64,000 bases of DNA from Apiospora phragmitis (taxonomy: Eukaryota > Ascomycota > Sordariomycetes > Amphisphaeriales > Apiosporaceae), in contig JAQQWL010000007.1 in NCBI GenBank assembly GCA_038363925.1, positions 868,001 through 932,000 on the forward strand. The letters run 5' to 3'. This document shows, one piece after another, positions 1 through 64,000 of this stretch. The number at the start of each line of letters is the position of its first letter. Within the stretch, counting starts at the first letter, position 1. The position numbers and the translations under genes are program-made. The notes under the pieces are model-generated. The model saw only the letters and a list, made by a program, of their open reading frames with translations. It did not search any database and was not told where the DNA came from.

Positions 1-69
1 CAAGGGTTTAGGAATTTCGAAAGACTTGAAACCTTCCTTGTTCTAACGAGTAAATGGACGATCTCATCC

Positions 70-1477
70 TTACAGCTCATCCCTAGCCCTGCCGCCGGCC
101 TGACTGCGAACTACCCCATCCGCCAGCGCCTGGAGATGAGCAAACTCGGGCGCATCCTCCCCGAGCCCCCAGGCGAAGACCCCGCCCAGGCCCTTCGACT
201 CGACGATGAGCGGGAACTTCCTGGCGATGGCGTCCGGCGTGTCGAAGGTCCAGAACAGGTCATCGTCATTATCACCATCCCAATCGTCGTCCAGATAGTA
301 GTAGCCCCCGCCCCGCTCGTCGTACGTGCCCTGCGCAAGCGCCTTCAGGAACGACTCGGCGACGTCGTCGGGGACGCGGTCGTGGTAGCTGAACCCACCC
401 GTGCGGCCGAGATCGGCGCCCGTCTCCGGGTCCTCCATGGGGCCCGTCGGACAGCCTAGTCCCGGCAGAGGATCTGCAGCTGCTGTAGAAGTAGTACTAG
501 TGCCGTTAGAGGAAGAGGCGCACGCGTCGGACGGCACCCGGAAGTACTTGACGTAAAACGCAAACCCCAGATTCAGCCGCGCCGCGGGCGCGCCGGCCTT
601 CAGGTAGAAATCGAGGCTCGCGAGGGAGCCGGCGACGCCCGTGTGGTGCCTGGTCGCGGCGTCGCGGCGGTTCATCAGGTCGTAGGTCATGACATTGAGG
701 AAGTCGACCGAGGCCATGATGTCGGGGACCGTGGCGGGCGTGAAGGCGAGCGCGATGTCGCGCGGGATGCCGGGGACGGCGGCCGAGAGCAAGTTGGATG
801 GGCCCAGGCGGCAGCGCAGGCAGGCGAGGAGTTGGGGGTAGGCTGTAGCCTCCCAGGCTTTCTGCGAGTTGGGGACTTGTTTGTAGTCTTCGCCGTTGCC
901 GCTGTGGATGTATGTTAGTAAATTAATATATATGAAACGATTATGAGACATATGATAGGTATTGATTCCCGAAAGTCTTGTTACTCACCCAGGGTATTCC
1001 CAATCGATATCCACGCCATCCGCCCCCGTAACCTCCACCATGACCGCCACTCTCTCCGCAAAGAATTGTCGGCTACTATTATCGCGCGCCGCCGTGGCGA
1101 AGCCCTCAGTGTCCCCCCAGCCGCCAATGGCCACCATAACCTTGGTGCCAGGCCGGAAGCGGGCGCGTACCTCGGCCACGGACAGGAAGAGAGGCCACAA
1201 GGGGTCGGGTTCCTCCTCGTTGAAGATGCCCGAGGGCATGAATGCCAGCACCACGTGCGTGATGGTGGACGTCAGGGTGAGGTCGGGTATGACTGGGTGT
1301 TGACTGTGGTGGCTGGTCAGTCTGATAGTCGTTCATGCCACTTAAATCATCTAAGACTAACCCTGTCAGGTACATGATGTTGCGTAGCGGCTCCTGGGTA
1401 GCCATGACTGCTGGGACAATGGAAAGTGCGGTCATCGTGATGAGGCCCAACGATAGGCGACGGAAGAAGCTTGCCAT
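70..1477 (-). CDS. Secreted GH18 chitinase with C-terminal RDEL
   Basis: Glycoside hydrolase family 18 enzyme, expected to cleave beta-1,4-GlcNAc linkages of chitin. Three exons (1477-1362, 1303-989, 901-70) splice cleanly into 420 codons; the introns have GTTAGT/CACAG and GTGAGT/CACAG ends. The first 26 or so residues form a signal peptide with a hydrophobic core. The catalytic GH18 motif DGVDIDWE ends exon 2 (about residues 134-141) with the acid/base Glu present. A YLTG strand comes first, MTYD follows in the barrel, and an FAWGL-like stretch lies near the C terminus. The last four residues are RDEL, close to the HDEL/KDEL ER-retrieval signal, which is unexpected for a secreted chitinase. 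No carbohydrate-binding module or GPI signal is seen. Family call is secure; substrate and location are inferred. Confidence 0.9.
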
Positions 1478-2166
1478 GATATGATCTTCATGGAGGACCC
1501 AACTGGTCTAAAGACACCCAAAGCTGTGAGCACAAAAGGGTTCCCTCTGGCGTTTCAACCTTCAAAATGGTTCAATATGATTTTGAATCCTAAAGAAGAA
1601 GCATATAGGCGAAGAAGCAGCTTTACATGGGTTGGCTGCTGTCGTAAATACATAAGCAGCCGTGGTGAAGAGTGGGTTGAAATATTGAGGAAGTGGCATA
1701 CTGGAAACCCGCAACGCTACCAATAATTATTAACATCTGCACCTGCTGCTTATAGGCAAGCTTGGGATAATTACTGGCAAAAGCTACGGAGTACAGTCAA
1801 CATAAACACCCAAAATTCGTCGCTTGAACCACCACACAATACATATCATGGTATGACGGGATGATCTCAGTGATACATTTTTGCTGTTCAAGACTCTGGA
1901 ATACCTATTAAGTCTCCAATTCGGATTTAATATGCTGCAAGTCCATTATCTATAATGCAATACGCTTTGCCCGGCTGAATTCGCCAGCTGGTGCTGTACT
2001 TTCTCATCCGTTTAATCGCTTTTCCAGGCCTTTCGTCTATAGAATTGGTACTAGGCTGCTCGTCCTGAGAACCTAAGCAGGAAAGGGGTATCTCCATACG
2101 CCTGAAGAAAATCCAAGCCAAGTAACGTCCAACCAGACCAAGCAAAATTGGATTGAATCATCACCA
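1478..2166. other. Intergenic, chitinase promoter and JIP5 3' flank
   Basis: AT-rich spacer of about 690 nt. It must carry the chitinase promoter on its left side. Short open frames here show no family resemblance and look like chance. Confidence 0.5.
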
Positions 2167-3575
2167 TTAATCCAAGCCCTTGAACTTCAGGATGCCATGC
2201 GCACCATGAGGTCCCAAAACAACGGGTGCCTTGCCCTTCCTTCGCTTCTTGCGCTTCTTCTTCTCGTCATCACTGTCGTCGCTATCGTCTTCTTCATCGC
2301 TGCTGGCCTGTCGTTTGCTCTTCTCGGCAGCCGCAGGAGCTGCGCCCGCACCGTCCTCGCCCGAATCATCCGAGTCGTCGTCCTCGTCTTCATCGGAGTC
2401 CGAGTCCTCGTCTTCTTCTGCTTCTGCTTCTAGCGCACTGGCCTCCTGCCAGACCTTGACCGTCTGGCCACCGCCACTGATCATCCGGCCCTGGCAGTCG
2501 AAATTCAGGCCGAGGACAGCCTCGACCTCGTCGTGGGTGTACGAGGCTTCCACCTCGCGCTTACCAAGGTCCACCAATCGGATATTGCCATCGCCCACGC
2601 CCACAACCACTTTCTTCTTGCCCCCGGTCACGAACTCGGGCACCTGCACGATAGAGTCCAGGCTCTCGCCGTCGCGGTCGACGATGATGCGGTCCTGCTG
2701 GTCGTCCCAGGCGCCCTTGTCCCAGAGGGTGAGGACGCCCGAGCCGGTGCCGATCGCGGCGATGCCGTTCTCGCGGTTCTTCTTGGGCCCCAGGCCGGCC
2801 ACGAAGACGGCGCTGAGCAGCTCGTCCTCCTGGTCCTCGCTGCGGACAAGGACGCCGCGGCGCAGGTCCGTCACGGCGAGCGTGGTGCCGCCCGTGCTGA
2901 CCCACTGCTTGCTGAAGCCGCTGGTGCTCTCCGCGCTGGGCGGCAGCGGCGCGATACTCGAGACGAAGTCGGTGTGCGGGAAGTGGCTCTGCTGCGGCTT
3001 GGCCGACGCGAGCGCGTGGTCGCGCAGGTCGAGCAGGTGCAGCACGCCCGAGTCGCAGGCCAGGAGGATGGTCTGGGGCGACAGGACGTGGAGCAGGGTC
3101 GGGGCATTGGGCACGTTGGGGTTTGTCGAGGGGATCGCGAACTTAGAGGCGACCTGGCCCGTCGTGGGGGAGAAATGCTTGAGTATGGAGTCCGTTCCGG
3201 CCGAGTAGAGAGCTAGAGAGGGGGGCCCAATGGCGGTTAGCTCATCGCGTTTTTATTTGTCTATATGCGCCAGCCCGTCGGTAGAGAGATGGAGAGCTCC
3301 TTAGCTTACCTGATCCGTCGTTGCTAAAGCCGAGAGTGCGGCAGCTGCCCTTGTGGCGGCGGGTGCGCCAGACCGTGTCTATGGTGCCCTTTCCGTCCGA
3401 GAGGATGCTGGTGTCAGCCGAGTCGCTGTCCTCGGCGCTCTTGTCAGCGGCGGGCAGGCGAAAGCACTGGACATGGCCGGTAGACAGGCCGACAGCCAGC
3501 AATGGTTCGGTAGGGGTGCAGGGCCTGGCTGAAGAGTTCCGCACTCAGCGGGAGGGTGCAGAGGTTCTCGAACAT
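2167..3575 (-). CDS. jip5: WD40 protein JIP5/WDR55-like (frame broken once)
   Basis: Fungal orthologue of the JIP5/WDR55 group, nucleolar WD-repeat proteins linked to ribosome biogenesis. Exon 1 is 3575-3310, the intron 3309-3213 (97 nt), exon 2 3212-2167. The N terminus MFENL, the phrase [14 protein letters not shown]-type repeats through the middle, an Asp/Glu/Ser-rich stretch, a Lys/Arg-rich stretch (nuclear signal) and the ending GILKFKGLD match the family end to end. As written, exon 1 changes frame at a run of four C on the coding strand (3513-3516): the first 21 codons are in one frame and everything after in another. One C fewer would give a continuous frame of about 436 codons. Because the yeast relative is essential, a base-calling error is more likely than a null allele. 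Confidence 0.85.
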
Positions 3576-4540
3576 GGTGGCGTTCAAAAATAAAATCGCC
3601 CTTGTGAGCTTCCGTCCAAATACTATCTCATACTAGTATTTTTAAGGTCCAATTGCATCGGTAGAAACGTTGAACGTAGTTCGTTGCGGTTAGAGTCTTC
3701 GGTGGTTTCATGGGCCAGAAGTTCCGAAAAGAAGGGGGGAAAAGTTTGAAGCTGCAGGCTCTAAAAAAACAAGGCTAGTAACGTTCGATTCTAGCCCCCT
3801 TCCATTGTCACAACATCAACATTGTATTGTCGGTCCCCAAGCTCGGTTTGAAGGGATCCAGATCCTGCTGCGACTAACTGCGTTGAACTTATTTAAAGAA
3901 GGCTCATTCCAAAATATTAGCTACTTCAATGTTGCTATTTTCTTTTTCATTAGATTAAGTAGATGAGCTCTGCCGGAAATGCGAAGTGAGGACCGCCTGG
4001 CGACCGCGCAAGGGCGCTAGTGGGCACCTTGGCTCCTGCAGAATCACGTCGCGCTGTATTACAGGCCTAGAGCATCCATGCATGGTGTGAATGGCGAAGG
4101 GGGAAGCATGCTCAGTAGGTCAGTTCCTTTAAAGGGTAGAATGCGTTATCATTTCGGACATCTCCCATCATCATCAGCCCATACTCAGATTTGGTCAATA
4201 TTCTGTTGTCGTTCATTGTTGACCGGGAATCAATGTTTTGCCCTGCTTCCACGTGGATGGAATATGTTTTGGGTGCTTGCCGACCGCGGGGTAGTCTGGG
4301 GAAAGCTGTCGAAGCTCCAAGCGCGAGTCCTGAGCTGATGCGGGGCACTGAACCCGAACCCAAGCCTCGAGGCCTGTCTGTTTCGATCAGAGCTTCGGAG
4401 ATTGTGTTAGCGATAGCATCGTTGGGTAGCAAAGTAGAAACTATTTCATAGGGTATACATATATATATGTATCAGTAGTGTACCAGTCCAAGAACTGACG
4501 AGAACAATTTACACCGAGATGCACCCCACGTACCCAACAC
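3576..4540. other. Intergenic, no supported gene
   Basis: About 965 nt between jip5 and qutE. A short minus-strand open frame at 4112-4432 has no recognisable domain and its start is not convincing. An (AT)n-like tract lies near 4455-4470. Confidence 0.5.
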
Positions 4541-5005
4541 CTAGAGCTTCTCCCTAGCGGCCGTCTTCATATGCCGCGCCGCAAACTCGATCGCCGCCGT
4601 GTACCCGTACACGCCCATGCCGCAGACCATAGCGACGGCCTTGTCCGTAAAGTACGAATGGCGCCGCCACTCCTCGCGCGCGTGCACATTGGACACGTGC
4701 AATTCAACATAGGGGACACCCACGCCCAGCAGCGCGTCCCGGATCGCCACCGACGTATGCGTGAAGCCGCCCGGGTTGATGACGATGGCGTCGACACCTT
4801 CGTCCCGGGCTTGTTGGATCCGGTCCACGATGGCGCCCTCGTGGTTGGACTGGAACGTCGCCAGCGACACGGACAGGGACGCGGCCTGCTGCCGGGCTGC
4901 GGCTTCGACGTCGGCGAGCGTCGTGCTGCCGTAGACGTGGGGCTCTCGGGTGCCTAGGAGGTTGAGATTGGGGCCGTTGATGAGCAGGAGGTTGCAGGAA
5001 GGCAT
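4541..5005 (-). CDS. qutE: Catabolic 3-dehydroquinase, type II
   Basis: Converts 3-dehydroquinate to 3-dehydroshikimate in quinate catabolism. Single exon of 154 codons, the usual length of type II dehydroquinases; ATG chosen at 5005 because the only upstream in-frame codon is GTG. Diagnostic motifs are visible: [16 protein letters not shown] with the active-site Tyr just after it (VYG), [12 protein letters not shown], the [14 protein letters not shown] loop and [14 protein letters not shown]. It opens the qut cluster and is divergent from qutG; two activator-like sites lie in the shared upstream region. Clustering with quinate genes separates it from the anabolic AROM activity. No damage seen. 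Confidence 0.96.
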
Positions 5006-5376
5006 CACGGTTTGACGATATGGCTCGTTCTATTTCCAGGGATAGATAGACTCTTGAAGATTGGTTTTATGGGATTGGTGAAGAAGCATTAAAAGGGGGG
5101 AATCTTCAAATAATTTCGTGACCGGCTATATGGAGTCTCTACTTCCCATGGCACAGCTTGATGTTCGATGACTTTGGCCGGTACATGTAGTTATCTATCG
5201 TGAGCTCATGTTATAGGGTACATATGCCATACTCCGTACAGTTCGTATTGTTATTTCAACCCCCTGTGTATACGCTGCCAAACATCTTAGCCTCCAGCTC
5301 TTGCCGGTAGTTAATTCCCGGTCGTTGCGTCCATTCATATTGTAGCTTTCCCTGATAGACTTCACTCCTGTGCTCC

Positions 5377-5397
5377 AGAGAGAGAGAGAGAGAGAGA
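5377..5397. repeat. (GA)n microsatellite
   Basis: About ten AG dinucleotides in a row within the qutE upstream region. Likely length-variable between strains; a GAGA-type promoter role is only a possibility. Confidence 0.9.
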
Positions 5398-5492
5398 AAT
5401 GATCGGCCGCTGGAGAAGTACGTATCCCGGGTATAGCTGAGCCGGGCCGGTGAGCTAGTACATAATGGTGTTAGTGCGGATTTGGCTGCAAT

Positions 5493-5508
5493 GGATAAGT
5501 GTTTTGCC
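5493..5508 (+). promoter_or_regulatory. QUTA/QA-1F-like binding site 1
   Basis: The 16-mer GGATAAGTGTTTTGCC matches 14 of 16 positions of the published quinate activator consensus GGRTAARYRYTTAYCC, which I give from knowledge of the Neurospora/Aspergillus systems. The whole left half and centre are perfect. It is about 490 nt from the qutE start and 535 nt from the qutG start. Confidence 0.65.
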
Positions 5509-5529
5509 GCCACTCTTGAGAATTGCTTC

Positions 5530-5545
5530 GGATAAACGCTTGAAC
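5530..5545 (+). promoter_or_regulatory. QUTA/QA-1F-like binding site 2
   Basis: GGATAAACGCTTGAAC matches the first twelve consensus positions perfectly and 13 of 16 overall. It starts 37 nt after site 1 in the same orientation, so the pair looks like a tandem activator array shared by qutE and qutG. Confidence 0.55.
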
Positions 5546-6042
5546 TCATAGACACACCTCCAGATCAATGGACTACGCCATCTCCTCTCCCGAAGAGGGG
5601 TTAGATTGGTCATTGACTGGATCCTCGGGCTGTCAGTAGCATTGCGTAGGTAAGTACACTTTATGTGACCAGTCATCTCTTGGTGAGGCCAGGTGTGGAC
5701 AATTCGAGTCAGAAATTCCTTTTCATGCAATGGGACTTACGAGTCGCCTGCTGTTTCTCTCTACGGTGGATCTCGTCCCCATACGAACCCCCTCCCCCAA
5801 TCCGATGATCCAATCGTGAGATACACGCACCACCGAACAGACGCGGACCGAAACCGCTGTTCCGTCTCTTATCGGGACCCATTTGCGTTCGGTTGGCGGC
5901 GGTCCAATGGTGCGTGTATGACTACCGTAGAGCGTTACGGCTCTCTGTGCATCTGAAGCCACCATAGACCAGAACACCATAACCAGCTCGTGGTTTTATT
6001 TCCCGTGGTTACTCGATTTCACTTTTTGTTTTGCATGTGATA

Positions 6043-7178
6043 ATGAGTGCAGCCCAACACCTTAGCGATGATGACCTAGCCAAGATCTACACCTTCGCGG
6101 TGCAGCTCGGGAAAGATGCCGGTGTTATTCTCATGAAGTTCGCGCAGGCGCGATGGAGTGACAACGGCTCCGGGGCACAGCTCTTCACCGAGAAGGACAG
6201 CGCCGTAGACATTGTGACCAAAGCGGACGAAGGTTAATATTTCCAACCTCCTACTGAACGGAAACTTATGAAAAGAAGAAATGAAGCTAACAGGTGGGAT
6301 TTTCGTCAAAGATGTCGAGACTTTCATAAAGAATGCTATAGAGAAGAAATACCCAACGCATAAGTACGTCAACCCGAGGAACGCATAGGCTACGAACTCT
6401 GACATCCCTTTATAGGTTCCTTGGTGAGGAGACGTACTCCAAAGGCGCCTCGCAGGACTATCTGATCGGCGACGAGCCGACGTGGTGCATCGACCCGCTC
6501 GACGGCACTGTCAACTACACGCACCTCTTCCCAATGTTCTGCGTCTCGATCGGCTTCATCGTAGACGGGCGCGCCGTAATCGGCGTAATCTACGCGCCCT
6601 TTACGGCCCAGCTCTTCTCCGCGTGCCGCGGCCGCGGCGCCTGGCTCAACGAAACGCAGCGCCTGCCCCTCCGCGACCAGCCCCTCCCGCCCAACGCGCC
6701 GCAAGGCTGCGTGCTCTCGGTTGAGTGGGGCAAGGACCGCAAAGACGCGCCCGACGGCAACCTGCACCGCAAAGTCGACAGCTTTTTGAACATGGCAGTT
6801 GAGCCGGGCGGGCGCGGCGGCAAGGGAGGCATGGTGCACGGCGTGCGCAGCCTGGGCAGCGCGACGCTCGACCTGGCCTACGTCGCGCTGGGCGCGTTCG
6901 ACATCTGGTGGGAGGGCGGGTGCTGGGAGTGGGACGTGGCGGCGGGCGTCGCCATCGTGCAGGAGGCGGGCGGGCTCGTGACGACGGCGAACCCGCCCGC
7001 GGATGTGAAGAACGCGCCCATCGAGGATGTACGGTTAGGGAGTCGATTATACCTGGCTATCAGGCCGGCGGGGCCGTCGCCGGCTACTGGGGAGTCGGCG
7101 CGCGAGTCGCAGGAGCGGGTGGTGCGGGAGGTTTGGCGGCGGGTCAGGCATCTTGATTATAGTCGGCCGGGTGCGTGA
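6043..7178 (+). CDS. qutG: Inositol monophosphatase-like quinate cluster protein
   Basis: Homologue of QutG/qa-x, an inositol-monophosphatase-superfamily protein always found with quinate genes; its exact substrate is not settled in the family. Exons 6043-6232, 6312-6363 and 6416-7178 give 334 codons. The metal-binding motifs are intact: GEE, WCIDPLDGTVNYTH, and WEWDVAAGVAIVQEAGG near the C terminus. The start is the ATG at 6043, since the frame upstream begins only with TTG. The first intron has two in-frame 3' sites 18 nt apart (AG at 6292-6293 or 6310-6311); I use the second because it gives the ungapped family-like sequence. It is divergent from qutE and convergent with qutB. Confidence 0.92.
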
Positions 7179-7454
7179 TTGAGGAGACAGGTGGTTATTA
7201 TATGAATTGTGTAGAGACAAATAGACACATGTATTTGTGCCAATCTCGACCCACAGACTCTAAACATTTGCTTGCTGGCTGGTGGTAATGAGACCGAACT
7301 ATGAAAACACACAGGGCGCTCTCCCCCGATGATAATAATGATGATGACTCCCTTACTCCTGTAAATGCTTCTCCCCACGACTTCCCCTTGAACACGATTG
7401 ATACCGCTCCCCCAAAACGGCACCGAACGAAAACCAACGCAAGCCCAGTTCAAT

Positions 7455-8495
7455 TCAAAGCTTCGATATCTGCGACAACCTCGCCGCAATAACCTCGCTC
7501 ACCTTCCGGACTGGCAAGTCCTTGACCGCGACGCCCGTCCAGAACCGGTCCTGCTCCAGCCCCTGCCAGATCAGCGCCTTGGTCCCCAGGATGACCTGCC
7601 ACCCCTCCGCCTCGGCGAGCCCGCCGAGCGCCGTGTACGGCGTCGGGTTGTAGCACATCTCCAGCATGCAGCCCTTGCGCGGCATGCGTAGGAACGCGCC
7701 CACGACGGCGCGCGCCGCGTGCTCCGCCGGCGTCCGCGGCGCGAAGTCGGGCACGCACGCCACGATGGCGCCGGGGGCCTCCAGCCGCCCCGCCTCCTCG
7801 GGGGTGGCGACGTACACCAGCCGCTCGCCACCGTAGCCGTGCGCCGTGCACTCCGCGATGACGGCCGCGACCTCGGCCGGGTCGCGGTTCACGAGGTAGA
7901 TGCGCGTCGCGCGCATCCATTTATGTAAAGCGTAGACGGCCGAGCGCGCCGCGCCGCCGCCGCCGACGACCAGGGCCGGTCGGTCGTGGAAGCGCGCGTC
8001 CGGGTCCGCTACGTTCTGGTAGAAGGACTCGCGGATGCCCACGACGTCGGTGTTGGTGCCGCAGTAGCGGCGCGCGCCCGTGGCCGGGTCCTGCTTCAGG
8101 AAGATGGTGTTGCAGGCGCCGACTTCGCGGCACTCCTCCGTCAGCTCGTCGAGGTGCTTCATGATGGCCACCTTGTTGGGCATGGTCACCGATGCGCCTG
8201 GCCGACTGTTAGCATATTGATTTTCTCGTTTCTCTTCTGGAGAGGTAGGTGGTGGCGAGGAGAAAGCACATACCGTAGAAGTTGGGGTCTTTGATCAGCT
8301 GTAGGAACTGGGGATGTCGGCCGACTCAAAGAGCTTCTGCTCCCATCGCAGCCCCAGCTCGCCGTATATCGTCTTGTGGAAGAGCGGCGACATGGAGGCC
8401 TGGATCTTGAGGCCGAACAGGTAGCCATGGCGGTCCAGCTGGGTCTGTGGTTCCGGAGCGTTGCGGCTCCTGTCTTCCACGTCGACGCCATTCAT
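7455..8495 (-). CDS. qutB: Quinate/shikimate dehydrogenase (frame broken once)
   Basis: Catabolic quinate dehydrogenase, oxidising quinate to 3-dehydroquinate (and shikimate to dehydroshikimate) with NAD(P). Exon 1 is 8495-8274, the intron 8273-8198, exon 2 8197-7455, for about 321 codons. Visible features are the substrate-site KIQASMSP, the catalytic Lys in [16 protein letters not shown], and the nucleotide-binding loop [15 protein letters not shown]. Close to the end of exon 1 the reading frame slips at four C on the coding strand (8310-8313); one more C would restore a conserved frame up to the donor site. The rest is undamaged, so a homopolymer miscall is favoured over loss of function. 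Divergent from qutD, with a shared 1.58 kb upstream region. Confidence 0.9.
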
Positions 8496-9253
8496 TGTGT
8501 GAGTTTGGGCTAAAATGCTGTGGGCTTGTTTGGGATGTGTGTAGTCAATCCTCTGTTTCTGTTGCTTGAAATCAAGTATAGGTATGTAAAGTAGACAGGA
8601 CACCGTTTGCTTCAGTTTCGTTTCTCGCCTACTTCCTACTTTAGGTACTTTGCCGTGCTATTAGTCAGTCCACTGGCCTACATTCGATGTATATACAAGC
8701 GGAATCCTTTCTATCGAATACATATTGAAGTCTTCTTAGAAGTGGCTTCGCGTAGCTAACCTAGTCGCAGTAGCGGCCCACCTCTGTCCGTGATGAACAT
8801 TTTGCCATCCGCCGCCAAAATTCGATCACGATGAACTCCACATGATCACCGCGAAATCCATGCTTTTTTCCCTGGTTCTCTCTGTGGTTTGTGGATGTCC
8901 ACCCCAAGAAAAAGAAAAACCATGTTGTCTCATCACAGGAGCGGATGGAAGTGCTCACAAACCCCCTTTCCGTAACGGGCGGAGTTCTCTTTTCCTAATT
9001 GGTGACGAACGTGTGCTCGTTACTCCGTGTCTTCGCCGCTCGGCGCAAGCCTTTTCTTTGTTAAGCTTAAGTGCCACCAAGAACTGGATGAGGGGCACGC
9101 AAGGGTGGACTTGGCATTGAATAACCGAGCTAACACACTCCAGACACATTTCTGGCCGGCAGGCCGGTTAAGTGTTCTTCCTCGGCAAAACCAGAGTTCG
9201 TCTTGGTAGTCTCGGCTAGCACCAGAATCGTTTCGACGAATCCAGGCCGTTGG

Positions 9254-9287
9254 AGGAACCAGCGTTTCTCAGGAACCAGCGTTTCTC
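9254..9287. repeat. 17-bp perfect tandem duplication
   Basis: The unit AGGAACCAGCGTTTCTC occurs twice in immediate succession (9254-9270 and 9271-9287), inside the qutB-qutD spacer. Function unknown. Confidence 0.9.
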
Positions 9288-9580
9288 CAAGGAGGCGGGG
9301 ATATCTCCGACTAACACTCACCACCGTCTGTGGGGAACATCTGGAAGTGCCGTTGTCGTAGTGGCTTGGCCCCGCGCAAAATGGGAAATTTGGCTCCCCA
9401 TCACACACGCCCAGCTAACAGACAGACATCACTACACATTCTGGCTTCAATGGGAGGTACTTGCTGACAGTGGATACCGTGATCGTTAGTTCAACAGGGA
9501 CGGACACCATGTGCACTAGACGGAAATGGTGAAGACTCGCCAGGGTTTTGGAAAAGGAGCCCTGACTCGGACAACGGTGA

Positions 9581-9601
9581 GCCAGCCAGCCAGCCAGCCA
9601 G
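9581..9601. repeat. (GCCA)n microsatellite
   Basis: Five GCCA/GCCAG units in a row in the qutD upstream region. Confidence 0.9.
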
Positions 9602-9751
9602 TAACGCAGCATGCAGAATAATCATTTTTCCCTTGGAGAGAGGAACGGAAACGCCATGTCCAGCCAGATCTGTTCCCCGACCCCGGATTCCACGCCTCAC
9701 CCTAGCATCTAGCTGATAGCTGTAAAGGTCTTGGATTCGGGAATTGGGAAA

Positions 9752-9767
9752 GGCTTACTACTTACCC
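9752..9767 (-). promoter_or_regulatory. QUTA/QA-1F-like site upstream of qutD
   Basis: GGCTTACTACTTACCC agrees with 13 of 16 positions of GGRTAARYRYTTAYCC, with a perfect right half. It lies about 308 nt upstream of the qutD ATG, a plausible distance for the quinate activator. Confidence 0.5.
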
Positions 9768-10074
9768 CAGATCTCGCCCTGTCCTTCGTCGTTCTCCAAA
9801 CCGGGGTCTGCGCTGTCAACAAACTGGGGCCCCAGATTTTTCACCTTAATTAATATCCCGACCTCCTCGCCGCAATCGGGTTTCTTGCCAGTGACTCAGA
9901 TACTGCCTCTGTGTGCCCGTAGAGAGAGACAGCCTTTATAATCCCATCGCTTATATACTCCGTGTTTTGACCGGCGGCATTTGGCTTCTGTCACGTCTCT
10001 TATATCTGCCTGTCTGTTCCTCGGACTAGTGGACCAAACTGCAAGGGGGCGAGGGAAGAAAAAAGTCTTTCAGG

Positions 10075-12015
10075 ATGGTGGGACTCCTCAAGCTCAAGGA
10101 GGACAGGCCGACGCCCAAGGCCGTGTACAACTGGCGCGTGTATACGTGCGCGGCCATTGCCTCGTTCGCGTCGTGCACCATCGGTTATGACTCTGGTTCG
10201 TCTTTTTGATCTCCTCTCTCTCTTCTGCGCTCACCACCATGGGATCGCCCATCGCTGACCATGCTTGACCTTACAAACAAACAGCCTTCATCGGCGGCAC
10301 TCTGGCGCTACCGTCCTTCACCTCCGAGTTCGACTTCGGGAGCATGGACAAGGACGACCGGGCCCTGCTGCAGGCCAACATCGTCAGCGTGTACCAAGCC
10401 GGCGCCTTCTTCGGCAGCCTGTTCGCGTACGTCACCTGCCACTTCCTCGGCCGGCGCAAGTCGCTCTTCGTCTTCTCCGCCCTGTTCATGCTGGGCGCGG
10501 GCTTGATGCTGGGCGCTAACGCGGCGCGCGGGCTCGGGCTAATCATCGGCGGCCGCGTGCTCGCTGGCTTCGGCGTCGGCGGCATGTCCAACATCGTGCC
10601 CATCTACTGCTCCGAGCTGGCGCCGCCCGCCGTGCGGGGGCGCATCGTCGGCATCTACGAGCTGGGCTGGCAGCTGGGCGGGCTGCTCGGCTTCTGGATC
10701 AACTACGGCGTCAACACGACGATGCAGCCAAGCCACCGCCAGTGGCTGATCCCGTTCGCCGTGCAGCTGATCCCGGGCGGCCTCCTGGCCGTCGGCGCGC
10801 TCTGGCTGCGCGAGTCCCCTCGCTGGCTCTTCTCCAAGGGCCGGCGCGACCAGGCCATGGCGAACCTGGTCTGGATCCGGCAGCTGCCGCGCGACGACGT
10901 CTACATCATCGAGGAGGTCAGCTACATTGACGAGGACCTCGAGCGGTACCAGTGCGAGGTCGGGGCCGGGTTCTGGAAGCCGTTCGCCGCGCTGCGGCAG
11001 CGCAAGGTGCAGTGGCGCTTCTTCCTCGGCGGCATGCTCTTCCTCTGGCAGAACGGCAGCGGCATCAACGCCATCAACTACTACAGCCCCACCGTCTTCA
11101 ACAGCATCGGCATCACGGGCACCGACGGGGCCCTGCTAACGACGGGCATCTTCGGCCTCGTCAAGACCGTCGTCACGGTTGGGTGGTTGTTGTACCTGAG
11201 TGAGTTCTAGCCAGCCTGAACTGATCAATCTATCCACCTTGGGAATTCTTACTAACTTGTGCACCTTGAATCTAGTTGATCAACTGGGCCGTTGCAAGCT
11301 GCTGATGTACGGCGCCGTCGGCGGAAGTCTTTGCATGTGGTTCATCGGCGCCTACATCAAGATCGCCGATACTGCGAATAGACCCGCGGGAAGTCCGCTT
11401 GACAGCGGTGGTATCGCCGCCATCTTCTTTTTCTACCTATGGACCGTCTTCTACAGTGAGTCTCTCCACCGGCGTGGATGGTACCATCTGAAGAAAACTA
11501 CTTACTGACACACCCGCGTTTAGCCCCAAGTTGGAATGGAACTCCGTGGGTCTTGAACTCGGAGATGTTCGACCAGAACACTAGAGCTCTGGGCCAGGCA
11601 TCTGCTGCCGCCAACAACTGGGTACGTTTAGCTCCCTTCTTCCTTCTTTCTCTTCATCAGCTCCATAACACACCCCTCGTGTATAAATAAACAACTCGCT
11701 AACTTGCTGCAGTTCTGGAACTTCATCATCTCCAGGTTCACGCCCCAGATGTTCATCAAGATGGGCTACGGCGTCTACTTCTTCTTCGCCTCCCTCATGA
11801 TCCTCTCGGTCATCTTCACCTACTTCCTCATCCCCGAGACCAAGGCGATCCCGCTGGAGCACATCGACCGGCTGTTCGCCGTCCGGCCCGTCCGCAAGGC
11901 CAACGACGTCATCATGGCGGAGCTGCGGCTGCAGGACGAGGAGTTCCGCCACGCCGTCGAGGGCGTCGACCTGAGCGAGAAGAAGGAGAAGGTGGAGCAG
12001 AAGGAGAATGTTTAA
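10075..12015 (+). CDS. qutD: Quinate permease (MFS sugar-porter family)
   Basis: Plasma-membrane quinate:proton symporter of the sugar-porter family, homologous to QutD/qa-y. Five exons (10075-10195, 10285-11199, 11276-11455, 11524-11621, 11713-12015) give 538 codons, typical for the family. Twelve membrane segments are suggested. Sugar-porter signatures are present: the loop motif FLGRRKS, RVLAGFGVGGMSN, LAPPAVRGRIVG, LRESPRWLFSKGR and PETKAIPLEHIDRLF near the C terminus. The tail is short and charged (EKKEKVEQKEN). All introns have GT/AG ends with CTAAC-like branch sites. It faces qutB across a common promoter region and is convergent with qutC. No lesion found. Confidence 0.93.
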
Positions 12016-12513
12016 GAGTTGACGATGATGATGACAAAATATGTAAAAACTCGGGGATATTCCTCTTTGTAAATATGCGAAGTAGAGTCGGCAAGTTCAG
12101 CGAGAGTTCAAGTCACAAAATAAGCAAAACTCGAACTTTCCATCTTGTCTTAAATCTTGGAGTGCAGTGAGTAATTGGTTGAGAGAAGCAGCACTCACAT
12201 AGAGCAACGAGTCGACATTGGTTCGGTCTAAGTGGTATTCTTCTATTGCGGGAATTCATCAATCATTGTCCCCGATTAAGACACTCGATACTCGACTCGC
12301 GCCGAGAGATCACGACAGAGTCACAATACAGTGTCAGTAGTCGATTGAAAAACAATATGTTCAATTTTGTGGATGTGAAAAAGCAGAAACACGCTGTCTA
12401 TATCACTATATCGAACCCGCCGCTCCAAAGAACCATCCATACATCCGCAAGAACTCGCACCAGGCGTAAGTATCTCACTCTCGTTACTGCAATAGCAAAA
12501 AGAACACATTCCT
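12016..12513. other. Convergent 3' flank of qutD and qutC
   Basis: About 500 nt between two converging genes; it should carry both polyadenylation regions. No gene is seen. Confidence 0.5.
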
Positions 12514-13673
12514 TCAAAGCGAAGCCACCACCCTCTCCCCATCACCAACACCACCCCCAACTAGCCCCTTCTCCATCATCCCACCCACAAGATCCCCCCC
12601 TACCCTCTCATCGTAAACCTCGTCCTCAACCCGCAACTGCATGTCCGCCACGAGCTTCCTCCACGACACCGCCCCACGCCGCGCCAGCTCCCGCGGCACC
12701 CCCGGATCGCGGTCAGCCATGCGGCGGTGAAACAGCTCAAGACTGACCCAGCCCTCGAACTGGAGGTCCCGGAAGATCGCGCGCGCGATGTCGCGCACCG
12801 GCAGGTAGCCGCCCCGGTCCCGGTCCTGCTCCCCGTAGAACAGCCGGCAGTTGCGCGACCAGCTCATGCGGGCGGGCTGCTCGGGGTCGTAGAAGGCGTG
12901 TCCGGGTTTCAGTGGGGACGCGAGGCGCTCCGCATCGACGACTTGGACGTAGAACACTTTGGCGACGTCGAAGGTGGCGCGCATGCGGGCGAGCGACGCC
13001 TGCAGCGCGGTGTCGGCGGACGGACAGCACCCCGAAGGCGAGGCCGGGTCCGCCCAGACGCGGCCCGCGATATTAAAAGTGTCGAGGCAGAGCCCGAAGT
13101 TAGGCCGATCGACAGCCTTCACGATCTCCCAGCTAGCCTCCCAGGTATCGACGTAAGTACCCCAGCAGAGGGCCTCGTACACAAAACGGATCCTCGTCCT
13201 CCCCCCTCGGCCTCGGCGAGGCCCATGTCAGCGACCCGGCGCAGGTCTGCGACGATCCGGCTCATGTCCCCCGAACACTGCGACGCCGGCAGGAAGCTCG
13301 ACGGGATCTGCACCATGTCGGTGCCGAGCGCGCGCGCGAGCCGGAACCAGAAGCGGAGCTGCGCGAGGCGGCGCGCCTGCGCGGCGCGGTCCAGCAAACC
13401 CTCGTAGCCGGCGAAGGGCTGCAGGCACAGGACGGCGAGGCCGCGCGCGCGGCACATCTGGCGGATGCGCGCCGCGGCCTCTAGCTCGTTCTCCTCGGGG
13501 GTGTTCTTGTGGTGGTGGCGGGCGAGCTGGCTGGCGATGTCGGCGAGGTCTTCGTGGAAGAGTTCGATGCCTTTGTACCCGTACGCCTGCGCCATGTCGA
13601 GTTTGTGGGCGAGGGAGTGGCCGGCGTAGCAGCGGCCCAGGGACATGGACGTTATTGCTAGTCTGCAAGGCAT
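12514..13673 (-). CDS. qutC: 3-dehydroshikimate dehydratase (frame broken once)
   Basis: Converts 3-dehydroshikimate to protocatechuate, feeding the beta-ketoadipate pathway; QutC/qa-4 family, TIM barrel of the xylose-isomerase/AP-endonuclease-2 type. Apparently one exon from ATG 13673, about 386 codons. Recognisable stretches: TSMSLGRCYAGHSL, KGIELFHEDL, LQPFAGYEGL, VYEALCWGTYVDTWE, FGLCLDTFNIAG, FYVQVVDAERL and GWVSLELFHRRM. The upstream and downstream halves lie in different frames and meet at a run of six G on the coding strand (13201-13206); one more G would make a single frame, and there is no plausible intron there. Probable homopolymer miscall. The upstream spacer holds a weak activator-like site. 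Confidence 0.88.
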
Positions 13674-15093
13674 CTTGTCTTGTGTAATGTGGACTTGGGT
13701 TTCGGGAGCTTGCTTTCTCGCCTTAAAATGTGGTGGTATAAGGCGGGTTGAGTTCGGAGACAAGATGGGACTGACTTATATAACGGCCGTATCCTCTGGT
13801 ATTGAAATATATATAAACAGAACCTTCAACTAAAAAACGAATGAAATAAATTTATACTTGGCAATCGCAGATCAACGATGACACTAGCAAGCAAGTACAC
13901 AATGCGTATTGGCCTCGAAGATTTGACGGTATCCCGTTATCCAGGAAATGGCCTGATACGTGCAGTGGATCTGTCGACTCCCTTGAAGCACAACGGGTAG
14001 AAATCACACACAAGAGAGACGCTAAAGCTGACGACAAGTGATACAAGCCGACAGGTTGGTGGAAGCGACGAACCGGTTCGTTCATTGTAGCAAAAAGCAG
14101 AAAAACAAAAGAATGGTGACATGTCAGAGGCAAGGGGTGCCCATTTTGAATACACGGGCACGCACATATGCCGGTACCTTCCCCGGCGTGCGCATTGTTC
14201 TCTCTTCCTCCTGGTCGGAACCCTGCGGCGGGCACTTACGACAGCAGCAGGCGACTTGTCACTTACCATCCGCCGGGTGCAATGTTTCACCAGAACGATC
14301 GGAACATTACCGCGGTCGCAACAACATGCCCGGGGCCGAAGATAAGCGGGAGGATGTACTTCAGGTAGACGTCATGCTTGGGCACGCATGTTGGAGACGG
14401 CCGGGTAAACACATACACGCCCCAGGCCCCACCACGGCCGCCTCATGGCTGAATGTTCACACCGCTAGGGGGGCTCCTGGACTTACTAACGCATGGCTTT
14501 CTTCATATCTGGTAATATTCAGCAATGAAATGACATCCCATTTTCTCGAGTACGTATGGATGCCCGTAGTGTGAAACGAACCCCTTGCTCCCCTGCAAAT
14601 CAGAGTCCTGTTTTTCAGATATGCAATGGTTATGGCTTGTTTGACTTGTCTATTTCTGTCACCGATAGTCAGACCTGTAGACTTGCTTGCTGTGGCTAAG
14701 CAAGGACGGCAGTCCAAACGTAGTAGGAACTTCATACTCAGAGGGAGGTGTGAGCCGTAAGGGAGAGCCAGGGAGAGTCGGCTTCGAATCTGACACATCC
14801 ATCCTAATGAACGGCCTTGAAGTTTGCTTGATTGCGTAGTTATGGTGCGAGTTTGCAACTATGAAACTCGACTACATAGGCTCTTAACTGGCAACGTTGC
14901 GCTGCGTCTAGGGTTTCTAGATAACATGACGTGACAACGTGCCCAGCACCGCGACCACCCGAGGGAACTGGAAACCGGGTTCTTGGGTTCTCTGATTGAG
15001 GTCCTAATAAATGGTAGAGATTCGGTTAGATTAGGTTGAGGTTATCCACATATGCTTCGTTAAATTTCATGTCGATATCCGTGAAACATGCAA
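13674..15093. other. Spacer upstream of qutC, 3' of qutR
   Basis: This 1,420 nt region contains the qutC promoter. Open frames at 13852-14858 overlap each other on both strands and resemble nothing known, so I do not call a gene. Confidence 0.5.
13927..13942 (-). promoter_or_regulatory. Weak QUTA/QA-1F-like site upstream of qutC
   Basis: CGGTATCCCGTTATCC, read on the qutC strand, begins GGATAA and matches 11 of 16 consensus positions. It lies about 254 nt upstream of the qutC ATG. The half-site is good but the spacer is poor. Confidence 0.3.
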
Positions 15094-17850
15094 TCACGGT
15101 TCCTGTTCCTTAATATCCTCCAATCGCGGCTGCAGCTGCGGTTGGTTTGCCACCCCCTGTTCCTCGTCCGGGTACGACCTGAACACCTCCGCCCGCATCA
15201 ACCTGCGCGGGGCCCGCCGCCCCGTGAAGAGCTCAAACTGCGCAAACCCTTGCTCGGGCAAGATGTCGAGTCCGTCCATCGCTACCCAGCCACGGTACGC
15301 CTCAGCCCGGATCTGAGTAAGTAAAGGGGTGTTGAGGTACTTGTAGGCGTATTCCAGCACCACGCCCCCGGTCGGGCTCTGCAGCCACGAGTCGGGGAGT
15401 GTGAAGTTGGGAGGGGAACAGCCGTCGACGCTATGAGTTGGGATGCAAGAGACAATCATGGTCGGCGGTCGGAACTCGGTGGGCCAGGCGTCCTCGCGTG
15501 AGTGAAGAACGTGGAACTTGGTCTCGAAATCGGAGCCGGCGCCGAGAAGAGGGATGTCGTGCCGAGCGAGCAGTCTCGAGAAGTGAGAGACCAACTTTGC
15601 CGCATTCTCAATGGTCCTGTTGTATATAGCGATGTTGCGGACCCCGAGCTGAAGCATAGCGTAGACAGCTGCCCGTGCCATGCCACCGGCTCCGATGACA
15701 ATGCCCGACGAAGTGGGCCGTACAGCATTCGCAGGCGACAGGCCACGTCTAATGCACGCTCGGACGCCGATCCAGTCCGTGTTCTCGCCAAACAACGCCA
15801 ATACTGGACCAGCGCGGTTCCTGCAGTGGAAGAACAGGGCATTGTCAGGAATGGTCCCGTCCGGGTGGAGCTGTCGCACCGGTATCAGTGTGTTGACAGC
15901 CCCAATGGCTTTGGCGTGACTGCTCAATGAATGCGTCAGGCTGATGACTTCCACTTTGAACGGCAAACCAATGGAAGCCCCTGCGAAGTGAGGATCGTGA
16001 ATAAGGTCCCGTATGTTACTCAGAGAGTCCGTCGAATAGGGAGTATATGAGTGGGGTATCCCACAAGCTTTAAGTGCAACCGCATGCATAGCTGGTGACA
16101 AACTATATCTCACGTTCGCACCAAAAACATGCAGTTTCATCGCATCGATGATGAAAGAAGAGTGAAGAGCGGACGTTGCTTGCAGCGCTGTAAGTGCGGG
16201 TGGAACATATAAGGAATCCTCGTCGTGGCGTTGATGCAGGAGTGGCTCAGGAATAACCGATGTGAGGATGCGATTGAAGCATTGGGAGTTCCTGCCTTTG
16301 GATCCTGTATTGAAAGCGATAAGAGGCAACTCTGATGGGCCAAGATCTCTGATTGCTGACCGAACTGAGCTGATCTCGAAGTTATCTTTAACTTGTGTCG
16401 CAGGTCGTAAGAGACGGACAAGATCGCAGTTCAGGCTTCGGGCTTTTCTGTAATACGAAGTCCAGACTGGGTCTGTCCACGCTGGTGGGTCTGATTGGAT
16501 ATTGACGGTGCCAATCACCTTTGTACATCTCCTCGAAGCCATTATGTGATGGAACCAACGATCATCAAGCCGGAGGTCGATAGCAATGTACTCCGGGGCT
16601 AATCGTAGAGCGTGCCGCAGGTGTTCTGTATACACTGTCCTCTGAGCCTCGCTGATATCGTCTTCAGAAGGCCAGACGACGTTCATGATGATGGGTATCA
16701 CTGCATTCCGCCGGATATGCCCGACGACTCTACTGATCTGGCTTGCGCGCTCCGGAGTCAGTCGGGGGTCCTCAACGGGCTGCACGAAAGCATCGTCCAC
16801 AACGATCTCGATAGCATCGACTCCAGTCTCGATATCCTCGATATCCAATTGGTCCGACATCAACTTCGATAGCGGGACTGACATGGCGTACGTAAACTGG
16901 CGCTTTTCAGTTGGTATCGAGGCCAAAGGGAAGGCCGACTCCACGTAAGGTATAGAGCCCTCCGGCATACAAAAAGACAGGAATTTGAGAAAATGCCTTT
17001 CTGCCCGTTTCAGAGTCAGATAAGGCGTGGGGGGCTTTGGTCCGGAGTCTTGATTGACGGCAGTGGACTCGACCACGGTCAAATCTCCCTTCTTTGGTGG
17101 CACCTCGGAGACGTTGAAGAACTCCAGGTTGCAGCAGGCGCGGAAGGTGGTAGCGGCGTAGACGAGCAGTTCGTGGAACTTGCCCTCGTCCGTTACTTTC
17201 AGATAGGTTGCGATCGACTGGGACTCCCTCAACACATGGATGACTGGATGAGAGACGGCGAAATCCTCCAACAGGCTCTGTACGCAGCGTTCCATCCAGG
17301 ACGAGACTAGAATGCAATCCCTTCCATGGTTGGCCAACATGCTCTGCAGTAGACCATATTGTCGCCTTTGGCATTCGGCCGCACCGTATGTCTTCTTGAA
17401 GGCGTAAGTCGAAAGGCCCGCCGCTTCCTGAAAAACTTTCTCTGTGTCTATTATACGTCTCTTCATGGCCGTAGAGGCAATGATTGCCAGTGTAGACTTC
17501 CCGGAACCACGCATTCCTATAAGAACAACCGAGGCATTGGGCTCGAATCGCAGAGTGGTGTTCTCGTAGGGAGATCGCATTGGCGGCGTGTGGGTTGAGG
17601 ATCTCGAGCCAGGAGCGGATGGATGTTGCGAGCCAGGAGCTGTGTCCTTGGTCTCTACCCTGCTTGCGTAGAACCTAGGAGGCGCATCTAATGAAGAGTG
17701 CGGCCTGCTAACGGGGGATTTGTGAGGTCGTTCAGGTGGATCACGGTCTGCGTACAGTCCGTAGTATTTCGAGCTCGACTCATCCGTGGCCATGGTGGCG
17801 AACGAGCGCTTCACTCCCACAGTGGGAGCCGTTGGGTGCAGTGGAAACAT
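15094..17850 (-). CDS. qutR: Quinate repressor, AROM-derived multidomain protein
   Basis: Repressor of the quinate pathway (QutR/qa-1S), which binds and inhibits the activator when quinate is absent. It derives from the last three domains of the pentafunctional AROM protein and is regulatory rather than enzymatic. Single uninterrupted frame of 918 codons, the length expected for qa-1S. After a Ser/Pro-rich N terminus comes a shikimate-kinase-like domain with P-loop GMRGSGKST (residues 112-120). A type-I-dehydroquinase-like domain follows in the middle, and the C-terminal third is shikimate-dehydrogenase-like (YSLSPAMHAVAL, ENTDWIGVRA, VIGAGGMARAAVYAML). It is transcribed away from qutA, the two sharing an 898 nt promoter region. 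No lesion found. Confidence 0.94.
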   Translation of the reverse strand: MFPLHPTAPTVGVKRSFATMATDESSSKYYGLYADRDPPERPHKSPVSRPHSSLDAPPRFYASRVETKDTAPGSQHPSAPGSRSSTHTPPMRSPYENTTLRFEPNASVVLIGMRGSGKSTLAIIASTAMKRRIIDTEKVFQEAAGLSTYAFKKTYGAAECQRRQYGLLQSMLANHGRDCILVSSWMERCVQSLLEDFAVSHPVIHVLRESQSIATYLKVTDEGKFHELLVYAATTFRACCNLEFFNVSEVPPKKGDLTVVESTAVNQDSGPKPPTPYLTLKRAERHFLKFLSFCMPEGSIPYVESAFPLASIPTEKRQFTYAMSVPLSKLMSDQLDIEDIETGVDAIEIVVDDAFVQPVEDPRLTPERASQISRVVGHIRRNAVIPIIMNVVWPSEDDISEAQRTVYTEHLRHALRLAPEYIAIDLRLDDRWFHHIMASRRCTKVIGTVNIQSDPPAWTDPVWTSYYRKARSLNCDLVRLLRPATQVKDNFEISSVRSAIRDLGPSELPLIAFNTGSKGRNSQCFNRILTSVIPEPLLHQRHDEDSLYVPPALTALQATSALHSSFIIDAMKLHVFGANVRYSLSPAMHAVALKACGIPHSYTPYSTDSLSNIRDLIHDPHFAGASIGLPFKVEVISLTHSLSSHAKAIGAVNTLIPVRQLHPDGTIPDNALFFHCRNRAGPVLALFGENTDWIGVRACIRRGLSPANAVRPTSSGIVIGAGGMARAAVYAMLQLGVRNIAIYNRTIENAAKLVSHFSRLLARHDIPLLGAGSDFETKFHVLHSREDAWPTEFRPPTMIVSCIPTHSVDGCSPPNFTLPDSWLQSPTGGVVLEYAYKYLNTPLLTQIRAEAYRGWVAMDGLDILPEQGFAQFELFTGRRAPRRLMRAEVFRSYPDEEQGVANQPQLQPRLEDIKEQEP

Positions 17851-18748
17851 GGTGATTCATGGACTGAGACTCCGGAGACATAGGCACGTCGTCGTATCAT
17901 GCCGCGAAGACATTGATGGTGGAGGAGGTGAGAAATTCACTTGTCAAACAGGCCAGCAACTTTCACAGCAGTTGGTGGAGAGTTGACTGTTGAGGTGCCT
18001 TGGGCGAGTCTAGCCATCTGTCTGCTGGGTTCATATGTAGACACAGATAATAAACAATCGATCGTATCGTACGACAATATCCGTGAAGTGCAAGGTATGT
18101 TTTAAAAAGCATGTAGGTACGGCGATTAGGTGGTATGCTTTCGTCAGTGTATGCACAGCTGGACTGGACAGACCAGCCCGTGATTGGACATTTCTTCCCC
18201 GCCTGAAGCCAATGGCTTTCAGATCCATTCAGGCCCATTGGGACCCATTTAGACCCGAGCTGGGCACTGGGGCTGGGGTCACACTGGAGAAAAGAGCCCT
18301 AGGCGATCCCACACTCGTGCTAGCGCTATCCCTCCTCACCCCCGACTTATGGCTAAATATTTAACCGCCAACAGTTCCCAGTGCCGTCGACCTACCCTGT
18401 CAAGCCTGTCTCTACCCCAGGTTTCTTCCCCACAGCAAGACAGCATGTCGCAATCTGAATCTGAATGCCCGAGACTTGCGTGTCTGGTAGTGCGCTGTTT
18501 CTTGTCTCTGTTCCATGCCGAGCCGTGAAGCTGCAAATCAGAACGACGAAAAGAATTGCTTTTTACTTTTGCCCCCAACCATCGACTGAATTTGGGCGAT
18601 ATAGGCAACTCTGGCAGGGCAATGCTGGGTCGCTGTGTCTGATTCACGAATTGACGCCATGTTTGGGGAGGACGCGATCGCCATCCAGACGAGGAACAGT
18701 TTGGATGTGCGGGCAGAACGGTCACGATACCACAGCTAGCCACATACA
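17851..18748. promoter_or_regulatory. Divergent qutR-qutA control region
   Basis: This 898 nt spacer separates repressor and activator genes and should contain both promoters. I looked for GGATAA/TTATCC-type activator half-sites and found no good match, so autoregulation is not supported by sequence here. Confidence 0.6.
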
Positions 18749-21058
18749 ATGATGCCACCGGCAGCGAGCACGACAATGGGGAAGAAGCGCCCAGCGAACG
18801 AAGCCGACGAAGACAAGCCCATTCCCCAAGCCAAATCCTCGCCCGCCCCGAAGCGCCAGAGAGTCTCCAGGGCTTGTGACCAATGCCGAGGTGCACGTGA
18901 GAAATGCGACGGCATCCAGCCGCTTTGCTTCCCATGTGCGTCGCAGAACCGCTCCTGTACCTGGGAGGAGCCAAAGAAGAAGCGCGGAGTCCAGACGGGT
19001 TATATCCGCACACTCGAGTTGGCTCTGGGCTGGATATTTGACAAGATACCTGGTAGTGAGGAAGCTTTGCACGCGATGCTCACCCATGAAGGGGGACAGG
19101 GTCGTTCATTACTCGTGGGGAAAGACTCCGGGTCTGGCAGCCGTCTTCACAGAAAATGGTGGAAGAGCAATGTTCACAAGGAGATCGAGCGTGTCCTTGC
19201 CGGTGGGGATGCATCTGACGTCAAGAGCGAGAAGCCTATATCTGCAAATGGGGACTCCGACAGCGGTGACGACGCAGACATGCCGTATCAACCTGCTCTA
19301 GACCAGTTGCCTCCGGCCACCAGGACAAACGCCGTGCCGTTTACGCGGCCTTCTCTGACACCAGAACGAACAAAGACGACGGTAACCCAGCTGCCACCCA
19401 ATTGTTGGCGCCTGATGGACATATATGTTTCCTATACGCATTGCTGGTTCCCTGTATTAGACAAGGTGTCTATGCAAAAGACTTCCTACCTCTACAAGAA
19501 CGAGGGTCTCGAGCTGTTGCCTGATGAACCCGACTCCGGAGCACACGCCGAACTCTGGGCTGCCCTAGCATTGGCCTCATACCAGGAGCAGGCTAGCCAA
19601 CAGGATATCGAAGATAGCAAGACAACTGCGCAGTCCATAGACCCCATGGGCTTTTACCGCGTTGCACGGTCCTTGATACCCAACGAGGATGGCCACTTCG
19701 AAGTACGGCACGTAACTGCACTGCTCGTGCTTACCTTGGCCAACATTGGACTCCAGAATCTCGAACCAGCTTGGATCTTGATTGGGCTGGCAAGTCGTCT
19801 GACGAGTCAGCTACAGAACCAACCAGGTATCAAGTCTGAATGCGCCTGGCGGCTACATCGTGCTTATATGGGTTGCTTTATACTTGATACCGTCCTGTCA
19901 ATACGTCTGGGTCGGACTCCACATTTACGAATAAATGAAAGCCCAAGATCTTTCCCAAATTCCCTTTCCTTGGAGGAGAATGAGCGGGAGGAATGGGATG
20001 GATGGATACCGTGCTTCGGCTTTGGGCCACAATCAACACCCCATGTCACATCTCGCAACCCATCCCATTCCTTGAGCACTTTCAGTTCCCTCTATGAAAT
20101 CCATAGGGCCATCTCGTCAAATTTATACTCTTCTCTCGCTTCGAATCCCCACCCCAACGAGTCATTCTCCCTACAGGTCCAGCGAGCCATCGCACTTCAG
20201 CAAAACCCCCGAAGCAGTTTTGCCAACTATATAACGAATGGCGGGAAACCACCCGTACTGTTGCCATCCCTATCCGTTCTCCGTATTGCGTACCTCGGTT
20301 TGGAATCACAACGATACCCCTCTTCTCCACCTTCGCCTATACCAGTTCTTCAATGCCTCGAAGACCACTTCAGGAATTTCGGCGCCTGTAGTGTGACGCC
20401 CTTATTTTCGGTATATATGAGCCTGATATCTCAGCACCATGGTCTCGATCAGTGGAACTCAGTGGAGAGATCCCGTTGGACGGATACGGCGTCGACTGTA
20501 GAATCCGTCTGGGGTACATCAGTCGCGCCGCCGCCGCCCAAACCTTCCCAGCCGCGATCACTTTTTGAATCTTTCGAGGCACCAAATCATCGGATTGGTA
20601 GTAGTACAGACGTGATCAGTACTCAGTTGCCGACTCCGGTATCATACTACGCCGAGAAGCTCCCCAACCTGTCACAAACGATGCTTGGCGACATGTACGC
20701 CCAGCCGGGACCGTCGGCGGTTACGAACGTGGCAGCTGCTCCATCCCACCGCCAGCAACCCCTGAGTCTGAACAACCAGCTCAACTCCCCAACCGACAGC
20801 ACTAGTGTCTTCGGCAATGCGGTGGCTATGGAGTCAATGGCAGTGGCGGGGATGCCTTCCACCCCGCAATTTCCTATGCACGGGCGGCCCAGCTTCAGCA
20901 GTGGGACGTATGACTATGATGCTATCCTCGATGACATCGCGTCCCTGGACCGATCTGACCGGATGGAGTCGGACCCGCAGTTCATGACTAATCTTGGATT
21001 CGCTCCAGGGAGCAGCCTGGCCGACGTCTTTACCCAAGATTTCATGGGCTATACATGA
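18749..21058 (+). CDS. qutA: Quinate pathway activator, Zn2Cys6 transcription factor
   Basis: Homologue of QutA/qa-1F, the DNA-binding activator of quinate genes. Single exon of 769 codons. The Zn(II)2Cys6 cluster has all six cysteines (C43, C46, C53, C60, C63, C70; spacing 2-6-6-2-6), followed by a basic linker and a short hydrophobic segment typical of the dimerisation region. The fungal-specific middle homology region runs through roughly residues 200-480, and the C-terminal third is Ser/Pro/Gln-rich with an acidic end, a likely activation domain. A second Met sits at codon 2; the first ATG is taken as start. It ends the qut cluster. Confidence 0.93.
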   Translation: MMPPAASTTMGKKRPANEADEDKPIPQAKSSPAPKRQRVSRACDQCRGAREKCDGIQPLCFPCASQNRSCTWEEPKKKRGVQTGYIRTLELALGWIFDKIPGSEEALHAMLTHEGGQGRSLLVGKDSGSGSRLHRKWWKSNVHKEIERVLAGGDASDVKSEKPISANGDSDSGDDADMPYQPALDQLPPATRTNAVPFTRPSLTPERTKTTVTQLPPNCWRLMDIYVSYTHCWFPVLDKVSMQKTSYLYKNEGLELLPDEPDSGAHAELWAALALASYQEQASQQDIEDSKTTAQSIDPMGFYRVARSLIPNEDGHFEVRHVTALLVLTLANIGLQNLEPAWILIGLASRLTSQLQNQPGIKSECAWRLHRAYMGCFILDTVLSIRLGRTPHLRINESPRSFPNSLSLEENEREEWDGWIPCFGFGPQSTPHVTSRNPSHSLSTFSSLYEIHRAISSNLYSSLASNPHPNESFSLQVQRAIALQQNPRSSFANYITNGGKPPVLLPSLSVLRIAYLGLESQRYPSSPPSPIPVLQCLEDHFRNFGACSVTPLFSVYMSLISQHHGLDQWNSVERSRWTDTASTVESVWGTSVAPPPPKPSQPRSLFESFEAPNHRIGSSTDVISTQLPTPVSYYAEKLPNLSQTMLGDMYAQPGPSAVTNVAAAPSHRQQPLSLNNQLNSPTDSTSVFGNAVAMESMAVAGMPSTPQFPMHGRPSFSSGTYDYDAILDDIASLDRSDRMESDPQFMTNLGFAPGSSLADVFTQDFMGYT

Positions 21059-21908
21059 GCGCGTCTGCTGTGAAGACTTGGACTTTACTGAAACCACGTC
21101 CCTCAGGATTGTGGGATCGAAGTGTTTGGACAGTTTCCTAACTATCGGCTTCAGTGTCCATCGCGTCTAGACTCTCACAGGTGGCTGGATTCGGTCGGAT
21201 CACAACGAAAGGACCCGCCATGGAGACGCGAAACCACTGGAACTTCGAAATGATGGCAAACGTAACAGTCAACTGCGTCCCGCATAGGCCAGGGGCCAAG
21301 TTTACAACATCAATGAAATAGCAGGCCATATAGGCCTAGCTTGACATGTTCTGGTAAGACGCTATCCTTATAGCAAGCCAAGCGCCTCAACGAGGAATGC
21401 CTCATGGGTAACGAGAATGGCGCCAACCTCATTATAAAGGGAATACATTTATTGACCGAGTCAGGTCACCGTACCTCGACTCGTACTTGTTGAAAGATAC
21501 TCCAAGTCACCGGCTACTACTCTTCGATAGAGTGACACGCTCATATAAGATATCGAGTAATGTACATACATCAGGCGCGACCGCGAAATACAGCAACATA
21601 TAATTACAAGAATAGTCGGTCATGTAGGCCATCGTAGCCAATGGCCAAAGTCTATTGTATTAATTACGAATGGTATTATCGCCAAATGTATGGACCACGA
21701 CTGTATGTAACAGAATAAAAGTCATCCACCCCTACAAGCTACAAACTGTTCGGACCCGATGGCTTGCATCCAACGGACAAGCTTCTCACACCAAATGGAA
21801 TAAGCAGATCTCCCGTTTGGAAAGAGAGAATAACCGACTTATGAATAGATGGAGTTGCAGATTCGTCGTTATTCCTTTCCTTGTCCCCCCTTCCCGTTTC
21901 TAGTGTTC
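21059..21908. other. Convergent 3' flank of qutA and PTR2-like gene
   Basis: 850 nt, AT-rich in its middle, between two converging genes. No gene supported. Confidence 0.5.
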
Positions 21909-24236
21909 CTACTGCTTGGTGGAAATGCCAAACTGCGCGTTCTCGTTGATCGGGGCCGGGCGGAGCGCCGACTCGTTCAGGTCGTTCTCCTGCACGAAGG
22001 CGCGCGTGCCTGAGCTCTCGGCCACCTGCGTCGTCGAGAGGACGTACTCCTCCTTGTCGATGTGGCGGAAATTCCAGTACTGGGAAGGGTAATTAGGTTA
22101 GTGAAAGGGGAAATGGGCAGAGGGGGAGAAACACTTACAAACCATACGGTGGTGAAGGCGCCGAGGATGGCGATGGCGCCAAAGTCCCAGACTAGGTGCG
22201 GGTCGGTGATGGCTGCCGTCGCGGCCAGGTTCACGATCTGGGCGATGGCGGTGCTGGCAAGGTTGATGGCGGAGACGAGGCCACGCATGTTGATGGGGGC
22301 GCGAGAGTAGGCAATGCCATAAGCTATCATTTCACTCGCCATTTAGTCTTGGTTCATCAGCCATCGAGAGACACTAAAGAAAACGTACCGGGAACGTTGA
22401 TGAACAGCTCCGAGAGGCCGCCGAGGGCGTAGGGCAGCGCCTCCCACCAGAGAGAGATGTCGGCGACGAGGCCCTCGTCGACGCAGCGCGGGTCCGTCGA
22501 GCCGTACCAGCCGCACGGGCTCAGCTGGTAGGCCTTGTAGCACAGCACGCAGTAGCCGACGCCGCCGATGGTGGCGATGGCGAAGCCCGTCGTGATGCGG
22601 GCCACGGGGCCGTAGTGGATCGACTTCTTGCGGAGCAGAGGGTAGAGTCCGTACTATTATCGAAGATGGGGGGTTCAGTCAGTTCATGAATACCCTCCAG
22701 ACAATCAATCAATCGGAAGCAAGCATTATACGTACGTTCAGGAGAGGCCCCGCCAGGATGATACTGAGCGAGTTGAAGTTGCCGACGACGTCGTTGGGCA
22801 CGCCGTTGCCCTTGAGCATGGTGCTGAGGTAGTTGGCCGAGCTGCCGAGGCCCTGGTCGTTCCAGATCTGCACGGGGAAGATGCAGAACATGCCGGTCGC
22901 CTGCATGGTGCGCTGCACGTCCATGACGAACTCCTCGGGATAGTGCGTCTCGACGGGCAGGCCGTGGGCGCGCTGGTAGGACTGGGTGGCGGGCTCCCAC
23001 CAGCCGGCCTTGCCGATGCGCCAGACGCCGCCGCGGCGCATGCAGTGGCCGAGCACGCGGAAGACGTTGGGGAAGTCGGAGCCGCCGGGCTTGTGCAGGA
23101 TCAGGCGCGGCTTGAGCCACATGAGCAGCAGCGGGAGGGGCAGGTACAGGATCAGCGGGATCAGGAAGGCCAGCCACCAGCCGACGAGGCGCGCGCAGTA
23201 CGTCGTCGCCGTCGACATGAAGCCGCCGATGTTGATCAGCAGGTAGAACCACAGCATGACGCGCTCGGTGCTGTGCTCCGGGTCCTCGATGACGCGCTCG
23301 CCCGTCTTGGGGAGCGTCTTGACCACGGGCACGTGGCTGCTCAGCTGGTCGAGCAGCAGCGGCGTCACGTTGGGCTTGAACATGGCGGCGCCGATGGACA
23401 GGATGTAGACGCCGATGAAGAAGGGGATCTTGGCCGTGCCGTTCTCGATCAGCGCCCGGGCGCCGCCGGCGATGATCAGGACGTGGGCGACGCCGCAGAC
23501 CATGACGCCCCAGAAGATCATGTTGTAACGGCCGAACCTCGTGTCGGCGAGGTAGCCGACGAACAAGGGGAGGAGGTACGCCAGCAGCGTGAATGACTGC
23601 GTCGTGGCATTCTATCGTGGTTGTCAGAATTCAGGTTGTTAGACGACTTGCTCCCCAGAGGGATAGATAAAACAACAACATGATAGGAGGAGAGTTCAGC
23701 GGATTGGCACATACAGCGATCTGTTCGCCCAGGCCCAGAGCACCTTGGGTGGCCTGGCTTCCATACGGAACCGAGCCCATGCCGTTACCACCCTTCGGCA
23801 GAGGCCTATTGATGTAATTGGTCCAAATCTGTACACAGCCTAAATGCGGGTGTCATGTTAGCAACCATTTGGGTATGTATGTGGACCACTATTACGACAG
23901 ATAAGAACAGAATGCTCCCCACGAATCGCAACCAATGAGTTTTATCATCAACCACAAGATGGAAGAATATGGGAATGCTGCTTTTTTCTGCTTCCCACAT
24001 TCACTATACTCACCATAGTAAGAAGCACGCTCGCAAAACTCGACGGCGCAGAGAAAGTAGGCGATCGTAGGGACCTTGCCCGGCACGCGGCGCAGCGTCG
24101 CCAGCTCCTCCTCGGTCGGCTTGCCCTCGTAGTCCTGGTTCAGGACGGCGATGTCGTAGATGGGCGCGTGCTCGTCCCCCGGCGGCGTGTGCCCGCCGTC
24201 GCCCATCTTCTCGTGCAGGGACGTCGTTTTCTCCAT
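21909..24236 (-). CDS. POT/PTR2 family peptide transporter
   Basis: Proton-coupled oligopeptide transporter of the plasma membrane. Six exons (24236-24014, 23839-23715, 23611-22736, 22653-22389, 22323-22139, 22079-21909) join without a break into 614 codons. The POT signature EFCERASYYG is split by the first intron. RPLPKGGNGMG, NATTQSFTLL, FVGYLADTRFGRY, the IGAAMFKPNVTPLLLDQ loop and the AYGIAYSRAPINMRGL segment are all typical of fungal PTR2 proteins. The start is the ATG at 24236, as the frame upstream offers only GTG. Adjacent to the quinate cluster but with no sign of co-regulation. The first intron (174 nt) is the longest of the set. Confidence 0.92.
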
Positions 24237-26065
24237 GGTCGCGTGAGGCGATTCTGAATCGTGTTCGGCGGTGGCTATGTGCGCTACACACACATAATTG
24301 TCAGCAACAGGAAGTCATCTCGGATCGATCGCGTATTTATATCCAATACGTATACGTATACATATATACGAGTAAAGGGGTGGAGTAACGTGTAACAGTC
24401 TCTACACTTCCTGAATTGGCCCCCACGAGGGGGGTTTCAATCGGGAAGCGGAACCGAGTTGTTGGTGTGACTTACACATCTTTGCTTCTTATGAGACCCA
24501 ATTGCTATCACGCTACACACCAATTGTCGGTGTGCGGGAGGCCAACGATAAGAAGGAGAGTCTGTCTGTCTGATATAGAGAGACACAAGCACGAAAGAAG
24601 GCAGCAGAGACAAGATCTTTCCAGGTGCGAAGGACGGGAATAGGCACATTATTTGTAGGCGCGCTCTCCTCGGTTCGCGGCTGCAACCATATTGGACTCT
24701 AACGCCCCCTCCTCTTCACCCTCCTTCCCTCCCTGTAGTGTATGCCTTCATGCATGCGCGCGCAGATCTTATTCCCAGGTGCCAACCTGCTAATGGATGG
24801 CCGCAGTAGGATAAAACTGATATATCCCTTGTTTCTGGCCACACCCCTCTCTCTCTCTCTCTCCCCTCTCCGGAGCGTCTCACTAGCATCTAGAATTGAG
24901 GGAAGCTTGAGCACCTTCCCCTTTGGGTAAATGCGTACGCTGATTATTACGGGCGCGTGTCAGCCATACTTTCGCCTTACGGGAAGCTGCTCGCCGCGGG
25001 ACACCCAATGGGATGAGGCCATTGGCAATCTTCGGCTGGCCAGGCTGTTGTTCAACCATATCGTTGCTGCGGTCTAGTTTCCCAGGATCCGCCGGTGCTT
25101 TGCCCTCTTCTTGGCTTAGCCTTATCACGGTCAAGCTTCCTTGGGCCGCTCTGGGCACAATGTTGGTTATATGCAAGGACCTTCTAGCGCAATTCCGGAA
25201 GGCCGCTCTCATTGGGCACGCCATTGCGGAAACGGGATCCCAGTCCGCGCTGCTGCTGTGGTGGTATACGAACAACAGGCTATCAGTCAGATCAGTTCTC
25301 TGCTCTCCCCAGTCCAGTCTGAGAAGCGAGCCAATACGGCTGACGTTTTCCCGGGGATGATACTCAATTAATCAGTAACGATTGGACGCATGGGTGTGTT
25401 CGGTTTGCCCAATGGAGGGCCACTCTGGCCCCAAACAAGAAAGGACTCGAATTGCCACTCGGCGAAATACAACAAACATTGTTGGTGAAAGCGCCGAACG
25501 AGGCCACTCTGCCTCAAGATACGGATGGCCAGTCAGTTTGAAGAGCATCCTTTTCCTAGCCTCGAGGTCAGAGTCGGGTCACACCGAGCTGAGGCAATAC
25601 GCTCGCACGTGTGTAGCTGCCGTGTGAATTCGTCTCGCGTTATTGTAACGGTGGACAGAAGCGAGTTGGAGAGAGAAAACGCCATCCAGTAGGTTAATTG
25701 CGATTGAGTGCTACGTGCATCCGTTCGGTTACCTCGTGGGCTGATTTCCATCTTATCTTGTAAGACCGCGCAGCCAACGGTGCGGCCGTGGGTGGGTGGG
25801 GGCAAAGCTCTCCCTGCCAACTTTGCACAAGCATGTAGCCCATATCCCCAGCTTGTGGAACTATGAGAGGAATATATACATGGGACCATAATCTGGCAGC
25901 AGCTGAAAGTGCTTGTTTTATGGAACGTTGGGTTGCCTGCTCTTGCTGCTGTAGGTGTTAGCTGAGTGATACTCTAAACGGTCGAGCATGCATGAAGTTA
26001 CCCATACTTGTCTCTATCCTCTGATCTATCAATGCATGTCTATAAATATAGCTTTCTTGTACCCT
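24237..26065. other. Intergenic, no supported gene
   Basis: 1.83 kb holding the PTR2-like promoter and the 3' flank of the acetyltransferase. A (CT)n tract lies near 24848-24863. Overlapping short frames on both strands show no domain. Confidence 0.5.
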
Positions 26066-27177
26066 CTACTCTCTGTCAGGCAATTGGTTGTATGGGTTGT
26101 TTGGATCAGCCCGCTCCTGTTCTACAGTAGGCAGAGTTTTGATGACTCTGGCAGGAGAGCCGACAGCGACAGAGTAGGGAGGAATGCTCTTCGTGACCAC
26201 AGACCCCGCACCTTGATTAGGGCACCGCTTTCGGTTAGCGATCGATGTCTTTTGCTGACAGGCCGTCCCAATCTGCTGGGCCGCCGTAAATAACCAGGAA
26301 GGGAAGGAGGCAGGAGAGGAAGAAGGATGACGGAGAACTATCGATTTTTTTCGTTCCTCAAATCATGGGAAACTCACCAATTGAGCAACCCTTGCCAACG
26401 GTGACCCCGGGCAGAATGATGGTGCCGCCCCCGATCCAGGCGTCGTCCTCGATGGTCACCGGCAGCCCAAACTCGACGAACTTGATCCGGGACAGCACGC
26501 TCGTGTCGTGCCCTGCCGTGTAGATGCTGACGTTCGGCCCGAACTGGACACGGTCTCCAACGGTCACGAGACTGACATCGAGGATGGTGAGACTAACGAC
26601 GACAACAAATGTCAGCGGCGATAACGACGGGGACCTACTAGCCCCCATGCTCCAACCAACCACCAACCAACCAACCAACCCAACAAGCAAAAGTAACGTT
26701 AACCGAAACAACATCAGCAGCAGCTCCTCAACTTACTTGAAGTTGGCGAAGCAATTCTTGCCGATGATCACATTGCAGCCGTAGTCCGGCAGAAACGGCG
26801 GTTCGACGAACGAGCCAGAGCCAAACCGGCCCACCATATCCTTCAGGATGTCGGCCTGGGCCTCGTGGAACTGCTCCATGGGCTGCGCGCCAGGGTCGAG
26901 ATGGTTGAGCTTGTGCGCCAGGCATCTCGCGCGGTGTCGCCCCTCCATCAGCTTGGGATGCAGCGGGTCGTACCTAGGAGAAGATGCTCGAGTCAGTTCA
27001 TCAATCAATTGGTGAGATCAAAAGAATACGAAGAAAAACCCAAGGGCGGATATATAAACAGATTAAAACTTACATCATGCCCGAGATCATTTTCTTGTAC
27101 TCATCGCACCACGGCGTATGCTGCAGGGTCTTGGCCGCCTCGATGACCTCGGAGTTCAACTCTGTTTTGGCCGCCAT
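26066..27177 (-). CDS. Sugar O-acetyltransferase, NodL/LacA/maltose type
   Basis: Hexapeptide-repeat (left-handed beta-helix) acetyl-CoA-dependent O-acetyltransferase acting on sugars or oligosaccharides. Four exons (27177-27074, 26973-26737, 26592-26378, 26211-26066) give 233 codons, normal for the family. The N-terminal maltose-acetyltransferase-type helix region is followed by FLPDYGCNVIIGKNCFANF and hexapeptide turns such as VTVGDRVQFGPNVSIYTAGHD (shown in part here), whose His is the expected catalytic residue. DDAWIGGGTIILPGVTVGKG and GAGSVVTKSIPPYSVAVGSPA come after it. The third intron contains a (CCAA)n tract. The acceptor substrate cannot be told from sequence. Confidence 0.9.
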
Positions 27178-29344
27178 TATGTAGAATCTCGACTGTAGCG
27201 TGGGATGGCTCCGTGTACCCTTGTGTTTGGTATCCCTAGGTATCCTAGATATATCGGGTTTTGTGTATTGTTGGACTCGAATAGAGTTGAAGTTCTGCAC
27301 CGTTCATGCCCCGCGCTTGCGGGCCGTCATTCGTGGGGGTTTTAATCACGTCTTTTAGATCTCAAGACAGTGGAGTACATGTGGAAAGAAAGGAGCCCAT
27401 CTTGGCACAATACATCATCGCCCGGGCGGATGAATTATCGCCAAATCCAGTTTCACTTGGCAGGTATAACCGTCGCCTACCTTAGGTATATGACTGATTT
27501 CCATAAATACTTCTACGCATATTCAGATATTGGGCCTGAGGCCAAGCATCAAGGGGTGGCTAAGGCCCAGGAGCCCAGGAGCCCAGGCGCCATTGGCAGT
27601 CTGCAGTTCATGGCAGGCAAACGTCGGTGCTGTATTTCAACCATTGAAGGAGCCCGGCCCCTTTAGGTAAACACAACCGCCGAATGCCTTCGAGCCGTCT
27701 AGGTATCCTAAGATAAACATCCAATTAGTAGGAGTAGGAAGGAATCTTAAACGATTTGTCGATATGTTTACTGCTATAGCATGAATTTGGCTTTGTCATA
27801 TGCAGTCACAATACCCTCTAACACATGCGTGGTTTGGGGCTCCTGGTATTTGAAGGACACCCATCGCGGCGGTTCGGCGTTCTCCGGAATTGCCCACAGC
27901 TGTATTCAGGAAGCTGTGCCAAAACTGGGCCCGGCTTTTTTTGGCTTCTAGTCCCTCGTCAACCTCAAGCCAAAAAAGCAATACTCGAAAAGGGACCGCA
28001 CCACACCATGCCAAAGAAAGGCGATGATGCTGTTATTGGGCTCAGGAGACTCAGGAGATATAAAATTTGGCCAGACGAGACAATGTCCGAATATCGCGCA
28101 GGCTTTCGGCGCACTGCGGCTGGGCTCCTCGACGCTGACTCCCCCGTTGGTGAAGGGTAGACTCGCGGCGACGACCGCTCGACTCTGTGAGGTGGTGGCC
28201 AATCGCGGCACCCAGTATCGGATCTTTTACCGATCGCAACCCCACGCGAGCACCTACGAGTGCGACGCCCAGCCTCCCCCACATGCTTTCAGCTGAGATC
28301 ACTGGCCTGGGTCGCTCCGGTTTGCCGACTACTTTATGAAAGTAGGTTGATGAGAACGGGGATGAGAACCTCGGCTTATATTCGACTAACCCGGTGGGTT
28401 GCCGTACGAACAACGCGTGGGACAGCTAATACAGCGAACAAGTCACCGCTGAACCCAAAATAGGCACTTATCAGCCGTATGTTGAGTCAAGCTACCATAC
28501 CAAGCACGCAAGGTGATAGGTGTTGTGTGGCCGGGGATCTATTCTGAGATAAGTTGAGTACCAATAACATTCCTTACTCAGTGTTTCTTGGTGCAGCTGG
28601 CACGGTGCTAGACTGGCTTTTCAGTGTGTCGCATTGAAGCCAACGCGACCCAAAAGGTAATCTCTCTCGGCGGAGACTACGGCTACATATCAGCTTTACA
28701 CAGATCTTTGACAAACCGTGAGCTGCGGCCCAGGGTCTCGGTCTCGTCTCCAGCGGAGCCGCAGTGAGCCACTTCAATGTTCAGCCCCTTGGTGGTATCG
28801 GCAGCAGATGGCGAAGGCGAACAGTGGGTTGGCGCAGCCGCTGCCGGCGCTCTAAGTCGTCGGTTAACCCCGCTATCAGGGCCACACACTAACAGACGGA
28901 CATGGGGACCCCCCAGACGGACACACAGGCTTTACCCATCGGCTCTCTTATCTTCTAAACGTCATTGGTGATGGCGGCCGCCCAGACTCCAGAGAACACT
29001 CAGTAGGGCAAAAAGTGGTGCCCTCACTGATAAAGAAAAGAAAATTACACCATAATCTCGATAGCCATGGCCATCAATAAGACTGTGACAACCCCGAGAT
29101 GCCAATTGAATATATATAAGAAGACCTCGTGTCTTGCGTCTCATGTCCCGATGAACCACTGCTCCCGGTGCTTTGGATTCGTCAAGCTGATAGTCTCACA
29201 GCAGCAACAGTCACTCTGTGTTGATTGATTCGGGCACCAAGGTTCCTGACCCGAGCATAGTTTCATACGAGCAATTGTACAGGCTCCATACGACCCAATT
29301 GGGATACTCTTGATTGCTCTCGGCGAGAAAAGCAAGCGGCTACA
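27178..29344. other. Intergenic between divergent genes, no supported gene
   Basis: 2.17 kb separating the divergent acetyltransferase and purine permease genes, holding both promoters. The best short frame (28008-28160) has no recognised domain. Confidence 0.5.
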
Positions 29345-31632
29345 ATGGATGAAGATCAAGGCCCTTCGCACATCGCGCCCGAGTCGGCTCGCCCGCCCCG
29401 GAAGACCTTCCGCGACCGGCTGATGGGCGTCCGCCGGACCTTTTTGACGAGGGACGGCCTGCTGGGCAGCTACGACTATGGCTTCCTCTTCACGCCCAAC
29501 TTGCCGTTCATGAACCGGCCGAAGCAGGTGTCGCCCTTTTTCGGCCTCAACGACAGGATGCCCGTTTTCCTGGCGCTGGTGCTCGGCTTGCAGCATTCCT
29601 TGGCCATGTTGGCGGGCATCATCACACCCCCGATCCTCCTGACCGGCGCCACGGGTGTTAATCTGCCAGGGGACATTCAGCAGTATATCGTGTCCACGGC
29701 ACTGATCGTGTCTGGTATCCTGTCGCTAATTCAGATCACTCGATTCCACATCCTCGGAACCCCGTATGTCGCCACTTATTCCCCTTTTACACTGATCTCT
29801 CATGAGAGCGGCAAGCCCACCTTCTTCGACCGCTGTTAATGCGGGATGATTCCTGACTAAACCACGTTATATAGATATTACCTGGGAACCGGCCTGATTT
29901 CAGTAGTCGGCATCTCCTTCTCCATCATCCCCGTGGCCCAGGGGGCCTTCGCCCAGATGTACGCCAACGGCTTCTGCCCGACGGCCGCGGACGGCACCAA
30001 GCTGCCCTGCCCGGACGGCTACGGCGCCCTGCTCGGCACGGCGGCCGTATGCGCCCTGGTCGAGATCCTGATCGCCTTCATCCCGCCCAAGATCATGCTG
30101 CGCATCTTCCCGCCCATCGTCACCGGCCCCACGGTCATGCTCATCGGCATCTCCCTCATCGAGAGCGCCTTCAAGAACTGGGCCGGCGGCAGCGGGCCCT
30201 GCGCCGACGCCCAGCCCGCCGACTTCTTCAAGCTCTGCCCGGACGTTACGGCACCGCACGCGCTGCCGTGGGGATCAGCCGGTATTCGGTGGGTTTTATC
30301 TTTTTCTTTCTGCTATCTATTCCAGCATTCATTTACTCTTGAGTCTGTGGAATTCGCTACTAGAGCTAACCAACTCCATACAAGGCCTGGGTCTCTCGGT
30401 CTTCCTGACTATCATCCTGTGCGAGCGTTTCGGCGCCCCCATCATGAAGTCGACCTCGGTCATCATCGGCCTGCTGGTCGGCTCCATTATCGCCGCCGCG
30501 TGCGGGTACTTCGATCGGAGCGGCATCGACTCGGCCCCGGCCGCGTCCTTCATCTGGGTCCACACGTTCAAGCTGTCCGTCTACGGGCCCCTGGTGCTGC
30601 CCATCATGGCCGTCTTCATCATCTGCGCGTGCGAGGCCATCGGCGACATCACGGCGACCTGCGACGTGTCGCGGCTCGAGGTCGACGGCAAGCTCTACGA
30701 GTCCCGCATCCAGGGAGGCGTGCTGGCGGACGGGCTGAACGGGGTTTTGGCTGCGCTGCTGACTATCACGCCCATGTCGAGTGAGTTTGCCCCCTTGAGT
30801 GGTGGTACCCGAGAGAGAGAGAAAAAGGAGAGAAATATGATGCTGACTAGTTCTCACTCAAGCTTTTGCTCAGAACAACGGTGTCATCGCATTGACCCGT
30901 TGTGCTAATAGGACGGCTGGGTACTGCTGTTGGTATGTTTTGTTATATCTCTTCCGAGGGCTTTTGACTTGAAACTGACTTTGATGCAGCGGTTTCCTTA
31001 TCATCATGGGTGTTTTCGCCAAGTTTGCCGCATCGCTTGTGGCAATTCCCTCCGCTGTTCTTGGCGGCATGACAAGTTTCCTGTGAGTAATACCGTTTTC
31101 ATTTTCCAAATGATGCCCGATATCCCCATCCATACAGTCCAGTACAAAAAGCCTTATCACTAACGAAATTGAAACTAGGTTCTGTGCCGTCGCGGTCTCG
31201 GGCATTGCCATCATCACCAAAGGCGTCCCCTTCAACCGCCGCAACCGCTTCATTCTGACGGCGGCCCTGGCCGGCGGCTACGGCGCGACGCTGGTGCCGA
31301 CGTACTTCTCACACGTCTTCACCTACGCGGGCGACAACAAGGGGCTCCAGGGCTTCCTGGATGCCATCGTGCTGGTCATGGAGACGGGCTTCGCCGTCAC
31401 GGCGTTCGTGGCGTGCGTCCTCAACCTCACCCTCCCGCCTGAGTTCGAGGAGCCGATCGAGGACGTCGCGCCTCTGCGGGAGACGGGGGAGATGGAGATG
31501 GCGACAACTGGGTCGCTGGTGGATGGCGATAGTCACAGTGGCAAGGGCATGAGACAGGCTAGTCAGAGTTTGGAGGGGAGTGGCTCGGCTGCGGCGGAGG
31601 AGGGGTATGGCAGGCATGAGAAGGCGCAATGA
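29345..31632 (+). CDS. Uric acid-xanthine permease, NAT/NCS2 family (UapA/C-like)
   Basis: Proton-coupled purine (urate/xanthine) transporter of the plasma membrane. Six exons (29345-29763, 29875-30281, 30385-30780, 30863-30932, 30990-31082, 31179-31632) make an unbroken 612-codon frame. The first membrane helix carries the conserved QH (LGLQHSLAML), and the NAT signature QNNGVIALTR lies across exon 4, followed by the CANRTAGYCC stretch typical of fungal UapA/UapC. The cytosolic tail is Glu/Ser/Gly-rich. The exon 2 donor was chosen for phase; the product is two residues shorter there than the UapA sequence as I recall it. Whether it prefers urate or xanthine, and whether UaY controls it, is not visible. 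Confidence 0.92.
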
Positions 31633-32304
31633 GAATGTACTGTATAGAGGCACAGCGGATCGGAGCAAGCCGTTTGGTCTAAAAGTTATTGATTTACAAG
31701 CACATGCACGTCGATTGAAGAAGTGCTGATGTAAGAATGGCTCTAGCGATTCTAGAAGTTATTCGTTAATCGGGACAGAACTTAAGCTGCCAGATAAACC
31801 AATCGGAAAGCGACGGAACTTATGGCTCAGCAAGTATATGTCAGCGAACATGTCTTGCACGAAAGTCGAAACCCAATTATACAGGCCTGGCAATGTTGCT
31901 CAGTACCTATTGGGTCAGGGTGTCACGGGGCTATCAGCTCCAGAGAACAAAAGTTTTATGTGACGAAAAGCAGCACAAGCCCCAACAGGGGCCTACGTCT
32001 CTTAATTATCATCATTCGGCATTGGCTGCAAACTAGACGAAAGGGGGGTTCGAGTTGCTCAAGGTGAGTCAGGGCAGTTGACGGGGATATGTAAGTAGAT
32101 ATTCTCGTAACATTCATTCATTTATGCTATCGGCTACACGGTGACTCGTACTTCCGGCGTGTACTGGGACCGGATCTAAAGAAATCGTAACTTCATGTCT
32201 TAATTTGCCACATATGATAATATCGTGGCTCTTCCCGCAAGGAACCAGTCAATGTTTACCCATTATGGCGCAATTGGGTCTGCACACATCTATATCAAAA
32301 GTCC
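31633..32304. other. Convergent 3' flank, no gene seen
   Basis: 672 nt between the converging purine permease and Jen-type permease genes. Nothing supportable. Confidence 0.5.
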
Positions 32305-34054
32305 TTAAACCTTGTGCTCAACCTCGTTAGCTGAAGAGTGCTGGCCCTGCTTGCTCTCGGCGAGGGAGGCGGCATCGGCCGTCTTCTCCTGGAGGTGGGC
32401 GTGCGCGTCGCTAGAATTAGCGCCCGCGGGGCCGGCCTCCTCGAAGTGGCGCCCGAGCTTCTCGGGCCCGAGGGCGGTGGTGACGGCGATGCCCAGCGCG
32501 ATGATGACGGTCGCGATGCCCATGACGGGCCCGTAGGCCTCGACGCGGTGGCCCATGCGGCTCGTGACGAAGTGGGACTCGGCGATGGCGTTGACGATCT
32601 GGGCGAGGGGCTCGAGATCATGTTGCCGAGCTGGTAGGTGATGCCGGGGAAACTGGAGCGGTACGCGGGCGGCGACAGCTCGTTGAGGTGGATCGGGATC
32701 ACGCCCCACGCGCCCTGCACGAAGAACTGCATGAAGAAGCCGCTCGCCGACAGCGAGCGCTCGCCCTCGGGCAGGATCCAGGCCGGGATCAGGCAGCAGC
32801 TGACGAGGGCGGCGACGACGATGGCGCGGCGGCGGCCGACGAACTGCGACAGGTAGCCGACGACGGTGCCGCCGACGCAGGCGCCGACCTTCATCCAGAT
32901 GGAGGCGCGCGTGCCGGCGGCGCTGTCGAGCTCTTTCGCCGTGATCATGAAGGTGGTGTAGGAGTCCTGGCTGGTGTGGGAGTAGTAGTTGAACCAGGTC
33001 ATCAACACCACACAATACAGGCACATGCGCCACTCGCGCGCCAGCATCGACTTGGTCTCGGCCCAGAAGTCGCCCGCCGTGATCTTGTGGCCGCTCGCCT
33101 TGGCCGCGAGGAATTGTTGGGACTCGGGGAAGCAGAGCCGGATCAGGCCGGCGCCGATCGACAGGCCCGCGGCGACCCAGAAGACCGTCTTCCACGTCTC
33201 GGTCGCGCCGCCGACGCCCAGGTTCGCGCACGCCGCCAGCACGTAGCCGAACGAGTAGCCCTGCTGCATGATGCCGCTCATGAGGCCGCGGGCGTCGGTC
33301 GGGCAGTTCTCCAGCGCCATGGCCACGGCGTTGCCGTAGACTCTGTTTTAGGGGGGGATGCGGGTTAGAAATATGGTATATTGGAGGGGTTACGATTGGT
33401 GGTAACAGAAGAAACTCACCCTCCCATGAAAAGCCCGAAAAGGGATCGGACAGCTAAGAACTGTTGGAACGTCGTCGCGTAGATAGTGGCGATTTGGAGA
33501 AGACCTATTCATAGTACATATATATTAGTTACCTATATATAGATAGTTTAAATGGCGAGTAAGCATAAGAAAAAAGACTTACCCAGGATAATCATGTTAA
33601 AGATCATGGGCCACTTGCGGCCAAACCGGTCTCCGAGCAAGCCGAAGATGGCCGCGCCGACGGAGCGCAGCAGCAGCGTGAGCGTGATGGCGGTCGTGAT
33701 GTCGGTCTTGGAGCGGTCGTAGTACTTGGCGAGCTTGGTGGTCTGGATGGAGAGGGCGTGGAAGTCGAAGGCGTCGGCGGTCCAGGCGTAGAAGCCGACA
33801 AAAAAGTAGAGCCACTGCTTGGCCGAGAGCAGGGCGAACAGCTTGAACGGGTTCTGCAGCGGCGGCGGGTTCTGCCACTCCTCGTACGTCTCGCCCTGGC
33901 TGTTGGTGATGACGACGCGCTGCTGCCACCGGAACAGGTCCCGGAACGACTGCTTCGCCGTCGCCCACGTGCCCTTGACTACCACCGCGGGCTCGTGGGG
34001 GCCGCCGGCGGCGGCGGCCGGAGGGCTGGGGGTGGGAGAGGTTGTCGAAGCCAT
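32305..34054 (-). CDS. Jen-type carboxylate permease (frame broken once)
   Basis: MFS monocarboxylate/dicarboxylate:proton symporter related to yeast Jen1. Three exons (34054-33583, 33504-33420, 33342-32305), about 531 codons. The Jen signature NxxSHxSQDxxxT is present as NYYSHTSQDSYTT, and GRKWPMIFNMIILG, LFGLFMGGVYGNAVAMALENCP and FFMQFFVQGAWGVIPIHLNELSP are typical. Near the C-terminal quarter the frame slips at four C on the coding strand (32607-32610); one more C would continue the family-like sequence to the stop at 32305, giving an exact multiple of three. Lactate, pyruvate, succinate or an aromatic acid are possible substrates; nearness to the quinate cluster is suggestive only. Confidence 0.87.
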
Positions 34055-37049
34055 GGAGGCGGCTGGGGCTGGTATTCGGGACTGTATGTCTGCTTGTTTT
34101 TTTCTTTGCTTAATTTGGGGATGCTCTCTCTCCTTTTATCTGGAAGACTCTACAGACACAGAGGTAGAGTTTGGAACCTTAACAAACAGACGCAACTAGG
34201 ATGGCGCTTTCCGAGAAACACCAAATGGGGAGTCCGGCCAGGTCCCTTATATACATCGCGACATGCATTCTCTCCCGGGGTGGTTCACTATCGCAGATCC
34301 AATACTTCACCGCTCGCTCGCTCGCGCATGTACACATGAGAGCGCATGGGGTACAGTGAACATCTTCCCAACGTGCTGCTTGCTTTCCATCCCTCCCCCG
34401 ATTGCGGGGGAAGGCGCGCTGAGTCGAGAGTTGCCGTTGAGACGCATCCCAGAGTCTCATGGCGGCGCACTGATTCTGGGGTCGTGTGTGCTCAGCCAAG
34501 GCTGCCAAGGGTCTTGGTGCTGAGCGCCATTGGAGGGCCAAGACCGCCGGCCTGCTGCATCGCGACAACCCCGGATCTCGCACCAGCAAGCAAAGCAGAA
34601 CCAGCAAGGTCTTGTTCCCCAAAGTTTCCTTTCTCCCAAGCGTTTCGTTTCCCCTACCTCGTGCCAAAGGCCCGAATATTCCCGGCATTTCGTTCGTCTT
34701 CCCCGCGTGTTGCTAAATTTGGTCTTTGCTGGGGGGTCTATCCCCTCTGAGTTATTCCTCCGACGTGGAGAGAGACATGACACTAGGAGAGAAAGAGAAA
34801 GAACGTGGAGAATGGATGAAGTAGTTTTATGTCAGGATCTGATGATCCCCGTGGCGTTTCTCAACGGTCTGCGTGCCCAGGTTGCAATACCAACACTCTG
34901 GAGCCGGCACATTACGGGGTGATCAGGAGCCGGCAAACGAGGCAAGCAGGACATGTTTCTTCTGGTTATGCCGATCCGTATGACGCTCAAGGGGATGAGC
35001 AGTGGCAGAATACCGATTACGGCGTCGCGCGTGGCCGTGTGGTTGTATCGCGCGCCGCACTTGCGTGGATTCACATCCTCACTGGCCATTTGCGTGAAGT
35101 AACGAGAACCCCGTTTGGGGCAAAGTGATAGCCTCCGCCCTTACATTTAGTTTAGTATACTGTAAGCTGACTAGCTTGGCATGGAATCCGAACCACCTTT
35201 TCAGCTGTCATGTTCGTTTGGTTCAAGGCTCTAGCAGATACCAGACTCAAAGGTAGCTTGGGTCGAATACCATCGTATCATGATGTTCTGCACCATCACC
35301 AAAGTCGAGTACAGCAACGGCGACTTGGATGCCGAGTTTGCTATCCGTTGACCAGTTCACCCCCACAAGTCCAATAACCCCCCCCCAGGCTAGAAATCTC
35401 CGTAGCCCGGTAGACTAAACTCCTGGGCAAGGCGCCGCGATCCTAGTGCTTACCTGGGATGTTGTTTCCGCAACCCCTCGTCGAAATCTCTTCATGTGGC
35501 GTGCTCAAGTGTTTCGTTGGCTGTCTTGGCGACGATGCCGAGTGTCGCGTAAAATTCCTTGAGCAATCTTGGCCAAGACTCGAGCTTGCTTATGATAATG
35601 GCTTGCCATTCGGATTAGCCGTCACGAGAAGGGAAGACATGCAGACAAGAATTGAGGCTTACCGCCTAAAAGACTTGGGATCTCTCTTCTTCGCGGGCGT
35701 TGCTTGTCCCGTCGTTTGGCGGGCGTGGCACGGAAAGCTTAGAAATAGGGCTGAATTCATCTCATTACATACTTACGTACAAACATCTGGCAATTCGAGC
35801 AGAGCATGCAACTATATAAATGATGAGCTGCTAGGCATGAGGTCGGCAATGTCGCGACAGAGGAATAGGCGAGGCACAGAGTAAGCGGGCCGGTTGTCAT
35901 GCATCCGACCAAAACGGCTGGCTCACCCAGTTTGTCGGGCAACGTCCGACCCAGAATATTTTCTTTTTCCCTCCCCCGCAACTCCAGGTTTTCCCACGCG
36001 CAGAAGTTGGCAGTCAGTTGGTTCCATTGCTTATCCGTCCACTCTCTGGTGGGACCGAAAGGTCTGGGCCTTCGCTGGAACGGGTCAAGGGACCTGTCCA
36101 GAACAGGCGTTTGCCTATTTTGTTTCACTTTGATTTATTATTAGTCCAGCAATCCCAACGGCAATAGTCGAGATAGTCGAGTTGGTAGTAGGCGATTCTC
36201 CTGGAATGCATCCGATAACTTCCGATCGACACTAGGGATGAACTGCATCATGAACTACTGCTCGTTCGGTAATAAATGGCATCTTCACCCCCCAAGAACC
36301 GCTGTCATGAACCGTGTCATACGATCAGGACCCCAGTTCTACGTAGGTCAAGACCGTTCCTTTTGGGACGTGCTTGGCTGGGGGAGCATGCGGGGTTGGG
36401 GTTTTAGCACTGGAGCACTGGAACTACCCCAAGGTCCCCCAAATACCCAAGACGCTAGGGGGCGCCCCAGCTACCAAGGAGCGCCCAGAGGGTCCCTAGA
36501 CGCGCCAAGGGCACCAACGCCTGCACGCATCCAGTCGCAGGTCGAGACTCGATATCGACCACAACTGCTGCTACTCCGAATTTGGTTACTGTCGCCGACG
36601 ACGATGTTCGATGTGTTCTTTGCTTTACGCGACAACCACGCCGCATGAGCGCCCATGCTATCTAATTTGGTCTCGTTCAGCCAGCAGGGTAAAGAATCAT
36701 CCCCCGCTTGCTACTTACAGTACTGTATCTGTCGTTCTGTGCCGGTGTCCGTGGACTCCCAATGACTCTCTATTCCCCAGACCTATTACGACCCTTTTTG
36801 CATGGCATGTGTCGCATCACGAGAATCCCGCGGGGACTGACACATGCTCCTGCGGCTGAAGAAAACGCTCTAGTGAAGTAATCCCATCCAGAGGACAATG
36901 TTACCTCGCCATCAAGATAAGAGACGTTCATCTTCTTGGGCGTATGGATGGATGGATATGTATGTACTGGGAATTGGACAGGGTGTTCCCTACGTATTTA
37001 CAGTTCGTCCTTCGAAACCACGTCATTTTCTTCTTGGATCCTCCAAGCC
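34055..37049. other. Long intergenic region, no supported gene
   Basis: Three kilobases without a recognisable gene. Open frames such as 35459-35884 and 36238-36648 lack domains, start context and family resemblance. No terminal inverted repeats were noticed. It contains the Jen-type permease promoter. Confidence 0.45.
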
Positions 37050-39783
37050 TCAGACCGCCTCCTTGCCAAAGTTCACGTTCTCGTCCCGCGGCTCTCCCAG
37101 CGTGTTCTGCAGATAGTCGTCGCCCCCTCTCTCCCGCTTTCCCTCCTGCCTATGACCTGCTCCTCCTTCCCCTACCACCACGGTCGACTCCTCAGACGAA
37201 GACGAGATTATGGAGAAGTCTGTGTCGCGTACTCGCAGAGGAGGCCGCGGTGGTGACGACGACGGGCCCACGTCTGCGTTCGCGTTTCGGCGTTGTTGCT
37301 CCTCGTCGTCCGGCTTCTCCCCCTCGGTCTTCTCCTCGGTGGGCGCGAACTTGGACCGACGGCGGATCTGCTTGCCGTACTTGTAGAAGGCGAAGGGGAT
37401 CACGGCCAGGATGGCCGCGACTCCTCCGATAAGAGAACCGCCGCCGCCGATGCCTAGTGCCGAGAACTATATATCAAAATCGTTAGCACATATATACTTG
37501 TGTTTTTGTAAGTTGGAAAAGAGAGGAGGGTGGTTTTACCATTTGGTTGGTGAAGAGCGGTGCGGCCTGTTCATAGCATCTTCAAGTTAGCACACGGTCC
37601 CATTTACGATGAGGCCCATTCGAGGGCATGCATCAAGCAATACCGTCACTCTGCATTCCCGGTAACGATGAGACTGCCAACGAAGTCTCCCGATTGACAT
37701 GCCCGTGTTCTACGAAAAGGCGTTTCAGGGACTGATGACTTACCGCACCACAAGCCGACCGACACACAGTATTGGCAGCAATAGCTGAAGCAGCATACCT
37801 AGAAGTGTTAGTTATGTCCTTGCCCACGATGGCCATGCTCACACTCAAGAAACTTACATCAAATAGGTGTCTACCAGGTAGTTGAGGTAGCCCACGAAGA
37901 TGAGCATCAGCGATGAGGCTAAGAACACTCCCGCAATCGTGGGGACGATCCAATGGATGGAACTAATCCGATGTTAGAGCAGTGACGGACGCTATCTGGC
38001 CAATTTGCAAGGACCCCTTACTTGAATTCTGCCGTCCAGGCAAACCAAAACCTGTCGATATGACAAATTAGTGGCATTGTCCAGCATGGAGATAAGAGCT
38101 TGAAGTTCGATTTCTGAGGACTCACATGGTAACAGCGAACCCGATCCCACCAATCATCGCAATAGGAAGCCGATCCTCCGGCTCCAGCTTCTCCCCCCGC
38201 GCGACCTTCTTCGCCTTCATCTTCGAGTCCACCACCACCACGACGGCGCCGAGCAGCGAGCCGACGACGGTCCCGATGAGCGGGAGCTCGCCGACGCCCG
38301 CGTTCCAGCCGCGGCGCTGCTGGAAGACGATGGGGTAGATGGAGAAGAGCATGTACAGCAGCGTGTAGACGATGGACATGTAGACGGCGCATAGCAGCGA
38401 GATGGTGTCGAACAGGATGATCCAGGGCCGCGTCAGCGCCACCTTGTAGATGCGCAGCAGCGAGCGGTCCGTGTCCTCGACGGGGGCTTTGACGTCTTCG
38501 AAGCCTGGTAGCTGGGCGGCGCGGATCCGCCGCGCTTTGGTCTTGAGGATCATGGGGCCGAACGTTTCGGGTCTGCATGCGTCAAACCTCCTGCATTAGC
38601 CCATGGCGGCTCAGTCTTCGGGAACTCTCCTGCCTGTCTGTCGCGAATGCGACTGACGATAAGAGCAACAGGAACAGGGTCATGACGCGCAGAAAAATAG
38701 GAAGGCAACTGACAATGTGAACATAAGGATGGCTGTACCACCGCCGAACCAGAGGAGGACGTAGAAGATCCACCTCCAGTCCTTCTTCAGCTGTATGAAC
38801 CCAGCAATGACCGGTCCCATCGCCGGACCGACTAGGTAGAGAGAAGAAGTACAGAGTCAGCACCAACCATCCCATAACGATCAAAAAGGGGTTTCAGAGT
38901 AAGCATGTATACGTACTCCAGACCATGCAAAAAAACGCCGCCATCGCGTTCCCGCGCTCGACGGGGTCCCACAAGTCCGCCAGCACGCCCGGCCCGTTGC
39001 TCAGGGGCGCGCTAACAAACGTGCCCGTCAGAAACCGGCCGACGAGCAGGCTGCCGAAGTTGGGCGCGAACGCGCACAGGAAGTTGAAGGCGATGTACGC
39101 CAGGAAGGTGCTATAAAAAATCCAGCGGCGCCCGTAGAACTCCGACAGGGGCGCGAATACCAGGGGGCCCGCGCAGTAGCCCAGCAGGAACAGCGTGATG
39201 GTCAGGCCCGCGGCCTCCTCCGAGACGTTGAACTCTTCGGAGATGCTCTGGTTTGGGGTGGGAAGGTTTAGGGTTAGTCACTTTGGTTGCTATTGGTATT
39301 GAGGTTCCCGGTTTTGTAATAGCGATGTTTACTCGTGCGCGGTCGGTTGGTGGTTGAAGTTGAGATGATATGCGAATGGGGATGGGGATGGGATGAACTT
39401 ACAGGGAAACAGCCCGACGGTCCGGAAGACGCCAACGTGGCATTCACCACGAGTAGGACTGTTCGCAAAATAGAGAGACATCAGACGAAATGTTCCCCTT
39501 GACGTGAGGCTGTTGCCAATTTTTACCAAGAGTTCGCGCACGGGACCACGCAGGAGTTGTTCCACCGTGACGGAATAGGGGAAGAAGGGGGCAGTCACTT
39601 ACCGGCAGTGCAGGTGCAATACCAGCGCCGCGCCGTCGACCAGTTGTGCGGGTTCTCGACGTCGCCGGGCGCGAAGTCGACATGGCCGTCGGCGTTGAGG
39701 TAGGGTTTCTCTTCCTTGTCCAGGTGGCGCGTTCGGTATGGCTTGGCCGTCGGCCGGGAGAGGATGCGTCCCAGGCTTGACAT
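37050..39783 (-). CDS. DHA1-type MFS transporter (drug/polyamine class)
   Basis: Twelve-span proton antiporter of the DHA1 group. Ten exons (39783-39603, 39458-39403, 39247-38917, 38831-38714, 38572-38126, 38051-38022, 37962-37858, 37798-37744, 37566-37540, 37466-37050) sum to exactly 589 codons including stop. Family features are the N-terminal ENPHNWS, GLTITLFLLGYCAGPLVFAPLSE, YGRRWIFYS, the VGPAMGPVIAGF motif C region, DWRWIFYV and LPETFGP. The C-terminal tail after the last helix is unusually long, polar and Ser/Glu-rich (over 80 residues) and may be regulatory. Exons 6, 8 and 9 are tiny (30, 55 and 27 nt), so automatic gene finders are likely to miss them. Substrate unknown. Confidence 0.88.
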
Positions 39784-41901
39784 GGCGGCGATCGGGTCGG
39801 CTTTCTCCTCCCTCTATTAAAAATTTCTTCTGCCGTCGTTCGTCTAAAATATTCAGATTCGTCTCGATGGCCTTTTCTCTACTATATCATCCCATTAGGT
39901 CACAGGTAGATATGCGAAGTATATAAAGTATATACTACTGTGGATAATAGACAACGGTCTGACACTCTTAATAAGAGACGGGTGATCAGAAGAATACTCA
40001 ACATCAATACCCTTTTCCATCGGAAACGTGCTCGCCATTTTCGCTTCCTATTAACCAATGACCCAGCATCCTCCCCTGATCTGATCTGAACTCGTCTTAC
40101 TGACGTCTTCGGTATGGGTGGGATCCCATGACGTAAACGCGCCCACCCTCTCGTTAGGCGACTAGGGTGCGGATGAGGGTCGCGCACCGTTATTCCCGCT
40201 ATCTCCTTCAACCTTACCGATCACAACGATTTAGCGCAAGGAAAACGATATGGGACACAAGTCATTAAGCTTGATAGAATGCGACCATCCCGGGAGTCAC
40301 CATCCGGCCGGTAACAGATCCGCGATCGGTGGGTGACCAAAAAAAAAAAAAGAGGACACTGCGAAACTGGATATCAGGTGCGGAACAGACCACTATCGAA
40401 GTACCTGTGAATATTGCCTTTATTTCAACAGTTAAGAACAACCACTATAATAAATAATAAAAGTGAGAAAAAATACGTAGAATATTTAGATTCTTTTTAA
40501 GAGTATTATAGTAGTTTTCGTCTATTTTTATCATCTTCTCCGGGGTGGTAAACCTATTTCGAATCTAATGTTTAGTTTTGCAGTGTTCTTTTTTTGTTAC
40601 CCACCGACCGCGATGCAGAGGCCCAGTTCTTCCAATTAGCATCGCAGACTATCACCCACTGACACCCAGCCAGGCCGACAATTCTGCTTTAGACTCGGTG
40701 CTTCGCGTTTTGGCGAACCGATGGGCAAATTGGGCAACTTACTAATGAAGGCAAACCGAATCGGCATTTGTCAGGACGTTGGGTCGAGCTCTCGCACGCT
40801 ATATTACTCACTCATCCCAAACCACGCCGCTTGAATGAGTTCCCACCGGCATCCCGCTGGGCGACCGCGAGCTATTCCTCAGCACACTGTTTATGAGTAA
40901 TGACCAGCATAACTCGGGAGTGCAGCAGTCCTGCTTATTCATCGTGTCATGAACTGGATGATTGTTATGCTCTCTTTCTTAACACGGAGCGATCATCCGG
41001 CGCACCCCTTTCTGGTTAGCGTCCATGTCGTTAGGTGACGATATGTCTCTTCCCGTCCAAATGCGACATAGGGCTGTAAATTGAGGCCATACGCGCAGAA
41101 ATTTAGGGAGCCGCATGATAATGTCATGCATGTACATAACTCGGGATGGGTAGGATGCCGATTCATGTCCCGCTGTCTGCTCTACTCTCTGAACCAGCAT
41201 ACGGAAACCTCGGTCGGGGTGGGCGATTGCTTGCAAATCCGGGGAGTTGGATGGTAATCACGACATGACTTTCTCCCGACACATGATCCGATTACCAAGT
41301 CTTCGTGAGGGGGTGGGTTGGTACGTTCTCAGGCGCGAGAGAAGCAGAATACCAAACAGATTTCATAATACGGGAAATAATAAGGCCTAGTTTGGTAGAT
41401 CTAAACTGCATTAGACTTGTCTTCAAGATCTAATTAAAGGAATGCCCCCTCCCCTCCCCAGCTGAGGAGGATCGTGGCGGCATTGGGTAAAGTCGATACA
41501 GTTAGTTGCATTCATCCCCGTGGCCGTACCCAACCTAACGGCGGGGCTAAGGTTCATGCGCTGAAGCTCGACAATAGCGACGAAAGCCGAAACCGCGAAA
41601 GCATGTCCATGGGTCGTTGGAGGTTTATAACCTGAGGTGTGACACAGTGGAGAGCGCTGAGCGCCTTGCAACTGAATGAATCCTTGATCGCGCGCCCAGT
41701 GCGACGGCACTTCCCGTGCATATCCCGTGTGGCACTCGGGTCCCAGTCACAACGGGGCCCGTCTCGGCGAGCAAGCCGCCGGGCTGTACAATTTCTCGTA
41801 CAAGTTCTCGAGTCTCCGTATTAGCCTTTCAATCGAGCATCCCCGACCTCGTAGCCGTAGGTATATGTGATGGATAGTCAGTCAATCGCTTCATACATTT
41901 C
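39784..41901. other. Intergenic with an inverted-repeat element
   Basis: About 2.1 kb between the divergent-ended MFS start and the 3' end of a regulator gene. It contains a roughly 290-bp element with inverted ends (listed separately) and very AT-rich sequence at 40430-40520. No gene supported. Confidence 0.5.
40321..40612. mobile_element. MITE-like element with imperfect terminal inverted repeats
   Basis: The left end (40321-40370) and the reverse complement of the right end (40571-40612) align over about 40 nt: CGCGATCGGTGGGTGACC against CGCGGTCGGTGGGTAAC, then a poly-A run of different length, then ACACTGCGAAACT against ACACTGCAAAACT. Nearly all differences are G/A transitions. The interior is AT-rich and non-coding. 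No clear target-site duplication was made out. Size and structure fit a non-autonomous DNA transposon remnant. Confidence 0.7.
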
Positions 41902-44026
41902 CTATCTGCTGTCATTCATTACGATATCGTCGCCCGCAATGCTCGGCGTGCCCCCTTGTGTCTGTGCATCCCCATCCGTATCCCCGCCCGCATCTGTGTG
42001 ATGTATCGACGACTGCCTCAGGTAGTGCGCGCGGCTCAGGCCCCTGGCCTCCAATTGCGACATGATGCTCTCGGCAATCGCCCAGCGACCCGAGAAGTAC
42101 TGCAAGCTCTCGAAGCGGTCTCGTATCTGGCCGTCGAGGTACTCGGCTTCCTCCGGGTAGAAGCGCCAGCGTTCAGCAAACCCCCTGCAGGTAAGGTAGC
42201 ACGACGTTGCAGCAGACGGTGCGGTCACGGTGTGCCCTCGGCCTGGGTTACGCGCAAGCCGTTCGTAGAGCCGGCACGCGATGTCGATGCCGATCTGGCA
42301 GGCAAACTTCAGTGCCGCCAAAGCACACGCAAGGTCCATGTTCTCCTGGATAAGACTTTTGGAAGGTGAGCCCACCTCTTCAGGCGGCATGTATGGTAAG
42401 TAAAGAGTAAACAGAGCACTGTTCAGTGGTTAGTTATGAAGTACAACTTCCTCGAAGATGGTGGGATCCATGTAGGGATGGGAGTTACGTACGAAACACA
42501 CATGGCGAAGCAATCAATCTCCATCTCCCAGTTGCGATGATCTTCTATCAAAGTCTGGGTAGCACTCCGGATCTCCTCATCAAGATGAGAGAAAACCGAA
42601 ATCGGCGGTAAAGGAGCCGTCTTGTCGCGCTCTAACTCCCAACGGAGAGCCCGATGTAGGATGTTAGCCACTTGGGCTGCTTTTTGAATGGCCGTCAGGT
42701 CAGGTGTTATTGCCTTCCCAACGGGTGTTCTCTGGGACGGTTGATATGAAAATGAAGGGCTGTGATGCCTCGGGCTGGACACGCTTGAGGCCGGTAAACA
42801 AGTCCTCGGTTGTGGAGACTCGAGTATGAAGGGGAGGGATTTGGCGGGTTGGTCGGAATGGATTGATCTGATGAATGGTGAGTTGTTACACTTCGCAAAC
42901 GAGCGAAACTTTGCTTACTGGTCCATGATGAAGAGACTCCACCACAGCCCGGAAATTTCTTCCTCTTTAATACTGGACCAATTCGAACCCATGCTGCCGA
43001 CTTGGCCCGGCTTCACACCCAGGACTCTCGCCGTCATGGCTGCATCACCTAAGGTGCGGTAGCTGGCGAGGGAGTTACCATGCCCGTATTCGTAGAGGCA
43101 CAGCAGAACAAGACACTGCACCAGGAGTATCGTCGGCTCTCCGCAGTTCAAGATAGATAGTACTCGCTTGATGAGACGGTAATCGTCATCCCACACGGCT
43201 TTCGGGTTTTCACCCGGCACAGGGCGCATCACAAGGTACATCATGACAAGAAGTAGAGTCTGCTCGACAGTCATCTCGAGAGGATCGTGCCCCGGACTTG
43301 GCTCGGAACCCTCATTGCAGGTGGCATCGCTCATAGTCTCGGGTGTATCCGTAGTGCGATATCGATCAAACATACGATGAAAGACGATGGGGTGAACAGC
43401 TCCCAGCCAGGGGTGTATGTAGTCAAAATAGCTGTCCGCCACTATGGGCCAGTCTGTCTTGTTGTCCCTAGGATGTTGAGGATCTGAGAAGCCGAAAGAT
43501 CCTCCAGCAGGCTCGGACGACCTAGCACTGAGAGGGTGTCTGCCGCCGACTCACCCTGGGACAGATCGAGACCCGAGTGCAAGCCCCCGATCTTTTGGGA
43601 GTCGCCGACCATGTAGTAGTAAGCACATGATGCGCTGAGCCTATGAGGCGGTAAGAGTCCATCTTAATAGGCAGGCAGGAAGTAATCCGGGTATACCGTA
43701 AATTACGATGACATACCTAGTGCATCTTGAGCATTTGGGCAGCAGCCTGTCACATTTCCGCTTCGAGGAACGACATTTGGCGCAAGCACGTGGGGCACAG
43801 TCCATCCTAGAAGAAGCACGCTCAGTCAGATTCAGAGTCCCAAGACCGAGAGGTCTCGCGGTCGCCTCAGGCCATGGCATCGGATCCGACATCAACGAAG
43901 GCCGCGCGACGACCCAGACAAAACGGCAGGCACGCACCTCATAGGCGTGTTGGATGACGGTGGGGTCACGGCAATGCCCTCGACATCGTCGAAATTTTGC
44001 GGAGACTGCTGCGGGGCCTTGCCCAT
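41902..44026 (-). CDS. Zn2Cys6 transcription factor
   Basis: Fungal Zn(II)2Cys6 regulator with a fungal-specific middle homology domain; target unknown. Six exons (44026-43938, 43806-43717, 43640-43555, 43483-42919, 42867-42493, 42418-41902) make 573 codons. Cysteines C38, C41, C48, C55, C58 and C65 form the cluster (CAKCRSSKRKC, CSRC, then Cys after the second intron). ADSYFDYIHPWLGAVHPI and ISGLWWSLFIMDQ mark the middle domain. The N-terminal exon MGKAPQQSPQ joins through an intron at 43937-43807. The third intron (43554-43484, GTGAGT/TTCTCAG) must be removed, otherwise an in-frame TAG appears. It could regulate the DHA1 transporter or the HAD gene nearby, but nothing in sequence shows that. 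Confidence 0.85.
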
Positions 44027-45366
44027 TGCCGTATTCCGCGCAGGGAGCTATTAGGTTTTAGTGAGTAAAGAAGCTGTAGCTAGGTTAGGGGGAGGGCTCT
44101 CAAGGTGTATTCGAATGAGAATATGAGAGGAAGTGAATCAGTCGAAGTGGTCCATTGATTCGTGGCGGTGCTGCCAATCCACATGCAGAGCGACAGGGTA
44201 AAGTTGACAGGACAGCCCAGACGATCATTTCTGGTCGTCGAATCCGAACGTGAACGGACGGGGCGCCGGAGGTCGAATGATCTCTTTCTAGTAGTACCCA
44301 GTGTCTGAACGCTTGGCGGGCCTGGAATCCCCTGGGGTCAGGATTGTCAAGATTTGTTCGCGCTTGATGGGGGATGGCTGATGGGCGGCAATCTCTCGAG
44401 TCTCGGCTTCTGTCTCCTCCCTCCCCAAGCCCCAAACCCCAAGCCGCCCCTAAAGCCAAAGGCTAAACTGCAATGCCTTAGGTACCTAGTGCTCACCTCC
44501 TTTCAAGTGGGCCTCGGTCCGGAGTATCGCCGAATGATGGACACCTTGGACATGAGGAAACCCACAAGCAGAGGTCATCTCGTACGAATGGATAGGCCAG
44601 CTGGAGAACATCCATATCTCCATGCTGATTACATACTCCGTAAACCCCATATCAATCAATGCTCCCATTGTGAGCAAACTCGAACTCGAGGATGGATGAT
44701 AGCATGTCTTGCACTGTTGCAACTTGCAACCACAATCGTGTTGCGTGGTGCACTCTCGCTTGATGCGGGGTTTCTTATCGCCGTCGGTGCGTTCATCCGC
44801 TAGCCGGTAAACCCCGAAATCAGCAGAAAACGCAATAACGCAATTGTTCTGTCATGGTGTACTCCATATCTGCATCACAATGAGGCATGAACTCACTCCC
44901 CATCTTGAAGAAAGTCAGGACAACGTCGGCGTGAGAACCGAGAACCCCGTCTCCCGGGAGAGCCCGCAAACCCCCATGGGCGGCGCCATTGCATCATGAT
45001 GCCCCCAACGTTATTTTACTTATGGGGATTCTGATAATGCCATGTTTCGGATCCTGCGACGGATGGGCACAATGGCATTCGGTCATCCTGTTTCCTCTCG
45101 CCTTGCAACTAATTGAATCCACATGATATATGCCAAGAAAATTGACAGCTTATCGACTCCCCGACTCCCAGGAATCCGATACCGGAACCGTGTATGTCGT
45201 AGGGCGTAGCGGATGATGAATCTCCACGTAGCACGGCGGGACCAGCCAAGAGACACATCGGGATGCAGCGAAGCATGTAGAACATAAAAAGCAACAATTC
45301 GCCTCAGTCGAGTCCGGATCACTGACCCGACTGCCATAGGTACCAATCAATTCAATGCACATCACC
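44027..45366. other. Divergent promoter region, no gene seen
   Basis: 1.34 kb between the divergent regulator and HAD genes. Overlapping frames at 44354-44803 and 45083-45392 are not convincing. Confidence 0.45.
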
Positions 45367-46098
45367 ATGGCGACGACATTGAAGCTCTCCAACTATCGAC
45401 TTCTCTGCTTTGACGTCTATGGCACCCTGGTCGATTGGGAGACGGGTATCCTGACGGCCCTGAAGCCCCTCCTCGAAGCCAACGACGCCGCCGCCAAATT
45501 CAGCAACGAGCACCTGCTGACTGTGTACCACGAGCTGGAGGCGGCGCAGCAAGCCGAAACCCCGTCGATGCCGTACTCGCAACTGCTAGCGACGGTGCAC
45601 CCCCAGATTGCCGCCCGCCTGAACCTGGCCCGAGCGCCCAGCCCGAAGGAGAGCGAGGCCTTCGGGCAGTCCGTGGGCTCCTGGCCGGCGTTCCCGGACA
45701 CGGTGGAGGCCCTACGGCGGCTCCAGAAGCACTACAAGCTGGTGGTGCTGTCCAACGTGGACCGCGAGTCCTTCGCGGCGACAAACGCGGGCCCCCTGGC
45801 AGGGGTCCCCTTCGACCTCGTCATCACGGCGCAGGACGTCGGCACCTACAAGCCCGACCCGGGCAACTTCGAGCACATGCTGCGGCGGGTCGAGGCCGAG
45901 TTCGGCGTCACGCCGGACCAGGTTATCCAGACGGCCCAGAGCCAGTTCCACGACCACCACCCGGCCAAGAAGGTCGGGCTCCGGTCCAGCTGGATCGTGC
46001 GACCGGGCGCTATCATGGGCAACCGCGGGGAGGAGCTGTACGACTGGAAGTTCGATACCCTTGGGGAGATGGCGGACGCGCTCGAAAAGGAGCAATAA
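45367..46098 (+). CDS. HAD-superfamily hydrolase, 2-haloacid dehalogenase type II-like
   Basis: Intronless enzyme of 243 codons. HAD motif I is CFDVYGTLVDWETG with the nucleophilic Asp, motif II VLSNVDRESF, motif III the Lys in GTYKPDPGNF, and the C-terminal part keeps QSQFHDHHPAKKVGLRSSWI near the position of motif IV. These phrases match fungal proteins annotated as haloalkanoic acid dehalogenases, whose physiological substrates are mostly unknown. The start is placed at the second ATG (45367), whose context CATCACCATGG is better than that of the first at 45355. No lesion. Confidence 0.9.
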   Translation: MATTLKLSNYRLLCFDVYGTLVDWETGILTALKPLLEANDAAAKFSNEHLLTVYHELEAAQQAETPSMPYSQLLATVHPQIAARLNLARAPSPKESEAFGQSVGSWPAFPDTVEALRRLQKHYKLVVLSNVDRESFAATNAGPLAGVPFDLVITAQDVGTYKPDPGNFEHMLRRVEAEFGVTPDQVIQTAQSQFHDHHPAKKVGLRSSWIVRPGAIMGNRGEELYDWKFDTLGEMADALEKEQ

Positions 46099-46633
46099 AG
46101 AGATCATGATTGCTGTGGAGGTTTGTGGTTGCAGCCAACATAGGGGTAGCAGAAATTGAGGATGCTAGTCAAAGTGAATAAATGGCTGCTTTATTGAAGT
46201 TTGTAATGAATAAAGCATCATACCATTGTAGTATCTTATCTTTTAGTCACCAAGTACTACCAAAATTGCAGTGAAGCCTCCGGTTAAGACAGGGTATGAT
46301 GACAAGCTCTTGGTTGGGAAGAATTACTGGACTACTCAATATGACAAAGATAATACAAATCCTAATTACCTAGTCTTTGCCCAGTGAAAGGAACTTTCTG
46401 CCTCTCATTGTTCCAAAGACAAATAGAATAAACTCTTCTGTACTCTTTTCTTGGTTGCTTTTACTTTTTCTTTGAATACAATAGGTTTGTTTCCTTCTTA
46501 AGTAGTCCGCAGTTCGCTCCCCATCCAAGCAATCTCTCTAATCGCCTCTATACGGAGGCCTCTACTTACTTACATGATATAAAAGCAGCTGAATTTTGAG
46601 TAACACCCCTGTTGAACAGGAGTGCCACTCAAG
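46099..46633. other. Intergenic, no gene seen
   Basis: 535 nt, AT-rich; 3' flank of the HAD gene and promoter of the next. Confidence 0.5.
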
Positions 46634-47310
46634 ATGGCCGACCAAGGTACGTTCCCGTTCCTCCTTTTACCGCCAGAGCTGAGGAGTGAGATATACTATT
46701 TGGCACTCGGCGACCACCGGGCCTGGAGCGACCGGTATGGACCAACGATATGCTCCGCACTAGCTCCTCCCGCAATCATCAGGACCAACCGCCAGATCCG
46801 TCACGAGACCCTGCCTGTGTACTACGGCCAGAACCGGTTTTCAATCACATTCCCACTCCCCGGCGGCTACGACGCGTTCGAGCGCTGGTGCGCCGTAATG
46901 GGACCGCATTTCCGGTTCATCAAGAAGAGCATCTCCTTCACGCACACCCACAACGTAGCTCCCCGCTACTGACCTGCCTTCAGGTTCGACTACAACCTCC
47001 GGTTCGAGCTGTGCTCTGGAAGGCGCGAAGACGACCCCCGGCGCATTGGCGACGGAACGCTCGACGTGAACAGCCTGTATGCCGTCTCGCTCGCTTGCTT
47101 CAACACCATGCCCGACCAGGCCGGTGCCGTCTTTTCGGTCGTGGGCCGCCGGGCGGTCTTCGACAAAGTTGTCGACGCCCAATGTACCGTGGCGCCGCTG
47201 TGCACGCAGGTGAGCTCTGGAATCTATCTTGGTTGGAGCCTCCTGTACATATCCCGGCAAACTATGGTTGCGTTGACCTAATGTGTATATTATAGCGTCG
47301 AACGAAATAG
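46634..47310 (+). pseudogene. 2EXR-like small protein gene with in-frame TGA
   Basis: The product begins MADQG and continues FPFLLLPPELRSEIYYLAL, resembling the F-box-like/2EXR N-terminal motif of many fungal proteins of unknown function, followed by IIRTNRQIRHETLPVYYG. The frame is open from 46634 to 47209 except for TGA at 46970-46972 (codon 113). Downstream a GTGAGC donor (47210) and TATTATAG acceptor (47295) lead to a short last exon ending with TAG at 47308-47310. With the TGA ignored the gene would have 196 codons. The only GT/AG pair flanking the TGA would make a 29-nt intron and shift the frame, so a nonsense change (TGG to TGA would suffice) is the simplest reading. Confidence 0.6.
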
Positions 47311-47977
47311 CCATCATTGTAGGCGTGATTAACTTCACGGAATAGTATCAGTCGGGCTTGTAATCGAAGAGTTTATGTTACTCCTATAGAATAGAATATC
47401 CCGGACTGTATATATGCCTTATTTGTACTAATAGCCAGGTAGGACAAGGCGTGGCGCAGTATTGAGGGAAAATCGCCCCTGTAAGCGTACTTAATGTATT
47501 AAGCATTACTAGCCGCTATTCCTCATTCGCATTGATTTATTCTATTTAATATGTGTCAGTGATGTAATATACATATCATCACCCAATATGTCTCTGGAGT
47601 CTTACTATTTGGGTGTCATTCTGTGGTACTTTTACGCATCGGGCTAGAAGGAATACTCTGCTGCTACCCAAAGTGAACCGTTTCAAGGCAGCAGATCCAT
47701 GCAGATCTATATCTCTACAGCTAAGCTTACAGCCAAGATCCATATCCATGCCATCCGCATGCAGACCCGACGTAGCTTTCCACGGACCCTTGCATAAGCG
47801 GTGAGCAGATCGTGCTTATTCATCCCACTCCCTCGTGAGGTTAAACCATAAATTTTCTGTTTTCAACCGATGTTTACATCCCGCTGCACGTTCGTCTCGG
47901 CTCAAACTTTATGGCGTTAAGTAAGATTCATCCGCACCAAGCCTCAGCTTACTCTTACACGCCTCCTTTTTTTACTT
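47311..47977. other. Intergenic, no gene seen
   Basis: 667 nt, AT-rich, presumably the promoter of the secreted protein gene. Confidence 0.5.
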
Positions 47978-48685
47978 ATGCCAACCTCCCCTTTTAAGAT
48001 GACACGCCACGGGTTGAACTCTCCTGCAGCCTTATTATGTATGGCTGCTGCATGCCTGTGCATTCCCAAGGTCGCTTGCGCAGGGGAGACGAAACTGAAC
48101 ATCACCGCCATTGGCGCCTCCGGGGGAAAGTCGACGCTCGAGTGCTGGCAGCTGGACGCGCCCTTCGCCGTCTCCGAGACGCCCGGCACCCGCGGCAGCG
48201 CGGCGGCGAACCTGGGCAACGTCTCCAACTTCGGCATCAGTGTCCTGCCTGCGAATTTTGATGGCGGCCTACACAACGCCCCGGCCAACCAGTAAGTCGC
48301 AGTAATGACCTAACCTTACTACCATCATCATCACAGCACCAAAAACTCAACGGACTGGCGGGATGACTAGTGCTGATGATAATCTCTAACTTTCATCCTT
48401 GGCAGATGGGTCATGTTTACCAGTGGTTTGGCTCACATCACCGTGCCTGGCGACGACTCAGACGGTGCATATATCCTGGGAGGCAAGTTCGGCCTTATCT
48501 TCGCGGCCGACACTGCCGATGTCAGCGAGAAGGGCCACTACACCCGCTATCCCGGCGTTGTTGAGACCATTGCTTTGCAGATACCGACGTTGGACGGAGA
48601 GATTCCACCTCACCAGGTCGTGCGGTCTGGACCATGCCAAACAGATGAGATGGCAGGGCTTAGGGCTTTCGCTGGGACTGGGTGA
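47978..48685 (+). CDS. Small secreted protein of a conserved fungal family
   Basis: Two exons (47978-48291 and 48406-48685) give 197 codons; starting at the second ATG (47999) would give 190 and a more ordinary signal peptide. A hydrophobic stretch (AALLCMAAACLCI) ends near VACA, a likely cleavage site. The mature protein has KLNITAIGASGGKSTLECWQ, NVSNFGISVLPANFDGGLHNA, and after the intron WVMFTSGLAHITVPGD and GGKFGLIFAADTADVSEKGH. I recognise these phrases from uncharacterised secreted ascomycete proteins, possibly cupin-like in fold, but no function is established. Two or more Cys and one or two N-glycosylation sequons are present. Confidence 0.8.
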
Positions 48686-49121
48686 AGTGGCAGAGTTAGG
48701 GAGAATGGCGAAATTTGTTCGAAGTTAGTGTTATAAATGCTTGGAAACCAAAACCAACCTCAATACTATAGTCTGAGTTCTCGCCCTGACTATCCCCTTG
48801 TATATTTGTGGACAATGGTTATCCCTAGACAGATTGTGAAGAGCATAGTGCTACTATTGCTTGCTTCATGTTCCTTGTCCAAGACGGAATTGCTAACATA
48901 TCCTTCACTTCGTTTCCCGATTCACACCTGGCTGGCCCAGCAGAAACAAAGGATTTCAAAAACCCAAACATGAGGTTACTGTTTTCCAATATATAGAATT
49001 CCCTCTCACCAGGGCCAGCTTAGGGGGCCCCAGTCACCTTTCTCACTTCATCTGCCCAGTGAAATATCTTATAGAGTTTTGTATCAAGGTACTCGTATCT
49101 GCTTCTTTCGCCATATAAGAA
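48686..49121. other. Convergent 3' flank, no gene seen
   Basis: 436 nt between a plus-strand and a minus-strand gene. Confidence 0.5.
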
Positions 49122-50777
49122 CTACTGATAAGAGCTGTACTGCTGTGAACCCGATAGAATCCGAATTTGAGTGGCATATCCATAGGCAAACATTCGCTTG
49201 CCAATATCACGTGGGTTCACAACGAACGGAGTGGCGAGGACGAGAATGGAGAAAGTGATGCCCACGCCAGCCCCAGCTATCGCTTCGTAATCCAAACCAG
49301 CAGACACGAACTCGATTCCATCTAGTGTCGATAGCAGAGAGACTCCTACCAAGTGGCAGACAGCACCAGCAAGGAGTAGATGAACGAGCGGGACCCGAGC
49401 TTTCGTAGCCACAACGTTGGAGATGATCGATCACACGGGCGATACCACGGTGTAAGGGAGCAACCAAAGGCCAGCGCACAGCGCCGTCTTATCATCCAGC
49501 GCCTGGAATCGCTGTGGCAGATTGACAATGAGTGCGTTGAATGGAACGCCGACCATGAATGTCATCCTGAATTGTGTGTTAGCAGGTTCGCGTACAAGAT
49601 GAGAGAATGAATAAACATACAAAAAGCATTCCCACGAACGTGGTATTGGAAAAGGAGGTCCATGGGAAGATCGGTCCCGGATTCTGCCATCTCGTCACGA
49701 ATCGCTCCCACACGAGAAACCCGACCCAGCTGCAGGCCGAGAGGGCGAGGAGCGCAATGGTCCCGCCCGCATTCCATCCGAAGCGAATACTGGCCTCGAG
49801 CAGCGCTGTAACCAGCAATATAGATGCGAGAAGTAAGAGTGCTGCTCCAATGAAATCAAGCCGGCCTAGACTCGTCCAGTTCAATACTCCAGATACTGAT
49901 TCCTTGTTCTTGTTTGGTCGCTTCGCTGGGAATGCAATAAACATAAAACCGATGGCGAGAGCCCCAAAGGGAACACTGTCAAATCTCGTTAGCAACTGTC
50001 TCGGGCCGTCTGTCTGGGACTCTGGTCTGGGGTGTTCTACATGAACAGAAAGACCCATCTCCAAGAGCTGTCCTCGTTGATCAGTCCACCGACGATGGGC
50101 CCCAAGGCATTGGCCGCCGAGACCACGGCCACAGATGCACCGCTGTAAGCTGCGTACTTACTTGGGGGCACCATCTCAAACAGGATAACCACTGCGAGAG
50201 AGTAGGTACCTGCAGCGCCAACGCCTTGGAAGACACGATTGATGATTCTAGATACATTGTTAGATCTAAAAGGTTCGCAGAGAAACAGGCGGTGCCATAC
50301 AGCTGGGTCATCGTCTGCGAGGCACCGCAGCCACCTGAAAAGATGACAAACAGGGCCATGGTGGTAATAAAGACCACTTTCCGGCCGACAATGTCACTCA
50401 GCTTGGACCAGATGATCATGAAGCCTAAGGAATGAGTGAGTGTGCTTCGAAAAACGTGGCGGGTATGACATGACATACCTGTGTATGTCACTAGATATCC
50501 AGTCACAATCCAGCTGGTCTCGCTAAAGCGGTGAAGGCTGTTGGCAATCGTGACCAGAGAAGTGCCTACGATCGATACTTCGATGTTGACGAGGAAGGTC
50601 GCCAACATGATCCTAACAACGTCAGTTTAAATCAGCTGCCCGGAGGTTCGCAGCGTACGCTGCAGTCGTGAGCCACAACCGCCATCCTGAAAGGTGAGGC
50701 GATTGTGATGCACTTGATCGTTCCTGAGCTGCCTCTTATTAAGGTCTTTCAGGAGTGGCCTCTTTGGGGGTCGACAT
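49122..50777 (-). pseudogene. Decayed DHA2-type MFS transporter
   Basis: Remnant of a 14-span drug:proton antiporter. TM1 (LATFLVNIEVSIVGTSLV), FMIIWSKLSDIVGRKVVF, INRVFQGVGAAGTYSL, VPFGALAIGFMF and GLWLLPYTVVSPV are clear. The lesions are: two adjacent TAA codons (50736-50741) separating the only plausible ATG (50777) from the conserved frame; a frame mismatch at the junction of exons around 49570-49626; an in-frame TGA at 49431-49433 inside a conserved loop; and a C terminus that ends after TM12-like sequence instead of continuing to fourteen helices. It stands beside the RiPP-type genes and may once have been their exporter. Confidence 0.75.
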
Positions 50778-50880
50778 GGCGTGTGGGATGACAGTAAGTG
50801 GTATAAGAAGTACGTAGGTGCTTGGAAGGATCGTCCCCCCTGCAATGACCAAACTGCCAAAGGTGGTTGTGGCGTGCAAG

Positions 50881-50960
50881 TAATTTAAGAAGATGTGTCA
50901 GATAGGATCACCCTCAGCGGTAATTCAAGAACATACGTCAGATAGGATCACCCTATGGCG
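50881..50960. repeat. 40-bp tandem duplication
   Basis: Two 40-nt units (50881-50920 and 50921-50960) share TCAGATAGGATCACCCT exactly and most of the rest. They lie in the 448-nt divergent spacer (50778-51225) between the MFS remnant and the next gene. Confidence 0.85.
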
Positions 50961-51225
50961 TGCCGCCGAGGTATTGAATGCAAGGGCGAATTAGGCAAGC
51001 CGCATTTATAAACTGCAGTGGAATATCGATATGCTTCAGCGCAGGTCTCCCTCACCTACTCTATGTAACGCCCGAACACCCCGAACCCCACCTTCCTTCC
51101 TTCCCTCAGAACATTGAACAAACATCTGAAAGCAAACATTTGAAGTCCAAGTGACGGATAGAACCTGCAATTCTTCATCTTCACCTACTTACCATTCATA
51201 CTGCTACACCACCATCCACGCCACG

Positions 51226-52042
51226 ATGAAGCCGCCTACTGGAGTGCTCATGGTCGGCAGCGTCCCTGGAGACTCGCCGCAGGAGGTTTTCACACGCCTG
51301 GCTACTGCTCTTCCTGGCCGCTTGCCAGCCATACCAGATGGCGAGACAGGTGAGCGATGGAATATATTGGATGGCAAATGCGATCGAACCACTATACGAA
51401 CAACGTTTTGCCGAAACGATCGATCACATCTTTGCCGAAATCCCCCATGATGATGTGATGATCCAATTGGACTTGGCCTTTGAGATGACGGCGCTCGAGT
51501 TCGATCGAGGACGGTTCCCAGACAGACGGCACCAAGCCTATTTCTCCTCACCTGGAGGCGTACAACAAGGTCTTGTTGATCGCGTTGCACGATTATGCGA
51601 ACGAATTCCGAAAAATGGAAAACTTGCCTTCCATCTCTGCTACGGCGATCTTCGGCACAAGCATTTCATCGAGCCAGAGGATACGACGGTTTTGGTCGAC
51701 CTCGCCAACGCCCTGCTGGCCCGTGAAACCCTGGGCCCGCGAATTGAATGGATTCACTTGCCGGTGCCGAAAGAGCGAACGGATCCCGGCTATTTCGCAC
51801 CTCTGACCCGTCTCAACCTCAATGCCCCTGGATTGAAACCGCCTCACATATACCTTGGGGTAGTGCACGCCAACGACGAGGCTGGCACGAGAAAGCGCGT
51901 GGAAACTGCACAAGCTGTCGTCCCGTTCCCCTTTGGTGTGGCTACAGAATGCGGTTTAGGCCGGACCCCGCCTAGCGAGATTGATAGTATCCTACGGATC
52001 TGCAAGGAAATCACCGTAGAACCCATTCGAGAGAACCTATGA
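51226..52042 (+). pseudogene. Truncated MetE/UROD-like superfamily gene
   Basis: The first 40 codons (GVLMVGSVPGDSPQEVF, LPGRLPAIPDGETGER) and the part after 51390 (EPLYEQRFAETIDHIF, LAFHLCYGDLRHKHFIEP, GPRIEWIHLPVP, GVATECGLGR) belong to one fungal family resembling the cobalamin-independent methionine synthase/uroporphyrinogen decarboxylase fold. They lie in different frames. By comparison with the family as I know it, roughly 100 residues are missing between them, and no canonical intron bridges the gap. I read this as an internal deletion. The second frame is open to the stop at 52042 and could still produce a fragment. Confidence 0.6.
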
Positions 52043-52500
52043 GCATCTGAACTGGCAGAGATTAACGGGGAGATATTCTCGCAATGAGCGAGTAGGGCAA
52101 ATACTTCCGTGGTGGTGGTGGTAGCTGTCATAGCATCAGTCACTCGTACTTGATTGGTATGGTTGGAGACAAGCATTAGGCTGTAATTAGAAGGAACCAA
52201 TTGCATCATGCAAAGGCATGGCGGAGACACCCTTGTATCAGGCCTAATGCTTCAATCAATTGATTCAATTCACCACAGTACATTGCAGTGTCAGTGAAGG
52301 ATGGTGAAGTGATAAAGATGATGAAAGGAGGGTGGGCTAGCATGCTACCCCGCTGCCTCTGTAGCCTGTGGTGAATGATTACCCTACCCCTCCGATGATC
52401 CCCTAGACGTTTGCTTGCTGCACTACACCCAACCCTTTCTGATGTCCTCTGCACCAACATGCATCTAAGGTCTTACTGAGAGACTGAATGCACACGTTGG
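52043..52500. other. Convergent 3' flank, no gene seen
   Basis: 458 nt between the MetE-like remnant and the UstYa-like gene A. Confidence 0.5.
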
Positions 52501-53309
52501 CTATGGAATGATTGCCCCATAATCAATGGGTTTCACACCATCGTCGCCATCTTTTCTGCAAAACCCAAAGTGGTCCTTGAGCGGGATATCCTCAACGCTA
52601 TCTCGATAGCATGCCGTGTTCTCGGCGGCCCAGGCGTGCAACTGCTCCCAGTCGCGACGTCGATGGAGCTGCCCATCGCCGGCGGTGTGGTCACCAGACC
52701 AGTACAGCGGCGTGTTGTCCGCATTGCACTGGGCGTTCTGCCGCAGAGCATCGAAGCAGTGGTCCAGGTGCGGCCCTGGACGATGCGTGAGCGGCTTCCC
52801 ATCAATTGCCTCCCAAAACGTCAATCTCATGATACGCTACACGAGTAAGACTAGTTAGTTCAACTTTTGCTTCTTGTGTAAAGTATTGGATGTATCCAAG
52901 AGGCCTACTATGCAGTGGAGCAAGTGATATGCTTCCAGGAGATACACAGCTTTCGTCTTGTCGCCGGGATAATAGCCGCTGAGCGGCCAGCCCTGCGCCT
53001 CGGCCCATTCTCGTCCCACAGGCTGTCGGCATCGGAGCGGTTGGCGGGGCTGTACGCTGTATTCCACCAGAAGCGCTTGTAAACGGTATCGAGTTTGTCG
53101 GTGCGGGCTATGTCAGATGGAGAACGCTCCCGTGGGATCCATAACGGCCAGCTCAGGGAGAAGAGGTTTGTTAACACAAGCAAAATGGCTCCGTACGTGA
53201 GCAATCGTCTTCGTGACCGTTGGTGGTGGTGGTGCGTATACGGCTCTTCCGTGGAGCACAGAGATTTTGGGCGGTCGGATACAAGCTGATATGAAGCTGT
53301 GCCAGACAT
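52501..53309 (-). CDS. UstYa/DUF3328 family protein A (frame broken once)
   Basis: UstYa-type proteins are membrane-anchored oxidases or cyclisation factors of fungal RiPP and some NRPS pathways. Exon 1 is 53309-52909, exon 2 52836-52501, with a 72-nt intron; about 245 codons. A single transmembrane helix (LLTYGAILLVLTNLFSL) follows a short polar N terminus. The two diagnostic motifs are present: HLLHC just before the intron and HLDHC after it, the latter followed by FDALRQ. Exon 1 changes frame at three G on the coding strand (53004-53006), and one additional G would make total length divisible by three; a homopolymer miscall is likely. It is divergent from the tyrosinase gene. Confidence 0.85.
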
Positions 53310-53787
53310 GACCGGAGTAGCTCAAAATGAGAGATTAGGCCTCCAGGTAAACTGAGGGAGAAAGTGACCAGCCCAGCGCGAGAGCTATCAGCACATTGTT
53401 TGTCGTACTTCTATCGGGCATTGAGTACAGCGACGGCTGCCATCGGATCAAACCAACAAGAGTCTGCAATTGACTAATACCACCCGGAAGGGTACGTACA
53501 GGGTGCATGTAGATACGTACATCCCACTGCCGGCATGGTCGATCATCTTCGGACTTCCTTATTCTTTTGAGGGCAAGGCCGATGCATTGGCAGCCGGAAT
53601 ACTTCGCTATCATGCCGCTAAGATCTCCACCCATATGTTTTCCTCTCTATGACATTCAAGTATCCCGTGTCATGAGTTCAGAACAGAGTTGGGGGCGGAA
53701 ACGCTGCTTGTATGTCCCGTGTCGCCTCGCAGTATCTCCCATATTGAATGTTTCCTATGCTTCTTTCATCGTTACTGACTACGTACA
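53310..53787. promoter_or_regulatory. Divergent promoter region, UstYa A / tyrosinase
   Basis: 478 nt between two divergent genes of the putative RiPP locus; expected to hold both promoters. No specific binding motif recognised. Confidence 0.5.
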
Positions 53788-54977
53788 ATGCCATCGTCGA
53801 GTGAATCTGAACGCGAGGAAGATCGGACCTGCGCCGAGCCACTCGTAGAGAAGACAAACAGGGAATCCTCAGCCCCGTTCCTTGGCAGGAGGTGCGTGGG
53901 AGCAATCATCGCCGCCGTCGTACTGACAGCCGTGCTGCTCTTTCTCTGGGCTCTACGTGGCCATACCGAGCATGGCAAGATCGATTCAGGATGTAGACAG
54001 CCCGCTGTCCGTTCGCGAGTTGCGGGACCTACGCAGCCCCGAGCGCCTCGAATATCTTCGCGCAGTCAAGTGCTTATCTTCCATTCCCTCTACCGTCTGT
54101 CATGGAAGTCTTCACGACGAATTCGCATACATACACCGCAAGATCGGTGACTACTGTAAGTGTACCTACGCACCTATCTTCTCTCCCCCAACATATCTGC
54201 TGACCTCCCAAAGCGCACGAAGCAGCCCCATTCCTGCCGTGGCATCGGTACTTCATCCATATCTACGAGCAAACGTTGAAGCAGTATTGCCAGTATGAGG
54301 ACACTCTCCCGTAAGTGGTGGTCCCGTTCGAGTTCCAGATTCACCTAAATTAATGCTCCATTAGATACTGGGACTGGACGCACGACTGGGCTAATTTGAC
54401 CCAGGCACCCGTATGGAGCACCACCGAGGGCTTCGGCGCCAACGGAAACGTGCGTCTGCCCACCACCGTGGGCCACGGGCACTGTATCCAAGACGGCCCC
54501 TTCGCGGGCTTACAAGTCCAGTACTACAACGACGACTGGCACCCGCACTGCCTGTCGCGGGGCTTCCTGACGGGGGGAACTGCAAGCGCATTTCGGCGCC
54601 CAGCGACTGAACGGCACCGCCATGGCCGCCGTGCTGGGCGAATCCGATTACTACGGCTTCCTCTTGAAGCTGGAGGACGGGCCCCATGCCGCTATTCCCA
54701 TTACCGTGCGCGGCGACTTCTCCCGTTTCACCGCACCCAATGGTAAGTCGCTCCCGGCGCATCTGCCCTGCCCGTCTTGCTTGCTTACCTATCGTGGCTA
54801 GATCCAATCTTCTTCCAAGTGCGGGCGTGCGCCTACAACGGCCCATCAAGACATAATTCGTCCATCGCGGCGCAGCTCACCGATCCGCTCGAAATGGCGG
54901 GGCTGGCGCCTGATATTGCAGTCGATTCCGTCATGACCATCGCCAATGGGCTCTTGTGCTACGAATATCAAGATTGA
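53788..54977 (+). pseudogene. Membrane-anchored tyrosinase lacking CuB His-His segment
   Basis: Copper tyrosinase of the kind found in UstYa-type RiPP clusters, where it oxidises tyrosine residues. Exons 53788-54155, 54214-54310, 54365-54742 and 54802-54977, about 338 codons. An N-terminal helix (AIIAAVVLTAVLLFLWAL) would anchor it. The CuA region is present: HEAAPFLPWHRYF and YWDW, and GHGHC with PHCLSRGF lies in the first part of CuB. After DPIFF, where tyrosinases have a His-His...Asp...Trp stretch, the sequence jumps straight to a downstream segment, so about 14 codons are missing in frame. There are also two apparent +1 shifts, at a T pair (54012-54013) and at six G (54572-54577). The indels may be miscalls, but the CuB loss is not explained that way. 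Catalysis is doubtful. Confidence 0.75.
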
Positions 54978-56006
54978 AAGTCGCGTTTGATTGCAAATAG
55001 CAGCTATATTTCCTCACACACCAATCATTTGCCCGCTCAGCACCTGCCTATCTGGTGTCTCCATATCCAGTACCCAATGAAGACTCCAGAGTACATCTGG
55101 CAGAGCCAAGCTGCAGATCTTGCTCGACATGTAACCTACCTACAGTACTCCCCTGTTGGGGTCAGGGGTGGCCCTAACGTCACTTCCAACGGTTACGGGA
55201 GGATTGAATGTCACCCCAACTGCAGTGTGGCGGAGATGCGGACAATATCAAATGCACGTCACACTCATAAGGCTTACGGGTGGATTCTTCGCCCTGTATA
55301 TAGTGCTAGACAACCGCAATAATGGGTGCTAGGTATGACATGTGACGACGCAATGAGAAGCGCATGGATCAGTCTCCAATAAGGGGCAAGAATCTGGGCC
55401 TCTGGCTGACTTACAAGTCCTATTGGTACGGCGGGCCACAGTAAGATCAGCCACAATACTTCAGAAAGGTGGAACAGATACGAGCAGCTTGTGTAGCCTC
55501 GGTGAGAATCGACGGCAAACGGGAGAGTCGGGGTAGGCCAAGCTGGCCAGTGATGGAGGCGTGTTGGCTCCCAACTCTGACAAACCAACGACAAACTGCA
55601 TATGCAGTTGGTTTCCTGCATGTTACCTACTCAACTACTATACGTCGGTACCGAAAATCCAGTACGTAAAGCCACCCACCCTGCCCATGCTCTATGCGGG
55701 GGACTTTTTTGCTTGTTGGCTCTAGCACGAACCATACTTGGGCCATTTGGTGCCATTACGGGGGTGAAAGTTCCGTGAATTTCAAGGATATCTGACAAGC
55801 TGGCATTGCACAGGCCCCAGGATACATATTCTATCACTACCCTAACTCCGAGACCAGTTATCAAACTCGGAACGACCTACTAGGCACCATCTCGAAAATA
55901 TAGGAGTGCCGATTGGTGGCGGCGTATATTACTTGCCACATGTACATATGCTGTCCTTGGAGTATAAACAAAAGGGGCGTATGCATATACAATCACGTGG
56001 CCTGAG
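54978..56006. other. Convergent 3' flank, no supported gene
   Basis: 1.03 kb between the tyrosinase-like and methyltransferase-like genes. Short frames on both strands (for example 55274-55621) carry no domain. No Lys-Arg-spaced peptide repeats were found here. Confidence 0.5.
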
Positions 56007-57466
56007 TTATTCGCTCTCCCAGACGACCTCCAGAATAGCAAGGGCAGCTCCCCCAACCGAGACCCTGCGAACAGCCCCGAACGGGGGTCTGCCGCGCTGA
56101 ACATGTCCTGCCACTCGGCCATGGTGCGTAGCCGCGAGTTGTTTGTCGTCAACATCAGCATGTCAATGAAACTTACAATAGGTCAGTCAGTCAACGCTTG
56201 TATGCAAGCTCTCGGGCATATGGGCCATGGGGTTTCAACCTTACCAGATGGTTCGCTCGAGCGTCAGTGGCAGGGACCCAGGCGGCGGGCTCAGGCTCTC
56301 GTTCATGAGAATTCGCGACCCCCTGCGCAGCGCAGGCACTTGTGCGCGGAGAATGGCAACGACATAGTGGTCCGGCCATTCGTGGAAGACCTAGCGAAAC
56401 AGGTAGACATCGGCCGATGCGACAGGCTGCGGGGAGAAGAAATTGTATGCCTTGTATCGGATGCGGCAGTCGGTCGGCATTGGCTGCTGCTGCTTCCCGG
56501 CCGCCGCCTCCACCACGTCTGGCAGGTCCTCGACCACTAGGTTCAGTCGTGGATGGGCCTTGCTGAGCGCTCGGCTGACGTAGCCGTCGGCACCCCCAAC
56601 ATCCACCACCGTGCCGGTGCCGAGCGAGGCCCAATCGTAGCCCTCGACAAGGTGTGATTCCGCGTACCCGGGTACGACCGCCGAGTAGAACCGCATCGCC
56701 TTGCTGAACTGCTCGGCTTTGGAGGGCTGTGTCCCCAGATAGTCGAACATGGACATGTCGGTCTCGTGCGCCAATGCGAATCCCTGCCTGGCATTAGCTC
56801 TTGTGTACATGGCGCATGGTCAGATTTCCGAGCGCGGACACTCACCGTGTGGTTCGGCTCTCCATCTTTGAACCTGTCGAGCGCATCTGCCGTGTGCTTA
56901 CGAGTCAAATAAATGCACAACACGTACCCTAGCAAAGGAGCCGTAGAACTCGTCGAACGACTGGCCCACTCCAGCGCGCACAACGTCATCAGTAGCAAGC
57001 TTCTTCGATCCCGCCGAGTGCGCCACGAAGCCTTCTTGCGGCTCCGTGAAGAGTCGATGGTAGGACATGGCGAAGCGCATGATGCGGTTTACGTCGCTGG
57101 CGCGCAGGCCTGTGGCTCCCGCTAACTCGGCGAAGGAAATCGTGCCTTCCATGGGGACTTTACGGGCAATGTCATGGCGCGAGATGACTTGTAGGCTGGT
57201 GCCGTTATACTACCGGTCGGCGTGTTAGCTCCTTTCTTGCACCTCGTCAGGAGTCAAACCACCTTGGGTAGCATGCATGCGATGGGCCCTTGCAACAGGT
57301 CTAGCAGCTCTTGGAGAGCATTAATCGCAGTGCTGCGCGCACACTCTGCCTGTGATGAGAGGTTCAACGTTATGGGCCCGTTCGCGTCGAAAGACGGATG
57401 TGGTAGGTTATTCTGATCCAGATAGCTGGTGATGGTTGCCGCCAGCTGGTCGATACGTGCGACCAT
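56007..57466 (-). pseudogene. Plant-type O-methyltransferase with in-frame TAG
   Basis: S-adenosylmethionine-dependent O-methyltransferase related to fungal secondary-metabolite enzymes. The N-terminal dimerisation part starts MVARIDQLAATI (exon 57466-57263) and continues in exon 57209-56928; short and long exons follow. The SAM motif VVDVGGADGYVSRAL is intact, as is FHEWPDHY. Damage: TAG at 56391-56393 where the family has Trp just before VFHEWPD; one apparent missing base at a G run at the second donor (56927-56929); and another at five C near the C terminus (56083-56087). The indels sit in G/C runs and may be artefacts; the TAG is a substitution and is more likely real. In UstYa-type loci such an enzyme would methylate the peptide product. 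Confidence 0.75.
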
Positions 57467-57582
57467 GGCTATGTCGCATCGAACAATGGGGTGAGATAGC
57501 ACTTGCAATAGCCGATAATGGAAGTTTTCATGAACGATGTGCTAGATATTCATTTGTTACGCGACCTGAATGGAGACTTCAT

Positions 57583-58465
57583 TCACGATGGAGAATCGAA
57601 GATGAAACCAGATCCATTGACGATCCGCCACTGCGCCGCCCATGCCTGGACCTCGCCAAAATCGCGGCACTGCCTCCCGAACATGGTGTCGGGGTAATGG
57701 CCCGCATAGAAGGGCTCGATACCGACGTCGGCGTGGCATGTCAGGCTCTGCTGTAGGTAGTCCAAACAATGGGCAATATGTTCCGGTTCGCGCACGCCTG
57801 TCTGGTTGAACGCCTGACCGATGGAGGCAGCGTACGCGGCGTAGTATGCACGTCGAACTGTGTACTAAAAAGTGATTTCCCGGGCGGTTATGTTAGCAGA
57901 CTGATACTCCTTCGGGTCACCGCCGATCCATACTTGGAATCATGCAGCGGGCGACCGACCAGACAATGCAGTTGGTGAAAGACTCCGATCACAGAGAACT
58001 CGGGTGCCAGGGTGGGATGCTTGACGTAGCCGAGGCCGTCTACGCCAAAAGTCAGCACTTGGCATGCCTTCAGTCAGCGCAGCATTTGCTTACTTGGAAT
58101 GAGCTTGTCCCACGCCGGCTCGTGACTCCCATTAGCCGGAGAGGCAGCCTGCATATCCGGCAGGGTCATCACCTGCTGCCGCGATAGGCCAGTAACGGGC
58201 ACTGCATAATGTAATGTTACCAACATTGACCCTCCATGTGGATTGGAATGCCGCAATAGGTACTTACGAGAAGGAATGATATCGGGAAGTGTTGGTAGTT
58301 GGGTGTCCGCTGCCCCGAGCATCCAACCAGTGCCGAAGCTGAGCATACAGAGCAGCAACGTGACGGCCGCTACGAACCAACTCTTCCTCGACCAGAGGGG
58401 CTCTCGTCAGTGCCGTTCTCGAGCTTCGAGTACTGCGGGTTTGCGCCTTTGCGCCTTTGAGCCAT
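57583..58465 (-). CDS. UstYa/DUF3328 family protein B (frame broken once)
   Basis: Second UstYa-type protein of the locus. Four exons (58465-58268, 58201-58094, 58039-57960, 57864-57583), about 222 codons. A basic N terminus (MAQRRKGANPQYSKL) precedes one transmembrane helix (FVAAVTLLLCMLSFGTGWML). Both diagnostic motifs are present: HQLHC at the end of exon 3 and HIAHC in exon 4, followed by LDYLQQSL, and the C terminus has AWAAQW. All introns have GT/AG ends. In exon 1 the frame slips at four C on the coding strand (58397-58400), where one additional C would keep the frame; everything downstream is clean. The intact motifs suggest a functional gene. Confidence 0.85.
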
Positions 58466-59099
58466 TGAACGAACATGTTGAGCCCCGAGATGGACAGGAG
58501 ACAATCTTGAGCGAGGATGGTGTAAGAATGAATAAAGGCACAAAGGGCTCCCAAGAGAGGTTCACTCGTATAGTGTCAATTGAAAGTTGAACAAGAGAAC
58601 ACGAAACCAAGGGCATCATAAGGCTTAGTGGGGAGAGCCATGGTGTGAAAGGGGGAGGGGTATCTTTATCGAGACCATGGGTGTTCATGAAGCCCACGGC
58701 CGGCACTTGCAGAAACGTCGGTCTTTCTGCGGAGCGACCGCCAACTGCATATGCATATGTATGTAATCATTGGTGCAGCTTTCAAGCGGGGGGTACAACT
58801 TATTCCCGCCAGCTTGAGGCGGCGATAAGTAGCGGGATGAAATGGTTTGTCGTATGCACTTCTACTTCCACATCTGTGGTCACCCTATCATGGCCAAGTT
58901 GAAATCCGCTCGAGTCACAAGAAGTTAGGTAGCAGATCATATCAATTGCGGTGGAAGCATGATGGGTGCTATCGAGTTCTGTCGTAGTAGCACTGTTCCC
59001 AAACCCCTATCACCATCACTGCATACCCCAGGCTTCCCCTATTTGGTCCCATGCTTGGCACAGTAAAACAAGCAGCTCCTGAGAATGGAACGCCCTTCA
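58466..59099. other. Spacer between UstYa B and precursor-like gene
   Basis: 634 nt; probably the UstYa B promoter and the 3' end of the precursor-like transcript. No gene seen. Confidence 0.5.
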
Positions 59100-59208
59100 T
59101 CAATACTCATCGCCCACGGCGTTAAAGTCCACTTCTTCCGGGCTATGGATGCTTCGCTTGTATTCGTCGCCCACAGAGCTGAAGTCGACCGCATCAGGAC
59201 TCATGGTA
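59100..59208 (-). repeat. Two diverged in-frame coding repeats
   Basis: Two units of about 45 nt, separated by a short spacer, share GACTT...GTGGGCGA(C/T)GA(A/G)TA on the minus strand. Differences are mostly synonymous or conservative at the end of the unit (VGDEY identical), consistent with selection on the peptide. Confidence 0.75.
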
Positions 59209-59412
59209 TCTACCTCTCTTGTTAGCCGAGTCTCTCTCTCATTTCGCTGGGCCACTCGTACGGCTTGAACTCAGCGGTGCGGCGCTGGCAAAGGCGCCCA
59301 AGAAGAGCAAAAACGTGAAACGCACTTGGACTTGTGGTGTTGGTGGTATGAGCGAGCTGTGCTTCGAAAGAAGGAAGGATTTCGCCAAAGATAAAAACGA
59401 TTTTTGGCTCAT
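59100..59412 (-). CDS. Putative RiPP precursor peptide with two VGDEY repeats
   Basis: Small two-exon gene: exon 1 59412-59262, a 52-nt intron (59261-59210) with GTACGA donor, GCTAAC branch site and GGTAG acceptor, exon 2 59209-59100; 86 codons from the first in-frame ATG. A hydrophobic stretch FTFLLFLGAFASAAP looks like a signal peptide ending, although about 30 residues precede it, so the true start may differ. Exon 2 encodes two acidic repeats, SPDAVDFSSVGDEYKR and SPEEVDFNAVGDEY, the second ending at the stop codon. The Lys-Arg between them is a Kex2-type site. Signal, Kex2-spaced repeats and a conserved Tyr are the hallmarks of UstA-like precursors, and two UstYa genes, a tyrosinase and a methyltransferase are adjacent. 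The core is not one I know. Confidence 0.65.
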
Positions 59413-60342
59413 ATATCGATGTATCCCGTGTCGAGGATTTGGCAGGCCAAAGACCAGGTTCATATATACGCCTGCTTCAACACCCGCGCCACATAGAGAG
59501 GCCCTCCAACAATTTTGGGGGCTACGAAGACTCGAACTAGGTAACATCCCCGACACCTGTAATAATGCAAAGGACATGATCGATACCTATGCGTACCCAT
59601 TACATTAATAAGTGACTTCTTTTATCAAGTTGACTGCGCGAATTCGTCATTGCTCGAGAACTCGCATGGACAATCCAGTGATAGGCAAGAGAGGGGTAAA
59701 GCGGCATGCATGTAGTGCAGTGAGCAAGATCCTCTCTCCATGCCGCATTTTATCTGAATCGTTGTCAGCATCCGGAGAAACATCCCTACAAGTGACAAGG
59801 GGATTCACACCCAGGAAAAGCCACGAACGTTGCATGCTCAACGTCCATCCTATCATGCAATCAAACCCCGACCAGAATCCGGAGCAAGAATTCCCCTACA
59901 TTTTGTTCCACGGGCATGGACTGGAATGAAGGAAGGATGCAGAATCCTCTTGTGCAACTCATTGTATTAAGCATTGGATCCCCCAACGCCCCCATACTCC
60001 AGTCTTGGCGTCAACCAAAATAACTTACAACCCACGAAGGAGCCCGTCGAGGTTCGAGATTAGACATTTGGATATTTAGAAATCCTCCAATTGGAAATGA
60101 CTATCGGTTTTTATAAGTGTCCAAAATATCGACTATGACCAGGTCCAATCACGTCGATGTTTAAGGCCAAGTTACTTAGTCTCCCTACTTTGTTTGCTCG
60201 ACCTCGACCATCAAGCAAACACGGCATTGTCTGGCTGTCTGGTATGATTCCCCATGCACCCTATTGTACACTTGCTCATTCAGGCTTAACTAGTAGGGCT
60301 TCGGTGTCCTCGTGACGTCTTTATGCGTCTCGCTTCTCCACC
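59413..60342. other. Divergent spacer, no supported gene
   Basis: 930 nt between the precursor-like gene and the SAT4-type gene; should hold both promoters. Confidence 0.45.
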
Positions 60343-61578
60343 ATGTCACTAACGCCAGAAGAGGTCGAATACTACAAGAAGCATGCGGTGACAGCCTACA
60401 GCCATGCATCATAGCGTCAAACGCCGTCGGTCTGATTCTGGTCTACATTTCCGTGGGACTGCGTATCTGGGCTCGCAAGACGGGAAAGCTATATCTTGGC
60501 CCGGATGACTGGCTGATTGTCGCGGCCTTGGCGCCACTGTCAACGTACGCCGTTGTCGGCTGGATCCAGGTCACATTCGGCGAGGGCAAGCACATCCTCT
60601 TCGTCACCAACACGGCGGGCTTCATCCAGGGATACGTGACAGCCATCGTTGCGTACGCGATATGTGTGGTCCTGACCAAGCTCTCCATACTGTGCTTCTA
60701 CTGCCGCATCTTCTTCCCCTTGCGGAGCCTGGTGTACATATCCTGGGCCTTCGGCATCTTCATCGTGGTCTTCAACCTTGGCCTCATCTTCGTCGCGGCC
60801 TTCCAGTGCATCCCGCTATCTTCCATGTGGACGGGGGCTCCGGTAAATGCATTGAGACGCTGCCGCCGTTTACCACTCTTGGGTGAGTGTTTGCATTCGT
60901 GCGGCATCTTGGCATCTTGGCTGCATGCTAACGCGGCCAGCATCATCAATGTGGTCACCGACGTCGGTATACTAGCATTGCCCATTCGCCATATCCTCAA
61001 GCTTCGTCTGTCGATAACACGGCGGATCCAGGTTTGCAGCATCTTCTTGTTGGGTGCCGTGGTATGCGTGTTTGGCATCGTCCGCGTGGTTGCTCTGGCT
61101 CGGGCCCCGGAGGGTGACGCAAGCTGTGAGTACCGCTCTGCTTTTCACTCGATGATGCTGTCCTCCTTATTCTTTTACCCGGCTAATCTTGCCATCAGAC
61201 AACCAAGTGTGGTCCGGCGTTTGGTCGTTCTGCGAGATCGCCATTGGCATTGTGGCGGCCTGCCTGCCCACCCTTGCCGTCGTGGCTACCAAAGCGTACT
61301 TCACCAAAGTCTCGGCGACGGTTATCCACCTGCTGTCCCTCACCTTTCGTCGTTCCAATCGGAGCAGTGGCAACAACACAAGGGGTAGTGGACGCAGCAT
61401 TCGCGATCCACAGGGCGACGAAAGCCAGTTTATCCAATTGTCCGAGCAGCCCTCAGAGAGCACAAGTGCCCATTCGGCGCGCGCTAAACATCCAGATCAT
61501 GGCGATACGTCGTCATTCGTCGCTGATAGCGTGTTAGAGCGCGGCGTAAGAAGCGAGACTAGTCTTCAGGCACCCTAA
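60343..61578 (+). CDS. SAT4/rhodopsin-like fungal integral membrane protein
   Basis: Seven-helix membrane protein of the fungal SAT4-type family; function unknown, some members sit in metabolite clusters and others resemble PTH11-type receptors. Exons 60343-60882, 60941-61125 and 61199-61578, about 368 codons. Typical phrases are GLRIWARKTGKLYLGPDDWLIV, LTKLSILCFYCRIFFP, FQCIPLSSMW, SIINVVTDVGILALPI and NQVWSGVWSFCEIAIGIVAACLPTL. The C-terminal tail is Ser-rich. Two single-base gaps are apparent in exon 1, at 60387-60388 and at five G (60833-60837); one more G at each makes the total an exact multiple of three. These fit the homopolymer errors elsewhere in the window. Confidence 0.82.
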
Positions 61579-61708
61579 CCAACTACGAAGTAGATCAGAC
61601 TTGTCAGTTTAGGAAAAAGCCCGCTTGTACGATATGAGATGGACATCCAGCTGCGCTTGGGTAGAACATGCAAATCCGAGTAGAGGTCATGCCTTTATGT
61701 ATTCCGCA

Positions 61709-62463
61709 TCAATCCAAAGTGCGTGTCGCGATCGGCTTCCATTCGTTAATTGGCTTGTCGGTGGGGACAAGCCAGACCACTCCCCCTTTCCATCCACCCT
61801 GTTGGCTGGGAGTCTCATTCGCCCCAGGAATAGATGACGACGATAGACTGATCCCAGACTCCTCGACAACCTTGGAGATCTCCCCTAACTTCTCATCGTT
61901 GATGGGATTCTCCCCACTGTGTCACAGTTAGCAACAAGATCGCTCCCAGCCCCCTTGGCATATGACTAAATCACCAAATCCAAGAGGCAATGCAGTCCGT
62001 CTAGAGCGGCCCAGTGTCAAAGGGGAAACAACTTACTATATCAAGCTAACATGCGGCCCAAACGCCCCCCTCCACTCCTCCAGCCACTTCTCAGTAACCG
62101 GCCCAAACGCATGGCCCTCCCCGCTCACGCCCGCAGCCCGGGCCAGGCCCGCAATGTTGCGAACACCTTCTTTGAAAGCTACCTTAAGGTAGCAGCGGCG
62201 GAAGAAGACGTCCTGGGTCGCGACCTGGTCGAGCTGCACGTCCACGTCCGCGGCACGCGGCCACGGGACGGCGTCCAGCCACCCCTGGGGGTCCTCGCCG
62301 TAGACGGCCGGATCGATTTCCGACGTCAGCGTCATGTGCGGTGCGAAGGCCGGGCCCGCGAGGTCCGGGAACGCGGACGGGAGGGTCTGTTCGATCAGGT
62401 CGGTGAGGGTGGCGTGGAGGGGGTGCGAGGGGGTGGGACGAGCCAGAGGGATGAGCCGGGCAT
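61709..62463 (-). CDS. 2',3'-cyclic-nucleotide phosphodiesterase (CPDase), frame broken once
   Basis: Member of the 2H phosphoesterase superfamily resembling yeast Cpd1, which opens ADP-ribose 1'',2''-cyclic phosphate formed during tRNA splicing. Exon 1 is 62463-62037, the intron 62036-61917, exon 2 61916-61709; about 211 codons. The two catalytic H-x-T/S motifs are visible as APHMTLTSE and GPHVSLIY, and the C terminus GGVVWLVPTDKPINEWKPIA is typical. The start MPGSSLWLVPPP is the family's usual opening. Right after it the frame slips at five C on the coding strand (62429-62433); one more C would continue the conserved sequence. A 12-G run (62502-62513) lies about 40 nt upstream of the ATG. 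Confidence 0.85.
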
Positions 62464-64000
62464 TGTTGTGGGTGTGGTTTTGCTAAAGATACCAGACTCC
62501 TGGGGGGGGGGGGTTATGATGAGACGGTTGTTGTTCACTCTTGGTTCGTGGTTTTGATGGCCGTGGTTGACGATGGCCCTTCAAGATGTGTTTTAATTTC
62601 AATTAATCCTGGACGCTGTCGGAGAGATGCGGGGCTTCATGCATATCGGGTGGGGTAGGAATTAGGAATACCATCTGGCAACTTCCAACTATTGCCTAGC
62701 CCAAGCCACCTGTGCCCATCCTAGCTGGTATGCATGTACTACGCAGTAAAGCTAAGTTCAACTCCTGCATGAATATGAAAGTCAGTTTTGACTGGGACAA
62801 TTCATCCTATTTGACGTGTATGTACAAGTCTCCGTTGTTTGATCTTGAGATCCGATGCCTGGCTAGGAAGGTTCAACATATGTAAGTAGCGTCGTATGCG
62901 GGATTAAAGATGGTTACCTAACAGCAACGCTACCTGCCTTCCTTTTTCGCCTTCTATGTACATGAACGAAGTTGCAAGTAACTGCGAAAGAATACGCTGA
63001 TCGTCTGAACGCTACCAACCCCCAGCCAGAAAGGAGCTCCGGCAAGATCCAAGTGCTCTCGGAGCGTTCTTTAGACGCCACATAGACGATGACACCAGCA
63101 AAGACAAAGAATTAATGCAAATATCCCCGGTATTGATCTGGCACTCTGTAATTGTATAAGCTTGATTCGTGAGATGATCTTGCTTGGACTGTGCTCCACG
63201 ATACAGAAGGTGTACAGTACCACTTGGTGCATTGGCTGGACCTTTTCTAGGAGAGTTTCAGTCACAAAAGAGGTCCGGATTGGGTGAGTAGCTTCCACAA
63301 GAGATGATAGTGGATGCAGAGTGATTTAGTTTTAGGCTTATGATGCCGTATAGGCTGAGTCCCGTCGTCTTCAGGGGCTACGGGATATTTTCAAGATTGA
63401 TTTGCTTTCCGAGTTCTCTTATCTGAATCTCATTAAAATTGATATTTTCGCAATCATAGTTTCTTGCTGGAGACGAATCCTAACTGGAAAGCTGCTTTAC
63501 CCATACACCAACCGCTCAAACTAGGTGCAGTCATATCTGTAGTGTTTTTCACTTTGACAATCTCACGCGAATGCCGTCCCCGGATCGCCTGCTACTCTGC
63601 TCACCCCACACACTCGACCAGATGGCTCTCTTCAGGGTCTTTGGCCAAGGTCTCTCTTAGGAGAGCAACGATTTGAAGCCCGTAGCAGCAGAAATTTTCC
63701 GTCGAGTTCTTATAGACTAAGTGTGAGCTCAATTCTCGTGTGGAAAACAAAAGCTCACGACTACGTACCCTCGACGTAAAGAGCAGGAAGATTTTGATAC
63801 CTACTAATAATCTGCCTATGAGTGATATGTGTGATTGAATACTTGTCCAGACCTCAAGACCTGATCGTCTTGAATACTGTCTACAGATAATGCTGGACAG
63901 AATGACTTGAGGATAGTGTAGAAACAGAAGAAAGAAGAGGGAATAGTGGCAGTAAAATGGAGGCCTGTGTGAAAACAATAAAAGTAAGGGGAAGAGGAAG
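62464..64000. other. Terminal intergenic region, no supported gene
   Basis: 1.54 kb to the window end. It begins with the CPDase 5' region including the 12-G run. Frames at 63071-63298 and 63601-63978 are AT-rich and resemble nothing known; a gene continuing beyond the window edge cannot be excluded. Confidence 0.4.

Follow-up and report, generated by a model that had tools for sequence, protein, structure and literature searches.

A candidate dikaritin-like precursor gene with VGDEY repeats beside apparently damaged cluster genes in Apiospora phragmitis

In the 64,000-nucleotide stretch of Apiospora phragmitis DNA that we analysed (hereafter the window), a small two-exon gene occupies 59325-59100 of the minus strand, or starts from an in-frame ATG at 59412. 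A sequence-only reading had proposed it as the precursor of a ribosomal peptide, with a signal-like segment, two VDFxxVGDEY repeats split by Lys-Arg, and UstYa and tyrosinase genes as the neighbours that such precursors have. All of these elements are present, the neighbours being two PF11807 genes and one PF00264 gene (Table 1). The intron reads GTACGAG...GCTAACAAGAGAGGTAG and joining the exons over its 52 nt gives (V)RFTFLLFLGAFASAAPLSSSHTMSPDAVDFSSVGDEYKRSIHSPEEVDFNAVGDEY followed by the stop codon. Because the joint is identical in the relatives P0001 (PLSSSHTMNPDAVDF) and P0002 (PLSSSHAMSPDAIDF), the 52-nt intron, which the same reading had given, is correct; a 46-nt intron was ruled out by this joint. 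The public models of P0003, P0005 and P0007 are longer by 17, 20 and 17 residues at this splice position and seem to keep the intron between the signal segment and the first repeat. The two VDFxxVGDEY blocks differ in seven out of ten codons, five of the changes being synonymous and two, in the xx pair, altering the amino acid. As previously noticed, the end of the repeat is identical in protein while the rest has diverged: VGDEY is kept in both blocks with three of its five codons changed, all synonymously.

Table 1 Features of the candidate precursor gene and of the neighbouring cluster genes (positions in the window).
Feature	Coordinates	Strand	Remarks
Precursor exon 1	59262..59325	-	Hydrophobic signal-like segment RFTFLLFLGAFASAAPLSSS; GTG at the relatives' start position
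Precursor intron	59210..59261	-	52 nt; branch-like CTAAC inside
Precursor exon 2	59100..59209	-	Both repeats and stop; sole match in genome
Repeat 1, VDFSSVGDEY	59160..59189	-	Followed by KR at 59154-59159
Repeat 2, VDFNAVGDEY	59103..59132	-	Stop codon directly after
UstYa-1 (PF11807)	57583..58476	-	HQLHC and HIAHC motifs intact; front frames changed
O-methyltransferase (PF00891)	56050..57466	-	In-frame TAG at 56391-56393; 5' and 3' exons and 3' end by eye
UstQ-like tyrosinase (PF00264)	53788..54977	+	Positions 22-108 of 214 matched, 50.3 bits, over cut-off
UstYa-2 (PF11807, positions 123-220)	52501..53309	-	HLLHC and HLDHC motifs; frame change near 53010 by eye

The hydrophobic 12-mer has a mean Kyte-Doolittle value of 2.15 and is followed by Pro-Leu-Ser; the start codon ahead of it is uncertain. 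Met stands directly before the hydrophobic segment in all nine relatives with an N-terminus (MRF in four, MHF in two, and MRL, MQL and MRV in one each), where the window has GTG, and the public model of P0005 starts 21 residues further upstream than this Met. The ATG at 59412, which the sequence-only reading took as the start, lies 29 residues ahead of codon 59325, with no stops up to the hydrophobic segment, and a TATA-like box is found at 59468. A search of the genome (52.7 Mb, 19 contigs) with exon 2 returned the precursor locus as its single match. VGDEY alone occurs at chance-level frequency in this genome, since a degenerate DNA pattern for VGD(D/E)Y matched 37 sites against 31 for the reversed control; a pair of these sites within 60 bases occurs at the precursor locus only. 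The precursor is absent among the proteins returned for A. phragmitis in single-sequence and profile searches. Beside it, at 60312-61578 of the plus strand, is a gene for a Fungal rhodopsin-domain membrane protein (PF20684, E 1.5e-41); we know of no link between this gene and the cluster.

The single precursor sequence retrieved four relatives (E 4e-28 to 3e-14), and a profile search brought the family to 11 relatives with VGDxY repeats. Eight are in named fungi, Whalleya microplaca, Hypoxylon texense, Xylaria longipes, X. scruposa, Hypomontagnella monticulosa (P0004), Annulohypoxylon moriforme, Astrocystis sublimbata and Seiridium cupressi; the three further proteins are P0007, P0010 and P0011. 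Lineage look-up places Whalleya in the Xylariales and Seiridium in the Amphisphaeriales, as is A. phragmitis (Xylariomycetidae), and we take the remaining precursor-bearing genera to be Xylariales. The hydrophobic start is found in nine out of the 11, and the other two, P0010 and P0011, appear to be fragmentary. Tyr is the last residue in the window precursor and in all relatives except the fragment P0011, which ends in YK. The two units of the window are split by KR and the relatives have two or three units, with KR replaced once by RVR in P0002 and once by RR in P0010. The sequence-only reading had expected homologues of variable copy number beside UstYa genes and a conserved frame in relatives, and this is what was found, VGDxY being present in all 11 and the pairing with UstYa in four species.

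This pairing was followed with UstYa-1, whose last exon gave the Pfam match (E 2.2e-14), its two other pieces being without match. For its second intron an earlier acceptor was rejected (P0012 has IPNGLGYV, and most relatives are similar). The 3' part of UstYa-1 as query returned 72 proteins, 12 of them at least 65% identical over 95-100% of the query, and one of these 12 orthologues is very probably the window's own. The remaining matches are at 49% or less, except for the partial P0029 (65% over 54%) and P0083 (75% over 22%). UstYa-1 is very probably the gene annotated as PG994_007239 (P0012), which matches at 94% over 95% of the query and differs in its front part and at one of the splice sites. 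The Hypoxylon texense precursor and UstYa-1 orthologue carry the consecutive tags Hte_000652 and Hte_000653, and the two lie on equal-sized contigs in A. moriforme (288131), H. monticulosa (85141), A. sublimbata (259493) and H. texense (9024619). The pairing is thus seen in four out of the eight named species with a precursor. For Whalleya, X. longipes, X. scruposa and Seiridium, no UstYa-1 orthologue on an equal-sized contig was found among the proteins returned. Seven species with a UstYa-1 orthologue yielded no precursor in the single-sequence and profile searches, which may reflect loss or missed annotation. More distant UstYa-1 relatives (37-47%) occur in the lichens Alectoria, Usnea and Pseudevernia (P0026, P0027 and P0030), presumably all Parmeliaceae. 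We rejected reading the UstYa mechanism from the fold: the model of the orthologue P0017 has a mean pLDDT of 69 and matched no solved structure at E <=0.001, and a sequence search returned no solved structure for UstYa up to E 1.

The O-methyltransferase gene lies between UstYa-1 and UstYa-2, and the tyrosinase and methyltransferase genes are within the same 7 kb as the precursor. About 2 kb beyond UstYa-2, at 49125-50626 of the minus strand, an MFS transporter is found in exon pieces, two out of four matching MFS_1; it is perhaps the cluster's exporter. A zinc-finger regulator of the PhomR kind is usual in dikaritin clusters; in the window a Zn2Cys6 gene with a Fungal_trans domain is found at about 42.9-44.1 kb, separated from UstYa-2 by more than 8 kb.

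The sequence-only reading had missed that the four neighbouring enzyme genes and the precursor start look damaged. UstYa-1 orthologues run from MF through YSKL to the membrane helix in one frame, whereas the window needs three, the reading frame shifting from the MF start to the YSKLENG stretch (58432) and again from there to the membrane helix (58379). The public model of P0012 splices around this damaged front; compared with the orthologues it has a foreign start frame and has lost the membrane helix, and the PG994_007239 model is probably an artefact of annotating a damaged gene. In the methyltransferase, Pfam matched the middle pieces only and the piece after the stop fell below the cut-off (E 0.079). 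A residue stands at the place of this stop in all five own-genome paralogues showing the motif (12 loci examined, one being the window's own and six lacking the motif). The tyrosinase has two frame changes, judged by eye, and no second copper-site HHxxxD after DPIFF. In the same genome (H/L/M)HxxxD follows DPxF in 9/9 tyrosinase loci with this site, as HH in seven and as LH or MH in two (12 loci examined, three without DPxF), and the window tyrosinase is apparently non-functional. The frame change of UstYa-2 is the weakest lesion, also judged by eye, and no close paralogue for judging it was found among the own-genome UstYa motif contexts. Repeat-induced point mutation (RIP) was rejected as the cause of decay, RIP indices not being raised over the cluster. 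The decay would be recent, because UstYa-1 keeps an intact 3' part together with its introns and both HxxHC motifs, and the precursor repeats keep a mostly synonymous pattern of change.

The breaks could also be assembly errors in a working cluster whose precursor starts at ATG 59412 or at the GTG. The open frame from this ATG, the TATA-like box and the intact UstYa motifs agree with such a reading, and one of the tyrosinase frame changes coincides with six consecutive G, where sequencing errors are common. However, several genes carry lesions of different kinds, and the missing copper-B stretch is not explained by a single-base error. Unbroken long frames elsewhere in the window (920 and 772 codons) and in some UstYa and tyrosinase genes outside the cluster (238 and 510 aa) favour a sound assembly, a point tempered by stops inside other own-genome matches (11 out of 31 UstYa matches, UstYa-2 included, and several tyrosinase and methyltransferase matches), which may be introns. 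P0012 provides no independent check on assembly errors because it very probably comes from the same assembly as the window. Overall we consider a working cluster unlikely; more likely the locus in this genome is a cluster relic, the precursor surviving in other genera.

The repeats themselves were compared across the family by dividing all 12 precursors (the window's and those of the 11 relatives) into units according to the pattern xxxxx[VI]xFxx[VFM]GDxY. This gave 29 units; four units outside the pattern (the middle ones of P0004, P0008 and P0010 and the first of P0009) were dropped. Since the pattern itself prescribes F, G, D and Y, their invariance carries no evidence. Tyr, as part of the pattern, ends all 29 units and also two out of the four dropped ones, that is 31 out of 33 units, of which 29 were chosen by a Tyr-containing pattern. 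The residue x of VGDxY is E in 12 units, A in eight, T in six and V in three. It differs between species and agrees within precursors in 22/22 pairs against 6.06 in shuffles (0/20,000 as high), which ignore kinship among species that are few and related. Two dropped units are readable at x, with A in P0004 and L in P0008, and both disagree with their neighbouring units; with them included, agreement is 22/26 pairs against 6.7 in shuffles, again with 0/20,000 as high. None of the other 14 positions, four of them pattern-fixed, stands out. The best is position 3, with 19 pairs against 17.6 in shuffles, a value reached in 286/2000 of them; position 9 agrees in 7/22 pairs against 7.0 and position 10 in 6 against 3.8 (300/2000 shuffles). 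Recent duplication of whole units is disfavoured because flanking positions would then agree too, and they do not. We read the agreement at x, which had also escaped the sequence-only reading, as the outcome of selection for a single product from each precursor, x being part of that product; it would mark VGDxY as the core.

The same repeats could belong to a Kex2-processed repeat protein that releases unmodified linear peptides, for example signals, next to UstYa genes by coincidence. According to excerpts of PMC7329392, a DUF3328 gene lies within 15 genes for only 22% of Kex2-processed repeat proteins, which leaves room for this reading. We nevertheless regard it as improbable, since the same UstYa orthologue is paired with the precursor in four further species, Tyr ends 31 out of 33 units, 29 of them chosen by a pattern containing it, and a tyrosinase and a methyltransferase gene lie within the same 7 kb. 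A chance open frame, in spite of the chance-level frequency of VGDEY alone, is refuted by the repeat layout shared by 11 relatives, 10 with C-terminal Tyr, and by the joint common to P0001 and P0002.

We compared the locus with known fungal RiPP systems. Like the precursors UstA and PhomA of the dikaritins ustiloxin and phomopsin (excerpts of PMC6514808), the gene combines a signal-like segment with Kex2-spaced Tyr repeats and is accompanied by UstYa-type, tyrosinase and methyltransferase genes. It departs from them in its number of units, two or three against 16 or 8 (PMC6514808, excerpts), in placing Tyr last in the unit where ustiloxin and phomopsin have it first in the core (excerpts of PMC9233826), in its acidic VGDxY core, and in the lack of an S41 peptidase gene in the window; two weak S41 matches lie elsewhere in the genome. 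An S41 peptidase is usual in dikaritin clusters; the four-gene asperipin cluster has none in the gene list given in excerpts of PMC6514808. The asperipin-2a system (AprA/AprY) also has a UstYa-type gene beside the precursor and a core ending in Tyr (same excerpts), but its single UstYa goes with a reductase and a Tyr-rich hexapeptide, whereas here one Tyr is accompanied by two UstYa genes, a tyrosinase and a methyltransferase. In victorin of Cochliobolus victoriae the C-terminal Phe is reported to be cross-linked to an internal Leu (excerpts of PMC9233826), which is the geometry proposed here with Tyr; victorin differs in using Phe and in being chlorinated. A ring onto the C-terminal Tyr would combine a victorin-like layout with ustiloxin-like chemistry, a side-chain ether macrocycle being a feature of dikaritin products. 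Clan R1 of the lichen RiPPs likewise has a tyrosinase, and its two UstY genes flank an O-methyltransferase; it includes an FGE-sulfatase as well, and according to excerpts of PMC12048977 its authors did not find a repeat precursor. The lichen UstYa-1 relatives would fit the Clan R1 lineage, and the VGDxY precursor offers a possible template for its missing one. A ust-like RiPP cluster has been described in every Hypomontagnella species and in the two Hypoxylon species H. rubiginosum and H. pulicicidum (PMC8403587). It may be the VGDxY cluster; H. monticulosa carries P0004, and the available passages of that paper give no core. Two RiPP clusters are predicted in A. arundinis (excerpts of PMC10999098).

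The sequence-only reading did not recognise the core, and VGDxY was not found in the papers searched. Full-text searches, whose listed matches were judged by title or by the start of the abstract, gave no description of a VGDxY precursor family; the papers listed for the core letters as a text query were unrelated by title, and "VGD" does not occur in the texts of PMC7329392 and PMC6339444, supplements aside. The VGDxY precursor family, its C-terminal Tyr and the one-position agreement appear to be new, and the kind of system is ordinary.

Taken together, we favour, with a probability of about 0.7, that the gene encodes the precursor of a dikaritin-like ribosomal peptide and that its cluster has decayed in A. 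phragmitis. Judged by its sequence, the precursor would work, or would have worked, like a dikaritin precursor, and most of the cluster features tested are present. The original proposal of a dikaritin-like precursor is thus upheld for the family, the Kex2 spacing, the conserved Tyr and the neighbours, and not for present-day production here, where the genes look damaged. For the intact relatives we infer that the precursor enters the secretory path by its signal segment and that Kex2 cuts after Lys-Arg, carboxypeptidase trimming then leaving each unit with a free Tyr at its end. Ring closure onto this Tyr, inside VGDxY, would fall to the UstYa-type oxidases and the tyrosinase, the partner being, as a guess, the conserved Val. 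The methyltransferase would methylate, and a further protease would remove the conserved SP(E/D)xVDF stretch, which we read as a recognition sequence.

More tentatively, and at less than even odds, these precursors may form a separate dikaritin branch in the Xylariomycetidae, perhaps extending to lichens through Clan R1. Such a branch would build a ring onto the C-terminal Tyr of V-G-D-x-Y and make one variant per species. Selection on the product would keep x identical across the repeats of a precursor, with drift in the recognition sequence around it, and x would then be a one-letter code of the species' compound.

In A. phragmitis the precursor is a short gene missed by annotation, in a cluster apparently caught in the middle of its decay. 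The agreement of repeats at one position is a way to separate core from recognition sequence by genomes alone. The core, gene neighbourhood and hosts now assigned to the family point chemists to the species to examine, Hypoxylon texense, Annulohypoxylon, Hypomontagnella and Astrocystis, and to the masses to expect.
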